The position numbers and the translations under genes were made by a program. From NCBI RefSeq assembly GCF_900459405.1, contig NZ_UHFN01000007.1:1922001-1986000 (forward strand): a stretch of DNA of 64,000 bases. The letters are read 5' to 3'. The notes below the pieces were generated by a model, which worked only from the letters and a program-made list of their open reading frames with translations, ran no database searches and was not told where the DNA came from. The DNA is from Streptococcus hyointestinalis (GTDB lineage: Bacteria; Bacillota; Bacilli; Lactobacillales; Streptococcaceae). Below, one piece after another: positions 1-64,000 of this stretch. The number at the start of each line of letters is the position of its first letter. Position 1 is the first letter of the stretch.

Positions 1-1451
1 TGCTCCTCACTTAATTCAAAAATCGCTTTTCCTATTTTGTCTCCTGTTTGATAGGAAGACGGGAGATTAACAACTTGGTCAAGAATGACTTTGACATTTA
101 TTGGATTAGCATAGTTGCCTTCTGTCACACGTAATCGAAAATTATTTTGATTATTGGCAACAGCAAACAAATCCTTTTCAAAATGATAAGGAACTGGTGT
201 ATTTCGTGATACGATAACACTATTTGTGAAATCTCCTCCAAAATCATAGCGTTGATAGGGTGATTTTTTAAAGAGAAGACCAATTCCTTGCGAAGTCACA
301 TCTTGTACCTGTATCATTGATTCGTTTGTATCAAATCCATCACGTTTTTCACTGAATGAAATCGTTTGATTAGCTAATAAATTTGCAATCAAACTAGCTC
401 CCTCAGCAACAATTGTGTCCGGATTGAGATCATAATGAATAGTTTTTCTGCTAACGCTACTTACCATCTGACGAATAATAGGCATACGTGTTGCACCACC
501 TACTAGTAAAATATGGTCTATAGCTTCCCAAGTCAAACCAGACGCTGCTAAGGTCTGATTCATTTTCAACTCAGTATCTTTAACCAAAACACTTACCGCA
601 CTATTGAACTCATCACGTGTGATTTCAATGCCGTAGTCACCAGATTCACTAGAACGCTCACAAAATACGCTCTCATCAATTGATAATTGTGTTTTTAATT
701 TTTCAGCTTGATAGCGCAGCTGCATTTCTTCTTTTGGCGTCAGCATGGTCATATTGAGCCCTTGTTGCTCAAATTTTTCCTTGATTAATTTAACCAATGC
801 TTTATCAAAATCTATCCCGCCTAATCTATGGTCGCCATCAGTTGCCAAAATATGATAATCCTGCTGAGATACATTCATCACAGTGACATCAAAAGTACCG
901 CCGCCTAAGTCATAGACTAGGATATTACCTGATATTTTTTTGCTGCTAGCATAAGAAATAGCTGCCGCAGTAGGTTCATTAATGATTCTAAGAACATTAA
1001 ACCCTGCTAATTTTCCTGCACGTTTCGTTGCTAAACGCTGCTCTGATGTGAAGTAAGCCGGCACAGTAATGACTGCATCTGAAATATCATCCACTCCTAA
1101 TTCTTGAGACACCGTTTTGAGACGTTTTTTGAACTGATGTAATAGCAGAGCCGATAAAATCGTTGCGTCTATAGGTGAGCTACCAGGTGTCTCATTGACA
1201 ATACCACGTGCCATATCACGCTTAAAGTCTTGCTTAAAGTACTCAACTTTTCCAACTTCTGTCCCTCGGTTAATAGCGTCATTACCATAAAAGACACGAT
1301 TTTGCCCACCGATAGTTGAAAAATAAAGTGCCGAGCGCAATACACGGTCATCGTTCGTGCCAAGTTGAATAATCTCTGGCTTGCCATCAATCACAATTGC
1401 CATACTCGAGTTGGTCGTTCCCAAATCTATCCCAACTGCCTTACTTACCAT
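1..1451 (-). CDS. Hsp70-family (DnaK-like) protein, 3' end outside window
   Basis: The first 483 residues of an Hsp70-type ATPase are visible; the C-terminal part lies beyond base 1. Nucleotide-binding signatures are complete: GIDLGTTNS at residues 7-15, INEPTAAA near 157-164, DLGGGTFDV at 181-189 and VGGATRMP near 317-324. The sequence differs clearly from housekeeping streptococcal DnaK, so it is probably a paralogue. It starts at ATG 1449-1451 behind GAGGAAA. It is the last gene of a minus-strand operon after two membrane proteins, so a role in folding or handling an envelope partner is possible. That role is inference; the Hsp70 fold is not in doubt. Confidence 0.88.
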
Positions 1452-1517
1452 ATTTTCCTCTTTCTTTATAAAAAGGTTGACCTAAGCCAACCTCCGAACC
1501 TCTTTACATGTTTATAA

Positions 1518-3266
1518 TCAATCTACACTATTGTCTGTTGACAGTGTTTTAGATTCACCATTTGGCTCAACAATACGATATTTATAGGACTTACCACCAT
1601 AGCTATAACTATCATTATCACTAGTGCCAACATACTTGACATGAGCAGACCAAGACATTTTTTGCTTGATATAGCCAGACGTTGTATGACCATTTCCATA
1701 AGAATAATAGAAACTATAAACAACTGTAAAATCAACTGTGTAGCTGTCTTTTCCGGTCTGACTGACGTTAGTGACGTCAACATCAGAAAAGCTAATACTA
1801 TCAGCATTTCTGATTTTTGCCTCATGAAGGTTGTGGTCAATTGTCTTTTTAACATCATTGTAGAACTTATTTTGGTTTCCATTTTGGAAGATACTATCAA
1901 GCTCATTTGGTGTTTTTTCATTACTTGCATAGTATGAAAGTTTTTGATACGCTGCTGAGATGAGATCATTTGCCGTATCACGATCTAAAACACTATCAGA
2001 ATCCAAGGTAACTATCCCATCATTAGCAATATCACTCGCTTCAATACTCTCACTCTTAACTGTTGTACCATCTGCAAAAGTCTTTTGAACATAGACATCT
2101 GTCGTTTTGCTAAGAGCAAGCTCTTTTACATTGTAGGTGCCATCTGTTAAACTAGCAATTTTATTATTCCCTGCATAAAGGTCTCCATCTTTAAGATTGC
2201 TGTTAACTTCAAAGCTCTTGTAGACGACACCTAAATCAATTTGCTCCGTGCTTGTCAGCTTTTTATTAGCTGATAGGTTGATTGTTTGACCATCAACTTT
2301 TCCTGAAGCCTTAAACTGATACGTCCCTGGATAGAGATGATTGAGTTTCTTTTGATATTTTTTTGAATTGGTGGTTCCTATTTTTTTGCCATTGACACTG
2401 ATAACGAGACCACTAGCATTTGATGTGATATCTGCACTAGCAGGTTTAACCACAACACGCCACTTTGGAAAAATGAGGAGTTCTTTTCCAACTTCTTCTA
2501 AGTGTGCACCATTGAGTGCTTCCTCTGCAGAAACTGCTACGGTTGCTTTTTTAGTATCAGTGTATTTTAAGTCTTTTTCTGTAATATCCTTGTAGTTATC
2601 TGACCAAACTTGATATTTCAAAGCTTCATTAAAGCTTTTACGAACAGCGCTATTGTAGCGCTTTGCAACAGACTCTTTAGAATAATAATTGGTACCTGTC
2701 ATATAAGCAAAGACAAGGACGACAACAAAACTTACAGAAAAAATAATACCAAATTTCTTGCGTTTAGACCACGGCTTTGCCTGCGAAACTGAACCTTGTT
2801 CTTTCCTTTTCTCAACAAAAGGCGTGATACTTGCTAAGCTAAAATTAGCCTCTTTTCCTTCCTGAAACTCTCTTGAAGTTGGTTTACGCCTAACATACTT
2901 TTCAAAAGCGATAAGCCACTCTTTTTGAGCAGGATTTTCTTTTTTTACTTGCGAAGTTTGAGAGTTGCTACTTTCTAAATTTTCTGACTGGGAGGTATCG
3001 TTCGTTGAAAATACAGCCTCCTCAGCAACATCGAAAATCTCAGCAGCTGCTTCTCTTTCTGCTGGACTTGATTCTAAAGATTCTTCAGCGATATCAAAAG
3101 TAGGTTCTTCTGCTTTTTTCTCACTTTCTTTTACGTGAGCTTGAGCGATTGTCTTTATGTCCTTTGGTAAAAAACCGCCTGCTTTTCCTGCCATAAATTC
3201 GTCTGGAGTTGGTGGACGTCCAATCACTTGGTTAAACAGCTCAGTCCATCTCTCTTTACTAGCCAT
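1518..3266 (-). CDS. TcaA-like membrane-anchored protein with duplicated N-terminal module
   Basis: A 582-residue protein with a cytoplasmic N-terminus, one transmembrane helix (about 172-190) and a large extracellular part resembling TcaA-type proteins, ending in an NTF2-like region. The N-terminus carries two copies of a module of about 35 residues (7-41 and 117-151) with the pattern W..xF....R.PT..EF..GK...F. The downstream membrane protein of this operon has a third copy at residues 6-31. Between the copies is an acidic linker with repeated FDIAEE/FDVAEE. In Staphylococcus TcaA is linked to wall-antibiotic response; function here is inferred only from the architecture. It lies 17 bases after the upstream gene and 66 bases before the Hsp70 gene. 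Confidence 0.75.
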   Translation of the reverse strand: MASKERWTELFNQVIGRPPTPDEFMAGKAGGFLPKDIKTIAQAHVKESEKKAEEPTFDIAEESLESSPAEREAAAEIFDVAEEAVFSTNDTSQSENLESSNSQTSQVKKENPAQKEWLIAFEKYVRRKPTSREFQEGKEANFSLASITPFVEKRKEQGSVSQAKPWSKRKKFGIIFSVSFVVVLVFAYMTGTNYYSKESVAKRYNSAVRKSFNEALKYQVWSDNYKDITEKDLKYTDTKKATVAVSAEEALNGAHLEEVGKELLIFPKWRVVVKPASADITSNASGLVISVNGKKIGTTNSKKYQKKLNHLYPGTYQFKASGKVDGQTINLSANKKLTSTEQIDLGVVYKSFEVNSNLKDGDLYAGNNKIASLTDGTYNVKELALSKTTDVYVQKTFADGTTVKSESIEASDIANDGIVTLDSDSVLDRDTANDLISAAYQKLSYYASNEKTPNELDSIFQNGNQNKFYNDVKKTIDHNLHEAKIRNADSISFSDVDVTNVSQTGKDSYTVDFTVVYSFYYSYGNGHTTSGYIKQKMSWSAHVKYVGTSDNDSYSYGGKSYKYRIVEPNGESKTLSTDNSVD

Positions 3267-3283
3267 AAACTTCTCTTTCTCCT

Positions 3284-4180
3284 TTAGAATGACATTGGAT
3301 TAAAGAATTGTGATAAATCCCCTAGTGGCGTTTGTCTAATATAATTGCCAAGGATAGAGTACTCAATCCTAAAGAAAATCCCAACAATAACGCCACTTAA
3401 AACAACTGCGATAAGAAAGCGATAATAATTATCAAACTGAGTTTTATTACCTACCGGTAGCAAACTATAAGTAAGAGCAGTTCCCACTAGTAAAAAGAAC
3501 ACAGCTAGAAGAAACCCTGCCAGTTGAAAACTTCCCATCAATACTAGTAAAAAGATTAAAAGAGACAAAGGAGCTGTAAGAGCAGTCGCACGGCCAAACC
3601 ATGCAAAACTCTTCATAAAAGTGTAAGACTCATCTTGGTAAATAAAGCGACGTGAGATAAATGAAGATAAGGTCAGCGAGAACAAGAAAAGAGCAAAGGT
3701 CACAAACCCTATCAAAAAAACAGATAAATCGGCATTGCTACTACTTGATTGCCCGAACGCACTAGAGATAGAATTGACCAATTTATTAGCTAAAGTATAA
3801 ACAGTTATGCCTAACAGTGCTGCCGTGATACCTAGAGTGATGAGACCATTGTACTGACTGTCATCTTCTTTTGTTGGATTTTTCCAAGCGTCTACTAGCC
3901 AGTTCCAGAAATTACTTGACGCCGCTTTAAACTGGCTCGCCCCATCAGTCTGAGACTGTGGGGTATTTTGCGTATTTCCTGCGGCTACCTGTTTTTCTGC
4001 TGGAGCCTGTACAACCGTAGTTTCTACTACACTTTCTTCTGCGATTTCTTGAACAGTTGACGGTTCAGCTACTACCTCAGCTTCGAATTCACCGGCTAAT
4101 TGTGCCTGCTCAATCTCAGCCTCCGTAGCCTCACGACCATTAACAGCCTCAAAATACTCTAACCAATCTTGCTTGTTCAT
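3284..4180 (-). CDS. Multi-pass membrane protein with the shared W..F...GR module
   Basis: A 298-residue protein. Residues 6-31 are a divergent copy of the module found twice in the next gene. A Glu/Ala/Thr-rich linker follows to about residue 90, then about five transmembrane helices (roughly 111-130, 152-174, 196-216, 218-240, 254-271). This layout resembles streptococcal membrane proteins of unknown function (DUF6574-type), but I cannot assign a function. It is the first gene of the operon, preceded by AAGGAGAAAG and by a consensus promoter at 4244-4272. The shared module suggests that it and the TcaA-like protein bind the same partner; this is inference. Confidence 0.7.
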   Translation of the reverse strand: MNKQDWLEYFEAVNGREATEAEIEQAQLAGEFEAEVVAEPSTVQEIAEESVVETTVVQAPAEKQVAAGNTQNTPQSQTDGASQFKAASSNFWNWLVDAWKNPTKEDDSQYNGLITLGITAALLGITVYTLANKLVNSISSAFGQSSSSNADLSVFLIGFVTFALFLFSLTLSSFISRRFIYQDESYTFMKSFAWFGRATALTAPLSLLIFLLVLMGSFQLAGFLLAVFFLLVGTALTYSLLPVGNKTQFDNYYRFLIAVVLSGVIVGIFFRIEYSILGNYIRQTPLGDLSQFFNPMSF

Positions 4181-4243
4181 TAACTTTCTCCTTTTCCTTT
4201 TTCTTGAACAGAATATTCAAAAAATATACAATGTTACAATTCC

Positions 4244-4272
4244 ATTATATCCACTAAAGTATATGATGTCAA
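4244..4272 (-). promoter_or_regulatory. Consensus promoter of the membrane protein / TcaA-like / Hsp70 operon
   Basis: On the minus strand TTGACA (4267-4272) and TATAAT (4244-4249) are separated by exactly 17 bases. The start codon of the first gene lies about 64 bases downstream. The site sits directly after the terminator of the tiny-ORF array, so array and operon look like separate transcription units. Confidence 0.8.
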
Positions 4273-4290
4273 TATGATAATCAATTATTT

Positions 4291-4320
4291 TAAAAACCCA
4301 TAACCACGTCTGGTTATGGG
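4291..4320 (-). terminator. Rho-independent terminator of the tiny-ORF array
   Basis: A perfect 10-bp inverted repeat, CCCATAACCA / TGGTTATGGG, with a 4-base loop is followed on the minus strand by five T residues. It lies 36 bases after the stop of the last tiny ORF and before the next promoter. Confidence 0.85.
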
Positions 4321-4356
4321 CTAAAAAATATTATTGTCATATCATAAGGAGGGAAG

Positions 4357-4401
4357 TTAGTTATCACCATTTTTATAGCGTTTGATATTTAATTTCAGCA
4401 T
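4357..4401 (-). CDS. Tiny ORF 5 of the RYKNGD array (14 aa)
   Basis: ATG to TAA encodes MLKLNIKRYKNGDN. AAGGAG lies 9 bases before the ATG. The core is written CGC TAT AAA AAT GGT GAT. This is the last intact member of five in the same transcript. The peptide is short, hydrophilic and basic, with no signal peptide, cysteine or transmembrane segment. The family is not recognised. The case for translation is the ribosome-binding site plus the core shared with four other ORFs through different codons. Confidence 0.7.
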   Translation of the reverse strand: MLKLNIKRYKNGDN

Positions 4402-4511
4402 AAGATTAAGCTCCTTATTTTTCACAACTTCTAAGATAATGCTTACCTCTTACTCAAAAAGACATTATTCACATTAACAGCGACTGTTCCGTTATACTCT
4501 CTCGAACTGTC

Positions 4512-4553
4512 TTAATCTCCGTTTTTATACCTATTAAGTGTCATTTGTAACAT
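4512..4553 (-). CDS. Tiny ORF 4 of the RYKNGD array (13 aa)
   Basis: ATG to TAA encodes MLQMTLNRYKNGD, the shortest member; the peptide ends exactly at the conserved Asp, so no residue after it is needed. The core is written AGG TAT AAA AAC GGA GAT, with an Arg codon box used by no other copy. GCGAGGTGG precedes the ATG at normal spacing. Function is unknown. Confidence 0.7.
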   Translation of the reverse strand: MLQMTLNRYKNGD

Positions 4554-4600
4554 AAGCCACCTCGCTCCCATAACAAGATTAGCTAAAAACAACTGTCTTT

Positions 4601-4606
4601 TTACAT
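4601..4606 (-). other. Start-stop element (ATG TAA) behind a perfect Shine-Dalgarno
   Basis: Between tiny ORFs 3 and 4 a perfect AGGAGGTG is followed, six bases on, by ATG and directly by TAA. It occupies one slot of the array. It is either a dead copy that kept its ribosome-binding site or a minimal ORF that holds ribosomes. The sequence cannot decide between these. Confidence 0.4.
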
Positions 4607-4628
4607 TGGAGACACCTCCTAAGCTATT

Positions 4629-4679
4629 TTATGCGACTAGCCTTTTGTCTCCATTTTTATACCGTGATACATGTAACAT
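4629..4679 (-). CDS. Tiny ORF 3 of the RYKNGD array (16 aa)
   Basis: ATG to TAA encodes MLHVSRYKNGDKRLVA. The core is written CGG TAT AAA AAT GGA GAC. GATGGAGG lies just upstream and almost touches the TGA of tiny ORF 2 (15 bases separate stop and start), so translation of the two may be coupled. An in-frame ATG six bases earlier lies too close to the GGAGG to be preferred. Function is unknown. Confidence 0.7.
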   Translation of the reverse strand: MLHVSRYKNGDKRLVA

Positions 4680-4694
4680 AGCCATTCCTCCATC

Positions 4695-4754
4695 TCACTT
4701 TATAAACAGCGCCTTATCACCGTTGCGATAACGCCCTATGTTTAACATCAACAT
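4695..4754 (-). CDS. Tiny ORF 2 of the RYKNGD array (19 aa, RYRNGD variant)
   Basis: ATG to TGA encodes MLMLNIGRYRNGDKALFIK, the longest member and the only one with Arg for Lys in the core. The core is written CGT TAT CGC AAC GGT GAT, so four of its six codons differ from tiny ORF 1. AGGAGGTG, a full match to the 16S rRNA tail, lies 8 bases upstream. Function is unknown. Confidence 0.7.
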   Translation of the reverse strand: MLMLNIGRYRNGDKALFIK

Positions 4755-4784
4755 AAGTGTCACCTCCTATAAAGCAACATCCGC

Positions 4785-4814
4785 CTACCGATTCCTGAAC
4801 GACATCATTAACAT
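4785..4814 (-). pseudogene. Possible decayed array member (MLMMSFRNR)
   Basis: Between tiny ORFs 1 and 2 an ATG opens a nine-codon frame, MLMMSFRNR, ending in TAG. Its start (ML-M-M) and FRNR loosely resemble ML-M-L and YRNG of tiny ORF 2, and the bases after the stop (AGGCGG) resemble those after NGD in tiny ORF 2. It has no clear ribosome-binding site. The call rests on weak similarity. Confidence 0.22.
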
Positions 4815-4841
4815 TTTGTAAAGTCTCTCGTTTTGCCTACC

Positions 4842-4889
4842 TTAAATGGAATCACCATTTTTATACCGAGACTTGTTTTGATTCATCAT
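4842..4889 (-). CDS. Tiny ORF 1 of the RYKNGD array (15 aa)
   Basis: ATG to TAA encodes MMNQNKSRYKNGDSI, the first ORF of the transcript. AAGGAGG lies 8 bases before the first ATG. The core is written CGG TAT AAA AAT GGT GAT. In four of the five members the conserved Arg is residue 8, so position from the start codon is conserved as well as sequence. The promoter at 4931-4959 lies about 40 bases upstream. Function is unknown. Confidence 0.7.
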   Translation of the reverse strand: MMNQNKSRYKNGDSI

Positions 4890-4930
4890 AGAAGTTTCCT
4901 CCTTTGATTATCTTTATTTTTTATACTTTA

Positions 4931-4959
4931 ATTATAATGTAAGCGTTTCCTTTTGTCAA
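4931..4959 (-). promoter_or_regulatory. Consensus promoter of the tiny-ORF array with a cre-like site
   Basis: TTGACA (4954-4959) and TATAAT (4931-4936) with a 17-base spacer on the minus strand give a perfect sigma-A promoter. The spacer contains AGGAAACGCTTACA, matching 12 of 14 positions of the CcpA cre consensus TGWAANCGNTNWCA. Binding there would block polymerase, so carbon catabolite repression is predicted. Confidence 0.82.
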
Positions 4960-5004
4960 GGATTTTGATGCGAAAAAGTCAAAAAACTTTTTTGGTGAAA
5001 TCTT

Positions 5005-5013
5005 TGCTATAAT
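5005..5013 (+). promoter_or_regulatory. Extended -10 element of mutY (leaderless start)
   Basis: TGCTATAAT is an extended -10 element. Only six bases separate it from the ATG at 5020, so transcription should start at or next to the A of the ATG. There is no Shine-Dalgarno. Confidence 0.6.
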
Positions 5014-5019
5014 AACACT

Positions 5020-6171
5020 ATGATTGATTTTAAACAATACGGTATTGATATGTGGGATACCGACAAAATTGACAGTTTTAGGAAAACTCTCCTTGCATGG
5101 TATGACAGGGAAAAGCGTGATTTGCCTTGGCGTCATACGAAAAATCCTTATCACATTTGGATTTCTGAGATTATGCTGCAGCAAACACAGGTCGCTACAG
5201 TCATTCCTTATTATGAGCGTTTTTTGGAGTGGTTTCCAACTATAGCCGACCTCGCTAACGCAGACGAGGAAAGACTGCTCAAAGCTTGGGAGGGACTAGG
5301 CTACTACTCTCGAGTTCGCAATATGCAAATCGCAGCGCAGCAGATTATGACAGATTTTGATGGGCATTTTCCGGAGACTTACGCTGAGATTGCTCAGCTA
5401 AAAGGAATTGGTCCTTACACTGCTGGGGCTATTGCTAGTATCGCTTTTGACTTGGTCGAGCCTGCTGTAGATGGCAATGTCATGCGGGTGATGGCACGTT
5501 TATTTGAGGTGAATTACGATATTGGTGACCCCAAGAATAGAAAAATCTTTCAAGCTATCTGTGAGGTCTTGATTGACCCCAAAAGACCTGGCGACTTTAA
5601 TCAAGCACTTATGGACTTGGGTGCTGACATCGAGTCCGCTAAAAATCCACGTCCAGAGGAAAGCCCTATTCGCTTTTTCAGCGCTGCTTATCTCCATAAC
5701 ACCATGGACAAATACCCTATCAAGGAGCCAAAGAAAAAGCCCAAACCAATACAGATTCAAGCTTTTGTTATCACAAATAGCAAGGGAGAGTTCTTGCTTG
5801 AAAAAAATGATAGCGAGCGTCTTTTAGCAGGTTTCTGGTCTTTTCCGCTTTTAGAGACGCAAATAGTAGCACAGCAACTTTCCCTGTTTGAGACAGATAG
5901 CAAGGAAACTCCTACAATTTCGCAAAAAACGGTCTTTGAAAAGGACTATCGCTTACAGCCTGTCTGGTCAGACCAAACCTTTCCACTTGTCAAACACACC
6001 TTTAGCCACAGAAGGTGGCTGGTGGACATCATAGCAGGTACAGTTCTTGATGACACGCTAGCTAATGATAAGACTCTTGCTTGGGTGAAAAAAGAGGACT
6101 TAGACAATTATCCCCTTGCAACGCCACAGAAAAAGCTAATGGCAAGCTACTTTAAGGCAAATCCTCTCTAA
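5020..6171 (+). CDS. mutY: A/G-specific adenine DNA glycosylase MutY, Fe-S-free type
   Basis: MutY removes adenine paired with 8-oxoguanine in base-excision repair. Residues 34-60 hold LPWR...EIMLQQTQV with the catalytic Glu at 50. The helix-hairpin-helix LKGIGPYTAG is at 127-136 and the catalytic Asp (VDGNV) near 151. The four cysteines of the usual 4Fe-4S cluster are absent; that region reads GADIESAKNPRPEESP, as in other lactic acid bacteria. A NUDIX-like 8-oxoG-recognition domain fills about 245-380. The mRNA appears leaderless. An internal ATG at 5050 is possible, but the N-terminal extension MIDFKQYGIDMW matches the streptococcal family. The 3' end overlaps the convergent MocR gene by 20 bases. 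Confidence 0.95.
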   Translation: MIDFKQYGIDMWDTDKIDSFRKTLLAWYDREKRDLPWRHTKNPYHIWISEIMLQQTQVATVIPYYERFLEWFPTIADLANADEERLLKAWEGLGYYSRVRNMQIAAQQIMTDFDGHFPETYAEIAQLKGIGPYTAGAIASIAFDLVEPAVDGNVMRVMARLFEVNYDIGDPKNRKIFQAICEVLIDPKRPGDFNQALMDLGADIESAKNPRPEESPIRFFSAAYLHNTMDKYPIKEPKKKPKPIQIQAFVITNSKGEFLLEKNDSERLLAGFWSFPLLETQIVAQQLSLFETDSKETPTISQKTVFEKDYRLQPVWSDQTFPLVKHTFSHRRWLVDIIAGTVLDDTLANDKTLAWVKKEDLDNYPLATPQKKLMASYFKANPL

Positions 6172-7414
6172 TCAGGTCTAACATCTGCTCCAGCCTATCA
6201 GCACTAGAAACTTGCACGACACGCTGTGCTTTTGGATTGACATAAAAGTCTGACAAGGGCTCTGACAGACGAAGAAGCTTGGTCAGCTTATTTTTCTTAA
6301 AAGCCGATACATCCAGTAAGACATGATGATAGCGGATACTATGCGGTGGAAGCGTAAACTTATGTGCAGCAAGGGCTTCACCCTCCTCAACTTGCTTGTG
6401 ATAGCGCTCTTTTAGATAGTGGGTGTTTTTAGCATACATGCCATTATTGATGTAAAGCGCCAAAGCTTTTTGTAAAATCAAGTGAGTATCATAATCCATG
6501 AGTTTCTTATAATCAATAAAAGCCTGCTTGAGACATGTGGGGAGACAAACAACCGCCAAACGAAGCGCTGGAAAGATGGTACTCGAAAATGACTTGAGAT
6601 AGATAACACGCTCAAAGGTATCGTAGTAATGTAGCGGTGCTTTTTCAGCAAAATCAGACATATAATCATCCTCAACTAAGTAGACATCGTACTTTTCTGC
6701 TAAAAATACCAAACGCTCCATCTCCTCTGGTGTATAAGAAGTACCCAAGGGATTGTGAAGTCTTGGCATGAGGTAAAAAAACTTAATAGAGCTTTTTTGA
6801 AACATCGCTTCCAGCTCGTCAAAGTCTATACCATCTATCTTTCTTGAGATGGTCTGGTAAGGCAGCGACAGCTGACCAACCAAGTCAACCATCCTGTCAT
6901 AAGTCGGCTGCTCTAGTAAAATATCTGTTTTCCCATTTGGAAAATCTAGCTGCGTTAGAATATAGAGTGCTTGTTGCGTCCCAGCTGTGATGACAAGCTG
7001 CTCACGCTTACTATAGACATCCCCCTCAAGGAGCAATTGATGTGCTGCATCTATCAACTCGGGCAAGCCTTCTTGCTTATGAAAATAGTTAAACAAATAG
7101 CTCTCACGCCCAATCAAGGTTTCATTGAGACAGAGCCTAAAATCCTCGTAAGCTAGATTGGCAATTTCAGAATCAGGTAAGTCTAGCGCCTCCACCTCTT
7201 GATGAGGATTTTCAAAAACATAATAGCCAGACTTTTCAATCGCATGGATGTAGTGCTCATAGCGCAAATCTAAAAGCGCCTTTTGCACGGTGTCTTTGTT
7301 GCAGGAAAAATCGTTAGCCAGCTTTCGTATAGAGGGCAGTTTGTCACCTGCTTTTAAGTGTCCTTTTTTGATTTCTGCGATGATATAGGACTTTATCGCC
7401 TCAACTTTTGTCAT
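6152..7414 (-). CDS. MocR-type GntR regulator with aminotransferase-like domain
   Basis: A 420-residue fusion: a GntR winged helix at residues 1-70 (LPSIRKLANDF, DTVQKAL) and a fold-type I aminotransferase domain from about 90. PLP-binding residues are in place: HNP near 220-222, the Asp of EDDY near 249 and the Schiff-base Lys in YLKSFSS near 274. Such proteins sense PLP or amino compounds as regulators rather than acting as enzymes. It is divergent from an ECF transporter S component, its probable target. GGGGG precedes the ATG. Control of vitamin B6 uptake is inferred from families such as PdxR. It overlaps mutY convergently. Confidence 0.88.
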   Translation of the reverse strand: MTKVEAIKSYIIAEIKKGHLKAGDKLPSIRKLANDFSCNKDTVQKALLDLRYEHYIHAIEKSGYYVFENPHQEVEALDLPDSEIANLAYEDFRLCLNETLIGRESYLFNYFHKQEGLPELIDAAHQLLLEGDVYSKREQLVITAGTQQALYILTQLDFPNGKTDILLEQPTYDRMVDLVGQLSLPYQTISRKIDGIDFDELEAMFQKSSIKFFYLMPRLHNPLGTSYTPEEMERLVFLAEKYDVYLVEDDYMSDFAEKAPLHYYDTFERVIYLKSFSSTIFPALRLAVVCLPTCLKQAFIDYKKLMDYDTHLILQKALALYINNGMYAKNTHYLKERYHKQVEEGEALAAHKFTLPPHSIRYHHVLLDVSAFKKNKLTKLLRLSEPLSDFYVNPKAQRVVQVSSADRLEQMLDLIREDLP

Positions 7415-7503
7415 ATCTGTCCCCCTACACTTTCTTTTTTTCTCTATTGTACTTTATTTATGATTCCTTTACAATCAAATCATAACAGATTGTGGAGGGA
7501 TTT

Positions 7504-7980
7504 ATGACATCTAGCCGTACACGAACATTGACTTTACTTGCTATTCTCACTGCCTTATCGGTTGTTTTAGGACGTTTTGTTATGATACCAACACCGACAG
7601 GCTTTCTCACACTTCTTGACGCTGGCATTTACTTTACCAGTTTTTATCTAGGAAGCAAAGCTGGCGCTGTTGTGGGTGGTTTATCTGGCTTTCTGATTGA
7701 CCTTTTAGCAGGCTATCCTCAATGGATAATCCACAGCCTTATCGCCCACGGTGCGCAGGGTTACTTTGCTGGCTGGACAGGCAAGAAGCGCATTCTTGGC
7801 TTAGCTCTTGCCAGCATTATCATGGTGGGCTGGTATGTTGTAGGCTCTGTAGTGCTTGGACAAGGCTGGGGCGCTGCTCTTGCTAGCGTCTGGGGCAATC
7901 TCGCTCAAAATTTCTTTGGCATGCTGGTTGGTTATTTAACTTATAGAGTGGTCACAAGAAAGAGGCTGGGCAAAAACTAG
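7504..7980 (+). CDS. ECF transporter S component (vitamin uptake, possibly B6)
   Basis: A 158-residue protein of about six transmembrane helices with the look of an ECF substrate-binding S component; it would share the EcfA/A'/T module encoded elsewhere. Substrate specificity cannot be read directly. The divergent PLP-binding MocR regulator points to vitamin B6 or a precursor. I start it at ATG 7504 because GGAGGG lies just upstream; an in-frame GTG at 7492 lies upstream of that SD and is less likely. A hairpin terminator follows the stop. Confidence 0.82.
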   Translation: MTSSRTRTLTLLAILTALSVVLGRFVMIPTPTGFLTLLDAGIYFTSFYLGSKAGAVVGGLSGFLIDLLAGYPQWIIHSLIAHGAQGYFAGWTGKKRILGLALASIIMVGWYVVGSVVLGQGWGAALASVWGNLAQNFFGMLVGYLTYRVVTRKRLGKN

Positions 7981-7994
7981 CCGCTCACATATAA

Positions 7995-8029
7995 AAAACG
8001 AGCAATTCCAATTAGGAGTTGCTCGTTTT
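7995..8029 (+). terminator. Terminator after the ECF S component
   Basis: AAAACGAGCAA and TTGCTCGTTTT form a stem with a short A/T-rich loop, ending in a T-run on both strands. Confidence 0.75.
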
Positions 8030-8083
8030 CCACTTCATGCTTTATAATTATAATAATGACAAAACAACTAGAAAGGCATGAAA

Positions 8084-8151
8084 ATGTATAAACAGTATAA
8101 CACAAATCAGTTAAGTTTGGAATTAAATCTTGCTTGGGACTTACCTGCCAC
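8084..8151 (+). pseudogene. N-terminal remnant of an IS1182-type transposase
   Basis: ATG 8084 opens MYKQYNTNQLSLELNLAWDLPAT, resembling the start of IS1182-family transposases (MxKxYxTNQLxLxL). The frame is cut after about 22 codons at the left end of the IS481-like element at 8152. The rest of the gene was not found on the far side, so the junction was rearranged as well as interrupted. Confidence 0.5.
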
Positions 8152-9265
8152 TGTAGCGTTACAATAGATGTGAGACTTCTAGAAGTCAAAAAGAAGATTC
8201 CCTGATATGATAAGAGTACCACCACTCATCAAAAAGGAATCTTCACATGACTAGTATATCACAAAATCTTCGCTATTTACCACATACTCTAGAAACACGT
8301 TACCACGCTGTTAAAACCTACCAAAACGGAGCATCTGTCGCCTTCATCTGTCGACGTTACAAAGTTTCAAAAGCCTCTCTCATGCGCTGGAATAAGCGTT
8401 TTGATGGCACAAAAGAATCTCTAAAAGACCGTTCTCATCGCCCTCTAACACCACATCCAAAGGCTCATACCCAGCAAGAGCTGACCTGGATTAAAAACTG
8501 CATCAAAAGAAATCCAAACGCAACCCTCATCGAAATCTTCTACAAGCTCAAAACCAATAAGGGATATGATAGACACCCTTGCTCACTCTTTCGAATCTTG
8601 AGAAAGCTGGACTTCTTCAAATCCCCTAAAACAAAAAACAAACCTTATGTCCCAAAACCATATGACACGCCGACTAAACTCGGTATCAAGTGGCAGATGG
8701 ATGTCAAATACGTCCCAACTCACTGCTACACAGGAAAACTACCTGACAAGTTCTACCAGTACACCGTTATTGATGAGGCCAGTCGAGAACGCTTTATATT
8801 CCCTTTCAAAGAGCAGTCGTCCTACTCAACGGTTCAATTTCTCAAAATGGCTATCAAACACTTTGGATACAAACCCAAAATCCTCCAAACGGATAATGGC
8901 TTTGAGTTCACTCATTTCAAAGAGACCAAACAAGTTCACCCACTAGACTTGCTGTGTCAGGAACTTGGCATTGAGCACAAGCTGATTCGTCCTCGAACAC
9001 CAAGACATAATGGCAAGGTTGAACGCAGTCATCGAAATGACAATCGACGTTTCTACCAGCACTTGACCTTCTATTCCTATGACGATCTCATCAAGCAGAT
9101 GAAAACCTATCTTTATCGTTCTAATCGACTTCCTATGCAAACTTTAGGATGGAAATCTCCTATCGATATCAGAAAAGCTTTACTAGAAGCTAGCTCCTAG
9201 TAAAGCTTAACAAATGGATAACTTCAAAATAACATTTTAGGTCTCACATCATTGACAAAGGTACA
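8152..9265 (+). mobile_element. IS481-like insertion sequence, copy 1
   Basis: A 1114-bp element with imperfect terminal inverted repeats starting TGTA (left TGTAGCGTTACAATAGATG; the right end read inward begins TGTACCTTTG and also contains GATGTGAGAC). It holds one transposase gene. Copies 2 (26221-27334) and 3 (48646-49759, minus strand) have the same length and ends. No target duplication is visible around this copy, which suggests rearrangement after insertion. Copies 1 and 2 are in direct orientation and bracket the EPS operon. Confidence 0.88.
8247..9200 (+). CDS. IS481-like DDE transposase
   Basis: A 317-residue transposase. An N-terminal helix-turn-helix occupies about residues 15-60 and an rve-type catalytic core follows, with Asp near 152 (WQMDVKY), Asp near 216 (LQTDNGFEF) and Glu near 259 (RHNGKVERSH). 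The frame is intact and AAAAAGGA lies upstream. It differs from copy 2 by one visible residue (NRRFYQ against NRRLYQ). Confidence 0.92.
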   Translation: MTSISQNLRYLPHTLETRYHAVKTYQNGASVAFICRRYKVSKASLMRWNKRFDGTKESLKDRSHRPLTPHPKAHTQQELTWIKNCIKRNPNATLIEIFYKLKTNKGYDRHPCSLFRILRKLDFFKSPKTKNKPYVPKPYDTPTKLGIKWQMDVKYVPTHCYTGKLPDKFYQYTVIDEASRERFIFPFKEQSSYSTVQFLKMAIKHFGYKPKILQTDNGFEFTHFKETKQVHPLDLLCQELGIEHKLIRPRTPRHNGKVERSHRNDNRRFYQHLTFYSYDDLIKQMKTYLYRSNRLPMQTLGWKSPIDIRKALLEASS

Positions 9266-9485
9266 AACAGGAGACGTTTTCAATAAAAATAAACTATGAA
9301 ATCATATCTAGAGATAGATATGAATACTGTAATACCACGTAAGATCGTAGTTCTCTAACTATTACAATTCAAAACGAGTTAAACGTTGACGAAGGAAAAG
9401 AGTTCCTTGTCTATAAGGCGGTAGACAAGGATATTTTTGACTAGAGCCGAAAAATACCTTTTCTAATCCAACGTAGAAAAAAAGA
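9266..9485 (+). other. Gene-free stretch with a possible terminator hairpin
   Basis: No convincing gene. CCTTGTCT (9405-9412) and AGACAAGG (9423-9430) form a hairpin followed by ATATTTTTG that could terminate plus-strand transcription. A 20-codon frame near 9297 lacks a ribosome-binding site. This is probably leftover flank between the IS element and the EPS operon end. Confidence 0.4.
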
Positions 9486-10541
9486 TTATTTTTTTCTTAC
9501 TGCAATAACATAACAGATTAGAACAATCCCTTGTATGCCTGTCATCACTTTAAAAAACATGATAGCTTCATAAGGTTTTTCTTGATAGACTATCGCTGAA
9601 CCATGACGCAAAATAGTTTTCTTACTATCTGTTACTACTTGGGGTTTGCTAAAGTTTTTAAAATCTGTGGTTGTAATCACATATTGATTTTTAGGATACT
9701 TATCAGATCCTCTATATTTATCAAAAAATACATAGTACGTTCCCCCTATATTAAGCGTGAACTGTCCCTCAGTATAGTCAATTGATTCTCCGATAGCGTA
9801 GGAAAGGAAATCCTCCTTAACTAAGTTCCAATTATTCAAATCATCTGATTGATAGTAGTCAATGGTTTTAGTAAATTCATCTTTTACCAATAAATAGTAG
9901 CTATCCTCTCTCTGAAAAACGTGTGCGTCAATATAGTTTTTATCAAGAGGCAAATCGACAGATTGTGTCTCTAGCACCTTCATCTCAGAAACATCTATTT
10001 TTGACACATAAATGCTGTGGTGAAAAATCTCCTCATTGTTTTTATCCTTTATCCTACCTTTATCATTAACCGTTGTAAAAAGATAGGTAGTACCATCAGT
10101 ATCTTGAAAAAAATCTGGAGCCCAAATACGCTGAGGTTCTCTACCTAGTGATTGCGAAAGCTTCCTAATTCCTAAATCAATATACTGAGGTTTTAACTGT
10201 TTGAGATTATATCCCTGATAAAAAATCACCTCATAATTTTGAGCAAAATCATATTTTGTCACAACGCCATATAAAATGCCATTTCTTGCTTGCATTAGTG
10301 ACATATCACACCCAGGCATGTCCTCCGAGGTATAGTGAATCTTCCCAGATAGTGATAAAGGACTGGTTATATCTGCTTGGTAAAAAGTCATTCCATTGTC
10401 CTTTGTCCAATCACCATCTGGCATAAAGGTATAGAGAATCATAGTCCGTCCTTGCACGGATAATAACATCGTTAGCATGGCTGTCAGTAATGTTCCTATA
10501 ACTATCGCACGTAATCTCTTAGAGAATTTTTTGATGCTCAA
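9486..10541 (-). CDS. Secreted or membrane-bound GH43-like beta-propeller protein
   Basis: A 351-residue protein with an N-terminal hydrophobic segment (about 10-28), a propeller-like body and a C-terminal membrane helix (about 333-348, then RKK). RIWAPDFFQDTDGTTYLF at about 138-155 matches the WAPD region of GH43-type glycosidases. It may trim or bind the exopolysaccharide outside the cell; activity is not proven by sequence. The start is TTG behind AAAGG; the nearby ATG is out of frame. It is the last gene of the EPS locus, beyond the ISL3 element that cuts it off from the operon, so its expression is uncertain. Confidence 0.65.
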   Translation of the reverse strand: MSIKKFSKRLRAIVIGTLLTAMLTMLLSVQGRTMILYTFMPDGDWTKDNGMTFYQADITSPLSLSGKIHYTSEDMPGCDMSLMQARNGILYGVVTKYDFAQNYEVIFYQGYNLKQLKPQYIDLGIRKLSQSLGREPQRIWAPDFFQDTDGTTYLFTTVNDKGRIKDKNNEEIFHHSIYVSKIDVSEMKVLETQSVDLPLDKNYIDAHVFQREDSYYLLVKDEFTKTIDYYQSDDLNNWNLVKEDFLSYAIGESIDYTEGQFTLNIGGTYYVFFDKYRGSDKYPKNQYVITTTDFKNFSKPQVVTDSKKTILRHGSAIVYQEKPYEAIMFFKVMTGIQGIVLICYVIAVRKK

Positions 10542-10556
10542 TCATCTAACCTTTCT

Positions 10557-10583
10557 AAAAAAGAGGCCAAGCCTCTTTATTTC
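10557..10583 (-). terminator. EPS operon terminator separated from its gene by an ISL3 insertion
   Basis: On the minus strand GAGGC-TTG-GCCTC is followed by TTTTTT. Before the ISL3 element landed in the adjoining TTTATTTC this hairpin followed the acyltransferase stop codon directly. It now lies on the far side of the element. Confidence 0.55.
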
Positions 10584-11994
10584 GGCTCTATAATATCTGT
10601 AGTGGGTAACGCCACCTCAGAGGTTATAGGGCTTTTTATCTGTATGAAAAAAGTCCCATAAGACTTATAATGAAAAGCGACTAAACCATCATTAGGAGGT
10701 ACTTATGGAACATATTAAGAATAGCACAAAACTCATTGGAATCAAAGACTTAAACATCAAAATATCAATTGTTCTCAAACATCAGACTCACATCGAGATA
10801 AGAGCCGAGCTGGATTATCCCGCTCCAGCCTGTCCTCATTGTCAAGGAAAGATGATCAAATACGATTTTCAAAGACCTGCCACCATCCCAATCTTAGACG
10901 TCCAAGGCATGGCAACTGTCCTAAAACTCAGAAAGCGGCGCTTTCAGTGTAAAGCGTGCCGTAGGGTTTCTGTCGCCAAAACTAGCCTGGTCAAGAAACA
11001 TTGCCAAATCTCACAGCCTGTCTGGGCGAAAATCACGCAGCTTCTCATCGAGAAACAGACCAATACAGACATCGCAAGACGCCTCCACGTCTCTGTTTCT
11101 ACCGTCCAGAGGCAGCTGAACGCTTTCACTTTTAAGGACAACTTTGAGACTTTACCAGAGGTCTTGAGCTGGGATGAATTCGCAAGAAACAAGGGGAAAC
11201 TAGCTTTCATTGCGCAAGATTTTAAGACCAAGAAAATCATTGCTCTTCTTGAAAACAATCGGCAAACAACCATCAAGAAGCATTTCTACAAGTATTCCAG
11301 GCAAGCCAGAGAAGCAGTCAAAATCGTGACTGTTGACATGTCTGGTGCCTACATTCCTATCATTGGGAAACTATTTCCAAAGGCTGAGATTGTTCTTGAC
11401 CGTTTCCACATTGCGCAGCACCTTAGTCGAGCCATGATGACCACTCGCATTGCCATCATGAAGGCATTTAACAAGACATCTCTTCCTTACAGAGCCATGA
11501 AAAATCACTGGAGAATCCTGCAAAAAGACAGCAGAAAACTCTCCGACAAGGCTTTCTACTCCAGAACCTTTCGACAAACTCTGACACCTAGAGAAATTGT
11601 CCAGAAAACCTTAGCTTTTTCGCCCGAACTCCGCTATTATTATGAACTTTACCAGCTACTGCTCTTTCATTTTCAAGAGAAGCGTGTCAAGGCTTTCTTT
11701 GGACTCATTCACGATAATTTGGGTACTGTCAACGCAAGTTTTTCAAGAGTTTTTCGGACTTTTCTAAAGCACGAGACTTATATCACCAACGCTCTGAAGC
11801 AACCTTATTCCAATGCCAAACTGGAAGCCACTAACAAGCTTATTAAAGACATCAAACGACAAGCGTTTGGCTTTCGTAACTTTAAGAACTTTAGAACCAA
11901 AATTCTCATCACTCTGAACATACAAAGAGAGAGAACGAAAATCGTTCTCTCTCGCACATAGCTTTTCATCACCCACTACAGTTGACAAAGAGCC
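10584..11994 (+). mobile_element. ISL3-family insertion sequence, copy 1 (intact)
   Basis: A 1411-bp element. The left end reads GGCTCTATAATATCTGTAG; the right end read inward is GGCTCTTTGTCAACTGTAG. An exact 8-bp direct repeat, TTTATTTC, flanks it at 10576-10583 and 11995-12002, the duplication size typical of ISL3. The duplication includes the stop codon of the acyltransferase gene on the minus strand, which stays intact. Confidence 0.95.
10705..11961 (+). CDS. ISL3-family transposase
   Basis: A 418-residue transposase: N-terminal zinc ribbon (CPHC at 43-46, CKAC at 82-85), helix-turn-helix near 115-138, then a DDE core with Asp in VTVDMSGAY near 211 and VLDRFHI near 232 and the C-terminal Glu in AKLEATNKLIK. 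It starts at ATG behind AGGAGGTACTT. The frame is intact, so the element could be active. The copy at 47402-51588 is broken. Confidence 0.93.
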   Translation: MEHIKNSTKLIGIKDLNIKISIVLKHQTHIEIRAELDYPAPACPHCQGKMIKYDFQRPATIPILDVQGMATVLKLRKRRFQCKACRRVSVAKTSLVKKHCQISQPVWAKITQLLIEKQTNTDIARRLHVSVSTVQRQLNAFTFKDNFETLPEVLSWDEFARNKGKLAFIAQDFKTKKIIALLENNRQTTIKKHFYKYSRQAREAVKIVTVDMSGAYIPIIGKLFPKAEIVLDRFHIAQHLSRAMMTTRIAIMKAFNKTSLPYRAMKNHWRILQKDSRKLSDKAFYSRTFRQTLTPREIVQKTLAFSPELRYYYELYQLLLFHFQEKRVKAFFGLIHDNLGTVNASFSRVFRTFLKHETYITNALKQPYSNAKLEATNKLIKDIKRQAFGFRNFKNFRTKILITLNIQRERTKIVLSRT

Positions 11995-11995
11995 T

Positions 11996-12964
11996 TTATT
12001 TCTTTTTCAAGTATTTCAAGGGATAAAATACAAAATCACAGTACGGAATTCTCTTCATCAAGTATAGACCTAATAAACTACCATACCAACCTGCTAATAA
12101 ACCGATAACAACATGGATGATAACATTGTCAACTCCCAGCTTTAAAAGTATAATCCTCGTAACCGACACAATCGGCGCATGGAGGAGGTAGATAACAATA
12201 CTATCCTTACCTATTTTTCGGAAATAGTTTCCAATACTATCAAACTTATTCAGAATTGGGTAAACAGCAAAAGCCAAGAATACTGATAAAGGGAAAATCA
12301 AGCCCCAAGCTCCTGGTGTATCATAGGAAATATAAAATTCCGGATTTGACATTTGCCAAAAGACCATAAATACACTAATGATAGCTATGGAAACTACAGA
12401 TACAACTTTCCATTTTTCCTCAAGTATTTTGTATAGACCTGACTGGCGAAGCCAGTAACCAAGGATAAAGAAAAATGCCCACAACAATAGTTTTTGAACG
12501 ATATACACTTTAACTGGAAAAAACATAGCCAGAATAAATGCAACTATTACTACCAACATCCACTGCTCAGCTTTTTTTATCCAAAGTGATAGGATACCAA
12601 GTACCAGGTAGAGCCACCACAGCACATAAAGATACCAGGACACCCCAAGTGGCGTTTGATAGATATTAAATAAATCAGAAAGACTTGCAGCATTTCTAAC
12701 ACTGGCTCCACCGATAGTCTGCAAAGTAAACTGAATAATGGAGTAAAAAAGATAGGGGATACCTAGTGCAATTGTTTTCTGCTTTATGTAAGTCCACAAA
12801 TGAGAACCATCTGAAATCGGCTTGAAGAAAAATCCTGATAAGGCAAAAAATACAGGAATATGATAAAGATAGAGGATTTGTGTAATGAATAACAGCATCA
12901 TTTCACTGGATTCAAACCGATTGGATTCAAATAATCCCAATACGACATGGCCAAATACTACCAT
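11996..12964 (-). CDS. EPS acyltransferase (acyltransferase 3 family), phase-variable N-terminus
   Basis: A multi-pass membrane acyltransferase of about ten helices, probably O-acetylating the exopolysaccharide. The ATG used here gives 322 residues but lies inside the domain: in-frame codons upstream read RIDWIDFGKGLTVL, the normal start of this family. Those codons run back into nine AGAGC repeats. The start offered by the ribosome-binding site AAGGAG is TTG at 13054-13056, which is out of frame in this sequence and ends at TAG after the repeats. An in-frame ATT at 13057 is the only rescue near that site. The gene is therefore probably OFF here and ON with one repeat fewer. Confidence 0.8.
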   Translation of the reverse strand: MVVFGHVVLGLFESNRFESSEMMLLFITQILYLYHIPVFFALSGFFFKPISDGSHLWTYIKQKTIALGIPYLFYSIIQFTLQTIGGASVRNAASLSDLFNIYQTPLGVSWYLYVLWWLYLVLGILSLWIKKAEQWMLVVIVAFILAMFFPVKVYIVQKLLLWAFFFILGYWLRQSGLYKILEEKWKVVSVVSIAIISVFMVFWQMSNPEFYISYDTPGAWGLIFPLSVFLAFAVYPILNKFDSIGNYFRKIGKDSIVIYLLHAPIVSVTRIILLKLGVDNVIIHVVIGLLAGWYGSLLGLYLMKRIPYCDFVFYPLKYLKKK

Positions 12965-13005
12965 TAAAACTGTTAAACCTTTACCAAAATCAATCCAATC
13001 TATGC

Positions 13006-13054
13006 GCTCTGCTCTGCTCTGCTCTGCTCTGCTCTGCTCTGCTCTGCTCTGCTC
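13006..13054 (-). repeat. Pentanucleotide repeat (AGAGC)9, candidate phase-variation tract
   Basis: Nine perfect tandem AGAGC units plus a partial one (GCTCT on the plus strand) lie between the ribosome-binding site and the conserved start of the acyltransferase. Five is not a multiple of three, so slippage changes the frame. The tract has no stop in any frame and always encodes permutations of S-R-A-E-Q. Confidence 0.92.
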
Positions 13055-13069
13055 AATAGTATAACTCCT

Positions 13070-14062
13070 TTATTTTTCAAAACTTGATTTTTCTGGGAAT
13101 TTTTCTTCAAAAGCTTGCTTTACTTTTGCAGTACTTTCTTCATAGTCATAATTGTTATTTTCATCATTGATACAAATTACTTTATATTTATTTTTCAACA
13201 TGGCCTCGACAATTTCAGCTTCAGACTCTGCTGAAAAATAATGTCCAAAGTTAATCTTTTGTGGAACAAAACGACCACTTTCAATATTCCAATGGGACAG
13301 TGCCCAGTGGTTAATATCTTCAATAGACCTAAACCGATGATGACAAACTTTATCTAAATAATCTCCCTCTATTTCCCAAATTTCTTTGAAAGTTGATTTA
13401 AGATGAGGAACAGTTATATGAAAACTTTTATAACCCATGATTCCTGAATAAAGAAGTGCAAAAAAATTATTAACATTAAACATGCCATAGTCTAAACGGA
13501 AAAACTTTCGAACTGTTTTCAAAACACGTTTCTTGTGATTAGAAAAATGTCTATTGATCAAAATTGTGTTGTTCAACTCCGTATGACTAAAACTTTCCTT
13601 TGGAATAATTGGCTTGTAAATACCAAAGTCTTTTATATTGTCACCAACAAAGAAATCTTCTGATTTCGTCTGATTTATTAAATAAACATCATCACTAAAT
13701 AACACAAATCGTTGACTTAATTCTTCAATGCGATGAAGATTTAGCTCAATCACTGCTGAATTATACGTTGGTAAATACTTTTCAGGAATAAATTCTTTAT
13801 GAGTGACCACTCGAAGTTTAGGATGGTTGGTATTCAACCACTCTGGAACATGACCATAGGTGATGAAAAAGATCTTATTGACCCAAGGAGCGTTCTTTTC
13901 TATGCCACGAAACCAGTAACGAAATAAATCTGACGGTCTATATCGCTGAATATTATCAGCTTCATCAAAAGTTCCATCTGGTGAGTAGGCTTTCTTCTCA
14001 GCTAACCAAACAGGATCTGTCCCATCAACCCACGTCACTACGACATCTATTGCATTTTCCAT
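13070..14062 (-). CDS. Stealth-family capsular polysaccharide phosphotransferase
   Basis: A 330-residue cytoplasmic enzyme of the Stealth family, which transfers sugar-1-phosphate to make phosphodiester-linked polysaccharides. CR1 is IDVVVTWVDGTDPVW at 5-19. CR2 spans about 40-128 and includes the hallmark PWVNKIFFIT, PTYNSAVIE and FSDDVY; the C-terminal regions are present. Its presence predicts a phosphodiester bond in this EPS. The TAA stop overlaps the AAGGAG of the phase-variable acyltransferase. Confidence 0.88.
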   Translation of the reverse strand: MENAIDVVVTWVDGTDPVWLAEKKAYSPDGTFDEADNIQRYRPSDLFRYWFRGIEKNAPWVNKIFFITYGHVPEWLNTNHPKLRVVTHKEFIPEKYLPTYNSAVIELNLHRIEELSQRFVLFSDDVYLINQTKSEDFFVGDNIKDFGIYKPIIPKESFSHTELNNTILINRHFSNHKKRVLKTVRKFFRLDYGMFNVNNFFALLYSGIMGYKSFHITVPHLKSTFKEIWEIEGDYLDKVCHHRFRSIEDINHWALSHWNIESGRFVPQKINFGHYFSAESEAEIVEAMLKNKYKVICINDENNNYDYEESTAKVKQAFEEKFPEKSSFEK

Positions 14063-14071
14063 GCTACTACC

Positions 14072-15139
14072 CTACCCTAACTGTTTCAGTGCAGTTGAGA
14101 TTGCTGTTTTCAAATAGTGCCCCGCCTGCAACTGCTCTTTTATTTTTTTAGTATTTGCAACCATTTGTTGATAATCAGCTTCACTAATAGTATCTAATTT
14201 TTCCTTCAACTCATGCAGAGAAGATACGGTGATACCAACTTGATGTTTTTCAACAAATTTAGCTTCTGCTGCTTCTGACCAGATAACGACTGGCAAAGAA
14301 GAAGAAATATAGAGCGATAGTTTATGTGGGTTATTATAACGAAGATAATCGCCAGTTTCACCAACACAACTTTCAACAGATGGTCCATCCCAAACCAGTC
14401 CAAAACCACTTGACAATTCATTTGGAACATCATCTGGTGGAAAAGCACCACGATAATTGATGTTGCTAGGTTGTTCAGTTGGCTCATAATAAACACCCAA
14501 TAAGTCAAATGCAACATTAGGCACTTTACCCAACTCATAAACGTATGGAGATTTCTCAGTAGCTAAATTACCAGCAATGATCACTTTTTTAGAAAAGTCT
14601 GTAGGAATATCCGAAGATTTATCACTGAGATAGTCAAAAATCTCCAATGATACTAATCGACTTTCTGATACGCCATGCTCGATAAACCATTGTTTCATAG
14701 AATCGTTATGTACAATAAGTTGGTCAGCTATTTCAAGTGTTTCCTTAAACTCCGCTCTTGCCTTTGGAGTATCGTAGCGTAACAATTCTACATCGTGAAT
14801 AAGTGAAATAATGCGAACATTTTTATCACGCTTTAGTTTTGTCAAAACCTGAAAACGTCCCAAAGCTCTAATCTTAAAAGGGTTCTGAAGAATAAGGATG
14901 GAATCTCGATCCACAGCCTTATAGACCTTCTTCCAATCTTTATAAAACTTAATTTGACGTTTTACTTTACCTAAAATCCCTTGGTCACGAGTTGCAACCA
15001 AAACGGGTACACCCTCTGCACCCAATTCACTGAGAATAGCAACCGCATCATTAGTAGCCTTACTTCCAGCATGTTTCTCATTGTTATAATCTTCGACAAT
15101 TTGATAAATTTTCATTTTTTCTTCTTTCATTTGTATCAT
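14072..15139 (-). CDS. Glycosyltransferase, probable galactofuranosyltransferase
   Basis: A 355-residue GT-B glycosyltransferase resembling streptococcal beta-1,6-galactofuranosyltransferases, opening IYQIVEDYNNEKHAGSKA. The glf gene in the same operon supplies UDP-Galf, which supports the call. A second start at MKIYQ (8 residues in) is equally plausible because neither ATG has a strong ribosome-binding site. It precedes the Stealth gene by 9 bases. Confidence 0.75.
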   Translation of the reverse strand: MIQMKEEKMKIYQIVEDYNNEKHAGSKATNDAVAILSELGAEGVPVLVATRDQGILGKVKRQIKFYKDWKKVYKAVDRDSILILQNPFKIRALGRFQVLTKLKRDKNVRIISLIHDVELLRYDTPKARAEFKETLEIADQLIVHNDSMKQWFIEHGVSESRLVSLEIFDYLSDKSSDIPTDFSKKVIIAGNLATEKSPYVYELGKVPNVAFDLLGVYYEPTEQPSNINYRGAFPPDDVPNELSSGFGLVWDGPSVESCVGETGDYLRYNNPHKLSLYISSSLPVVIWSEAAEAKFVEKHQVGITVSSLHELKEKLDTISEADYQQMVANTKKIKEQLQAGHYLKTAISTALKQLG

Positions 15140-15160
15140 CTTTTCGTATTGTATGAATTT

Positions 15161-16102
15161 CTATACTTTATTTCTTCCAGTCCATATCAAAATTCTATCT
15201 TTCAACATCGGACTGGTTGAGATATTAAATTTTCTAGAAAACAAATACCCCAAATTTCTTGCCTCTTCCAAGGCACTAATATCTTTTTCAATATCTGTCC
15301 AAGTATATGGGTTCCCATCCCACCAGTTGATATATCGGAGATTTCCTTGAAAATCTTCTTTTCGGTCATGGGACAAACGATCATCATACAAACGTCCAAG
15401 CAAATTATTTTTCTGGAGCAAATGCGGAATAAAAACTTCATCTGGAATAAAACTATGCTGAAATATTTGCTGGATTGGCTTTTCCGATGACACTACTAGT
15501 TTGATAATATCTTGAGGAAAGCTTCCCCATTGGGCTGCTTTTATTGGTGTCAAATTCTCACGCTTTAAGCGATTGATACCCAATATCTTTTGCAGAAAGA
15601 CTTCTATATGACGATAGATCTTAAAGAATGCTTTCCCAAATACCCCTGGAAAGGTTCTAGGCGTTAATCGACCAAAAAGGTGATAGTATTTTAAACGATC
15701 AATATTCTCCTTATCACCTTCCAAAGTCATCATAGTCAGGAAGATTTTATCTAGATGTTGCTCAAAAAAGTCATGAATAGTCTCTTGAGAGTGAAGCGGT
15801 AAATCAATACCTGACAATAAGTGATAAAAGCAATAGTCACCATGCTGATAGGCAGTTTTAAAGAGGGTCATCTCAGCTTCTATTTGAGAATATCCCCCCC
15901 AATAAACTGCAACTCTAGGAACGAAAATTAACTGAGATTTTTCAACCTTTTCTTGAAGTTTTTTCCGATCAAGTTCGGTGAAAACTGATTTTTTATCAAT
16001 ATGAAGAAAGATATCATTTTTGTCATGATCCAACAGACTGATTAAGAAGCCCAACTGTTCATAAGAGCCATGAGCCATAATCAAATAGGCATGTTTCTTC
16101 AT
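15161..16102 (-). CDS. GT14-type (core-2/I-branching-like) glycosyltransferase
   Basis: A 313-residue protein that opens KHAYLIMAHGSYEQLGFLI and has HIDKKS near 34-39, the pattern of the bacterial beta-1,6-GlcNAc/xylosyltransferase-like family. The exact sugar and linkage cannot be told. It adds a residue of the EPS repeat unit in the cytoplasm. It is tightly spaced after the GT2 gene (3 bases). Confidence 0.8.
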   Translation of the reverse strand: MKKHAYLIMAHGSYEQLGFLISLLDHDKNDIFLHIDKKSVFTELDRKKLQEKVEKSQLIFVPRVAVYWGGYSQIEAEMTLFKTAYQHGDYCFYHLLSGIDLPLHSQETIHDFFEQHLDKIFLTMMTLEGDKENIDRLKYYHLFGRLTPRTFPGVFGKAFFKIYRHIEVFLQKILGINRLKRENLTPIKAAQWGSFPQDIIKLVVSSEKPIQQIFQHSFIPDEVFIPHLLQKNNLLGRLYDDRLSHDRKEDFQGNLRYINWWDGNPYTWTDIEKDISALEEARNLGYLFSRKFNISTSPMLKDRILIWTGRNKV

Positions 16103-16105
16103 TTC

Positions 16106-17098
16106 TTATCCTCTTCTTTTTAACTGTAATAGTTTATTTAAAGCCCCTGCTGTAAAACTATAATTTAAAGCAAAAGCAAGGACTAATGGTTTACGGTTGA
16201 GTGGCATGGGACCTTTTAGGAGAGTTCGGTAATCTTTTCGAACTGCTTTTGCCAAATTATCTACCATATTGGCATTATCTGCCTTGACCTGACTATAATT
16301 ATCAGACAAAGCTAGTTCGGTCAAAAGGGCAAAATTAGCACGCTTCCGATTGAACAGCGCCCATTTCTGATAATCTGAATCTCCTGATTGATTCGCTTTG
16401 GCTACAACCATATCCCAGCCTTTTAACACATCGAAATGGCGATTGCTGAATTTTGCCGAAAGACCATCTAAATTGACAAAATAATTGTAGATTACTTTAT
16501 CTGAAATCACAACTTTAGATGTATTTAAAATATACATAAAGGTAGAAGGTACATCTTCTGCATACAAGCCTTTTGGTTGTTTGACTCCAATAACTACATC
16601 TCGACGATATAGCTTATTCCAAACATAATAATGGATTTCTTGACTACCAATTTTGAAATAGCGCTTTGCGTACTCTTTTTGAGTTAATAACTCTACTTGG
16701 TTTTCACTAGACGTTTCAGAGACGACACTTTCCGTCCGTCTAATACCTCCGATGCTGATATCTGCGTCATATGCAACCAACAACTGTAGCAAATATTCAT
16801 AAGCATCCAGCTCTAGCCAATCATCAGAATCTAGAAAAGCAATGTAGTCACCTGTAGCGGCTGCAATTCCAGTGTTTCTAGCTTCACTAAGACCTGCATT
16901 TTCCTGATGAAGCAATTTGATACGCTTATCCTTTTCTTGATAAGCCTCAGCAATAGCAACTGAACCATCAGGCGTACCATCATTGACCAAGATAATTTCT
17001 AGATTAGGATATGTCTGATTAACTACAGAATCCAAACATCTCGCCAGATAGTTTTCCACATTATAAATTGGAATAATAACACTGATTAAAGGTGTCAT
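16106..17098 (-). CDS. GT2 family glycosyltransferase
   Basis: A 330-residue GT-A enzyme with ISVIIPIYNVENYL at the N-terminus, NDGTPDGS and the metal-binding DSDDW; no transmembrane helix, so it is cytoplasmic. I start it at ATG 17098, with AAAGGAA upstream; a TTG at 17116 in frame is less likely. The substrate is not deducible. It follows wzy in the operon. Confidence 0.85.
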   Translation of the reverse strand: MTPLISVIIPIYNVENYLARCLDSVVNQTYPNLEIILVNDGTPDGSVAIAEAYQEKDKRIKLLHQENAGLSEARNTGIAAATGDYIAFLDSDDWLELDAYEYLLQLLVAYDADISIGGIRRTESVVSETSSENQVELLTQKEYAKRYFKIGSQEIHYYVWNKLYRRDVVIGVKQPKGLYAEDVPSTFMYILNTSKVVISDKVIYNYFVNLDGLSAKFSNRHFDVLKGWDMVVAKANQSGDSDYQKWALFNRKRANFALLTELALSDNYSQVKADNANMVDNLAKAVRKDYRTLLKGPMPLNRKPLVLAFALNYSFTAGALNKLLQLKRRG

Positions 17099-17126
17099 GA
17101 AATCGTTCCTTTCCAATAAAACATCC

Positions 17127-18305
17127 TCATAATTGATTTATAGTTTCCTTTTCAAATTTGGTAGAGTTTGTTGCAAAAGGAAGTGATAACAAAACCAAGA
17201 AAAAGTTATAGTATAGATTGAATGTAAGGTCATCAATCATGGCATGAACTGCTAAGATACTTAAAATTAGAAATAATAAATACTGCTTTTTCCTATACAA
17301 GATAAACAAAGCAATCGTTAAAAGTGTTACAAAAATAATCAGATACAGTAAACCATACTTCTGTAAGACTTGAATATACATATTATCTACATAAAGATAT
17401 GACATCGTGCTTCTCTGCCCATCAGCATTTAATCCATTTCCTACCCATTGGATATTTTTCCCCAGCCAGCTGAATCCATAAGTATACAAAGACTTACTAG
17501 CCAAATAGATACGACCACCCAAGAAGTTATCTACAGCACGTAATCCACTTCCTGCTGATGTATATTTTCCTGCAACAATATAGCTTGCTACAGCAGCAAA
17601 GATATAAGATGGAATAAGAAAAATAAGGAGGTAACGAATCCTTGTTAGCAGTTTTGGGAAACGTTTTAGTAGGATAGCTAATAATATGAGAGCCATACTA
17701 GATAAAACTGTCAAACGTGAGTTAGTCTGCAAAAAAATCCATAAAACAGCTATAGTTAGTGCTAAGAGACTTTTATATGTTACCTGTTCTTTCTTACTGT
17801 ATACATATAAAGCTACAATATTCAACATTATCGTTGACGAAAAAAGAGAATATCGAAAACCTAGATAGTGTCTAATACGGGTTGCTGAAATTTCAATATA
17901 GTCTTGGATGATTCCTAGTTTACTACTTAGAATAATGAAAATAAATATGCTAATAATAACAGGTAAGATAAATTTTACTAACTTTTCAAAGTCAAAATCT
18001 TTTAATAGAAAGATGATAATCAGAGAGTATATATAATTTTGAAATGATCCTATTGAAAAATAAATCAACAAGCTCATTATCCCTAAAGTAAAGGCAGCAC
18101 CAAAAACACTAAAGTCTATTTTTCTAACTATGATATTATGTAACGAAATCAAAAAGATTGATAGTATGGAAATCAGATGGACAAAAGAACCAGGTATGTA
18201 TTTTGAAAAAAAGGTCGTCGTTAATATCGATACTACTATATATAGAAAGACACCACAATAAACTAACCAATCATTAAGTGAGCTTCGATCAATTTTAATT
18301 TTCAT
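17127..18305 (-). CDS. Polysaccharide polymerase (Wzy)
   Basis: A 392-residue hydrophobic protein with about ten or more membrane helices and one larger outside loop near the middle (about residues 215-290, KYTSAGSGLRAVDN...). In an EPS operon with one flippase this layout marks the Wzy polymerase that joins lipid-linked repeat units outside the membrane. Sequence conservation in this family is low, so the call rests on topology and context. Confidence 0.75.
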   Translation of the reverse strand: MKIKIDRSSLNDWLVYCGVFLYIVVSILTTTFFSKYIPGSFVHLISILSIFLISLHNIIVRKIDFSVFGAAFTLGIMSLLIYFSIGSFQNYIYSLIIIFLLKDFDFEKLVKFILPVIISIFIFIILSSKLGIIQDYIEISATRIRHYLGFRYSLFSSTIMLNIVALYVYSKKEQVTYKSLLALTIAVLWIFLQTNSRLTVLSSMALILLAILLKRFPKLLTRIRYLLIFLIPSYIFAAVASYIVAGKYTSAGSGLRAVDNFLGGRIYLASKSLYTYGFSWLGKNIQWVGNGLNADGQRSTMSYLYVDNMYIQVLQKYGLLYLIIFVTLLTIALFILYRKKQYLLFLILSILAVHAMIDDLTFNLYYNFFLVLLSLPFATNSTKFEKETINQL

Positions 18306-18314
18306 ACCTACTCC

Positions 18315-19106
18315 CTAAAAACTCTTACCATATTTTTTCCCAAGAAACTTAGCTTCTAAGAAGGATTTTCCTTTATTCCAAAGGTTTACATTCTCCATAT
18401 ACATAAATGGGACTTCTTTAGGCCTAATATTTTTTTGTTTTAACCAAACATTAAACAATAGTTCACTAACTCTACCTGGGAATCTTGCTTCAAATTGAGT
18501 CATATTTGTCGTATCAATTTGCTCGTATAGGTTATCTAATATGGGGAACAACCACGTCAAGTAGTCGTTTACTAACTCTTTTTTCATAATGAACATATTA
18601 AACATATAACCACTACGCTGCCCCATAACTTTATCATATGCCTCCAAAAAGTCTGGAGAATTCTGGCAAATTATATCCCGTGTTTTATCTAAGTGACTAC
18701 CATCCAATGTGTGACTATAGTGTGAGTAAAGTGTCTCAATATAATATTTACGCTTTTTCGGTACAATAACATCCGCATCGTCAAGTAAATGTTCAATATC
18801 TGTCTGTGACAAAATCACGTCATCAATCTTGATATCATCTGAAAAATTTTGTGATTTTTTTGTAAAATAACGTCGATAGTGTACTAAGCCAAGATAGTCA
18901 CAATCAAGATTTTTCCAAGCCCAGTATAATCCAGTTAATTCACAATAATAAGGGTTTAAAAGTGAAATATGTTGGCCAGTGTTATCACCAGTATAACCAA
19001 GATCTTCTTTACCTTCAGCACCAACGTGAATGGGAAGGTAAAGATTATCATCTTTCGGCATTTGAAATGCTTTATGAGTTGCTACTATTAACTTAATATT
19101 TTTCAC
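18315..19106 (-). CDS. DUF4422 family glycosyltransferase
   Basis: A 263-residue protein with the DUF4422 features KLIVATHKAF at the N-terminus, HISLLNPYYCELTGLYWAWKN near 66-86 and LGLVHYRRYF near 92-101. Members lie in EPS and capsule operons and are taken to be glycosyltransferases. It is probably cytoplasmic. It sits between glf and wzy. Confidence 0.8.
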   Translation of the reverse strand: MKNIKLIVATHKAFQMPKDDNLYLPIHVGAEGKEDLGYTGDNTGQHISLLNPYYCELTGLYWAWKNLDCDYLGLVHYRRYFTKKSQNFSDDIKIDDVILSQTDIEHLLDDADVIVPKKRKYYIETLYSHYSHTLDGSHLDKTRDIICQNSPDFLEAYDKVMGQRSGYMFNMFIMKKELVNDYLTWLFPILDNLYEQIDTTNMTQFEARFPGRVSELLFNVWLKQKNIRPKEVPFMYMENVNLWNKGKSFLEAKFLGKKYGKSF

Positions 19107-19156
19107 AAAAAGTCCTCAATTCTAAAAATAGGAGAGGAAGTTCCCTCTCCTCATAT

Positions 19157-20266
19157 TTACTTCATTTCATTATTGACACACTGTAAAGCCGCTGCAATGA
19201 CTTGATGCATATCATAATAACGATAGTGACCCAAACGACCACCAAAGATAACATTTTCTTGTTTTTCAGCCAACTCTTTATAGGCTTTATAGAGATGGTT
19301 GTTGCGATCATTGTTAACAGGATAATAAGGCTCATCACCTTTTTGCCATGTCTGTGAATGCTCTTTGGTAATAATTGTTTTAGGTTGTGTCCCAAACTCG
19401 AAATGCTTATGCTCGATAATGCGAGTATATGGTGTTTCACTGTCTGTGTAGTTGACAACAGCGTTACCTTGATAATTTTCCATATCAAGCGTTTCTGTTT
19501 CAAAACGAAGACTACGGTACTCTAGCTCACCAAGCTCATAGTTAAAGAACTCATCAATCATACCCGTAAAGACAATTTTAGGATAATCCGCAAGGTACTG
19601 CTCTTTATTGGCAAAAAAGTCTACACCTGTCTCGACATCAATATTGTCATGGCTAAGCATTTTTTCAACGATTTGAGTATAACCTCCAATTGGAATTCCT
19701 TGATAAGTATCGTTGAAATAGTTGTTATCATAAGTTAGTCGCACTGGTAGACGTCGGATGATGAAGGCTGGAAGCTCCGTGCAAGGTTTTTCCCATTGTT
19801 TTTCAGTATAGGATTTAATTAACTTTTCATAGATATCTGTTCCAACAAGGGAAATGGCTTGCTCTTCTAAGTTTTCAGGTGTTTTTCCACCTAGAACTGC
19901 GCGTTGTTCTTCAATTTTAGCTTGTGCTTCAGCCGGTGTCACCACACCCCAAAGTTTATTAAAAGTATTCATGTTGAAAGGTAAGTTATAAATCTCACCT
20001 TTATAGTTAGCAATCGGAGTATTAGTATAGCGGTTGAACTCTGCAAACTGGTTAACATAATCCCAAATTTCTTTATCAGAGGTATGAAAAATATGTGCCC
20101 CATACTCATGAACTTGGATTCCCTCTACTTCTTTCGTGTAGATATTTCCTGCAATGTGATCACGCTTTTCAATCACTTTTACTTTTTTTCCTTTTAAAGC
20201 TGCCTCATGAGCAAAAACTGCCCCAAACAAGCCACTACCAACAACTAAATAATCATATTTTGACAT
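19157..20266 (-). CDS. glf: UDP-galactopyranose mutase
   Basis: A 369-residue flavoenzyme that converts UDP-Galp to UDP-Galf. The FAD-binding motif VVGSGLFGAVFAHEAA is at 8-23, followed by IEKRDHIAGNIYT. Active-site stretches HEYGAHIFHT (about 53-62) and the C-terminal GGRLGHYRYYDMHQVI are present. It predicts galactofuranose in the EPS, matching the galactofuranosyltransferase downstream. Confidence 0.96.
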   Translation of the reverse strand: MSKYDYLVVGSGLFGAVFAHEAALKGKKVKVIEKRDHIAGNIYTKEVEGIQVHEYGAHIFHTSDKEIWDYVNQFAEFNRYTNTPIANYKGEIYNLPFNMNTFNKLWGVVTPAEAQAKIEEQRAVLGGKTPENLEEQAISLVGTDIYEKLIKSYTEKQWEKPCTELPAFIIRRLPVRLTYDNNYFNDTYQGIPIGGYTQIVEKMLSHDNIDVETGVDFFANKEQYLADYPKIVFTGMIDEFFNYELGELEYRSLRFETETLDMENYQGNAVVNYTDSETPYTRIIEHKHFEFGTQPKTIITKEHSQTWQKGDEPYYPVNNDRNNHLYKAYKELAEKQENVIFGGRLGHYRYYDMHQVIAAALQCVNNEMK

Positions 20267-20275
20267 GATTTACTC

Positions 20276-21727
20276 CTATTTTTTGATTTTATGAATAAAC
20301 GACTGAGAAATTTCTATAACGAAAGTTTCTTTCAACAATAACAACATCACACCATAAGTCCCAAAGAAAACCATTGCTGTCATCACCAGTTGGAAAAAAA
20401 CTGCTACTGACACAATATTTTTTAAGAAAATGGTCAAAACAGTAGCCAAAACTAAACTGATAACCAATTTATTAAACTGAACTTGTTTGATGATGGGTAA
20501 CATAAATTCTTTTATAAAGATAAACTGAACTAATGCTACTGCAAACTCTGCCACAGTTCCTGAAATCGCCGCACCACTGGCACCTAGACTTGGAATCATA
20601 AAAGCATTCAAAACTATATCAACCAAGGCTCCTGTAATCGTTGAATAGACAACTAATTTTTCACGGTTCGTAGGAACTAAAATTTGAATGCCCATTAAAT
20701 TAGATAAACCAATGAAAAGAACCGTTGGCATGATAAACTGCATAGGCTGACTGGCAGGTAAAAAATCACTACCTGATAAGAATAATATAGATTCTTTACT
20801 AACTAAAATAAAATAAGTGACCAAAGGCAATGAAATCAAAAATACAAAACTTAAGGCTTTTTGTGTCAATCGTTCAAACTCACCTGTATTTCCTTGCTCA
20901 TGATGATAAGACAAACGAGGTAACAAAACCGCTCCCAGTGAAGTCACTACGCTGACTAAAATCTGTTTGATCTTAACAGCTGCGGAGTAATATCCTACTG
21001 CTTCGTCCCCTTTTACAAAACCAAGCATAGTAGTATCTACATTTAGATAAATTGTAGAGGATACCGTTAGTAGAAAGAAAGTTAAGGTCGGTCTGATATG
21101 CTGTTTAATGTCTAGTTTCTCATTTATCTTACCAGAAAACATCGTTCTTAAGTTAATAAAGTTTAAGAGATTTGAGCCGACGGCTGCAACCACTGTAATC
21201 GCCCCATAAACGACATAATCATCACTTGATTGAACAAAAAGAAACATCAAGATGACAGAGATAAATTTGAAAATAATAGAACGAATAGTGATATAAGAGT
21301 ACTTTTCTAATCCTTTATAAAGCCATTCTACTCCCAAGACATTGAAAATAAGGGTAGAAGATAAAATTAGATAAAGCTCTTTTTCCAAATAGAGTTTTTC
21401 AATAGATAAAACTGTCACAAAAAGTACTAGTAAAGCTATAGACATCACGATTGCATTTAAAATCATGATTTCTTTGACTGTTTTAAATAATTTATTTTCA
21501 TCATCACGAACTTTTGCTGTTGCTCTTATCCCATAAGTTGGAATCCCCATCATCCCCACCATTGAAAAATAGGTAATGATAGAAGTTGCAAAAGTCACAG
21601 TTCCAACACCGCTAGCTTGCAATACCCTCGAAACATAGGGAAATGTGATAAGAGGAAATACAAAATTTGAAATCGTTAAAATAAAATTCATAATAAAGTT
21701 TATTTTAACCGAACTATTTTTTTTCAT
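20276..21727 (-). CDS. Oligosaccharide flippase (Wzx, MOP superfamily)
   Basis: A 483-residue membrane protein with about 12-14 helices and the N-terminal pattern ISNFVFPLITFPYVSRVL typical of MATE-like polysaccharide flippases. It would move the undecaprenyl-linked repeat unit across the membrane before polymerisation by Wzy. Confidence 0.9.
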   Translation of the reverse strand: MKKNSSVKINFIMNFILTISNFVFPLITFPYVSRVLQASGVGTVTFATSIITYFSMVGMMGIPTYGIRATAKVRDDENKLFKTVKEIMILNAIVMSIALLVLFVTVLSIEKLYLEKELYLILSSTLIFNVLGVEWLYKGLEKYSYITIRSIIFKFISVILMFLFVQSSDDYVVYGAITVVAAVGSNLLNFINLRTMFSGKINEKLDIKQHIRPTLTFFLLTVSSTIYLNVDTTMLGFVKGDEAVGYYSAAVKIKQILVSVVTSLGAVLLPRLSYHHEQGNTGEFERLTQKALSFVFLISLPLVTYFILVSKESILFLSGSDFLPASQPMQFIMPTVLFIGLSNLMGIQILVPTNREKLVVYSTITGALVDIVLNAFMIPSLGASGAAISGTVAEFAVALVQFIFIKEFMLPIIKQVQFNKLVISLVLATVLTIFLKNIVSVAVFFQLVMTAMVFFGTYGVMLLLLKETFVIEISQSFIHKIKK

Positions 21728-21738
21728 AACTTTAATTG

Positions 21739-22392
21739 TTACACTGCTCCATTCCCACCAAGTACCTTAACTATTGTAAGAATCAAAATTTTAACATCCA
21801 GAGCTAGCGATGCATGACGAACATAATATAATTCTAATTCACATCTCTCTGGATAATGAACATCACTTCTACCTGAAACTTGCCACCACCCTGTTGCACC
21901 AGGTTTAACAGATAGTAACAAATCAGCTTGATCTTCTGTGTATTCATCTAGTTCTTTTTCTAGAATTGGTCTTGGACCGATAAAGCTCATATCTCCCTTT
22001 AAAATGTTGATAAATTGTGGGACTTCATCAATACTAAATTTTCTAATAAAAGCTCCAATCCCTGTTAATCTAGGATCTTCTTTAGGATCCAATTTATAAC
22101 TATTAGAGATATATTTTTGATATAGTTTAGTATTTTCTTCCAAAACTTGTTCTGCGTTTACTACCATAGAACGAAATTTTATTATTTTAAATTTTTTATA
22201 ATTCTTCCCCATTCTTTCTTGATAGAAAAAAATAGGACCTTTATTTTTACCAAATTGATAAAACAGAGCTATAAAAATAAATATAGGAAAAAATACAAAT
22301 ACTGTACCTAAAATACCAACTACTATATCAAATCCTCTTTTTATAACTCTAATATAAAAACTAGCATCAACTTCAGCTACATCATCGTACAT
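21739..22392 (-). CDS. Priming undecaprenyl-phosphate sugar-1-phosphate transferase
   Basis: A short-form bacterial sugar transferase of about 217 residues: one N-terminal membrane segment, then FKIIKFRSMV, DEVPQFINILKGDMSFIGPRP and GWWQVSGR. It starts EPS synthesis by loading the first sugar (probably galactose or glucose phosphate) on the lipid carrier. I prefer ATG 22392 because AAAAGG lies 9 bases before it; an ATG at 22410 has no ribosome-binding site. Confidence 0.9.
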   Translation of the reverse strand: MYDDVAEVDASFYIRVIKRGFDIVVGILGTVFVFFPIFIFIALFYQFGKNKGPIFFYQERMGKNYKKFKIIKFRSMVVNAEQVLEENTKLYQKYISNSYKLDPKEDPRLTGIGAFIRKFSIDEVPQFINILKGDMSFIGPRPILEKELDEYTEDQADLLLSVKPGATGWWQVSGRSDVHYPERCELELYYVRHASLALDVKILILTIVKVLGGNGAV

Positions 22393-22464
22393 AACTTTTT
22401 TCCTTTTCATTTATATAAAATAGCTCGTAAATCTAAATATAATTGGGGAAATCAACTAATCTTA

Positions 22465-23205
22465 TCACTTCTTATTGCGGCGATTTTTTGATTTTGCTTC
22501 TTTAGTTTTTTTACCAGTTTTCCCGTATTGACCATACTCTCCATACTGACCATAAGCACCGTAACTATCCAAAGTATTATCAACTTTATTCAAAATAACT
22601 CCCAGAAATTGTGCATGTGATTGTTCCATTTGCTCTTTTGCTTTTTGGACAAAACGACGTCTAACACCATTGGCTTCTGTTACAATGATAGAGGCATCAC
22701 AACGTTGAGCAATAATAGCTGAGTCAATCACTAAGCCAATCGGAGGAGAATCAACAATCACATAATCATAAAGTTGTTTAGCAGTTGACATCAAGGCGTC
22801 AAAGTTTGCGTTTTGTAGCAAGCTTGTAGGATTTGGTGGGACATGTCCTGATGGAATCACATACAGATCCTCAACGTTCGTATCACAAATAGCCTCAGAC
22901 AGCTCACAATTTCCTGATAAAAAGGCCGTCAAACCTTGAATACGAGTCGTCGGCTTAAAGGTTCCTGAAATCACTGAATTACGCACATCGGCATCAATCA
23001 GTAAGGTACGATAGCCAGCGCGGGCGAACGAAATCGCTAGGTTAGCAGCTGTAGTTGACTTTCCTTCCCCAGGTTGTACTGAAGTTAAGACAATGGTTTT
23101 AAGACCTGCTCCACTAAATTGGATATTGGTACGAATCGAGTTAAAATACTCTTCTACTTTCTTAGCTAATAAAGCCTTATTTCTAACTAATTCTAACTGT
23201 GGCAT
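22465..23205 (-). CDS. cpsD: Bacterial tyrosine kinase CpsD/EpsD
   Basis: A 246-residue BY-kinase that controls EPS polymerisation with CpsC and CpsB. Walker A (QPGEGKSTTAANLA) is at about 44-57, Walker A' (LLIDADVR) near 68-75 and Walker B (YVIVDSPP) near 148-155. The tail near 213-230 carries a YGxYGxYG cluster, the autophosphorylation sites, followed by Lys/Arg. It starts at ATG behind AGGAGAAAAAA. Confidence 0.94.
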   Translation of the reverse strand: MPQLELVRNKALLAKKVEEYFNSIRTNIQFSGAGLKTIVLTSVQPGEGKSTTAANLAISFARAGYRTLLIDADVRNSVISGTFKPTTRIQGLTAFLSGNCELSEAICDTNVEDLYVIPSGHVPPNPTSLLQNANFDALMSTAKQLYDYVIVDSPPIGLVIDSAIIAQRCDASIIVTEANGVRRRFVQKAKEQMEQSHAQFLGVILNKVDNTLDSYGAYGQYGEYGQYGKTGKKTKEAKSKNRRNKK

Positions 23206-23214
23206 TTTTTTCTC

Positions 23215-23910
23215 CTATTTCAGCTTATCTGTATTTGGAACGACACCAATAAGCGGTAAACCTAATACTTCTTCAATATCTTCTGGACGTTTAATACGAT
23301 CATCTAAGACTTCTCTTATAAGAATGATCACAACAGCAAGAAAGCCTCCAATCAAAAATCCAAGGGCAACATTTCGCTTGATGTTTGGTGATGATGGCTC
23401 AGTCGGTGCTTCTGCTGGATCGACCTCTTCAACATTATCTACCTTTGTGACTGCCTTGATTTTTTCAGATGATACGACTCGCAAAGCATTCGCAATACGG
23501 GCTGCTTCTCTTGGATCTCCATCTTCCACATTAATCGAAATAATACGCGTATCAACTGGAATATCGACTGTCATTTTTCCCAATAGCTCTTCTGCAGACA
23601 TCGTCAGTTTTTCGTCATCAATGACTTGTTGACGAACATCTTTAGAGGTAATAATTTCCTTATAGTCTTTAACGAGATAACTTCCAGCTTGCAAATCTTG
23701 AGCTGTTAAGGCATTCTCAGCAGCCGCTTTTTGGTTCCCAACGTAAAAACTTGTAGTAGAGGTGTAGGTTGGTTTAATTAAAAACAATGATACCAACAGT
23801 GCAATGGTGGCAAAAAATACTGCCACTAAGGTAATTAAGAATTTTTTCGACCATAACTTTTTAAGCAATAACAACACATCAATTTCCATACTTGGATTTT
23901 GTTCCTTCAT
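23215..23910 (-). CDS. cpsC: Chain-length regulator / kinase adaptor CpsC (Wzz type)
   Basis: A 231-residue protein with two membrane helices (about 19-41 and 182-203) around an extracellular Wzz domain, and the PxxP-rich segment SSPNIKRN before the second helix. It activates CpsD and sets chain length. It sits between cpsB and cpsD, as usual in streptococci. Confidence 0.93.
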   Translation of the reverse strand: MKEQNPSMEIDVLLLLKKLWSKKFLITLVAVFFATIALLVSLFLIKPTYTSTTSFYVGNQKAAAENALTAQDLQAGSYLVKDYKEIITSKDVRQQVIDDEKLTMSAEELLGKMTVDIPVDTRIISINVEDGDPREAARIANALRVVSSEKIKAVTKVDNVEEVDPAEAPTEPSSPNIKRNVALGFLIGGFLAVVIILIREVLDDRIKRPEDIEEVLGLPLIGVVPNTDKLK

Positions 23911-23926
23911 AATATCTCCTATAATG

Positions 23927-24658
23927 TTATATAAATTTATCTTCTAGCAAGAGTTGAGGGTTTGTTTTAAACAACTCTTCTGCTTTTTCCTGTCCATACT
24001 CAGAAGCAATTGTATCAAAAGCTGCTTTCATATAAGGAGGACGTTGGTCAAGGTTGTGCATATCACTTGCAACACAATGAACCAAATCATTTTCTAAAAA
24101 GTAGCGTGCACGCTTTTTAAAGACTTTATACTTATCTCCAAAAAGCTTTGGTTTAAGCACGTGTGAACTGTTTATTTGAGTATAACAACCCCTGCTAATC
24201 AACTCCAAGACACGCTCTTTATGAAACTCCAGTGCATCATAACGTTCAATATGAGCAATGACTGGAGTTAAGCCCAAAAGCAAGATATTATTGATGGCTT
24301 CTTGTATCTCGCGCCAAGGTGTTCCTTTACTAAACTCCAATAAAATATAGCGCGTATAATTTAATCTTGGAACTTGTTTTTTCTCAAGTTTACTAGGTAG
24401 TTCTTTAGTATAGTACAACTCGCCACCAAAGCCTAAGATTAAATCTGGAAATTTCTTACTTGCTTCCTCTCTAACTGTTGCAAAATTAGTTTTAATGGTT
24501 TCCTCTGGTGTTTCAAACATCCCTTTGCGACGATGGGAGGTTGCAATAATCACCCTAACACCCTGTGCATAAGCCTCTCCAATCAAAGCAAGGCTTTCCT
24601 CTAAGTTTTTAGGACCATCATCAACTCCGAATATAATATGAGAGTGGATATCAATCAT
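23927..24658 (-). CDS. cpsB: Tyrosine-protein phosphatase CpsB (PHP type)
   Basis: A 243-residue manganese-dependent phosphatase that dephosphorylates CpsD. The PHP metal site begins IDIHSHIIFGVDDG (His5, His7); ATSHRRKGMF, IAHIERY and CVASDMHN supply further ligands. It starts 1 base after the cpsA stop codon, so translation is probably coupled. Confidence 0.94.
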   Translation of the reverse strand: MIDIHSHIIFGVDDGPKNLEESLALIGEAYAQGVRVIIATSHRRKGMFETPEETIKTNFATVREEASKKFPDLILGFGGELYYTKELPSKLEKKQVPRLNYTRYILLEFSKGTPWREIQEAINNILLLGLTPVIAHIERYDALEFHKERVLELISRGCYTQINSSHVLKPKLFGDKYKVFKKRARYFLENDLVHCVASDMHNLDQRPPYMKAAFDTIASEYGQEKAEELFKTNPQLLLEDKFI

Positions 24659-24659
24659 C

Positions 24660-26126
24660 TTAATTTCCCTCCATTGTAGATTGGATTTTAGCTTTCATCT
24701 GCTCTAAGCTAGCATCATCAACTTTCATCATATAAAGACTGGCACCTGGCATAGCATATGAAGTCAACTCTCCTGTACTTCCTGTTCCTTCTAGAGCTTG
24801 TGATTTAACTGTATAAGAACCACCTGAATCAAGCTGTGCATTTGCCAAAGTCATCATGGTATCAACTGGCATATTCGTTTGGATAGAATCTGATAAACCT
24901 TCAATGATGGCATTGTAATTTGAAAGAGAGTTAACAGACGCTAGTTTATTAATTAAAGCAGCAATTACTTTTTCTTGGTTTTTTCCGCGATCATGATCCC
25001 CATTTGTAAGAGAATAACGCTCCCGTACAAAACCTAGGGCTTTATCTGAATCTAAGTAAACCTGCCCAACTGGGAAATGATAATTACCATGTAAACTAGT
25101 AAATTCCTGATTATTGGTCACTTCTACTCCGCCAACCAAGTCAATCAATTTTAAGAAACTCGTGAAGTTTAGCCGGGCATAGTAATTAATATCAATACCA
25201 TACAGATTTTCTAATGTATGGATAGAAGCATCAACACCGTAGATACCAGCATGAGTCAATTTATCATACTGATCATTTCCACCATCAGCAATCTTAACAT
25301 ATGAATCACGTGGTGTTGTGGTCAACAAAACTTTCTTTGTCTTGCGGTTAACCGTCATAATGATATTAACATCAGAACGAGAGACAGATGATATTGATCC
25401 AAATGTATCAATCCCTGAAATATAAACATTAAACACGTCTGTCGAAGAAGTTGTCTCCTTCGCAGCAGAAACTTCTTTTTCAACCTTATAAGTATAGATC
25501 GTGCGGAGTTTATCAGCATAATCTGGATAAGTCAACTCCAAAAGATTAGCATAAGCACTGTTCAATACCATGGCTTTACTTGAATCTGTCAAAAGATTTT
25601 CATAGGCTTTTTGATAGGATTCCACTTTGTCTAAGGACAGTGTCTTACCTTTATTTGTCTCAACATCTTGAACAAGAGCATCAATATTGGCTTGGTCATT
25701 GTCTGTCGGTGCTAAGACTGATGTAATATCTGCCACACTATTGATGGTACTATCTTTAGGAACAACGATGGTCATCTCATACTCTGACACAGATGCTGTT
25801 TGATTCATCTTATCTAAAACATCAACTGTACTTTTAGATATATATAACGCCGCACTTGAGCTGAGTAGTGAAATCACTAATAAAAGCAAGGTAAAAACTT
25901 TAGCTTTCTTAGTTACCACTAAAACTAAAGCCAGAATAAATATTCCTGCAAGAACACTTGCAATGATGATGTTTAAACTTGATACATTTAAGATATTATA
26001 GGTAAACATCATGACGACCGTAATCGTCGCCACTATAGCATAAAGTAATAATAAACCAAGATTAAGAATCCCTAGATTGTTACTGTTACTTTTCTTTTTA
26101 CGGCTCCGTCTCGACTGGTTAGACAT
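24660..26126 (-). CDS. cpsA: LytR-CpsA-Psr family protein CpsA
   Basis: About 488 residues: a basic cytoplasmic start ([11 protein letters not shown]), three membrane helices within about the first 100 residues, a DNA_PPF-type region and an LCP domain ([27 protein letters not shown]). LCP enzymes attach polysaccharide to peptidoglycan; CpsA may also affect transcription. I start at ATG 26126 because AGGAGA lies just upstream; a TTG at 26156 precedes that site. It is the first gene of the operon. Confidence 0.92.
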
Positions 26127-26163
26127 GCTATTTCTCCTAAACATCAAAAATTTCAATCATCTT

Positions 26164-26192
26164 ATTATACCTAAATTATACTCTAATAGCAA
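26164..26192 (-). promoter_or_regulatory. EPS operon promoter
   Basis: On the minus strand TTGCTA (26187-26192) and TATAAT (26164-26169) are 17 bases apart, with cpsA starting about 38 bases downstream. IS481-like copy 2 ends only 28 bases upstream of the -35 box, so any upstream regulatory sequence or regulator gene has been replaced by the element. Confidence 0.72.
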
Positions 26193-26220
26193 GGTAATCT
26201 GCCATCAGCTAGGAAAAGAC

Positions 26221-27334
26221 TGTAGCGTTACAATAGATGTGAGACTTCTAGAAGTCAAAAAGAAGATTCCCTGATATGATAAGAGTACCACCACTCATCA
26301 AAAAGGAATCTTCACATGACTAGTATATCACAAAATCTTCGCTATTTACCACATACTCTAGAAACACGTTACCACGCTGTTAAAACCTACCAAAACGGAG
26401 CATCTGTCGCCTTCATCTGTCGACGTTACAAAGTTTCAAAAGCCTCTCTCATGCGCTGGAATAAGCGTTTTGATGGCACAAAAGAATCTCTAAAAGACCG
26501 TTCTCATCGCCCTCTAACACCACATCCAAAGGCTCATACCCAGCAAGAGCTGACCTGGATTAAAAACTGCATCAAAAGAAATCCAAACGCAACCCTCATC
26601 GAAATCTTCTACAAGCTCAAAACCAATAAGGGATATGATAGGCACCCTTGCTCACTCTTTCGAATCTTGAGAAAGCTGGACTTCTTCAAATCCCCTAAAA
26701 CAAAGAACAAACCTTATGTCCCAAAACCATATGACACGCCGACTAAACTCGGTATCAAGTGGCAGATGGATGTCAAATACGTCCCAACTCACTGCTACAC
26801 AGGAAAACTACCTGACAAGTTCTACCAGTACACCGTTATTGATGAGGCCAGTCGAGAACGCTTTATATTCCCTTTCAAAGAGCAGTCGTCCTACTCAACG
26901 GTTCAATTTCTCAAAATGGCTATCAAACACTTTGGATACAAACCCAAAATCCTCCAAACGGATAATGGCTTTGAGTTCACTCATTTCAAAGAGACCAAAC
27001 AAGTTCACCCACTAGACTTGCTGTGTCAGGAACTTGGCATTGAGCACAAGCTGATTCGTCCTCGAACACCAAGACATAATGGCAAGGTTGAACGCAGTCA
27101 TCGAAATGACAATCGACGTCTCTACCAGCACCTGACCTTTTACTCCTATGACGACCTCATCAAGCAGATGAAAACCTATCTTTATCGTTCTAATCGACTC
27201 CCTATGCAAACTTTAGGATGGAAATCTCCTATCGATATCAGAAAAGCTTTACTAGAAGCTAGCTCCTAGTAAAGCTTAACAAATGGATAACTTCAAAATA
27301 ACATTTTAGGTCTCACATCATTGACAAAGGTACA
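26221..27334 (+). mobile_element. IS481-like insertion sequence, copy 2
   Basis: 1114 bp, near-identical to copy 1, with the same TGTA...TACA ends. It lies immediately upstream of the EPS promoter and in direct orientation to copy 1 at the operon's other end. There is no target duplication, consistent with homologous recombination or deletion involving another copy. Confidence 0.9.
26316..27269 (+). CDS. IS481-like DDE transposase
   Basis: An intact 317-residue transposase with helix-turn-helix and DDE residues as in copy 1 (D152, D216, E259). The few differences include NRRLYQ near residue 268 instead of NRRFYQ. Its 3' part carries a cluster of synonymous changes near 27120-27200 shared with copy 3, so copies 2 and 3 are closer to each other there. 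Confidence 0.92.
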   Translation: MTSISQNLRYLPHTLETRYHAVKTYQNGASVAFICRRYKVSKASLMRWNKRFDGTKESLKDRSHRPLTPHPKAHTQQELTWIKNCIKRNPNATLIEIFYKLKTNKGYDRHPCSLFRILRKLDFFKSPKTKNKPYVPKPYDTPTKLGIKWQMDVKYVPTHCYTGKLPDKFYQYTVIDEASRERFIFPFKEQSSYSTVQFLKMAIKHFGYKPKILQTDNGFEFTHFKETKQVHPLDLLCQELGIEHKLIRPRTPRHNGKVERSHRNDNRRLYQHLTFYSYDDLIKQMKTYLYRSNRLPMQTLGWKSPIDIRKALLEASS

Positions 27335-27351
27335 GCTACTTTTCAATGAAA

Positions 27352-27380
27352 TTGAAATTGTCCTCAATATCTAGTATAAT
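27352..27380 (+). promoter_or_regulatory. Promoter of the amino-acid permease
   Basis: TTGAAA (27352-27357) and TATAAT (27375-27380) with a 17-base spacer, 32 bases before the permease ATG. The IS481-like element ends 17 bases upstream and does not disrupt it. Confidence 0.75.
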
Positions 27381-27412
27381 AGAAGTGAAACTAGATAGGA
27401 AAAGGAATATTC

Positions 27413-28825
27413 ATGTCAAATAAACAACAAACAACAAACACGGACACGGAGCATTTGGAAAATGGGATGGTGCGTGGTCTTCAAAACCGCCACGTCCAGT
27501 TCATTGCCATTGCAGGAACGATTGGAACTGGGCTTTTCTTGGGAGCGGGAAATTCCATTGCCCTGACTGGACCATCTATTTTACTGGTCTACCTCATCAC
27601 TGGCGTCTTTATGTTCTTTATGATGCGAGCAATGGGAGAGATGCTCTATCAAGACCCTGACCAGCACACCTTTATCAACTTTATCACACGCTATTTAGGG
27701 CAAGGCTGGGGCTATTTTGCTGGCTGGTCTTACTGGGTCTCACTGATTTTCCTCGGGATGGCGGAGATTACAGCTGTTGCCAAGTACATGCAGTATTGGT
27801 TTCCGACCTGGCCGTCTTGGATTATTCAGATTGTCTTTTTGGTGCTTTTAGCTTCCATCAATCTCATCGCTGTTAAAGTTTTTGGAGAAACCGAGTTTTG
27901 GTTTGCTATGATTAAGATTATCGCTATTCTAGCTTTGATTGCAACGGCTATTATCATGCTGGTGACTGGATTTAAAACACCCGAAGGTCCTGTTAGTCTC
28001 AACAATATCTTCCATAACTTTGAATGGTTCCCAAATGGTTGGATGAAGTTCTTGGTGTCTTTCCAGATGGTTTTCTTTGCTTATCAAGCCATTGAGTTTG
28101 TCGGAATCACTGTCTCTGAAACAGCTAATCCACGAACGGTGCTTCCAAAAGCCATCCAAGAAATTCCTATGCGTATCGTTATCTTTTATGTCGGTGCTTT
28201 GGTTGCCATTATGACCATCATCCCTTGGCGAGCTTTTTCTGGCGGTGGTAGCAGCCTTGAAAATTCACCTTTTGTTATGGTCTTTCAATTAGCCGGCTTT
28301 AAATGGGCGGCAGCTCTTATTAACTTTGTCGTCCTCACATCAGCAGCTTCTGCTCTGAACTCTACGCTCTACTCAACTGGACGCCACCTCTATCAGCTAG
28401 CCAACGAAGCCCCTACAAAATGGATGAACAAGGCTAAAATCAACACCCTATCACGCTCTGGTGTACCAAGTAAAGCTATTATCTGCTCTGCTATCGTCAT
28501 CGCAGCTTCAGCGCTTATCAGCATGATTCCTGCTGTCAAAAATACCTTTACGCTGATTACTGCTTCTTCATCAGGGGTTTATATCGCTATCTACATCCTG
28601 ACTATGATTGCACATCTCAAGTACCGCAAGTCCGATGACTTTATGACAGACGGCTACCTCATGCCAGCCTACATAATCCTAAATCCACTCACCATCGCCT
28701 TTATGCTCTTTGTCTATGCCATTCTCTTTATGCAAGCAGACACAGTGGTCGGAGCAGTCGGCTCACTCATTTGGATTGTGGTCTTTGGCGTTTACAGTCA
28801 ATTGAAATTTAGAAAAGCGACTTAA
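27413..28825 (+). CDS. APC-superfamily amino-acid permease (AAT type)
   Basis: A 470-residue cytoplasmic membrane transporter with about 12 helices. The signature GLQNRHVQFIAIAGTIGTGLFLGAG near 22-46 and PSILLVYLITG are typical of AroP/CycA-like proton-coupled permeases, perhaps for D-Ala, D-Ser, Gly or an aromatic residue; the substrate is not certain. AGGAAAAGGAA precedes the ATG. It has its own promoter and terminator. Confidence 0.9.
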   Translation: MSNKQQTTNTDTEHLENGMVRGLQNRHVQFIAIAGTIGTGLFLGAGNSIALTGPSILLVYLITGVFMFFMMRAMGEMLYQDPDQHTFINFITRYLGQGWGYFAGWSYWVSLIFLGMAEITAVAKYMQYWFPTWPSWIIQIVFLVLLASINLIAVKVFGETEFWFAMIKIIAILALIATAIIMLVTGFKTPEGPVSLNNIFHNFEWFPNGWMKFLVSFQMVFFAYQAIEFVGITVSETANPRTVLPKAIQEIPMRIVIFYVGALVAIMTIIPWRAFSGGGSSLENSPFVMVFQLAGFKWAAALINFVVLTSAASALNSTLYSTGRHLYQLANEAPTKWMNKAKINTLSRSGVPSKAIICSAIVIAASALISMIPAVKNTFTLITASSSGVYIAIYILTMIAHLKYRKSDDFMTDGYLMPAYIILNPLTIAFMLFVYAILFMQADTVVGAVGSLIWIVVFGVYSQLKFRKAT

Positions 28826-28856
28826 AAGTAGTGACTGTTCACTACTTTTTTTAATT
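28826..28856 (+). terminator. Terminator of the permease gene
   Basis: AAAAGTAGTGA and TCACTACTTTTTTT form a stem with a 4-base loop directly after the stop codon. Confidence 0.8.
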
Positions 28857-28884
28857 TGAACTTTAACCAAGCTCATTGTATAAT
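28856..28884 (+). promoter_or_regulatory. Promoter of the yjdF riboswitch transcript
   Basis: TTGAAC (28856-28861) and TATAAT (28879-28884) with a 17-base spacer. The transcript would begin just before the riboswitch. Confidence 0.7.
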
Positions 28885-28889
28885 AAAGG

Positions 28890-28991
28890 TGATATAAAAA
28901 CACATTGCAGTTGGTAGTCTGCAAGCATCTTTGATGTCAGTAACCTTCCCTCCGGGTCGTCCATTATCCTTGATTTTTACTTGAGGAGGGG
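28890..28991 (+). ncRNA. yjdF riboswitch (azaaromatic-sensing RNA)
   Basis: A structured 5' leader directly before a YjdF-family gene, the hallmark setting of the yjdF motif RNA, which binds azaaromatic compounds. Visible pairings are TTGCA with TGCAA (28905-28924 region) and GCATC-TTT-GATGT. CCCTCC at 28948-28953 is complementary to GGAGGG at 28985-28990, the yjdF ribosome-binding site. This suggests control of translation by sequestering that site. Confidence 0.78.
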
Positions 28992-28997
28992 ACTTTC

Positions 28998-29426
28998 ATG
29001 AAAATGACAGTCTATTTTGATGGCACTTTTTGGTGTGCTTTGATTGAATATAGTGATACTAAACAGCACTATCGTGCTTTTCGGTATGTCTTTGGTAAGG
29101 AACCTAAGACAGCCGATATTATCACATTTATTGGTAAAGATTTAACCATTTGGATGAAAAGACAGGAAGAAATCAGCCCTGCAACTTCTATCCTTGAAAT
29201 ACAGAGTAGTCCTAAAAAGCAAAATCCAAAGCGTATGCAACGTGAATTAAACTGTGCCAAGAAACAACCAATTGTTTCAACAAAGACACAGCTGGCATTA
29301 CAAAAAACACATGATTTAGTTAAGCAAAAGCGAAAAACAGCTAAAAAGAAAAAACAGCGTGCTTTAGCCACCTACAAATACCAGCTCAAACAAGAAAAAC
29401 GCCACCAAAAAAAGAAAGGGCACTAA
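28998..29426 (+). CDS. yjdF: YjdF family protein (DUF2992)
   Basis: A 142-residue protein: an N-terminal conserved part (MTVYFDGTFWCALIEY, FRYVFGKEP, SFIGKDL-like FIGKDL) and a very Lys/Arg-rich C-terminal half (KQKRKTAKKKKQRA). The biochemical role is unknown; it is governed by the riboswitch upstream and may answer toxic heteroaromatic compounds. It starts at ATG behind GAGGAGGGG. Confidence 0.88.
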   Translation: MKMTVYFDGTFWCALIEYSDTKQHYRAFRYVFGKEPKTADIITFIGKDLTIWMKRQEEISPATSILEIQSSPKKQNPKRMQRELNCAKKQPIVSTKTQLALQKTHDLVKQKRKTAKKKKQRALATYKYQLKQEKRHQKKKGH

Positions 29427-29430
29427 GCCC

Positions 29431-29466
29431 AAAAAAGACTAGCTTCTAGTAGAAGCTAGTCTTTTT
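29431..29466 (+). terminator. Bidirectional terminator between yjdF and trxA
   Basis: A perfect 16-bp stem, AAAAAGACTAGCTTCT / AGAAGCTAGTCTTTTT, with a 3-base loop and T-runs on both strands; it serves both convergent genes. Confidence 0.88.
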
Positions 29467-29480
29467 ATACATTCATCTAA

Positions 29481-29798
29481 CTAAGCATTTATTTCATCAA
29501 TAATCGCTTTTAGTTGTTCTTTGGTGTGCACACCTGCAACTTGTTTGACGACTTGACCGTCTTTTTTGAACATCAATGTCGGAATAGACATGATGCCAAA
29601 GCTGCGTGCCGTTTCTGGATTTTCATCCACATCGATTTTGACAATCTTGAGGTCATCTTCGTCAAATTCTGCTTCTAATTGCTCAAGAATAGGTGCCTGC
29701 ATACGACATGGACCACACCATGTTGCCCAAAAATCAATAAGGACGAGACCTTCTTTTGTCTCTTGTTCAAATGTTGCATCTGTAATTGCGTAAGCCAT
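29481..29798 (-). CDS. trxA: Thioredoxin
   Basis: A 105-residue cytoplasmic disulfide reductase with the active site WATWCGPCR (Cys near 28 and 31) and the cis-Pro loop MSIPTLMFK. Length and motifs are those of TrxA. GGAGGCTT precedes the ATG. Confidence 0.95.
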   Translation of the reverse strand: MAYAITDATFEQETKEGLVLIDFWATWCGPCRMQAPILEQLEAEFDEDDLKIVKIDVDENPETARSFGIMSIPTLMFKKDGQVVKQVAGVHTKEQLKAIIDEINA

Positions 29799-29862
29799 AA
29801 TAAGCCTCCTATCTAATCATGGTCTTATTCTACACAAAAATAAGAACATTTTCCACTAATTG

Positions 29863-30366
29863 CTACACCAAAAAGAGGAGGAGACCAAATGAGAAACCTA
29901 AAACGTAGCCAATCAAAACATCCTTGGGATAATGCACACCGCCAAGCACACGGCAAAATGCTAAGATGAGTGAAAAGCCTAACAGCATAAGCCCAAAGGG
30001 AAAAGATAAGCGCAAAGCACACATGCTAATCATGCTCGCTGAAAAAACATGACGACTTGGCATTGATTTGCCTTGGCTGGTTTTGATAATCAAGGGACTG
30101 AAATCCCACGTTTCGTAGGGACGAGGTTGATTGTAAAGATGACGAAAAAGAGACACCAAACTAAAACTAATGGCTGGAACAAGAACCAAAATCCCTAAAA
30201 GCAGCGAGAACCCTTGGTCCATATACACAAGTAGCAGCAAAACAGGATAGATGATGTACATGACGTGTGTCAAAAAATGATTGGCTAAACGCAACAATGA
30301 GACAAGCATCGGATAACGCCTAAAAGGCACCATCCAGCTGTCATAGCGTCTTTGATAATCAAACAT
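29863..30366 (-). CDS. PAP2-family membrane phosphatase
   Basis: A 167-residue protein with about five membrane helices and the three PAP2 motifs: QPRP (end of K-x6-RP), PSRH and R-x5-GGVHYPKDV. It is probably a lipid or undecaprenyl pyrophosphate phosphatase; the substrate is uncertain. I start it at ATG 30366 with AAGGAG upstream; a longer frame to 30381 includes that site. It follows mutS2 on the same strand. Confidence 0.85.
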   Translation of the reverse strand: MFDYQRRYDSWMVPFRRYPMLVSLLRLANHFLTHVMYIIYPVLLLLVYMDQGFSLLLGILVLVPAISFSLVSLFRHLYNQPRPYETWDFSPLIIKTSQGKSMPSRHVFSASMISMCALRLSFPFGLMLLGFSLILAFCRVLGGVHYPKDVLIGYVLGFSFGLLLFLV

Positions 30367-30392
30367 ACAAAACTCCTTCATATTAAGCTAGC

Positions 30393-32738
30393 TTAGCCCA
30401 GAGTAACAATTGTTGCCCCTGACCCGCCAGCATTTTGAGGGGCATAACCAAAGCTCTTGACATGTTTATTGCGGCGCAGATACTTGGTAACCCCCTCACG
30501 GATAACGCCTGTACCGATACCGTGAATGATATCGACTTGTGCCATGTTGTTAAGCAGTGCTTGGTCAATAAAGCGGTCGAGCTCCTGCATAGCCTCTTCA
30601 TAGCGCATGCCTCTTAGGTCAAGACGTGCTCGTGGACCAGTTTGACTTACCTTTTTAACTACTTTCACTTGTTTAGCACGTTTTGGTTTTGGTGTTTCTT
30701 TTTGAGCACGCACTAGAGTAAACTCATCTGGCTTCAGCGTCATCTTAATCAAACCAACCTGCGCCTCAAAACGCCCATCCTTGAGTTGGTTGATAAGGGT
30801 ACCATGCTGACCATAGCTGGTCACGATGATGTCATCGCCCACACGAGGTGCTCTTTGTGCCTTAGCTTTCTTCGCCTTTCTAAGCACTTTATTTTTGGAT
30901 AAATCAGGCTCTTTGACTAAACTGTCAAGCTCTTTTTTGGCGTCAATGACTTCGTGCGGTTTTAGCTGGCTTTTAGCTGTAAGCGTCTTTAAAATCTCAT
31001 CACTCTTCTCTTTTGCCTCATCAACAATAGCTTGCGCTTCTTGATAAACCTTTTCAAGCTCTTTATCACGTGCATGTGAAAATTCATTGTAGAGCTTTTT
31101 GACCGCTCGATTAAACTTCAGATTTTCTTTTTCAACCTCACGAATGCGCTCTAAACGTTTGCGGCTCTCAAGTGTTTGTTCTTCCAAGCGCTCAATGATA
31201 CGATTGACATCGCTCTCCTTATCGGTCTGACTCTCAGCATCAGCCACGATAATCTCAGGTAAGCCTAAGCGCCTTGCAATTTCAAAAGCATTTGAGCGAC
31301 CAGGGACACCCTGCATAAAGCGATAAGTCGGACTAAGTGTTGTCGTGTCAAATTCCATACTAGCATTTTCAACAAAAGCAGTCTCAATCCCATAAGCTTT
31401 TAACTCTGGATAGTGAGTAGTGACCATATTTTTAATACCACTTAGGCGCAAATGCTCAAGGATAGCCATAGCAAGACTGGCTCCTTCTTGAGGGTCTGTC
31501 CCAGCACCGAGCTCATCAAAGAGAACCAGACTATCTTCATTAGCATTCTCTAAAATAGAGACAATCTGTGTCATATGACTAGAGAAGGTCGATAAGCTCT
31601 GCTCAATGGATTGCTCGTCTCCGATATCTGCAAAAATCTCTGTAAAGATAGCCACTTTACTGCCCTTATCTGCCAAAATCGGCAAACCTGACTGTGCCAT
31701 CAGCTGCGCTAGACCAAGAGTTTTAAGCATAATGGTCTTACCACCTGTATTGGGTCCAGTGATAACAATGCTGGTCAATTCTTCACCAAAATAGAGGCTA
31801 TTAGAAACAGGATGAGCTAGCAAAGGATGGCGCACATTTAACAATTGAATGGTCTTGTTTTCTGAGAGTTTAGGGATAACAGCAGAGTAGTCTCGCATAA
31901 AAAGATACTTGGCACGCACAAAATCCAAATGCCCCAAAATCCAAGCGTTATTGCGAATGCTATTAGTTTGTGGACGCAATAAATCAGACAACTCATGCAG
32001 AATGCGTGCCACCTCATAGCGCTCATCTGCACGCAGCTGCGTAATCAGCTCATTTAAAGACACGACCGCACGTGGCTCGATATAAACCGTACTACCTGAA
32101 GCAGAGATGTCATGCACAATCCCAGAAATACGATTGCGGTAAGTATTTTTAACTGGTAAGACACTACGTCCAGACCGACTAACAATCAGCTGCTCAGACA
32201 GCATGTCGCCACGCTTTTTCACAATATCCTGTAATGTCTCACGAATCTCACGCTCACTCTCTGCAATCTTTCTACGAATACGAGTCAGCTCAGGACTGGC
32301 AAAATCCTCCACAAAACCACCATCACTGATAGCCTGCAAAGCCCCCTGCAATTGTGGAAAAATGTCTATCTTTTCAAATAAAGGTTGCAGAGAAGCCACA
32401 GTTACATTTTCAAGATCATCATAAAAACGCTTGGTTTCACTAGATACTAGCAGCACACGCTTTAGTGCCTGCAGCTCTGCCACATTCAAATCAGCAGACA
32501 ACTCTAAGCGCCGTAAACTCTCTGATATATCCTGCAACTCTCCTAAAGAAAAGCCATGCGACTGGATAAAAATCTGTGACATATCGTCAACCTCAGCAAG
32601 ACTCGACATGATACGACGATAGTCCGTCATGGGTCTTAGCTGAGCTAACTCTGCCTTTCCTTGCATCGTCTGTAAATACGGTGTTAGCAAGTCTATGACT
32701 TTATCAAATTCTAACTGTTCTAAAATCTTAGTATTCAT
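30393..32738 (-). CDS. mutS2: Endonuclease MutS2
   Basis: About 781 residues. MutS2 acts in ribosome rescue by splitting collided ribosomes and in control of recombination. Walker A ([16 protein letters not shown]) lies near 330-345 and Walker B ([13 protein letters not shown]) near 405-417, followed by a long coiled coil with the KOW-like region and a C-terminal Smr domain ([22 protein letters not shown]). I start at [11 protein letters not shown] (32738), the usual family start. GATATAAT lies 7 bases before that ATG, so the mRNA may be leaderless. Confidence 0.93.
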
Positions 32739-32837
32739 ACTTTCTATTATATCGCAAATCATAGTAAATTGGGCATCTGAACTCAAAAACGCCACAAGAT
32801 AACTTGTAGCGTTTTAACAGATTTCAAAATGACCTTA

Positions 32838-35012
32838 TTAGTCAAATTGGACATAACGGCGTTGTCCGCTGCGGCTAACATAGCTCATCCAACGGTGACC
32901 GTCTGCATTGAGCACTTTGTCATAGTTAACTTGGTAACCTTTATCGAGGTAGAAAGCAACAGCACTAGCTGTAGTCGGTTCGTTCTTCACATTGACACGT
33001 TTGTCAAAAGTGTAAGAACCTGAACTTGGAAGGTCTGTTTTTGTTTCAGCTGGTGTGCTAGCAGGGGTTGCTTTTCCAACAGAGATGTAGCGACGATTAC
33101 CACTGCGGCTAATATAAGAAATCCAATTTTGGTTATCTGCCACTAGGGTCTTGTCGTAGTTGACAGAGTCACCAGCATTGTAGTAAGCAAGCGCTGGGCT
33201 TGAAGTTTTTGGTTCATTTTTGATATCTGCTCGTTCTGTAAAGCGATAAGTGCCTGAACTTGGGAGAGTTGATACAGCTTCTGATTTGGCTGGAGTTGCT
33301 GGTTTGGTTTCTTCTTTTTGTGGAGTTTCAACTGTGGCGTTTTCAACTTTGTTGAGAGCAACATAACGGCGAGTTCCACTGTAGCTAACATAAGAAATCC
33401 AGTTGTAATCATCGGAAGTTAAAACTTTGTCATAGTAGACTCGATCACCTTTTCGGAATTCAAACTGTACTGGGCTTGAAATCTTAGCATCATTACGTAC
33501 ATCAGCTTTATCAGTGAAAATATAAGTGCCATTTGCAGGCAAAGTCGATGCTTCTGACTTGGCAGTAGTTGCTGGTTTGCTTTCTTCTTTTTGTGTCTTT
33601 GTAGTATCAACTGTTGCCTTTTCTACTTTGTTAAGTGCCACATAACGACGGATACCACTATAGCTAACATAAGAAATCCAGTTATAGTCATCTGCTGTCA
33701 ATACTTTGTCATAGTTTACACTTTCGCCTTTTCTAAACTCAAACTGTACTGGACTTGAAAGCTTGGCTTCGTTGCGGACTTCTGCTTTGCTAGTGAAGGT
33801 GTAAGTACCTCTAGCTGCGAGAGCTAGGATATTTTTCTTATCTTCAGTGCTTTCAGGTTCTGTCACTTCTTCAAGCACCTTAGTTAGTTCTCCTACCTTA
33901 GCATAGCGGCGAATACCACTGTAGCTGACGTAAGAAATCCAGCGAGCGTTTTCAGCATCTAAGACTTTATCATAGTTAACTTGGTTACCTTTGTTAAAGT
34001 AGAAAGAGACGCTACTGTTGGTACTTGGTGTGGTGTAAACGGCTGTTTTTTCAGTGAAAGTGTAGCGACCACGAGCTGGCAATTCTGGACCAGTGACGAC
34101 TTCTTTAACGACTTTGTCTTTGGCTGATGCTTCAGCTGGTTTGCTTTCTTCTTTAGAAGCATCGTCTTTAGTAGTCGTTGCTGGTTGGGTTTCCGTTTTT
34201 GGTGTTTCTTTAACGGTTTCAGTCGTACTTGGTTTAGTAGTTGTTGGTGTAGTTACAGGTGTTTCAGCTGGTTTTGCAGGTTCTGCAACAGTATCAGATG
34301 TGCTTGGTTTTGTGCTTGTAGGTGTAGTCGTAGGTGTTTCTGTCTTTGGAGCAGAATCATCTTTGAAACTATAGGTTGTACCTGCTGGAAGGCTGTCTTT
34401 ATTGGTAATAAAGGAGTCTGCCGTTGGTGTTTGTCCTTGACGGACGGTTTGTGTGCGAACAGTTGGTTCGTTCTTATCGGCGTCTGTTTGTCCAGCAACG
34501 GTGTAGTTAACTTTGACTTCGTCTGTTGAGCCGTCTGGGTAAGTGACGACAACTGTTGCTTCTTTGGTGACGTTAGTAGATGTTTGTGCTGTAGATGTAG
34601 CAGCTGGTTGTGTTGCAACATTGCTAGTTGATGTTGCTGCTTTTGATGGTGTAGTTGTGTTTTCTGTAGTTGTTGCTGGTGATTGTGCTGATGTAGCTGT
34701 ACTTGCAGCTGGTGTGCTTGATACAGCTTGTTCTTGGGTATTGTCAACGACGTTTGTATTTGCCCAAGCAGAGCCTTTAGTTGTCAAATTATCAAAAGTG
34801 ACAGTGTTGTCTGGTTGTGTGGATTTGTCAACAACAATGGTACCACTGTTTTCAACGACAGTCTTTGCGACTGCTGAGTCACTTGCTGTTGTTTGGTCAG
34901 CCTTTGCGACTTGAGCATTTGCCATATAGGCACAGCCAATCAAGACAGATGCAGCACCAAAGGCGTATTTGCGAATTGAGTAGCGTTGTTTTTCATTAAC
35001 TCCATATTTCAT
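32838..35012 (-). CDS. YSIRK secreted surface protein with Rib-like and five SH3b domains
   Basis: A 724-residue secreted protein. The YSIRK/GS signal peptide (RYSIRKYAFGAASVLIG) spans about 1-40. A Thr/Ser/Ala/Pro-rich region, a Rib-like domain (VVVTYPDGSTDEVKVNYTV, near 150-215) and a T/P/K-rich stalk follow. Five SH3b repeats of about 64 residues end the protein (pattern GTYTFT...NYDKVL...WISYVSYSGIRRYV). No LPxTG anchor is present, so SH3b binding to peptidoglycan probably holds it. The repeats have no recognised catalytic domain. It sits between cvpA and mutS2. Confidence 0.85.
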   Translation of the reverse strand: MKYGVNEKQRYSIRKYAFGAASVLIGCAYMANAQVAKADQTTASDSAVAKTVVENSGTIVVDKSTQPDNTVTFDNLTTKGSAWANTNVVDNTQEQAVSSTPAASTATSAQSPATTTENTTTPSKAATSTSNVATQPAATSTAQTSTNVTKEATVVVTYPDGSTDEVKVNYTVAGQTDADKNEPTVRTQTVRQGQTPTADSFITNKDSLPAGTTYSFKDDSAPKTETPTTTPTSTKPSTSDTVAEPAKPAETPVTTPTTTKPSTTETVKETPKTETQPATTTKDDASKEESKPAEASAKDKVVKEVVTGPELPARGRYTFTEKTAVYTTPSTNSSVSFYFNKGNQVNYDKVLDAENARWISYVSYSGIRRYAKVGELTKVLEEVTEPESTEDKKNILALAARGTYTFTSKAEVRNEAKLSSPVQFEFRKGESVNYDKVLTADDYNWISYVSYSGIRRYVALNKVEKATVDTTKTQKEESKPATTAKSEASTLPANGTYIFTDKADVRNDAKISSPVQFEFRKGDRVYYDKVLTSDDYNWISYVSYSGTRRYVALNKVENATVETPQKEETKPATPAKSEAVSTLPSSGTYRFTERADIKNEPKTSSPALAYYNAGDSVNYDKTLVADNQNWISYISRSGNRRYISVGKATPASTPAETKTDLPSSGSYTFDKRVNVKNEPTTASAVAFYLDKGYQVNYDKVLNADGHRWMSYVSRSGQRRYVQFD

Positions 35013-35069
35013 TGTTCTTCTCCTCTATCTGTTAATAAATTGCTGTTACCATACAACGATTAACATCTT

Positions 35070-35131
35070 TTTCATCTTTATTCTACCTCTCTTTGTAACA
35101 CATGTCAACACTTATTGTAATAAAGATGAAA
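35070..35131. promoter_or_regulatory. 13-bp perfect inverted repeat around the surface-protein promoter
   Basis: TTTCATCTTTATT (35070-35082) and AATAAAGATGAAA (35119-35131) are perfect inverted repeats 36 bases apart. Between them, on the minus strand, are TTGACA (35103-35108) and the -10 TAGAAT (35080-35085) with a 17-base spacer. The low arm overlaps the -10 box. It looks like a repressor operator with two half sites; the regulator is unknown. Confidence 0.6.
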
Positions 35132-35199
35132 TATTTTTAATCAACATGATGTTTTACCTTTCATCTATTTATTCGTAAAAGAAACTAAAAACATGAACT

Positions 35200-35240
35200 T
35201 TTTTTGAAAAAAAACAACTTTCTACGGTAAGAAAGTTGTT
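35200..35240 (-). terminator. Terminator of the zapA-cvpA unit
   Basis: On the minus strand AACAACTTTCT and AGAAAGTTGTT form an 11-bp stem followed by a run of T. It lies 15 bases after the cvpA stop. Confidence 0.82.
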
Positions 35241-35254
35241 AGTTATCGTAAACT

Positions 35255-35776
35255 CTATAGCCAACTGCTTGTCACTAGAGAGGCAATCTGAATGAGAAAG
35301 CGGGCTAGGCCGCTAGCTGAGAGGTGATTTTGCAGGCTTGTCATAGGTACTGTCGCCAAGACAGAAAGCAAAAGCCCCAAGCTTAAAGCACTGACACCTA
35401 CTGACAAGACACCTCCAGTAATAGCAAAAGGTCTGCTATCAAGGCGCTCAAAAGAAAAGAGGTGCATAAAAATCCCAAGCAAGCGCCCAATGCCATAAAC
35501 CAGCGCATAAATGCCTACAAAAGCAACCCCAGCGTAATACACATGGTCTAAATCAAAGATATTGACAGACTTAAAAAAAGTAACACTTGAGTCTTGAGTA
35601 GGATTTGAATAGGGTACCCACAAGGTCAAATGAGACGCCAAATCCTTAAAGCTCACGCTAGCAATAATAAGCGCTAGCAAGCAGACAAAGGTGTAAAAAG
35701 CTTGAAGCCCAATCCCTCGGCTATAGCCAATGTAGAAGGCCCACACTAAAATCAAAAAGAGAAAAACTGTCAGCAT
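35255..35776 (-). CDS. CvpA family membrane protein
   Basis: A 173-residue protein of four membrane helices with the CvpA start LTVFLFLILVWAFYIGYSRGIGLQ. The family is linked to colicin V production in E. coli and to purF regulation, but its role in streptococci is unclear. It is co-transcribed with zapA (2 bases apart). Confidence 0.88.
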   Translation of the reverse strand: MLTVFLFLILVWAFYIGYSRGIGLQAFYTFVCLLALIIASVSFKDLASHLTLWVPYSNPTQDSSVTFFKSVNIFDLDHVYYAGVAFVGIYALVYGIGRLLGIFMHLFSFERLDSRPFAITGGVLSVGVSALSLGLLLSVLATVPMTSLQNHLSASGLARFLIQIASLVTSSWL

Positions 35777-35778
35777 GC

Positions 35779-36081
35779 TTATTCTCCATCAGTTTCTTTT
35801 GGCTTAGCCAGCAGTTTTTGACGTAATTCTTCATTTTCAGCTTTTAGAGTATCGTAGGCCACCTCACGCTCTAGCTGCATAGATAAAGAATTGATAGCCA
35901 TTAAAATCGCAATGGTTTCACCGTCTGCTGACGGGAGTTTTTGCTTAATGTCCTCATACTTTTCCTGAGCGAGATGCTCAACTTCTTCCATAAAAAGGTT
36001 GTCTTTTTCTGTGGTTAAGGTGAGTGGCTTATCCCCAAAAACAAATTTATAACGATTTTTTCCTGTTTGTTTACTTGTCAT
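35779..36081 (-). CDS. zapA: Cell division protein ZapA
   Basis: A 100-residue protein with the ZapA domain (NRYKFVFGDKPLTLTT at the N-terminus) and a C-terminal coiled coil (about 60-95). It promotes FtsZ bundling at the septum. Start MTSKQTG at 36081 has AGGAGG 7 bases upstream; the ATG at 36087 is too close to that site. Its RYKFVFG is unrelated to the tiny-ORF core. Confidence 0.85.
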   Translation of the reverse strand: MTSKQTGKNRYKFVFGDKPLTLTTEKDNLFMEEVEHLAQEKYEDIKQKLPSADGETIAILMAINSLSMQLEREVAYDTLKAENEELRQKLLAKPKETDGE

Positions 36082-36098
36082 AGTCATACCTCCTATTT

Positions 36099-36127
36099 AT
36101 TATACCCTAAAACAGGCTTTTCGTAAA
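36099..36127 (-). promoter_or_regulatory. Promoter of zapA-cvpA
   Basis: TTTACG (36122-36127), a 17-base spacer and TATAAT (36099-36104) on the minus strand. The IS110 element at 36276 lies upstream and leaves the promoter intact. Confidence 0.65.
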
Positions 36128-36275
36128 TTATTCTCATATGGAAAGACAAACTATAAGAAAAGTCAATAGTTTACTTTAAATTTATTTTTGTTTCGATTTT
36201 CTTATTTGAGAGTACGACGAAAACACCTTGAAATAACTGAAATTTTTTCAAGGATAAGTATTGTGTTTTAAGTAT

Positions 36276-37421
36276 TTATCTCACCTTGCTTTCATCAAAG
36301 GGAGTATTGTTCTTGAGAAGATGGAACAATACTCGTACCAGCTTTTTAGCGACATGGGCAACAGCGACGTTATAATGTTTTCCTTGGTCTAACTTGATTC
36401 TTAGGTAAGCTTTAAAAGCAGGGGAAAAGCGAGCCACTGATTTGGCAGCTTGTATTAAAGCCCATCGAAGATGTGGAGACCCACGCTTGACCATTTTACC
36501 TTGAGTATCTAGTTGTCCAGATTGGTAGATAGATGGTTCTAACCCTGCAAAAGCTTGAAGTTGGGCTGGTTTGTCAAAGGTATGGATATTCCTAATTTCC
36601 GCTAAAATGATAGATCCAAGACGATTTCCAATTCCAGCCACAGTTGTGATGACCGAGGTGAACTCAGCCATCAGCTCATCGACTTTGTTTTCAGCTTTAG
36701 AGATGAGTCTTTTGTAATGCTTGATATTTTCAATGATTTCGATGAGTTCGAACTCCCGAGCTTCTGAAGTTGTTCCGATAGAGTTTGGAGCGACCTTGAG
36801 AATATCTTGTATTTTTGGCATTGTTAATCGTTTGATTTCTAGAAGCTTCTCAAATCCAGCCTCACTCATTTTCTGAGGGCTGGGATAGTGTGATAGGAGT
36901 TCATAGGCGTAGTCAGAATGCTTTCCAATGATTTTATCTATCTCAGGGAAGATGATGTCCAAACACCGAGTGTATTGTACTTTCCAATCAGACTGCTTCT
37001 TCTTGAGACGGTGAATGTGTCTCGTTAGAATTTTCAGTTCTTCTTTTCTATTATCATGACGAAACTGTTCCCGATTAGGGTCGGATAGTAGCTTAAGGGC
37101 AATGGTACGGGCGTCCTTCTTGTCTGTCTTGGTTTTACGAAGTGATAATGACTTGGCGAATTCCTTGATGAGTAGAGGGTTGTAGGTATAGACAGTTGCT
37201 CCATGTTCATGAAGAAAATCTAAAAGATTAAAGGCATAATGTCCTGTATCTTCAAGTGCGATGAGATAGTCTTGTTTTAACTGACTGAGGGTATTTATGA
37301 ACAAGTTAAAACCAGCTCTAGTATTTGAGAAAGTGAGTGGTTTAAGAATAAGTTTTCCTTTGTCGTTTAAGACAGCTACATCGTGTTTGTTTTTAGCGAC
37401 ATCAATGCCAACGAAAATCAT
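36276..37421 (-). CDS. IS110-family transposase, element A
   Basis: A 381-residue DEDD recombinase. The RuvC-like N-terminal part has IFVGIDVAKNKHDVAVL, ALEDTGHY and RKTKTDKKDARTIA; the C-terminal transposase_20 part has GIGNRLGSIILAEI, FAGLEP and KRGSPHLRWAL with its Ser. IS110 enzymes integrate through a guide (bridge) RNA. I start it at ATG 37421 behind GGAGG; the longer frame to 37466 includes that site. The frame is intact. The element lies between zapA and rnhC and is related to element B at 43574. Confidence 0.92.
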   Translation of the reverse strand: MIFVGIDVAKNKHDVAVLNDKGKLILKPLTFSNTRAGFNLFINTLSQLKQDYLIALEDTGHYAFNLLDFLHEHGATVYTYNPLLIKEFAKSLSLRKTKTDKKDARTIALKLLSDPNREQFRHDNRKEELKILTRHIHRLKKKQSDWKVQYTRCLDIIFPEIDKIIGKHSDYAYELLSHYPSPQKMSEAGFEKLLEIKRLTMPKIQDILKVAPNSIGTTSEAREFELIEIIENIKHYKRLISKAENKVDELMAEFTSVITTVAGIGNRLGSIILAEIRNIHTFDKPAQLQAFAGLEPSIYQSGQLDTQGKMVKRGSPHLRWALIQAAKSVARFSPAFKAYLRIKLDQGKHYNVAVAHVAKKLVRVLFHLLKNNTPFDESKVR

Positions 37422-37607
37422 ATGTGTACCTCCATATAGGTTATTCAAGCGCACTTGGTTATCCACGAACTTTTTGTCTTGTTACCTTACACGAGATAAA
37501 ACGTCGCTGCGTTATCAAACTCATTACCAATTGAAACAAAAAGCTATGGTTAGAGCCTTTCCAAAATCGTCAAAGCGATTGGAGGGTAGAAACTAATCCA
37601 CAGTGGC
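37422..37607 (-). ncRNA. Candidate bridge RNA region of IS110 element A
   Basis: The non-coding leader of element A is conserved with that of element B (43385-43573) over about 150 bases although their proteins have diverged. Shared blocks read GTGGATTAGT, CCAATCGCTTTGACGATT (a small hairpin), GGCTCTAACCA, AATTGGTAATGAG and GACGTTTTATCTCGTGTAAGG. Location before the transposase fits the bridge RNA of IS110-group elements. Structure was not computed. Confidence 0.5.
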
Positions 37608-37698
37608 TTTTTCCAAGTATAACACTTGGGCTTTGGCAGTAGCTAACTGCACTAAATATAATATAAGGAGGCTTTTCAGTTACAGGCTTATCTTTTTA

Positions 37699-37707
37699 TG
37701 ATATAAT
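37699..37707 (+). promoter_or_regulatory. Extended -10 element of rnhC (leaderless start)
   Basis: TGATATAAT is an extended -10 box; seven bases separate it from ATG 37715, so the transcript should begin at the start codon. No Shine-Dalgarno is present. Confidence 0.55.
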
Positions 37708-37714
37708 GCTAATT

Positions 37715-38614
37715 ATGAATACAGTCGTTATGTCTTCTGATTTAGCCTTGCAAAAGCAAGTGATGAAGCGTTTAAAAGCCTATCAAGTGCCTAATAAAAA
37801 CCCACATCTTGCTTTTTTTGCAAAGATGGATGGCTGCAGCGTCTCACTCTACCATTCTGGAAAACTCGTTTTTCAAGGGAAAAATGCTTCAAGCCTAGCA
37901 CAGACTTTTGGCTACGCCAAAGAAACCACAACAAATGCAGCGCTCAATCAGCAAACACAAGCACTGATTGGCTCTGATGAAGTGGGAAACGGCTCCTACT
38001 TTGGTGGGTTGGCTGTTGTGGCTTCTTTTGTCACACCAGATGATTTTTCTTTCTTGAGAGAGCTAGGTGTCGCCGACTCCAAGACTCTGACAGATGATAA
38101 AATCTGCCAGATAGCACCCCTCCTAAAGGAAAAGATTCCTCACAAGAGCTTGCTTTTATCACCTCGCAAGTACAATGAAGTCGTCAGGTCAGGTAAACCT
38201 TACAATGCTATTTCTGTCAAGGTGGCGCTTCACAATCAGGCTATTTTTTTACTCTTGCAGGAGGGAGTGCAACCTGACGGCATTGTTATCGATGCTTTCA
38301 CCAGTCAAAAAAACTATCTCAACTACCTCAAGCAGGAAAAAAATCACTTTGATGAGGCATTTTCTCTTGTGGAAAAAGCAGAGAGTCAGTTTCTAGCTGT
38401 TGCGGTCAGCTCTGTCATTGCTCGCCAGCTCTTTTTAGAAAATCTCCAGCAGCTTAGCCAAAAAGTCGGCATGCTACTACCAAGTGGTGCTGGTGCAAAA
38501 TCTGATAAGATTGCTAGTCAGCTTTTAAAAACACAAGGCATGTCTGCACTTGAAGAAACCGCTAAATTGCACTTTGCTAATACTCAAAAAGCCATCAAGC
38601 TTTTACACTCTTAG
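37715..38614 (+). CDS. rnhC: Ribonuclease HIII
   Basis: A 299-residue enzyme that cuts RNA in RNA-DNA hybrids. An N-terminal TBP-like domain covers about 1-90. The RNase H core begins [13 protein letters not shown] (acidic residues) and continues [33 protein letters not shown] and AVSSVIAR. I start at ATG 37715, because the ATG at 37706 overlaps the -10 box. It is followed by lepB 17 bases on. Confidence 0.94.
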
Positions 38615-38631
38615 GAAAAAAAGGAACATTT

Positions 38632-39225
38632 ATGAAGAAATTTATGAAAGAATGGGGACTTTTTATCTTCATTTTCGCTGTTATTGGACTTAGTCGACTT
38701 TTCTTGTGGCAGTTTGTCCGAGTAGATGGGCACTCAATGGACCCTACTCTTGCCAACAACGAAAGGCTCTTGGTGCTTTCACACACCTCTATTGACCGCT
38801 CTGATATTGTGGTCGCTTCTGAGGAGGAAGATGGTAAAAAGAAAATTATCGTTAAGCGTGTTATCGGGCTTCCTGGTGACACTATCAGCTATAAAAACGA
38901 TGTCTTAAAAGTCAATGGTAAAGTCGTCAAAGAGCCTTATCTTGAGACTTACCAAAAGCTGTTTAAAAAGGACAAATTGCAAAGCACCTACTCTTACAAT
39001 GCCCTGTTTCAAGGCTTAGCTGAAAAAGCGACAGCCTTTACAACAGACGCTAATGGTAGTGCTGACTTTACTATAACCGTTCCAAAAGGGCAGTATTATC
39101 TTCTTGGTGATGACCGTATCGTCTCTAGAGACAGCCGTGAGGTCGGCACCTTTAAAAAGAAAGATATCATCGGAGAAGTGAAGTTCCGTATCTGGCCATT
39201 TAACCGCATAGGAACTGTTCAATAA
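38632..39225 (+). CDS. lepB: Signal peptidase I
   Basis: A 197-residue membrane-anchored protease with an N-terminal helix (about 9-28). The catalytic Ser is in VDGHSMDPTL (about 35) and the Lys in IIVKRVIGLPGD (about 75); the C-terminal box is LLGDDRIVSRDSREVG. It removes signal peptides of exported proteins. It follows rnhC closely. Confidence 0.94.
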   Translation: MKKFMKEWGLFIFIFAVIGLSRLFLWQFVRVDGHSMDPTLANNERLLVLSHTSIDRSDIVVASEEEDGKKKIIVKRVIGLPGDTISYKNDVLKVNGKVVKEPYLETYQKLFKKDKLQSTYSYNALFQGLAEKATAFTTDANGSADFTITVPKGQYYLLGDDRIVSRDSREVGTFKKKDIIGEVKFRIWPFNRIGTVQ

Positions 39226-39286
39226 ACAAGATAAGAGGGAGATGTCATCGACCTCTTATTTTAACACTCATAAATAGGACAATATC

Positions 39287-41632
39287 ATGGAATACTTTTT
39301 CACAGGCAGTATTGAGCGCATTATCTTTGAAAATGCCAGCAATTTTTTCAAAATTTTACTCCTTAATATCGAAGATACGGATAGTTCTCTTGATGATTTT
39401 GAGATTATCGTCACAGGTATCATGGCAGAGGTCATAGAGGGAGAGAGCTATACTTTTTGGGGCGAGCTGGTCGAACACCCAAAGTACGGCGAGCAGTTGA
39501 GCGCTAGTCGGTACGAGCGAAAAAAGCCTAGCGCCTCAGGTCTGATTAACTATTTTTCCAGCAGCCAGTTTAAGGGTATTGGTAAAAAAACAGCTGAAAA
39601 AATCGTGACCCTCTATGGTAATGACCCTATCGATGCGATTTTAGAAGATCCAAGTAAGCTGGATACTATCTCTGGTCTATCAAAAGTCAAAAAAGAGCAA
39701 TTTATCGCTCAACTCAGACTAAACTACGGTAGCGAGCAAATCCTCTCAAAACTAGCGGAGTATGGTATCTCTAACCGCTATGCTATGCAGATTTTCGACC
39801 ATTACAAGGAAACAACGCTTGATGTTATCACGGACAATCCTTATCAATTGGTCGAGGATATCCAAGGGATTGGCTTTAAAATTGCTGACCAGCTAGCCGA
39901 GCAGCTGGGGATTGCAGATGACTCGCCCAAGCGCTTTCGGGCGGCACTCCTTCATTGCCTCTTGAATATCTGTATGAATAGTGGAGATACTTATGTTGAG
40001 GCACGGCGCTTGCTTGAGGAGACCTTGACACTTCTTGAGCAGTCACGGCAAATTGAGATTGACCCCGCACTCGTCGCAAACGAGCTGACACAGCTCATCA
40101 ATGACGAGAAAATCCAGCATGTGGAAACGAAGATTTTTGATAACAGTCTTTATTTTTCAGAAGCTGGTATCCAAAAACAGCTTCACCGTATCCTCAACTT
40201 TGAACTCAAAAATCTATCTAGCGATGAGCGCATTGAAAAGAAACTCCAAAAAGTCGAGAAAGAACTGGGAATTAGCTACGACTCCATCCAAAGACAAGCC
40301 ATTCGTGACGCACTAAGCTCCAAGGTCTTTATCCTAACAGGTGGACCAGGAACGGGAAAGACAACTGTTATTAACGGTATCATTCAGACCTATGCTGAGC
40401 TCCACACGATTGACTTAAAGAAATCCAAGGACTTACCTATTGTCTTGGCAGCGCCGACTGGAAGAGCTAGCCGCAGGATGAATGAGCTGACAGGGCTTCC
40501 GAGTGCTACCATTCACCGACATCTGGGCTTAAACCGTGACCAAGAGTTTCAGCTTTTAGATGATGAGTTGGATTGTGATTTGATTATCATAGATGAGTTT
40601 TCAATGGTGGATACTTGGCTTGCCCACAAGCTTTTTTCAGCTCTGCCCTCGCATGCTCAGGTCATTATCGTTGGTGATAGCGATCAGCTCCCTTCTGTCG
40701 GACCGGGACAGGTCTTAGCGGATTTGCTCAAAATCCCTGAGCTTCCAAAAGTCTGCCTTGAAAAAATCTTTAGGCAGTCTGAAGACTCTACCATTGTCAC
40801 ACTGGCAAGTCAGATAAGACAAGGGCTTTTGCCAGCTGACTTTACATCTAAAAAGCCTGACCGCTCTTACTTTGAAGCGCAAGCCAATTACATCCCAGAT
40901 ATGGTGGTCAAGATTGTTGCGTCCGCTCTTCGAAATGGTATCAAGGCTCAAGACGTTCAAGTCCTCGCCCCCATGTATCGTGGACAGGCTGGAATCAACA
41001 ACCTCAACACACTGCTTCAAGAACTACTCAATCCCGAAAAAGACCTTTCCTTTACCTTTAACGATATGACCTTTCGTAAAGGTGACAAGGTTCTCCACCT
41101 CATCAATGACGCTGAACACAATGTCTTTAACGGCGATATTGGATACATCACAGACCTCATCCCTGCCAAGTACACAGAGTCTAAGCAAGATGAGCTCTTT
41201 ATTAACTTTGACGGGCAAGAGGTTATCTATGCTAGAAAAGACTGGATGAGAATAACCCTCGCTTATGCCATGTCCATCCACAAATCACAAGGGAGTGAAT
41301 TTCCTGTGGTTATCCTGCCTATCACACAGCAGAGCAGACGTATGCTAGAGCGTAACCTCATCTACACTGCCATCACACGTGCTAAGAGTAAACTCATCTT
41401 ACTCGGAGAGATTAGTGCGTTTGACTATGCCATCCAAACACAGGGTACTAAAAGACATACCTATCTCATCGAGCGCTTTTTGGAGCAAGACCTGCCTGCA
41501 AGCGAGAAGGATAACGACAATTCTAACGACAAGGAGACAAACCAATACCGCTTGACAGAGGAAAATATCACCACGATTGACCCCATGATTGGTCTTAGCC
41601 AAGAAGAGATTGATTTCTTTTTCAAATCTTAA
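39287..41632 (+). CDS. recD2: ATP-dependent RecD2-type DNA helicase
   Basis: A 781-residue SF1B 5'-3' helicase of the RecD2 class, which acts without RecBC. An OB-like N-terminal part and helix-hairpin-helix repeats (about 95-200) precede the motor. Motif I GGPGTGKTT lies near 353-361, motif II IIIDEFSMVD follows, and VGDSDQLPSVGPG and the C-terminal SH3/UvrD-like YAMSIHKSQGSEFP come next. It is part of the conserved rnhC-lepB-recD2 run. Confidence 0.93.
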   Translation: MEYFFTGSIERIIFENASNFFKILLLNIEDTDSSLDDFEIIVTGIMAEVIEGESYTFWGELVEHPKYGEQLSASRYERKKPSASGLINYFSSSQFKGIGKKTAEKIVTLYGNDPIDAILEDPSKLDTISGLSKVKKEQFIAQLRLNYGSEQILSKLAEYGISNRYAMQIFDHYKETTLDVITDNPYQLVEDIQGIGFKIADQLAEQLGIADDSPKRFRAALLHCLLNICMNSGDTYVEARRLLEETLTLLEQSRQIEIDPALVANELTQLINDEKIQHVETKIFDNSLYFSEAGIQKQLHRILNFELKNLSSDERIEKKLQKVEKELGISYDSIQRQAIRDALSSKVFILTGGPGTGKTTVINGIIQTYAELHTIDLKKSKDLPIVLAAPTGRASRRMNELTGLPSATIHRHLGLNRDQEFQLLDDELDCDLIIIDEFSMVDTWLAHKLFSALPSHAQVIIVGDSDQLPSVGPGQVLADLLKIPELPKVCLEKIFRQSEDSTIVTLASQIRQGLLPADFTSKKPDRSYFEAQANYIPDMVVKIVASALRNGIKAQDVQVLAPMYRGQAGINNLNTLLQELLNPEKDLSFTFNDMTFRKGDKVLHLINDAEHNVFNGDIGYITDLIPAKYTESKQDELFINFDGQEVIYARKDWMRITLAYAMSIHKSQGSEFPVVILPITQQSRRMLERNLIYTAITRAKSKLILLGEISAFDYAIQTQGTKRHTYLIERFLEQDLPASEKDNDNSNDKETNQYRLTEENITTIDPMIGLSQEEIDFFFKS

Positions 41633-41701
41633 AGAAAACGTTGACATTCTGTCAATTCGTATTATAATAAACGTAACATCATATTTTTTAGGAGGTTTAT
41701 T

Positions 41702-42169
41702 ATGATTTCATATGAAAAAGTGCGTCGGTCGCTAAAATCTTGGAATAGCTTTATCGCATGGATAAACACACTCGGTGCAGTTTTTAAGGTTTATCTCATC
41801 GCAAGCTACTTTTTCCTCTTGAACAATCTAGCTGAGATTAAAAAGATGTATTCTGCTAGCCAGTATCAAGCGATTCTCGCCTCAACGCATATCAGTGTGC
41901 TTGTTCTTACGATTATAGGATTGGTTGCCAATATCACCATTGCTTACTTGGCATTTCGCAATCGTAGTCATATAGTAGACAGTGAGCCTGACTTGTCGCC
42001 TTATCTGATTGGTATCATCTATACTGTTGGCTACAATATCCTTTCTCTTATCGTGACTCTCTTTGTTTTAGGTGGCTCTTTTGTGCCAACATCAGTGATT
42101 GTACCACTGCTCTTTTTAGCTTTGTATATCTACGTCTATCGCAAAGCTCAAACCTTACTTGATAAATAA
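41702..42169 (+). CDS. Four-helix membrane protein of unknown function
   Basis: A 155-residue protein with four membrane helices (about 22-42, 60-82, 98-120, 125-145). I do not recognise the family. TTTAGGAGGT precedes the ATG with good spacing, and GTTGACA-like and TATAAT-like boxes just upstream (41640-41666) give it its own promoter. A terminator shared with dinB follows. Confidence 0.7.
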   Translation: MISYEKVRRSLKSWNSFIAWINTLGAVFKVYLIASYFFLLNNLAEIKKMYSASQYQAILASTHISVLVLTIIGLVANITIAYLAFRNRSHIVDSEPDLSPYLIGIIYTVGYNILSLIVTLFVLGGSFVPTSVIVPLLFLALYIYVYRKAQTLLDK

Positions 42170-42173
42170 AACG

Positions 42174-42198
42174 AAAAGCACTTGAAATCAAGTGCTTT
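42174..42198 (+). terminator. Bidirectional terminator between the membrane protein and dinB
   Basis: AAAAGCACTTGA and TCAAGTGCTTTT form a 12-bp stem. It ends at the dinB stop codon and works for both convergent genes. Confidence 0.85.
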
Positions 42199-43298
42199 TA
42201 ATCATAATCAAACAGTTGCAAACGCTGGTAAGCATCGTCAAGTCCTGTCACCGTCACACCAAGCAGACGAATGCCAGCTTTATTTTCCTCCAAACTGTCA
42301 TAAATCGCCTGAGCTGTCTGCTCAATCAGCTCTAGGTCACTAGTCAGGTCATCCAGAGTCACACGCTTGGTCAAGGTCGAAAAATCTGCATAACGCACTT
42401 TCAAAACAATGGTGCGCCCGAGTTTGTGATTCTTCTCAAGGGTCTCGGCGACACGCCTAGCATTGTTACTAATCTCAGCCTTGATGTCCTCATCAGAAAA
42501 CAAAAGCTTACGATAAGTGCGCTCGCTGCCAATGGACTTGCGCTCACGATTAGGCTTGACAGGAGAATTGCTAATACCTCGTGCCTTACGATACAGGTCA
42601 TAACCAAAGCGCCCAAAGCGGTCAATCAACTCCATCTCAGGCACCTGTTGCAAATCAGCTCCAGTGTAGATAGACATGGCATGCAATTTCTCAACAGTCT
42701 TTTTACCCACACCGTGGAATTTCTCGATAGGAAGTTTCGCTAGAAAATCCTCAGCATCCTCTGGCAAAATGAGCGTAAGCCCTTTTGGCTTTTCATAGTC
42801 AGAAGCCAGTTTGGCTAAAAATTTATTAAAGGACACACCAGCAGAGCAAGTGAGATGTAGCTCCTGCCAAATGTCGTGTTGGATGAGTTTGGCGATTTTA
42901 ATGGCTGACTTGCTATTGATTTTATTTTCCGTGACATCTAGATAAGCCTCATCAATAGACATGGGCTCCACAAGGTCAGTATAGCGCTTAAAAATCTCAC
43001 GCACCTGCATACCAATAGCGCGGTATTTGGCGTGATCGCCTCTGATAAAGACAGCCTGTGGGCAGCGCTCATAAGCTTCTTTTGAGGACATAGCAGAGTG
43101 GATACCGTACTTTCTCGCCTCGTAGTTACAGGTCGAGACAACACCTCGCCCGCCTGTCAATCTGGGATCAGCTCCGATAACGACAGGTTTTCCTTTTAGG
43201 CTGGGGTCATCTCGCATCTCAACGGCAGCAAAAAAAGCATCCATGTCAATGTGGATAATTTTTCGTGATGTGTCATTGACTAAAGGAAAAATAAGCAT
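42198..43298 (-). CDS. dinB: DNA polymerase IV
   Basis: A 366-residue Y-family translesion polymerase. Palm motifs are [14 protein letters not shown] near the start and [11 protein letters not shown] near 105; the helix-hairpin-helix [13 protein letters not shown] is near 180, and the little-finger domain follows. Start MLIFPLVND at 43298 matches the family; an in-frame GTG lies 6 bases upstream. IS110 element B lies in the gap shared with pflB and may have changed its promoter. Confidence 0.93.
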
Positions 43299-43384
43299 AC
43301 CCACCTTATATTTATATTAGCGGGTAGCTCCCGCTAGTATAAACCCTTTCTTTAATTATTTTTTAGATTTGTTTTATACTTAGT

Positions 43385-43573
43385 TCAGCGCTGTGGATTA
43401 GTATCTTCCACCAATCGCTTTGACGATTTCTAGGAGGCTCTAACCACAGCTCTTTGTTTAATTGGTAATGAGAATGATAACGCCCAGACGTTTTATCTCG
43501 TGTAAGGATACAAGACAAAGAGTGCGTGGAACGAACAACAGTCGCTAATAATCTCGAAAGGAACCAGAAACTT
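43385..43573 (+). ncRNA. Candidate bridge RNA region of IS110 element B
   Basis: Non-coding leader before transposase B, conserved with the leader of element A in the same orientation. It contains the hairpin AATCG-CTTTGA-CGATT and the conserved tail GACGTTTTATCTCGTGTAAGG. Its position fits an IS110-group bridge RNA. Not folded. Confidence 0.5.
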
Positions 43574-44731
43574 ATGTTTTATGTTGGTATTGATATTGCC
43601 AAAAACAAACACGATTTAGCCTGTATCAACGAAACTGGAGAAACAGTGATAACCAACTTCAGATTTGCCAATTCTTGTCAAGGTTTTCATCAGCTGAAAC
43701 TAAAGCTAGAACAGCTATCTCCTATCACACAAGATGTCCAGATAGCACTTGAAAGAACAGGACACTATAACTACAATATAGTGACCTTTTTAAGAGACTT
43801 AGGCTACAATGTATTTGCCTACAACCCGCTCATTATCAAAGAATTTGCTAAATCACAATCGCTTAGAAAAACTAAAACTGATAGGAAAGATGCCCTTTTA
43901 ATTGCTCGTAAGCTACGCTCTGACGTAACCCCTGAACGTTATCAAACAGATAGGGTATTAGACGAGTTAAAAGAGCTGACACGTTATCAAAATCGCCTAA
44001 TTCAATCACGATCTAGATGCAAGAATTTATACATCAGATTACTTGATATTATCTTCCCTGAACTCCACAGAATCGTTAATAATCTCTATAATCAGTTTAT
44101 CTATGACTTACTAACAAACTATCCTTCTCCACAAAGAATAGCTCGTGCTCGGTTCTCATCATTGCTTAAAATTAAGCGACTAACCGCTGATAAGGCGCAT
44201 CAGATACAAGAAACAGCCAAACAGACTATTGGTAATGCTTCACCTGTTTTATCCTTGGAGTTAGTTCAATTAATTGAAAGCATTAAACACTACGATAAGC
44301 AAATTAACCAAGTCCAAGAGGAAATTAACCTCTTGATGATTGAGTTGAACTCTCCTATTACTTCTATTCCTGGAATTGGAAGTCGTCTTGGTGCTATTAT
44401 TCTAGCTGAAATTAAGAATATTCATAATTTCAAGAATCCAAATCAGCTCCAGGCCTTTGCAGGATTAGACCCTGCCATTTACCAATCAGGACAGATGGAT
44501 AATACCGGTCATATGGTAAAACGAGGCTCCTCTTATCTAAGGTACGCTCTAATACAGGCTGCTAAGCTTATAGCCATTTATTCCCCACATTTTAAAGCCT
44601 ATTTAAGACTAAAAATCAGTCAAGGAAAGCATTACAATGTAGCTGTGACACATGTTGCTAAAAAGCTCATTCGTGTAATTTATCATCTTCTTAAAACCAA
44701 TCAACTGTTTGATGAAGCTAAGCTAAGGTAA
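43574..44731 (+). CDS. IS110-family transposase, element B
   Basis: A 385-residue DEDD transposase related to element A: FYVGIDIAKNKHDLACI, LERTGHYNY, RKTKTDRKDALLIARKL, GIGSRLGAIILAEIKNI, AFAGLDPAIYQSGQ and KRGSSYLRYAL. It is intact. I start it at ATG 43574; the frame extends upstream to 43526 without a ribosome-binding site. It lies between dinB and pflB. Confidence 0.92.
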   Translation: MFYVGIDIAKNKHDLACINETGETVITNFRFANSCQGFHQLKLKLEQLSPITQDVQIALERTGHYNYNIVTFLRDLGYNVFAYNPLIIKEFAKSQSLRKTKTDRKDALLIARKLRSDVTPERYQTDRVLDELKELTRYQNRLIQSRSRCKNLYIRLLDIIFPELHRIVNNLYNQFIYDLLTNYPSPQRIARARFSSLLKIKRLTADKAHQIQETAKQTIGNASPVLSLELVQLIESIKHYDKQINQVQEEINLLMIELNSPITSIPGIGSRLGAIILAEIKNIHNFKNPNQLQAFAGLDPAIYQSGQMDNTGHMVKRGSSYLRYALIQAAKLIAIYSPHFKAYLRLKISQGKHYNVAVTHVAKKLIRVIYHLLKTNQLFDEAKLR

Positions 44732-44922
44732 AACTATAAAGTCATGAATCATTTTAAAAACTTGCTTTTAGCAGGTCTTTTTCACATGCAATCAATTTTC
44801 TAAATAGCTTTTAAAAATAGTTAATATTTTTAAAAATTATTCTTGACTTTTTATATAGAATGCCTCCTATTTTACTTCTTCTATTATACAATTTTCAAGG
44901 CAACTTGACTGGTTTGGGATAT
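44732..44922. other. Gene-free AT-rich stretch after IS110 element B
   Basis: No gene seen. It holds AAACTTGCTTTTAGCAGGT with weak hairpin potential and, on the minus strand, TATAAT (RC, near 44882-44887) followed by AGGAGG without a start codon. The latter may be a leftover of an original dinB upstream region displaced by element B. Confidence 0.3.
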
Positions 44923-44964
44923 TTATAATACAGTTAAGTTTTATTTAGTACACTGTATTATAAA
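44922..44964. promoter_or_regulatory. 13-bp perfect inverted repeat upstream of pflB
   Basis: TTTATAATACAGT (44922-44934) and ACTGTATTATAAA (44952-44964) are perfect inverted repeats with a 17-base spacer, 29 bases upstream of the pflB -35 box. They resemble a regulator binding site. The regulator is not identified. Confidence 0.5.
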
Positions 44965-44992
44965 AGAAACTTTTAGAAAACGCTTCTTTTGG

Positions 44993-45021
44993 TTTAGAAA
45001 ACGCTTACTATATGGTACAAT
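44993..45021 (+). promoter_or_regulatory. pflB promoter with cre-like sites
   Basis: TTTAGA (44993-44998), a 17-base spacer and an extended -10 TGGTACAAT (45013-45021). AGAAAACGCTTACT at 44996-45009 fits the CcpA cre consensus at 12 of 14 positions. A weaker copy, AGAAAACGCTTCTT, is at 44975-44988. Carbon-dependent control of pflB is known in streptococci. Confidence 0.68.
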
Positions 45022-45073
45022 AAATTTGTAAATGTAACAGATAGTGTTACTAGAATAAGGAGAACATAACATT

Positions 45074-47395
45074 ATGGCAACAGTAAAAACGAACACTGAC
45101 GTCTTTGAAAAGGCTTGGGAAGGCTTCAAAGGAAATGATTGGAAGGAAAAGGCTAGCGTTTCACGTTTCGTGCAAGCAAACTACACCCCTTATGATGGTG
45201 ATGAAAGTTTCTTAGCAGGACCGACTGAACGCTCTTTGCATATTAAAAAAATCATCGAAGAAACAAAAGCAGGTTACGAAGCAGCTGGTCGCTTCCCTAT
45301 GGATACTCGTGCGACTTCTATTGCTGACATCCCAGCTGGTTTCATTGACAAAGAAAACGAACTCATCTACGGTATTCAAAATGATGAATTGTTCAAATTG
45401 AACTTCATGCCAAAAGGTGGTATTCGTATGGCTGAAACAGCCCTCAAAGAACACGGATACGAACCAGACCCAGCTGTGCATGAAATCTTCACAAAATATG
45501 CAACAACTGTTAATGACGGTATCTTCCGTGCCTATACTTCAAACATTCGTCGTGCTCGTCACGCACACACTGTAACTGGTTTGCCTGATGCTTACTCACG
45601 TGGTCGTATCATCGGGGTTTATGCCCGCCTTGCTCTTTACGGTGCTGACTACCTCATGCAAGAAAAAGTGAACGACTGGAATGCGCTTACTGACATTGAC
45701 GAAGAAACTATCCGTCTACGTGAAGAAATCAATCTTCAATACCAAGCACTCGGTGAAGTGGTTAGACTTGGCGACCTCTACGGAGTTGATGTGCGTAAGC
45801 CTGCTATGAACACCAAAGAAGCTATCCAATGGGTTAACATTGCTTTCATGGCTGTCTGCCGTGTCATCAACGGTGCTGCAACTTCTCTTGGACGTGTGCC
45901 AATCGTTCTTGATATCTTTGCTGAACGTGACCTTGCTCGTGGTACTTTCACTGAAAACGAAATTCAAGAGTTTGTTGATGACTTCGTCCTTAAACTTCGC
46001 ACTGTAAAATTTGCTCGTACCAAAGCTTACGACGAACTTTACTCAGGAGACCCTACTTTCATCACCACTTCTATGGCTGGTATGGGAGCTGATGGACGCC
46101 ACCGTGTCACTAAGATGGACTACCGTTTCCTAAACACACTTGACAATATCGGAAACGCTCCAGAACCAAACTTGACCGTTCTTTGGTCAGATAAATTGCC
46201 TTATGCTTTCCGTAGATACTGTATGGCAATGAGCCACAAACACTCTTCTATCCAATATGAAGGTGTTACAACTATGGCTAAAGAAGGCTATGGTGAAATG
46301 AGCTGTATCTCATGCTGCGTATCACCACTTGACCCTGAAAATGAAGAACAACGTCACAACCTCCAATACTTCGGTGCACGTGTTAACGTTTTGAAAGCCC
46401 TTCTTACAGGTCTTAACGGTGGTTATGACGACGTGCATAAGGACTACAAAGTCTTTGATGTAGAACCTGTTCGTGACGAAGTCCTTGACTTTGAAACCGT
46501 CAAAGCAAACTTTGAAAAATCACTTGACTGGTTGACAGATACTTATGTCGATGCCATGAACATCATCCACTACATGACAGACAAGTACAACTACGAAGCT
46601 GTTCAAATGGCATTCTTGCCTACACGTGTTCGTGCTAACATGGGATTTGGTATCTGTGGTTTTGCAAATACTGTTGACTCTCTATCAGCTATCAAATACG
46701 CTACTGTTAAACCTATCCGTGACGAAGATGGCTACATCTACGACTATGAAACAATCGGTGACTACCCACGTTACGGTGAAGATGATGACCGTGTAGACTC
46801 AATCGCTGAATGGTTGCTAGAAGCTTTCCACGGACGTCTTGCAAAACACAAACTCTACAAAGACGCTGAAGCGACTGTATCACTACTTACCATCACGTCA
46901 AACGTTGCCTACTCTAAACAAACAGGTAACTCTCCAGTCCACAAGGGTGTTTACCTCAATGAAGATGGTACTGTCAACCTTTCTAAATTGGAATTCTTCT
47001 CACCAGGTGCTAACCCATCTAACAAGGCTAAAGGTGGTTGGTTGCAAAACTTGAACTCACTTGCAAAACTTGACTTTGCACACGCAAATGATGGTATCTC
47101 ACTCACCACTCAAGTATCTCCACGTGCGCTTGGTAAAACCTTTGATGAACAAGTGGCGAACCTTGTCACTATCCTTGATGGTTACTTTGAAAACGGTGGA
47201 CAACACGTCAACTTAAACGTTATGGACCTTAAAGATGTCTACGACAAGATTATGAAAGGCGAAGATGTTATCGTTCGTATCTCAGGTTACTGTGTCAACA
47301 CCAAATACCTCACTAAAGAACAAAAAACTGAACTCACACAACGTGTCTTCCACGAAGTTCTCTCAATGGATGACGCTGTTCAAGATTTAGTTTAA
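45074..47395 (+). CDS. pflB: Formate C-acetyltransferase (pyruvate formate-lyase)
   Basis: A 773-residue glycyl-radical enzyme that splits pyruvate to acetyl-CoA and formate in mixed-acid fermentation. The catalytic cysteines are in [15 protein letters not shown] (about 413-427), and the radical glycine is in [13 protein letters not shown] near the C-terminus (about 741). AAGGAG lies 11 bases before the ATG. The stop codon is now separated from its terminator by a nested ISL3 insertion. Confidence 0.96.
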
Positions 47396-48645
47396 TAAAC
47401 TGGCTCTTTGTCAACTGTAGTGGGTGATGAAAAGCTATGTGCGAGAGAGGACGATTTTCGTTCTCTCTCTTTGTATGTTCAGAGTGATGAGAATCTTTGT
47501 TCTAAAGTTCTTGAAGTTACGAAATCCAAACGCTTGTCGTTTGATGTCTTTAATAAGCTTGTTAGTGGCTTCCAGTTTGGCATTGGAATAAGGTTGCTTC
47601 AGAGCGTTGGTGATATAGGTTTCATGCCTTAGAAAAGTCCGAAAAACTCTTGAAAAACTTGCGTTGACAGTACCCAAATTGTCGTGAATGAGTCCAAAGA
47701 AAGCCTTGACACGCTTCTCTTGAAAATGGAAAAGCAAAAGCTGATAAAGTTCGTAATAATAGCGGAGTTCGGGCGAAAAAGCTAAGGTTTTCTGGACAAT
47801 TTCTCTAGGCGTCAGGGTCTGTCGAAAGGTTCTGGAGTAGAAAGCCTTGTCGGAGAGCTTTCTGCTGTCTTTTTGCAGGATTCTCCAGTGATTTTTCATG
47901 GCTCTGTAAGGCAGAGATGTCTTGTCAAATGCCTTCATGATGGCGATACGAGTCGTCATCATGGCTCGAGCGAGGTGTTGCACGATATGGAAACGGTCAA
48001 GGACGATTTGAGCTTTTGGAAATAGCTTCCTGATGATGGGAATGTAGGCTCCCGACATGTCTACTGTGACCACTCTGACCTTCTCCCTAGCCTGTCTAGA
48101 ATACTTGTAAAAGTGGTTTTTGATGGTCGTTTGGCGATTGTTTTCAAGAAGAGCAATGATTTTCTTGGTCTTAAAATCTTGCGCAATGAAAGCTAGTTTA
48201 CCCTTGTTTCTTGCGAATTCATCCCAGCTCAAGACCTCTGGTAAAGTCTCAAAATTCTCTTTCAAAGAGAAAGCATTTAGCTGTCTTTGAACGGTAGAAA
48301 CAGAGACGTGGAGGCGTCTTGCGATGTCTGTATTGGTCTGTTTCTCGATGAGAAGTTGGGTGATTTTCGCCCAGACAGGCTGTGAAATCTGGCAATTTTT
48401 CTTGACCAGACTAGTTTTGGCGACAGAAACCCTACGGCACGCTTTACACTGAAAGCGTCGCTTTCTGAGTTTTAGGACAGTTGCCATGCCTTGGACGTCT
48501 AAGATTGGGATGGTGGCAGATCTTTGAAAATCGTATTTGATCATCTTTCCTTGACAATGCGGACAGGCTGGAGCGGGGTAATCCAGCTCGGCTTTTATCT
48601 CGATGTGAGACCTATGTTTGAGAACAAGTGCTATTTTGATGTTTA

Positions 48646-49759
48646 TGTACCTTTGTCAATGATGTGAGACCTAAAATGTTATTTTGAAGTTATCCATTTG
48701 TTAAGCTTTACTAGGAGCTAGCTTCTAGTAAAGCTTTTCTGATATCGATAGGAGATTTCCATCCTAAAGTTTGCATAGGGAGTCGATTAGAACGATAAAG
48801 ATAGGTTTTCATCTGCTTGATGAGGTCGTCATAGGAGTAAAAGGTCAGGTGCTGGTAGAGACGTCGATTGTCATTTCGATGACTGCGTTCAACCTTGCCA
48901 TTATGTCTTGGTGTTCGAGGACGAATCAGCTTGTGCTCAATGCCAAGTTCCTGACACAGCAAGTCTAGTGGGTGAACTTGTTTGGTCTCTTTGAAATGAG
49001 TGAACTCAAAGCCATTATCCGTTTGGAGGATTTTGGGTTTGTATCCAAAGTGTTTGATCGCCATTTTGAGAAATTGAACGGTTGAGTAGGACGACTGCTC
49101 TTTGAAAGGGAATATAAAGCGTTCACGACTGGCTTCATCAATGACGGTATACTGGTAAAACTTATCGGGCAGTTTACCTGTATAGCAGTGAGTTGGTACG
49201 TATTTGACATCCATCTGCCACTTGATACCAAGCTCAGTTGGAGTGTCATATGGTTTGGGTACATAAGGTTTTTTCTTTGTTTTAGGGGATTTGAAGAAGT
49301 CTAGTTTTCTCAAAATCCGAAAGAGTGAGCAAGGGTGCCTATCATATCCCTTATTGGTTTTGAGCTTGTAGAAGATTTCGATGAGGGTTGCGTTTGGATT
49401 TCTTTTGATGCAGTTTTTAATCCAGGTCAGCTCTTGCTGGGTATGAGCCTTTGGATGTGGTGTTAGAGGGCGATGAGAACGGTCTTTTAGAGATTCTTTT
49501 GTGCCATCAAAACGCTTATTCCAGCGCATGAGAGAGGCTTTTGAAACTTTGTAACGTCGACAGATGAAGGCGACAGATGCTCCGTTTTGGTAGGTTTTAA
49601 CAGCGTGGTAACGTGTTTCTAGAGTATGTGGTAAATAGCGAAGATTTTGTGATGTACTAGTCATGTGAAGATTCCTTTTTGATGAGTGGTGGTACTCTTA
49701 TCATATCAGGGAATCTTCTTTTTGACTTATAGAAGTCTCACATCTATTGTAACGCTACA
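48646..49759 (-). mobile_element. IS481-like insertion sequence, copy 3, with 25-bp target duplication
   Basis: 1114 bp with the same ends as copies 1 and 2. The 25 bases at 48621-48645 and 49760-49784 are identical and belong to the ISL3 transposase gene, so they are a true target-site duplication of unusual length. Confidence 0.93.
48711..49664 (-). CDS. IS481-like DDE transposase
   Basis: An intact 317-residue transposase, near-identical to copies 1 and 2. Differences include TSTSQ at the start, KKKPYV near 130 and TPTELG near 143. Catalytic residues D152, D216 and E259 are present. Confidence 0.92.
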   Translation of the reverse strand: MTSTSQNLRYLPHTLETRYHAVKTYQNGASVAFICRRYKVSKASLMRWNKRFDGTKESLKDRSHRPLTPHPKAHTQQELTWIKNCIKRNPNATLIEIFYKLKTNKGYDRHPCSLFRILRKLDFFKSPKTKKKPYVPKPYDTPTELGIKWQMDVKYVPTHCYTGKLPDKFYQYTVIDEASRERFIFPFKEQSSYSTVQFLKMAIKHFGYKPKILQTDNGFEFTHFKETKQVHPLDLLCQELGIEHKLIRPRTPRHNGKVERSHRNDNRRLYQHLTFYSYDDLIKQMKTYLYRSNRLPMQTLGWKSPIDIRKALLEASS

Positions 49760-50077
49760 AGAACAAGTGCTATTTTGATGTTTAAGTCTTTGATTCCAAT
49801 GAGTTTTGTGGTATTATTAATACTGGTATTTTTAATATGTTCCATAAGTATCTCCTAATGATGGTTTAGTCGCTTTTCATTATAGGTCATATGGGACTTT
49901 TTCTACCATTTGTCAATCCTTTCAAGGTATTTGATGAATACTATTTTGAGTTCAGTAATCCAAATATGGAAATTATTTTATTTTGGACTAAAGTTTAGTG
50001 TAAAAAGTGTATACAAAAGCAACACCTTATGTTGAAATTTTTTGATAAGGTGTTACAATGATAGTGCATAAACAATT

Positions 50078-51280
50078 TTACTGATTTTGGGTTAAAGTGT
50101 AATCATAAAGTTTGTTATGCGTAATGAGGTAATACATTGTCCGAATGAGACGGTGTATGGAGGCAATCGTGTGTGGCTTGGTTGAAGTCGTTTGCGATTG
50201 CCTTTTTCGTTTCTCATAAAAGTCTGCGATATGGCAAGGGTTGGTATGACTGGCTGAAGCGATATTGTGAATGCATTTGAACAGAATCTTTCTAGCGTAG
50301 GGATTGCCACGCTTGGTAATGTGTTCCTTAGCGAGGAAGTTGCCAGATTCATAGTGTCTCAGATCAATACCGATAAAGGCATTGATTTGATTGGCAGACT
50401 GAAAACGGCGAATATCTCCCAGTTCACCAATAATACTTGTTGCAGTAGTCTCAGCGATACCAGGAATAGAAAGTAGAATGTCATACTCTGGTAATGGCTG
50501 AGCTAGCTCCACCATTTGGTCTAGAACAGTTTGTCTCTGTTCAGAAAGCCGAAGCAATTCTTTTCCATAGTAACGCACCTCTTCTAGTATTGGAGAGGTT
50601 TTCTTGACGGCACAATAAGATTGATTAGCTAGTGCTATCAGCTTCTCAGCTAAGTACGCCACACGCTTGTCCGAAATACGTTTTGAAGTGGACTGACGGA
50701 TGCTCTCTGAGAGTTCATCCTTGCTTAACTCAAGCACCAAGTCCTTGCAAGGAAAATCTATGACTAGGTTCCAGTATTGTTCCCCAGTTGGTGTTGATAA
50801 GATAGTCTCCAACTCTGGGAAAGTGACCTGTAAGACCTTGTGCAGGCGGTTTTTAGCTCGAACGATGTCCTCTGTTAAGTTCTGATAGAAACGGCTGAGA
50901 TCCCGCAAGTTTTGATATACTTCTTCTTGGACATACGTCGGTTTACGATTCAGTACAGACTGAGACTGAGCCAGTTTTTCAGCGTCAATTTGATCTGTTT
51001 TTCGCACACGCAAGCTATCCAGTTGCTTCTTGGCTTCTAAGGGATTGAGTCGCGTATAAGCGTAGCTATGTTCATCCAGAAAAGCTTGAAGACGACGAGA
51101 ATAGACGCCTGTTGCTTCAAAGATGATTTCTGGCTTGTGGACGGTTTTCAAATCACCAAGTAGCCGAGAAAAGCCAATGGCATCATTGGCCATGGTGTAG
51201 CTATGAACCTTCTCGCCATTGACTAGAATAGCCACTTCTGAACTTGCCTTACTCACATCAATCCCGAAAACTGAACGCAT
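50078..51280 (-). CDS. IS110-family transposase, element C
   Basis: A 400-residue DEDD transposase of a different branch from A and B. Motifs: VFGIDVSKASSEVAIL at the start, EATGVYSRRL, RKTDQIDAEKLAQ, then SIPGIAETTATSIIGELGDI, AFIGID and KRGNPYARKIL. Start MRSVFGID at 51280 has GAGGT just upstream; the longer frame to 51355 is unlikely. A 10-bp inverted repeat (AACACCTTAT / ATAAGGTGTT) near 50020-50056 follows the gene. Confidence 0.91.
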   Translation of the reverse strand: MRSVFGIDVSKASSEVAILVNGEKVHSYTMANDAIGFSRLLGDLKTVHKPEIIFEATGVYSRRLQAFLDEHSYAYTRLNPLEAKKQLDSLRVRKTDQIDAEKLAQSQSVLNRKPTYVQEEVYQNLRDLSRFYQNLTEDIVRAKNRLHKVLQVTFPELETILSTPTGEQYWNLVIDFPCKDLVLELSKDELSESIRQSTSKRISDKRVAYLAEKLIALANQSYCAVKKTSPILEEVRYYGKELLRLSEQRQTVLDQMVELAQPLPEYDILLSIPGIAETTATSIIGELGDIRRFQSANQINAFIGIDLRHYESGNFLAKEHITKRGNPYARKILFKCIHNIASASHTNPCHIADFYEKRKRQSQTTSTKPHTIASIHRLIRTMYYLITHNKLYDYTLTQNQ

Positions 51281-51520
51281 GATATTACCTCTTTGTCTTG
51301 AAATTCCTTGTTTTAGTGATGTCATTTTCAATACTTGACGTCTGGCGTCCCACATACTTTGATAACATTCTTCCTAAAACAGGTGTCTTGCCAGTTTTTG
51401 ATGCGACGTCTAGCGTCAAAAGAGTTCTCGACTTAACAAGACACCTCTACTTTAACATAAAGAAAAAGTAGTGAGTACTCTCTCCCGTCGGAGATTTCCT
51501 CACTACTAATCTTAGTATGT
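51281..51520 (-). ncRNA. Candidate bridge RNA region of IS110 element C
   Basis: The leader contains, on the minus strand, a strong hairpin AGTAGTGAG...CTCACTACT followed by TTTTT, then a perfect 10-bp stem AGGTGTCTTG / CAAGACACCT closing a loop of about 46 bases. The sequence GACGCTAGACGTC in that loop recurs as GACGCCAGACGTC further on. Two loops with a shared core fit the target and donor loops of bridge RNAs. Not folded. Confidence 0.5.
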
Positions 51521-51598
51521 TTTTTCTACACTCAAAAAGCCCTATACCCTCTGAGGTGGCGTTACCCACTACAGATATTATAGAGCCAATAAACTCTA

Positions 51599-51630
51599 AA
51601 AGCTCTTGTTTGAAACAAGAGCTTTTGTTA
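51599..51630 (+). terminator. Original pflB terminator, displaced by the ISL3 nest
   Basis: AAAGCTCTTGTTT and AAACAAGAGCTTT form a 13-bp stem followed by TG TT. It lies 3 bases after the ISL3 target duplication, so it once followed the pflB stop codon at 47395 directly. Confidence 0.8.
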
Positions 51631-51640
51631 TAATGGCAAC

Positions 51641-52078
51641 ATGACTATCCGATACACACGAAATACCTTGTCAGACACTTACCTTGATGCCTTGCGTATC
51701 AGACAAGCAGTCTTTGTAAGAGAGCAAAAGATACCACATACTGTTGAAATCGACAGCAAGGAAGCCTACTGTCTACACTTTATCTACTATGATGATGACA
51801 ATCAAGCTCTAGCCACCTGTAGACTTTTTCCAAATAAAGACAAAACAGAGGTCACTTTACAGCGCATGGCAACGCTATCAGACTATCGCCAACACGGTAT
51901 TGGACGACAACTCCTCCAATACGTCATCGACTTTAGCAAAAAACAGGGCTTTGAAGCCATGTCTTTACATGCCCAACTGCCTGCTGTATCCTTTTACGAA
52001 AGCCTTGGCTTCACCACCGTTGGTGAAGCTTTCAAAGAGGCTGGAATTGAGCATATCCATATGAAAAAGAAACTCTAG
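51641..52078 (+). CDS. GNAT family N-acetyltransferase (ElaA/YjcF-like)
   Basis: A 145-residue acetyltransferase with an acetyl-CoA loop QRMATLSDYRQHGIGRQLLQ near 68-87 and the start SDTYLDALRIRQAVFVREQKIP typical of YjcF/ElaA-type proteins. The substrate is unknown. An extended -10 (TGTTATAAT) ends 6 bases before the ATG and there is no Shine-Dalgarno, so the mRNA may be leaderless. Confidence 0.88.
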   Translation: MTIRYTRNTLSDTYLDALRIRQAVFVREQKIPHTVEIDSKEAYCLHFIYYDDDNQALATCRLFPNKDKTEVTLQRMATLSDYRQHGIGRQLLQYVIDFSKKQGFEAMSLHAQLPAVSFYESLGFTTVGEAFKEAGIEHIHMKKKL

Positions 52079-52092
52079 TCGAGTTTCTTTTT
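52064..52092 (+). terminator. Terminator of the GNAT gene
   Basis: AAAAAGAAACTC and GAGTTTCTTTTT form a 12-bp stem overlapping the stop codon; the convergent DUF389 gene can use it too. Confidence 0.8.
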
Positions 52093-53121
52093 AGTTTATA
52101 CTTTGCTCCATAAAGGAGATATTGTCGTAGGAGAGTTGTACCTTGAGTAGGCGCTTAATCAGACTTTTCTGGTCGTCATCAAGAGCACTAGAGCTTGTCA
52201 CCACAACTTCTAGAGTTTGACGCTGCTGACTAGAGCTCTTGTCCCAAGTGGTGAGGTAGCCAATCTTGACATTCTCAACTTTTGGTGCGATGACTTGTAG
52301 CTGCTTAGTGATACTTTCCACATCAAATGTCGTATTAGTCACTTGGCTAGTCCCAGCAGCTACCTGCGTTTTATTTTCAACTTCTTGGTGGATAAGCCCA
52401 ACGGCAAAGAAAAGGCTTGGTATGGTCATTAGGATGGAATAGAGGACAATCCTGCGGACATTCTTTTTATGTGTCACGGGGTCAATCTTTTCTGCCATAG
52501 GGACACGCATAATGTAAAATCCAACAATCGTCGCAAGGCAAATAAAGAAGACATTAATCAAAAAAAGATAGCTAGAGCCGATAAAATAGGTCAAGCTCCC
52601 TACTGAAATGCTGTAGCCAACCGTACACAGAGGTGGCATGAGCGCCGTTGCATGGCAACACCAGGGATGACATTGGAGTACTCCCCTTTACGAGTTGTGG
52701 CGATGATACCAGCTAGACCACCTGAAAAGGCAATCAACACATCCCATATGGTCGGAGAGGTTCTAGCAATCAGCTCTGAAGACGCCGTTGAAATCGGAGA
52801 GAGCGAGAAGTATAGCGTAGACACTACAAGTGAAAACACCACTTGTAGTGCAAAACCGAGACTGCTGCGCTTGACGATTTCGGTGTCGTTGGTCGCAAAA
52901 CCATAGCCGATCGCCATGATAGAGCCCATCAAGGGCGAGATAAGCATAGCACCGATAACAGTTGCTGTCGAGTTCATATTGAGCCCAATGGAGGCAATCA
53001 AAATGGCTAAAATTAGAATAATAAAGTTGGCACCACCGATATTAGCACCGCTAATAATACGTCCTCGAATCTCACTGTAACTCGCACGCTCGACATTAAA
53101 CAAACTGCGTAAGCGCTTCAT
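52091..53121 (-). pseudogene. DUF389 membrane protein, frameshifted
   Basis: Two frames together make one DUF389 protein. The first (start MKRLRSLFNVERASY at 53121, behind AGGAGAAG) runs to NVIPGVA and then leaves the family sequence; the second resumes with LMPPLCTVGYSISVG. Joining them needs one extra base near 52651-52655, where GCCATGCAACG should read like GCC-ATN-GCA-ACG. A single-base deletion, or a sequencing error, has broken the gene. Function of the family is unknown. Confidence 0.8.
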
Positions 53122-53135
53122 GTTCTTCTCCTCTT

Positions 53136-54053
53136 TCAATTTTTCAAATTCTCTTTAATCACTTCAATCAGCTGATTGCGGTCTTTAAGCCACTGCTCCC
53201 TCTCATCCTTGTCATAAGTCCGATTGGATAAAAAGATAACCGCTTGCTTATTAGCTTGATTGACCATCACAAAAGTTCCTGTATAGCCTGTGTGAAGAAG
53301 CCACTCGCCATCCAAGTCCCAAGCGATAGCCCGCTTTTTCTCACCAACAGCAACATTTGTCGTTAAATTCTCAGCAAAAGTATCTGTCAAATAATGCTCC
53401 GCGTATTTTTCCAAGTCAGAAAGGGTTGAAAATAACCCAGCCGACCCTGTGTGAACACCCAGGACTCTTGCCTTAGGGTCATGAACAAGCCCAGCCTTTA
53501 CCCCTTTTTGAGTAGGAACTGCCTGCTTGACAGGTCCAAAGCTTGTCTCTGTCATTCCAAAAGGAATAAACACCTCTCGCTCAAAAAGAGTGTCCAAACT
53601 CTCTTTAAAGTAAGCTTCCAACATAAAGCCTAGCAAGAGAAAGTTAATATCCGTGTAGAAAAAACTCTTGTCCTCTGTCACTCTAATTTGGTTGATGGCT
53701 TCTTTGAGTTCCTCGGCACTCAGCTGATTGCGATTTTTGATAAAGGGATCAATCCCAGACGTATGCGTCAGCAACTGTCTAAGCGTCACGGTCTCATCAT
53801 GAAAATCTGGATAATAGGTGACAAGACGATCGTCAAGTGCCATCTCACCAGAAGCCAAGAGTTTAATCATGACAGTCCCCACACCGACAACCTTTGACAC
53901 ACTCGCTAAATCGTAAACCAAATCAGGAACAACAGGTTTTTCTCCATCCAAAGTACCAAGATAAAACTCTGACCAAGTCCCTTTATCAAAGACAGCCAAA
54001 CTAGCACCACGATAAATCCCGTCTGCTATCTGCTTTTTGATATACTCTATCAT
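53136..54053 (-). CDS. Serine hydrolase (beta-lactamase / class C fold)
   Basis: A 305-residue penicillin-binding-protein-like hydrolase with SVSK (SxxK) near 52-55, YTD in FFYTDINFLL at the YxN position, and HTG near 257 (KTG equivalent). There is no clear signal peptide, so it is probably cytoplasmic and not a beta-lactamase in function. It overlaps the cppA stop by ATGA and precedes the DUF389 gene. Confidence 0.85.
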   Translation of the reverse strand: MIEYIKKQIADGIYRGASLAVFDKGTWSEFYLGTLDGEKPVVPDLVYDLASVSKVVGVGTVMIKLLASGEMALDDRLVTYYPDFHDETVTLRQLLTHTSGIDPFIKNRNQLSAEELKEAINQIRVTEDKSFFYTDINFLLLGFMLEAYFKESLDTLFEREVFIPFGMTETSFGPVKQAVPTQKGVKAGLVHDPKARVLGVHTGSAGLFSTLSDLEKYAEHYLTDTFAENLTTNVAVGEKKRAIAWDLDGEWLLHTGYTGTFVMVNQANKQAVIFLSNRTYDKDEREQWLKDRNQLIEVIKENLKN

Positions 54054-54802
54054 AGGCTCTTACTTATCCAAATCTCGATACGACTGGTATCCGATACGAC
54101 GAGCACCTTTTCTTTGGGATCAAGATAAACATCCAAATCATAAGACAGCAAATGTTGATAAAGTACCTTTAGGTCATAGGACGCTGACACTTGAAACTCT
54201 AAAATCTCTAAATCCCATGTTTTCTCAGGACTGACTTGCAAATCTGGACCATCTGCCTCAATAAAAGCAAGTGACAAAGGGAGAATACCCTCAAAAATAT
54301 CCTCGTAAAAGGCACGAGCGACAGCCTTATCTGGCACTGCTAGGGCGATAGCTTCTAACCCAAAGTCGCTAACCCCCTTAAACTCCTCAATGACTGGCAA
54401 TTCAGGATAATCTGCCTGCGCTAGGCACTCAACATTGTCCTCAGCATGCACCAAAAAGCTAGCCCCTTCTGGTGAGGTCGCTCTAAAAGCATAGTGCTTT
54501 CCCTTTAAGACGCTATCAACCTCTATCTTTTGCGACAAAAGCGCCAAAATATCATCACTAGGCACCTTTAAGACAATCTCTTGGAGCTTGTGTGTTCCCT
54601 TGACAGCACGTGTGCGGTCTGCAGGCGACTCCTCAATCGTAAACCGTGCTTTATCATTTTGGTAGGCGGTAAAAATAGTTAAGGCATTTTCCTCACGTAG
54701 ACGTTTCATCCCCAAAACTTTTTCATAGAAATCAATATTTTCTTGGCGATTATTCACACGAAGGATAGGTTGTTGAAATAAAACGGATTCTTTACTTATC
54801 AT
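54050..54802 (-). CDS. cppA: CppA family protein
   Basis: A 250-residue protein with the CppA N-terminal glyoxalase-like part (LFQQPILRVNNRQENIDFYEKVLGMK) and C-terminal part (FEGVSDF-like FKGVSDFGLEAIALAVPD). The name comes from a reported C3-degrading activity in streptococci; the fold suggests a metal-dependent VOC protein, and the true role is unsure. AAAGGAGG precedes it, with a promoter at 54823-54851. It is the first gene of a three-gene unit. Confidence 0.85.
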   Translation of the reverse strand: MISKESVLFQQPILRVNNRQENIDFYEKVLGMKRLREENALTIFTAYQNDKARFTIEESPADRTRAVKGTHKLQEIVLKVPSDDILALLSQKIEVDSVLKGKHYAFRATSPEGASFLVHAEDNVECLAQADYPELPVIEEFKGVSDFGLEAIALAVPDKAVARAFYEDIFEGILPLSLAFIEADGPDLQVSPEKTWDLEILEFQVSASYDLKVLYQHLLSYDLDVYLDPKEKVLVVSDTSRIEIWISKSL

Positions 54803-54822
54803 CTCGAATTCCCTCCTTTTAC

Positions 54823-54851
54823 ATTCTAAAAAAATTTAAAGCATTTGACAA
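54823..54851 (-). promoter_or_regulatory. Promoter of the cppA unit
   Basis: TTGTCA (54846-54851), a 17-base spacer and TAGAAT (54823-54828) on the minus strand, about 20 bases before the cppA start. Confidence 0.6.
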
Positions 54852-55056
54852 GAAAGTTTGTGCAATCTGTCCAATAAAATGTTTATCTGTTATTTTATTC
54901 TTATTTTTGTAAAAAGCAAAACATTCAAACAAGTACAAATTAACACATCTTTTTATTATTTTTTGAAAATAATTTTTATTTTTATATATTGAAAATGATA
55001 TTTATACTTAGACATAGTGTCTAAATAGTTTCATTTCCTTGAGAAAAACGATACCG
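54852..55056. other. Gene-free AT-rich divergent region with a small palindrome
   Basis: No gene seen. TTAGACA-TAG-TGTCTAA at 55008-55024 is a 7-bp inverted repeat upstream of the TSUP-exporter promoter and could be an operator. Confidence 0.3.
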
Positions 55057-55085
55057 TTGACAGGTGTTGAATTTTCTTGTATAGT
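55057..55085 (+). promoter_or_regulatory. Promoter of the TSUP exporter (leaderless start)
   Basis: TTGACA (55057-55062), a 17-base spacer and TATAGT (55080-55085). Seven bases separate the -10 from ATG 55093, so transcription starts at the start codon. This is the clearest of the leaderless cases because both boxes are present. Confidence 0.7.
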
Positions 55086-55092
55086 AATTGTC

Positions 55093-56019
55093 ATGACGGA
55101 AACTTTATTATTGCGTGGTATTCAGCTTATCTTGGTTCTTGCCATGATTAGTATTTCTTTATACTTCATCTACTATATCAAAAAAAATCGGATAAATCCT
55201 TTTAAACGTTTCTTTACAGGACTTTGGATTGGCTTTATCACAGATGCACTGGATACTGTGGGGATTGGTTCATTTGCGACATCAACAACTTTGTTTAAAC
55301 TGACAAAGTTGGTTGAGGATGACCGTAAGCTACCAGCTACTATGACAGCGGCGCATGTTCTGCCTGTGCTTCTTCAGTCGCTTTGCTTTATCTTAGTTGT
55401 CAAGGTAGAGCCTCTGACACTAATTGCCATGGCATCTGCGGCATTTATCGGGGCTTTCTTTGGGAGTCATATCACAAAGAACTGGCATGCACCAACTGTC
55501 CAGCGTATATTAGGAAGTCTTCTTATCATCGCTGCTATCATCACGGTGTTTCGGATGGTGACAAATCCTGGAAGTGACATTACAAGTAGCTCTCATGGAC
55601 TGCATGGGATTTGGCTTGTTTTAGGGATTGTTTTCAATTTTGTCATCGGTGTCTTGATGACTATGGGACTTGGAAATTATGCTCCTGAGCTTATCTTCTT
55701 TTCTCTCATGGGACTTAGCCCGACAGTAGCTATGCCTGTTATGATGTTAGACGCAGCTATGATTATGACCGCCTCTAGCACTCAATTTATTAAAAGCGGG
55801 CGTGTCAATTGGGATGGCTTTTTCGGCTTAGTAGTTGGCGGTATCATAGGTGTTATTGTGGCTGTCTTGTTCTTGACAAATCTTAATCTTAATAGCCTGA
55901 AGCTCTTAGTTGTCTTTATCGTCCTCTTTACAGGAGGCATGCTCATTCGCTCTTCCTTTAAAAAGAGCTTAGAGCCTAACCATAATGGACACTTACATAC
56001 AAAACTCAATTCAAAATAA
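55093..56019 (+). CDS. TSUP family (TauE/SafE) membrane exporter
   Basis: A 308-residue protein of about eight helices with the TSUP repeats GLWIGFITDALDTVGIGSFATS near the start and NFVIGVLMTMGLGNYAPEL in the second half. It exports sulfite, sulfoacetate or a similar anion; the substrate here is unknown. A longer frame to TTG 55039 would cover its own promoter, so ATG 55093 is preferred. Confidence 0.88.
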   Translation: MTETLLLRGIQLILVLAMISISLYFIYYIKKNRINPFKRFFTGLWIGFITDALDTVGIGSFATSTTLFKLTKLVEDDRKLPATMTAAHVLPVLLQSLCFILVVKVEPLTLIAMASAAFIGAFFGSHITKNWHAPTVQRILGSLLIIAAIITVFRMVTNPGSDITSSSHGLHGIWLVLGIVFNFVIGVLMTMGLGNYAPELIFFSLMGLSPTVAMPVMMLDAAMIMTASSTQFIKSGRVNWDGFFGLVVGGIIGVIVAVLFLTNLNLNSLKLLVVFIVLFTGGMLIRSSFKKSLEPNHNGHLHTKLNSK

Positions 56020-56042
56020 AAAGAGGTAAACCACCTCTTTTT
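56018..56042 (+). terminator. Bidirectional terminator between the exporter and glpF
   Basis: AAAAAGAGGT and ACCTCTTTTT form a 10-bp stem with a 5-base loop. Confidence 0.82.
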
Positions 56043-56043
56043 A

Positions 56044-56895
56044 TTATGCATAAAGTAGTTTATAAAGGGCTACCGCACAGATAGCTGCTACAATTGGAGC
56101 GACAACTGGAACCCAAGAATACCACCATTTTGAATCCCCTTTGTGCTCGCCAAGAATTGATTTTGGTAAGAAGAAGTGAACAAGACGTGGACCCAAGTCA
56201 CGTGCTGGGTTAAGTCCAGGACCAGTAGGTCCACCTAGTGATGCTACAAGAGCTAGAACAAGGAAACCAAGTGCCATGTGGGCTACAGATTGACCAGCAT
56301 TTGTGTAAGATCCGATTTGGATTTTACCAGCAACTTCTGTGATGTCAATACCATTGCTTGTTGCATAGCTTGCAATTTCAGCGCCAAAGTAGTTCTTTGT
56401 CAATGCCATAGCACCAAAGAAAAGGACAAATGAACCAAAGAATTCATTCAAGAAACCGTTAATTTGAGCTGCTTTGCGTGTTTCTGGTTTGTTGTTATCC
56501 AAGCTAACGATTGTTGAGAAAGTTCCCAAAATAGCATTTGGATTTTCAGTTTGCAAGTAGTATGGTTTGTGTGTTGCCACAACAACAAGCTGACCACAAA
56601 TCGCACCAAGGAATTGAGCGATGATATAGTAAGGAACTTGTGCCCAAGGGAAGTAGCCTGATACTGCAAGTCCTAGTGTAAAGGCAGGGTTGATGTGGTT
56701 ACCTGAGACATTCCCAAACATAAGCGCAGGAATCATAACCCCCATACCGTAACCAATAGCAATAGTCAACCAACCACTGGCATGACCTTTAGTTCCTTTA
56801 AGTTCAACGTTAGCAACAGCTCCGTTTCCTAAGATAATCAGGAAAGCCGTCCCTAAAAACTCTGTGATATATTTCACAGTCCATGTAACATCCAT
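56044..56895 (-). CDS. glpF: Glycerol uptake facilitator (aquaglyceroporin)
   Basis: A 283-residue MIP channel with six helices and two NPA boxes: NPAFTLG near 69 and GLNPARDLGPR near 227. The Asp after the second NPA (NPARD) marks a glycerol-permeable GlpF rather than a water channel. It is divergent from pepX. GGAGGATA precedes the ATG. Confidence 0.92.
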   Translation of the reverse strand: MDVTWTVKYITEFLGTAFLIILGNGAVANVELKGTKGHASGWLTIAIGYGMGVMIPALMFGNVSGNHINPAFTLGLAVSGYFPWAQVPYYIIAQFLGAICGQLVVVATHKPYYLQTENPNAILGTFSTIVSLDNNKPETRKAAQINGFLNEFFGSFVLFFGAMALTKNYFGAEIASYATSNGIDITEVAGKIQIGSYTNAGQSVAHMALGFLVLALVASLGGPTGPGLNPARDLGPRLVHFFLPKSILGEHKGDSKWWYSWVPVVAPIVAAICAVALYKLLYA

Positions 56896-56924
56896 GAGTC
56901 TTTGTATCCTCCAACATTTATTAT

Positions 56925-56954
56925 TTAGACATGTACTATTTTATCAAGTATAAT
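56925..56954 (+). promoter_or_regulatory. Probable pepX promoter
   Basis: TTAGAC (56925-56930), an 18-base spacer and TATAAT (56949-56954), about 55 bases upstream of the pepX start. Confidence 0.5.
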
Positions 56955-57008
56955 AGATAATGTAAAGCTATTCTAAAAATAAAAATACTTCTGTAAGAAA
57001 GGATGCTT

Positions 57009-59279
57009 ATGCGTTATAATCAATTCAGCTATATTCCTGTAGATGCTAAGTCTGCACTTCATGAGATGAATTCTCTTGGTTTTTCACTCTCTGATACTTT
57101 TGAGGATAAGAAAAACCTTGAGTTTTTTGTACGACAAACACTCTTTCACTATCACGACACCGACTATGCTCTTAGTCTTATGATTGCTGATAATGACCAT
57201 GACTTGCTTGAGTTTTTCACTTCTAGCTTAGAATTAAGTCGTGAGCGTTTTGCCATGATTGCTCTGCAGTTGCTTGGTTTTATTCCAAATGTTGACTTCA
57301 CAAACGGTCTTGATTTTGTGGATAAGATTGGCTTAGCTATTGAGGAAGAGAGCTTCATCCAAAGACTTTACCACCTGCTAGCTTGTCGTACCAAGTCAGG
57401 CAATACTTTGATAGATGACTTGGTCAGTAAAGGGCTTCTTGCAGCTGATAATCACTACCACTTCTTTAACGGCAAGAGTCTTGCGACCTTTGACACTAAC
57501 GACCTCATCAAAGAAGTCGTCTATGTTGAAGCGCCCATAGATAGCGATAAGGACGGTAAACTGGACTTGGTCAAGGTGAATATCATTCGTCCACGTGTGG
57601 ATACGCCACTTCCTACCATGATGACAGCAAGTCCTTATCATCAAGGCACTAACGAAGTCGCAAACGACAGAAAACTGCACAAGATGAAAGGTGATTTAGC
57701 TGTCAAGCCAGCTCACACCATCTCTGTTGAAACCAAAACCTTCACACCGCTAGAAGGAAACTACGAGGACTTGCCAACTGGAGAGGCTGAGGAGACATTT
57801 TCTTATATCGATAGCTACACGCTAAACGATTATTTCTTAGCCCGTGGATTTGCTAATATCTATGTCTCTGGTATCGGAACCGCTGGTTCTGATGGTTTTA
57901 TGACCAGCGGTGATTATACTCAAATCCACTCTTTTAAAGCTGTGATTGACTGGCTAAATGGACGGGCTAGAGCCTACAGTAGCCACCGCCGTGACCAGCT
58001 TGTTCTTGCCTCTTGGGCAAGTGGCTTAGTGGCAACTACTGGTAAATCCTATCTTGGTACCATGTCAACAGGGCTCGCTACGACAGGTGTCGATGGGCTT
58101 GAGGTTATCATCGCTGAAGCTGCCATCTCCTCTTGGTATGATTATTACCGTGAAGGCGGACTGGTCTCAAGTCCTGGTGGCTATCCTGGCGAGGATCTTG
58201 ATGTTCTGACCGAGTTAACCTACTCTAAAAATCTCCTAGCTGGTGATTACCTACGCCACAATGAAAACTACCAAACATTACTCGCAGAACAATCTGCTGC
58301 TCTTGAGCGTGAAACTGGTGATTACAATCAATTTTGGCATGATAGAAACTATCTCCCTCATGCGTCAAAAGTCAGCTGTGAGGTTGTCTTTACGCATGGT
58401 CTTCAAGACTGGAATGTCACACCTAAACAAGTCTACCAAATCTTCAACGCTCTACCCGCTCATATCAATAAACACCTCTTTTTACACCACGGACAGCACG
58501 TTTATATGCACAACTGGCAGTCCATTGATTTTAGAGAAAGTATGAATGCTCTCTTGACACAAAAGTTGCTTAAAGTTGACAACAACTTTACACTCGATAC
58601 GGTCATCTGGCAGGACAATCAGATTGAACAAAGCTGGAGGACACTAGATACCTTTGGCAGTCAAAAGCAAAAGACAATCGCACTTTCTGGTGGCATCAAA
58701 ACAGTCGAAAACCACTACGATGACACTACTTTTGAGCGTTATTGCAAGCAATTCAATCACTTCAAGGTGAACTTATTTGCTGGAAAAGCGCAACAAATTG
58801 TTCTTGATATTCCAATTAAAGAAAATCTACTGATCAACGGAACCTGTCAACTAAACTTGACGGTTAAATCAAGCACTTGTAAAGGTATCCTGTCCGCACA
58901 GCTTCTTGACTTTGGTGCTAAAAAACGTTTTTCAGATACCCCTGCTATTCTTAATCTCCATAGCCTTGATAATGGTCAAAATTTCTCTCGTGAAGCACTG
59001 CGTGAGTTACCTTTCAAGGAAAGCTCGTTTCGTGTCGTGACAAAAGCAAGACTCAATCTCCAAAATAGAAAAGACCTTTTAGACATCTCACCAGTTACTC
59101 CTGACCAATGGATGACAGTACAACTGGTACTACAGCCAACCATTTATAGACTAGAAAAAGGAAATACTTTGAGGCTACTCCTTTATACGACAGACTTTGA
59201 GCACACCATCCGTGACAATAGCGACTATCACCTCAGCATTGACCTTGATAAGTCTGGGCTTATCCTGCCTTATGATTAA
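57009..59279 (+). CDS. pepX: Xaa-Pro dipeptidyl-peptidase
   Basis: A 756-residue cytoplasmic serine peptidase (S15) that removes X-Pro dipeptides from peptides such as casein fragments. An N-terminal helical domain, the alpha/beta-hydrolase core with the nucleophile in [11 protein letters not shown] (near 345-355), the Asp in GLQDWNV and the His in HHGQHVY, and a C-terminal jelly-roll are all present. ATG 57009 has AAAGG at proper spacing; an ATG 6 bases earlier is less likely. Confidence 0.95.
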
Positions 59280-59283
59280 GAAA

Positions 59284-59316
59284 AATACCTTGACTAGCGT
59301 CAAGGTATTATTTTTT
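59284..59316 (+). terminator. Terminator of pepX
   Basis: AATACCTTGAC and GTCAAGGTATT form an 11-bp stem followed by ATTTTTT. It can serve convergent manO as well. Confidence 0.82.
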
Positions 59317-59673
59317 GCGTTTAAATTTTGCAACGATTGTTTGTAAAAGTGTGGGTAAGCGGACAACCTTTTCATCACCAATATGCTGTCTTGCTATCTT
59401 TAAAATCTTACCAGAGTCTTTTGAGGCAAATAAGAACTTGCCTTGTGTTGTATAGACCTCAAAGTGGCGACTAATCTTACGTCCCGTGATATTTGCCCCC
59501 ATCTTATCAATGCTATCCCAAGGGATTTGGATATAGTCGTTAACATTTTTATCATTGTAAAACTCAAAACCTTTATTTCCTAATAGAAATTTACCGACTT
59601 TATTACCACCTATAGCAAGATAGGAAACACCTGTTGTTGTTAGCTCAACCGTACTATTTAATGATTGGACCAT
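59308..59673 (-). CDS. manO: DUF956 family protein ManO
   Basis: A 121-residue protein of the DUF956 family, found next to mannose PTS operons in lactic acid bacteria and called ManO. Visible core: TTGVSYLAIGGNKVGKFLLG and IQIPWDSIDKMGANI. Its function is not settled. It lies downstream of manN behind a hairpin, so partial read-through from the operon is likely. Confidence 0.85.
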   Translation of the reverse strand: MVQSLNSTVELTTTGVSYLAIGGNKVGKFLLGNKGFEFYNDKNVNDYIQIPWDSIDKMGANITGRKISRHFEVYTTQGKFLFASKDSGKILKIARQHIGDEKVVRLPTLLQTIVAKFKRKK

Positions 59674-59709
59674 AGTTTCTCCTTTAGTAGTATACCTTCA
59701 TTATAACAT

Positions 59710-59733
59710 AAAAGAAGGCTTTAGCCTTCTTTT
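59710..59733 (-). terminator. Hairpin between manN and manO
   Basis: AAAAGAAGGCT and AGCCTTCTTTT form an 11-bp stem with a 2-base loop and T-run. It ends the manLMN message or lowers manO expression. Confidence 0.75.
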
Positions 59734-59750
59734 AGTCTTATCGTATATAC

Positions 59751-60662
59751 TTACATCAAACCAATCACGTGCGCAACGATACCCACGATGAAAAGTCCGA
59801 TAATCATTACGATTGGAGACACTTTCTTCTTAAGCAACCACATACATAGGAAAGTAAGAAGAAGTCCCATCAACCCTGGAATCAAGGAATCTAATTGTCC
59901 TTGCAGAGTGTTTGCTTTTTCTTGCGTCAAGCTAAGACCGCTCTGAACTTGTCCAAGGATTTCTTGCAATTTACCACCTGTGACAGCTCCGTTTGGAAAC
60001 TCAATATAAGCTCCTTTTGAGAGTTGAGTTGATGGCAGACTTAATGTGAAGGTCACATTTACCCAACGCTCAACCAAGGCTGCAAGGATGAACATACCAA
60101 GGATAGAAGCTCCTTTGGTAATCTTTTGAAGAAGTCCACCTGAGAGGTCTTTTGTGATTTCAGAACCTGCTTTGTAACCAAACTCTTGCGTGTACCATAG
60201 GAATGCCATACGGATGATGTTCCAACCAAAGAAGAAGATAAGTGGACCAACGATATTTCCAGCAGAGGCAAGTGAAGCTCCAAGCGCTCCCAAGATAGGA
60301 CGAACAGTAAACCAGAAAACTGGGTCACCAATACCTGCAAGAGGTCCCATCATACCGATTTTAACCCCTTGGATAGCAGTGTCATCAATTTCTGCACCGT
60401 TTGCTTTTTCTTCTTCAAGCGCTAATGTAACCCCCATGATAGGTGCTGCTACGTATGGGTGCGTATTGAAGAACTCAAGGTGACGCTCAAGCGCTGCTGC
60501 ACGGTCTTCTTTAGTTGTGTATAATTTTTTAATTGCTGGGATGAGTGAGTATGCCCAACCAAGGTTTTGCATACGTTCGTAGTTCCAAGACCCTTGTAAG
60601 AAGGTAGAACGCCACCATACTTTACGACGGTCTGATTTTGTTAATTGAATCTTTTCAGCCAT
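59751..60662 (-). CDS. manN: Mannose PTS system EIID component
   Basis: A 303-residue membrane subunit of the mannose/glucose PTS with the EIID features RSTFLQGSWNYERMQNLGW at the start and GPLAGIGDPVFWFT in the middle. With ManM it forms the sugar channel, which is also the receptor for class IIa bacteriocins. It starts 15 bases after manM. Confidence 0.95.
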   Translation of the reverse strand: MAEKIQLTKSDRRKVWWRSTFLQGSWNYERMQNLGWAYSLIPAIKKLYTTKEDRAAALERHLEFFNTHPYVAAPIMGVTLALEEEKANGAEIDDTAIQGVKIGMMGPLAGIGDPVFWFTVRPILGALGASLASAGNIVGPLIFFFGWNIIRMAFLWYTQEFGYKAGSEITKDLSGGLLQKITKGASILGMFILAALVERWVNVTFTLSLPSTQLSKGAYIEFPNGAVTGGKLQEILGQVQSGLSLTQEKANTLQGQLDSLIPGLMGLLLTFLCMWLLKKKVSPIVMIIGLFIVGIVAHVIGLM

Positions 60663-60677
60663 TATAATTCTCCCTCT

Positions 60678-61487
60678 CTAGTAATCTTCTAAGATGTCTC
60701 CAATTGGATCACCTGAGCCACCACCAGCATTGCCGCCAGTTCCAGAACCACCTTTTTCTGAAAGGTTAAGGTAGATAAGGGCGATAGCAACACCGATAGT
60801 ACCAAGAGCGATAAGTGTGAAGTCTCCGACAGCTGCAAAGACAAAACCAAGAGCAAAGAATGGCCATGTTTCACGTGTTGCCATCATGTTGATAACCATT
60901 GCGTAACCAACGGCAACGACCATACCACCACCGATAGTCATACCGTCTTTTAGCCAAGCTGGAATAGCATTAAGCATTGCTTGAACGGTTTCAGTTGGAA
61001 GGGCAAGTAAAAGTGCGATTGGAAGCATGATACGAAGCCCTTGTAAGATAAGTGCAGTGAAGTGAGCTGTTTCAACAGCACGGATATTACCATTTTTAGC
61101 GGCACTATCAGCACCGTGAACGATGGCAACTGAGATTGTACGCACAATCATAGTAAGTGCAAGACCTGCAACAGCAAGTGGGATAGCTACGGCTTGGGCA
61201 ACCCCAACACCAGTTTTGGTGAAGTCGCCACCTTTAATCATGATAACAGACGCTGCTGTAGCGGCTAGGGCGATATCTGGTGCTACCGCTGCTCCGATAT
61301 TTGCCCAACCAAGAGCAATCATTTGAAGAGCACCACCAAGCATAAGCCCTGCTTCTAAGTGACCAGTTACCAAACCAATCAAAGTACATGATACCAATGG
61401 TTGATGGAACTGGAATTGGTCAAGGATACCATCAAGACCTGCGAGAAAGGCGATGATGAGCACCAAAATAATAGAAATAACTGACAT
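60678..61487 (-). CDS. manM: Mannose PTS system EIIC component
   Basis: A 269-residue hydrophobic EIIC subunit (ISIILVLIIAFLAGLDGILDQFQFHQPLVSCTLIGLVTGH at the start). Multiple helices form the substrate pathway with ManN. A Gly-rich tail (SGTGGNAGGGSGD) ends it. A 93-base gap with hairpins separates it from manL. Confidence 0.95.
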   Translation of the reverse strand: MSVISIILVLIIAFLAGLDGILDQFQFHQPLVSCTLIGLVTGHLEAGLMLGGALQMIALGWANIGAAVAPDIALAATAASVIMIKGGDFTKTGVGVAQAVAIPLAVAGLALTMIVRTISVAIVHGADSAAKNGNIRAVETAHFTALILQGLRIMLPIALLLALPTETVQAMLNAIPAWLKDGMTIGGGMVVAVGYAMVINMMATRETWPFFALGFVFAAVGDFTLIALGTIGVAIALIYLNLSEKGGSGTGGNAGGGSGDPIGDILEDY

Positions 61488-61580
61488 TATTCTAAATCCT
61501 TTCGTAAAATACCTAAGTCAAATCAAGCTTAGGTGAGCTAATAAGACATGTGACACATGTTACCTTTTGTGCCTGTACAC
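61488..61580 (-). promoter_or_regulatory. Intercistronic hairpins between manL and manM
   Basis: On the minus strand ACCTAAG...CTTAGGT forms a stem, and AACATGTG-TCACATGT forms another upstream of it. There is no T-run, so they more likely set mRNA processing or stability than terminate. Confidence 0.4.
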
Positions 61581-62573
61581 TTATTGTACGTTTGCTTTTT
61601 TAATCAAGTCAAACAGGTTTTTAGGAGAGTCATTTGGTACTTTACGTACGTCAAATGATACGCCCAAATCACGTAATTTTTCAAAGGTTTCAACGTCTGC
61701 TTTATCCATAGAAAGAACGTTGTTCACCATTGTTTTACCTGTTGAGTGTGCCATAGAGCCGACGTTGAGTTCTTTGATTGGCACACCACCCTCGATAGCA
61801 CGAAGGGCGTCTTGAGGTGTTTCAAAGAGAATAAGCGCATGTGTGTTTCCAAAACGTGGGTCTTTTGAAACAGCGATTAACTTGTCAATTGGTACGACAT
61901 TAGCTCTTACACCAGCAGGGGCTGCTTGTTTGATCAAGCCTTTACGCAATTCATCTTTAGCAACAGTATCAGATGCGACAATGATACGGTCTGCTTTTGA
62001 TGCAGGTGTCCAACCTGTTGCGACTTGTCCATGAAGCAAGCGTGTGTCGATACGAGCAAGATTGATTTTCAACTTACCATCGCCAATAACTGTTCCTTCT
62101 GGAATAGCTTCTTGTGGTGCGCTAGCTGTCTCGCCTGCTGCACCGGCTTCTTCCTTAGGATTAAGCTCTTCTGGCAATGCTTTAATACCATCTTTTGCTT
62201 CTTTGATGATATTTGCTGCGACACTCTCTACACCTGCGTTTGCATCCATCATACGCTCAGTGTAAGCTTGAATCAACATTGGCAAGTTAAGACCGGTGAT
62301 GATAGCCATTTTACGATCAGGATTTTCTCCTTGAATACGGCTTGCTTGGTTAAATGGTGACCCACTCCAAAGGTCAGCCAATACAAGAATCTCATCATCG
62401 GCATCAAATTGCCCAATAGCATTGTTGAAGTGTTCATAGAGGTCGTCTGGACCTTCGTTTGGCATGAAAGTCACCACTTGAACTTTCTCTTGCTCACCGA
62501 AAATCATCGAACCTGACTGATGAATACCTTCAGCAAATTTACCGTGGCTGGCAATAATAATACCAATACCCAT
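61581..62573 (-). CDS. manL: Mannose PTS system EIIAB component
   Basis: A 330-residue cytoplasmic fusion. EIIA occupies about 1-135 with phospho-His near 10 ([11 protein letters not shown]). An Ala/Glu/Pro linker spans about 140-165, and EIIB follows with phospho-His in [15 protein letters not shown]. It receives phosphate from HPr and passes it to glucose or mannose. It is the first gene of manLMN. Confidence 0.95.
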
Positions 62574-62901
62574 GTGTTCTCCTCCTTTATATTTTTCTTA
62601 AAAGCTACTTTACTCCTCTCCCTCTTAGAAAAGATTAAGTTGTTTTTAAAGAAATTTTTAGAACTAATTCATTGTAACCCTTTTCACGTATTTTTTCAAG
62701 TATTTTTACAAGATTTTTTTGTTTTTTCAATTAACAATTTTAATAATTTTATATCCTATTTTTTATTTATTATAAAATTATTAAGAAGGCGGTTGACTTG
62801 GTTCGTAATTGATTGAATATTCTTTCTATTGTAGCTCCTTTGCACAGCTTTTTGACAGGAAAAAGTAAGCTGTCTTTTTAGCACACACTTTTTTGGACAA
62901 A
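62574..62901. other. manL leader and promoter region
   Basis: No gene seen. It holds a long AT-rich manL leader (about 90 bases) and the promoter at 62671-62699. On the far side is a hairpin ACAGCTT...AAGCTGT followed by TTTTT near 62844-62878, which may end plus-strand read-through. Confidence 0.4.
62671..62699 (-). promoter_or_regulatory. manLMN promoter
   Basis: TTGAAA (62694-62699), a 17-base spacer and TACAAT (62671-62676) on the minus strand. No clear cre site was found here. Confidence 0.65.
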
Positions 62902-62932
62902 AAATAGAGCAGAGATAAACTCTGCTCTATTT
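62902..62932 (-). terminator. Terminator of nagA
   Basis: AAATAGAGCAGAG and CTCTGCTCTATTT form a 13-bp stem with a 5-base loop, overlapping the nagA stop codon. Confidence 0.82.
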
Positions 62933-64000
62933 AATCTGCTTGATAGCCACAAGTGCCATCCACATAAGTCGCTTTGAGGTTAAAGTTCTCATCAAGCACA
63001 AGGAAATCTGCTGCTCTGCCTTTTTCTAAACACCCACAATAAGCGTCAATCTTGGCGGATTTGGCTGCCACCTGAGTCGCCATTTGAATCGCTTCATGTG
63101 GGGTTGCAATGCCCCAGTTAATGATATTTTGGACAGCGTCTTTGAGCTCCAAAATAGAACCAGCTAGATTGCCACCGTCTTTTAAGCGCACAGTGCCATC
63201 TTTGACAACGACAGGAAACTCACCTAGCATATAGTCACCATTTTCTCTACCACCAGCACTCATGCAGTCCGTGATAAGAGCGACATGCTCACACCCCTTG
63301 TGCTGCATGAGGATATGACAAGCTGCTGGGTGCACATGGTGCCCATCACAAATCAACTCCGCATAAGTCCCATCTAAATCAAGCACAGCACCAACCATAC
63401 CAGGCTCACGGTGATTGAGCCCACGCATGCCGTTGTAAGCGTGCACCCAGACATCTGCTCCAGCGTCAACGGCTGCTTTTGCCTCAGCATAGGTAGCATT
63501 GGAGTGTCCAAGAGCAACAACTACGCCTTGCTTGGTCAGCTCACTGATAAAGTGCGACACGCCCTCACGCTCTGGAGCAACTGCAATCTTGGTCAAGAGC
63601 CCACCAGCTGCCTTTTGCCAAGTAGCAAACTCTTCTAAGCTAGGGTCTCGCATATAGTCTGGATTTTGAGCGCCCTTGTGCTCTTCTGTAAAGAAAGGAC
63701 CTTCAAAGAAAATCCCTTGAATTTTAGCGCCAGCTTCACTCCCTTTGACGCTGGCAATGGTACGGCAAATGTCCTCTAGCGTCTCAAAAGAAGCAGTCAG
63801 CGCTGTCGGCAGAAACGATGTCACACCTGTAGATAGCAGCGCCTTACTCATCTCTTTTAGTCCTTCAGCCGAATTGTCCATGACATCATGCCCAGCAAAT
63901 CCGTGGATATGCGTGTCCACTAGACCTGGGGCGATACTCATCCCTGTGTAGTCAAGGACCTCTTTGCCCTCTTCAATGCTATCTACCCACTCACCAAAAC
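62931..64000 (-). CDS. nagA: N-acetylglucosamine-6-phosphate deacetylase, 5' end outside window
   Basis: The open frame runs off the window end, so the first residues are missing. Visible metal-site motifs are GLVDTHIHGFAGHD, FFEGPF, ALGHSNA, HAYNGM and LITDCMSAGG. The enzyme makes glucosamine-6-phosphate from GlcNAc-6-P, feeding amino sugars into glycolysis and wall synthesis. An internal ATG at 63941 is not the start: the in-frame codons before it (FGEWVDSIEEG...) belong to the family. Confidence 0.93.
   Translation of the reverse strand, partial: FGEWVDSIEEGKEVLDYTGMSIAPGLVDTHIHGFAGHDVMDNSAEGLKEMSKALLSTGVTSFLPTALTASFETLEDICRTIASVKGSEAGAKIQGIFFEGPFFTEEHKGAQNPDYMRDPSLEEFATWQKAAGGLLTKIAVAPEREGVSHFISELTKQGVVVALGHSNATYAEAKAAVDAGADVWVHAYNGMRGLNHREPGMVGAVLDLDGTYAELICDGHHVHPAACHILMQHKGCEHVALITDCMSAGGRENGDYMLGEFPVVVKDGTVRLKDGGNLAGSILELKDAVQNIINWGIATPHEAIQMATQVAAKSAKIDAYCGCLEKGRAADFLVLDENFNLKATYVDGTCGYQAD

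Follow-up and report, generated by a model that had tools for sequence, protein, structure and literature searches.

Arrays of two to eight tandem micro-ORFs that share the core Arg-Tyr-(Lys/Arg)-Asn-Gly-Asp (RY[K/R]NGD) were present in at least 57 of the 284 Streptococcus genomes searched. Judging from codon differences between orthologous copies and from the pairing of RNA stems, the peptide is under selection and the RNA is selected as well, selection acting on both together. Their promoters contain sites resembling a catabolite operator, and the arrays are probably controlled by CcpA or a related LacI-family regulator. As to their mode of action, we lean, at somewhat less than even confidence, towards RY[K/R]NGD being a leader-type signal that acts in cis on its own ribosome, with hairpins following it.

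Anatomy and distribution of the arrays

The array that led to this work lies in a stretch of 64,000 nucleotides of Streptococcus hyointestinalis DNA (henceforth the window). On its minus strand, between positions 4959 and 4292, a consensus promoter is followed by five RY[K/R]NGD micro-ORFs, each preceded by its own ribosome site, and then by a terminator. Direct reading agreed with the first-pass annotation on all these points. The sigma-70-type promoter (TTGACA-17-TATAAT, 4931..4959, minus strand), which it had called perfect, matches at 12 of 12 positions, and the intrinsic terminator (4292..4320, minus strand) has the claimed 10-bp stem (4320-4297), followed by five T, and folds with its flanks at -18.2 kcal/mol; the automatic terminator scan missed it, but stem and T run are visible by eye. 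The micro-ORFs, all read from the sequence of the minus strand, are 15, 19, 16, 13 and 14 codons long and encode MMNQNKSRYKNGDSI (ORF 1, 4842..4889), MLMLNIGRYRNGDKALFIK (ORF 2, 4695..4754), MLHVSRYKNGDKRLVA (ORF 3, 4629..4679), MLQMTLNRYKNGD (ORF 4, 4512..4553) and MLKLNIKRYKNGDN (ORF 5, 4357..4401). Four of the five start with ML, four have the core Arg as residue 8, and the Arg codons are CGG, CGT, CGG, AGG and CGC from ORF 1 to ORF 5, again as claimed.

Four features of the array had been overlooked: a cre-like operator, a start-stop ORF, a hairpin at ORF 3 and a conserved 3' element. The cre-like (CcpA-type) site, AGGAAACGCTTACA (4938..4951, minus strand), agrees at 8 of the 10 specified positions and lies inside the promoter spacer. 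In the predicted hairpin (4607..4653, minus strand; -15.7 kcal/mol, z -3.5) TGGAGACA, which contains the Gly-Asp codons of ORF 3, pairs with TGTCTCCA before the next ATG and encloses the conserved loop CGCATAAAATAGC together with the ribosome site AGGAGG. That site (4620-4615) belongs to the start-stop ORF, ATG TAA (4601..4606, minus strand), located behind ORF 3. Three non-coding elements recur among the array loci, namely the hairpin element, GTAGGCA (45 of 49 loci; in the window GTAGGCA...ACTTTAC, 4818..4840, minus strand) and [C/T]TCC-TTATGA (34 of 49 loci), the last being represented in the window by the anti-Shine-Dalgarno-like CCTCCTTATGA (4342..4352, minus strand) before the terminator.

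All 57 array loci have a promoter that agrees with the consensus at 10 or more of 12 positions and, by reading, a terminator is visible behind seven of eight arrays, which supports the earlier view of the array as a transcription unit of its own; such a short transcript with its own promoter and terminator is also what is expected of a dual-function sRNA. In or beside the -35/-10 spacer, a cre-like site scoring at least 8/10, as expected in a promoter of the CcpA regulon, was matched by sequence in 54 of the 57 loci, against 8.6% of control windows, a contrast that is flattered by taking the best promoter candidate per locus and random control windows. The frequency of this site makes catabolite control likely. 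A strict 30-base promoter pattern allowing three mismatches occurred in 27 of the 284 genomes, once in each and every time at an array, and its reversed control gave no match in the 284 genomes.

In the genome of S. hyointestinalis (2.55 Mb), a degenerate 18-base core pattern gave seven matches, five of them in the array of the window, while the reversed control gave one. This control, the distribution of core matches and the codon statistics (see below) rule out chance or a repeat artefact as the origin of the array, and a homogenised DNA repeat is rejected because the copies differ in codons and flanks.

The core pattern was searched in all 284 genomes and again in 27 of them for coordinates. 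We fetched 49 loci with clustered core matches, the window included, and a search for mutY, with stretches upstream of it, added eight, giving 57 loci in 57 genomes; a 58th genome (G182), known from clustered core matches only, stands outside this count. The figure is a lower bound because the mutY region was read in only part of the genomes. Forty of the stretches upstream of mutY had been picked to fill gaps. They yielded eight arrays, one decayed array and one single micro-ORF away from mutY (L157); no such micro-ORF was present in 19 of the 40, two of these being short contig ends (L120 and L122). The array was absent from all 11 gap-filling loci read in genomes with a more distant MutY, which we take to be mitis-type. 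The decayed array (L126, genome G173) retains one recognisable RYKNGD and a degraded hairpin element. Named carriers of the micro-ORF cluster include S. agalactiae ATCC 13813, S. gallolyticus, S. equinus, S. ratti, S. ferus, S. ictaluri and S. henryi. Homologous arrays in relatives had been named by the first-pass annotation as a check on its own claim, and the 57 loci read provide them; its view that the copies are old is supported. Inside arrays of the S. equinus group (L050, L051, L053 and L087) there is a further conserved stretch, GGGCTTCTAATCATATTGCTTCC, outside the micro-ORFs.

Searches beyond the genus differed in reach. A nine-codon pattern had no match in viral contigs or in 348 genomes drawn across the phylum, but it recovers only 32 of the 57 array loci and misses the window itself, so that these absences are weak. 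A core-plus-stop pattern, which recovers 48 of the 57, revealed among 345 genomes of the order one clear micro-ORF outside Streptococcus (L167/L186). The sole match among 51 other Streptococcaceae (L115) sits in an open frame of 294 codons. Two other named records, from Erysipelotrichaceae (L077) and Lachnoanaerobaculum (L080), look like true single micro-ORFs. By reading, the match in Limosilactobacillus (L062) coincides with the ribosome site and the beginning of an overlapping gene and was set down to chance; that in L085 lies inside a frame of 90 codons, and in L081 the strict core expression gave no match.

Selection on the peptide and on the RNA

The consensus of the micro-peptides is M-L-x-[M/F/L]-N-[V/I/L]-[G/A/S]-R-Y-K-N-G-D, and no signal sequence was found in them. 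In a set of 203 cores, in which the core itself is fixed by the search expression and only the flanking residues are independent, an ATG with a ribosome site was present in 190, the Arg was residue 8 in 128, and the tail had 0-8 residues in 192. Outside the core, conservation is limited to an Asn at -3 and to a small or hydrophobic residue at each of -2 and -1, while N-terminal arms and tails vary. Variable arms and tails around a held core are the expectation for a signal acting close to the ribosomal tunnel; arrest leaders, likewise, conserve residues close to where the nascent chain ends and leave the N-terminal arm free. Directly behind the Asp codon stands an A or T in 97% of 199 units, against a background of 65%, and all 11 single copies have one there too.

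A set free of this circularity comprised every micro-ORF of the 57 loci that starts with ATG behind a ribosome site and has three or more of the six core residues (n=214). All six residues were matched by 190 of them and five by 22, none matched four and two matched three; the exceptions counted include RYSNGD, RFKNGD, RYKDGD, HYKNGD and RYKSGD. The flanks alone then served to match up orthologous copies, one of the two units with three matches being left out. Across 1332 such pairs, which ignore kinship, the core codons show 2986 synonymous against 161 replacement differences. Codon positions 1, 2 and 3 of the core differ by 0.06, 0.02 and 0.39 in the main class (950 pairs), with 0.20 in the flanks, and the pattern is weak in the arms and absent in the tails. 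The excess of synonymous changes in aligned cores, another check set beforehand, indicates that the peptide is selected, and a coding ORF under selection is again in keeping with a dual-function sRNA.

The first-pass annotation had gone further and excluded the RNA as a target of selection. Its case for the peptide stood, but this exclusion was not supported, since conserved elements and covarying hairpins overlap the ORFs. We collected 35 copies of the hairpin including that of the window, 31 of them distinct. The element starts in the Gly-Asp codons of an RYKNGD ORF; its loop is UUGCANAAAAUAGC, and the next ribosome site lies inside it, an arrangement that recalls arrest leaders, in which a short ORF with a ribosome site precedes the regulated gene or site. 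It is followed by ATG TAA in 20 copies, GTG TAA in two and ATG plus a sense codon in 13. Seven folded copies had z values from -2.85 to -5.54. RNAalifold found no structure in an automatic alignment because the stem shifts register, and an arm-swap test took its place. Arms of the same copy paired with a mean of -10.07 in 31 of the 35 copies, compared with -7.40 (sd 0.38) for permuted arms, and with -10.00 compared with -7.27 (sd 0.38) when all 35 were used; in neither case did any of 2000 permutations, which ignore kinship, reach the observed value. Arms that pair better within than between copies indicate selection on the RNA as well. Of 34 scored copies, 16 form the outer pair, at the third base of the Gly codon, and 18 have a mismatch there. 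Downstream folding with z below -2 was seen in 33% of 212 array units and in 11% of controls. Rfam gave no match at gathering score in the array (the best chance match had 23 bits for a cut-off of 70) or in six further loci.

Genomic neighbours and single copies

In all 21 large stretches compared, the array has mutY on its upstream side, directed away from it (in the window the mutY product has the Pfam domains HhH-GPD and NUDIX); in genomes G183 and G231 mutY is 5-9 kb off the array on the same contig. The downstream side varies, with no gene constant across the 21 stretches. An rpsF-type gene follows in 11 of them, close by and together with ssb in ten, and one such pair was confirmed by Pfam as ribosomal S6 and SSB. 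An association of the array with the adjacent envelope/Hsp70 operon, as proposed earlier, gained no support, mutY being the only constant neighbour; the DUF6574 and TcaA genes downstream in the window are not conserved beside other arrays, and a link to them was therefore rejected. A second 12/12 promoter with a 17-nt spacer (4244-4272, minus strand) stands directly behind the array terminator, before the DUF6574 gene, with the TcaA-domain gene next. Neither was a maturase or exporter constant beside the arrays in the 21 stretches (Pfam on selected proteins only).

Outside the mutY arrays, 11 loci carry one intact micro-ORF, and seven of them precede bacteriocin or secreted-peptide genes; the conserved downstream gene expected of an arrest leader is found only in these seven and not beside the arrays. 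Four (L163, L188, L221 and L226) encode MNYNN[P/S]HRYRNGD, with a lactococcin-972 match following in the same direction in all four genomes, although by reading that gene seems to lack its start in L163. L187 has MRYFNDSRYRNGD before a gene that reads as lactococcin-like and has its frame interrupted near the start. In L160 the micro-ORF is situated between a PhrA-like precursor (ending LDVGKAD) and Cys-rich precursors with a YcaO gene, an HTH regulator adjoining, and in L159 behind an RNPP_C regulator and a Phr-like precursor and before an unknown secreted peptide; the RNPP_C domain was matched in L159 only, not in L160. L186, from another family of the order, is beside what read as an ABC transporter, a response regulator and insertion elements. 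The remaining single copies are L077, L080 and L162 (genome G136), the last being a one-ORF remnant away from mutY with, by reading, the same kind of promoter and 3' element.

Lactococcin-972 family matches occurred in 52 of 197 genomes. The RYKNGD leader was absent from all 30 best-scoring loci, which rules it out as a general leader of these genes. Fourteen further loci, seven chosen for an already known core and seven from weaker lactococcin-972 matches, had the leader intact in two, with its frame interrupted in nine and absent in three (one, three and three among the seven weaker matches). The nine loci with an interrupted frame (L219, L220, L222-L225, L228, L231 and L232) have the core interrupted in the same way; five of them lie before lactococcin-972 matches and one (L219) has a TprA-like regulator by reading. 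In the available part of one published study, tprA is linked to CcpA control (PMC6753895). Cre-like sites of 9/10 lie upstream of L187 (shuffle p 0.047) and of L019, which has an interrupted frame (p 0.037); those in L159, L160 and L162 do not exceed chance when compared with shuffles, and none above 7/10 was seen in L163, L188, L186, L077 and L080. When single-copy leaders were folded, the bacteriocin ribosome site was not clearly hidden.

Possible modes of action

The motif is short and close to the end of the chain, its arms and tails are free, hairpins start at it, and single copies precede bacteriocin genes. All this fits a leader-type signal in cis, the reading that we tentatively prefer; a ribosome-acting nascent peptide was among the roles listed by the first-pass annotation and keeps some support, whereas a regulator of the envelope/Hsp70 operon, also listed there, does not. 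The array would then be a stand-alone RNA, probably repressed by CcpA or its relative and, given the cre-like site, released once the preferred sugar runs out. With Arg-Tyr-Lys-Asn-Gly-Asp near the peptidyl-transferase centre, the ribosome would pause or stop at the Asp codon, and a hairpin beginning in the Gly-Asp codons or just past the ORF would open or close the next ribosome site or shield the RNA. Array copies, start-stop ORF and hairpins would thus form a chain of ribosome-occupied switches, and a single copy before bacteriocin genes might determine how strongly that mRNA is expressed or how stable it is. Of this picture, the anatomy, its conservation, the selection on the peptide, the covariation of the RNA and the cre-like promoters are observed; that the ORFs are translated, that ribosomes pause, which signal is sensed and what the output is are inferred. 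Against this reading stand the lack of a constant gene to regulate beside the arrays, the two thirds of array units without an unusual downstream fold, the mismatched outer Gly pairs (18 of 34), the folds of single-copy leaders, in which the bacteriocin ribosome site is not clearly hidden, the nine bacteriocin-type loci with an interrupted leader frame and the 30 best lactococcin-972 loci with no leader at all. That the arrays amount to a new class of regulatory RNA is a bolder proposal, which we regard as rather doubtful: identical nascent-peptide switches in series, two to eight RY[K/R]NGD arrest ORFs together with one start-stop ORF, would be produced upon sugar shortage and would park or gate ribosomes one after another, the same switch in single copy timing bacteriocin production.

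Alternatively, the micro-peptides could be set free and act in trans, in the manner of SR1P or SpfP from dual-function RNAs, their target being a shared intracellular protein or the ribosome and extra copies raising the dose; we consider this a serious possibility if not the expected outcome. The strong peptide-level selection, the several ribosome sites, the absence of a fixed downstream gene and a catabolite-type promoter like those of known metabolic dual-function RNAs would all suit such a peptide, and it fits the selection as well as a cis leader does. It does not fit the position-specific surroundings: across species, copies keep their own arm and RNA context by position, which dose alone would not need. 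Conservation extends over no more than six to nine residues, the length of either end varies, and single copies lie directly before bacteriocin genes, all of which also speak against it.

Could the peptides be by-products of a transcript that is mainly a base-pairing or ribosome-occupying regulatory RNA? The conserved GTAGGCA, the UUGCANAAAAUAGC hairpin, the start-stop ORF, CTCCTTATGA and the covariation of stem arms would agree with this, but codon position 3 varies freely under constraint on positions 1 and 2, other codons spell the same residues in single micro-ORFs elsewhere, and among the single copies these RNA elements were seen, by reading, in L162 only, making this unlikely. We consider it very unlikely that the peptides give rise to a modified peptide or a leaderless pheromone through maturation or export by an enzyme whose gene lies elsewhere, with the single copies near Phr-type signals and bacteriocins as other uses: L159 and L160 do lie between a Phr-like precursor and a bacteriocin-type gene, near an HTH-domain regulator, but both loci already own a signal in their Phr-like peptide, the ends of the micro-peptides vary, and the arrays have neither the signal or leader sequence nor the adjacent maturase or exporter of RiPP precursors and pheromones, only single copies being found in clusters of that kind.

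Hairpins that hide the next ribosome site are known from erm leaders. As an analogy only, the nearest solved counterpart of the array ORFs would be the streptococcal arrest leader ErmBL, which, according to the part of the publication available, has a hydrophobic MLVFQM start, depends on Arg7 and Val9-Lys11, stalls with Asp10 at the end and loses stalling upon Val9Ala (PMC4935803). Both are short leader ORFs that open with a hydrophobic ML, and in both a critical basic residue and an Asp at the end would lie close to the peptidyl-transferase centre; unlike ErmBL, the array has many tandem copies per RNA, no resistance gene downstream and no known ligand, and its arrest is only predicted. ErmBL needs Val9 where RY[K/R]NGD has Gly, so we claim no relation.

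SR1/SR1P of Bacillus and SgrS/SgrT and Spot 42/SpfP of Escherichia are dual-function RNAs of sugar metabolism with one ORF each. What the array shares with them is a small, structured transcript, a short coding sequence and probable catabolite-type control; it differs in having two to eight ORFs, mostly of 10-21 codons, with one six-residue motif. Neither the motif string nor a description of the array was found in the literature text searched, although it may have an entry in an sRNA table. So small a coding array is below the usual length limits of gene callers, which would explain why no description was found. Arrays and single copies before bacteriocin genes point to an undescribed control based on peptide and RNA, through which catabolite control may be linked to bacteriocin mRNAs by way of the RYKNGD micro-ORF; the array is also a clean test case for the joint evolution of ten-residue peptides and RNA structure, and the motif can be checked directly in ribosome-profiling data.

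Among bacteriocin loci, L160 resembles the pneumococcal TprA/PhrA loci, with one RYKNGD micro-ORF between the PhrA-like peptide and the peptide cluster, and the available parts of the two reports make no mention of such a micro-ORF (PMC6753895, PMC5436883); unlike those loci, the arrays are not beside such a regulator. Candidate pneumococcal sRNAs, some overlapping small ORFs and one predicted to target the CcpA regulon, are, like the array, streptococcal small RNAs, but the accessible portion of that work contains no tandem motif array (PMC12323649). It does tie srn266 to transposase transcripts in pneumococcus, and elsewhere in the window an Rfam Srn266 small RNA (10584-10693, minus strand) adjoins a gene at 10705 that reads as transposase-like. 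An azaaromatic (yjdF) riboswitch aptamer, with an Rfam match far over the cut-off, is located at 28884-28980 of the window (plus strand).
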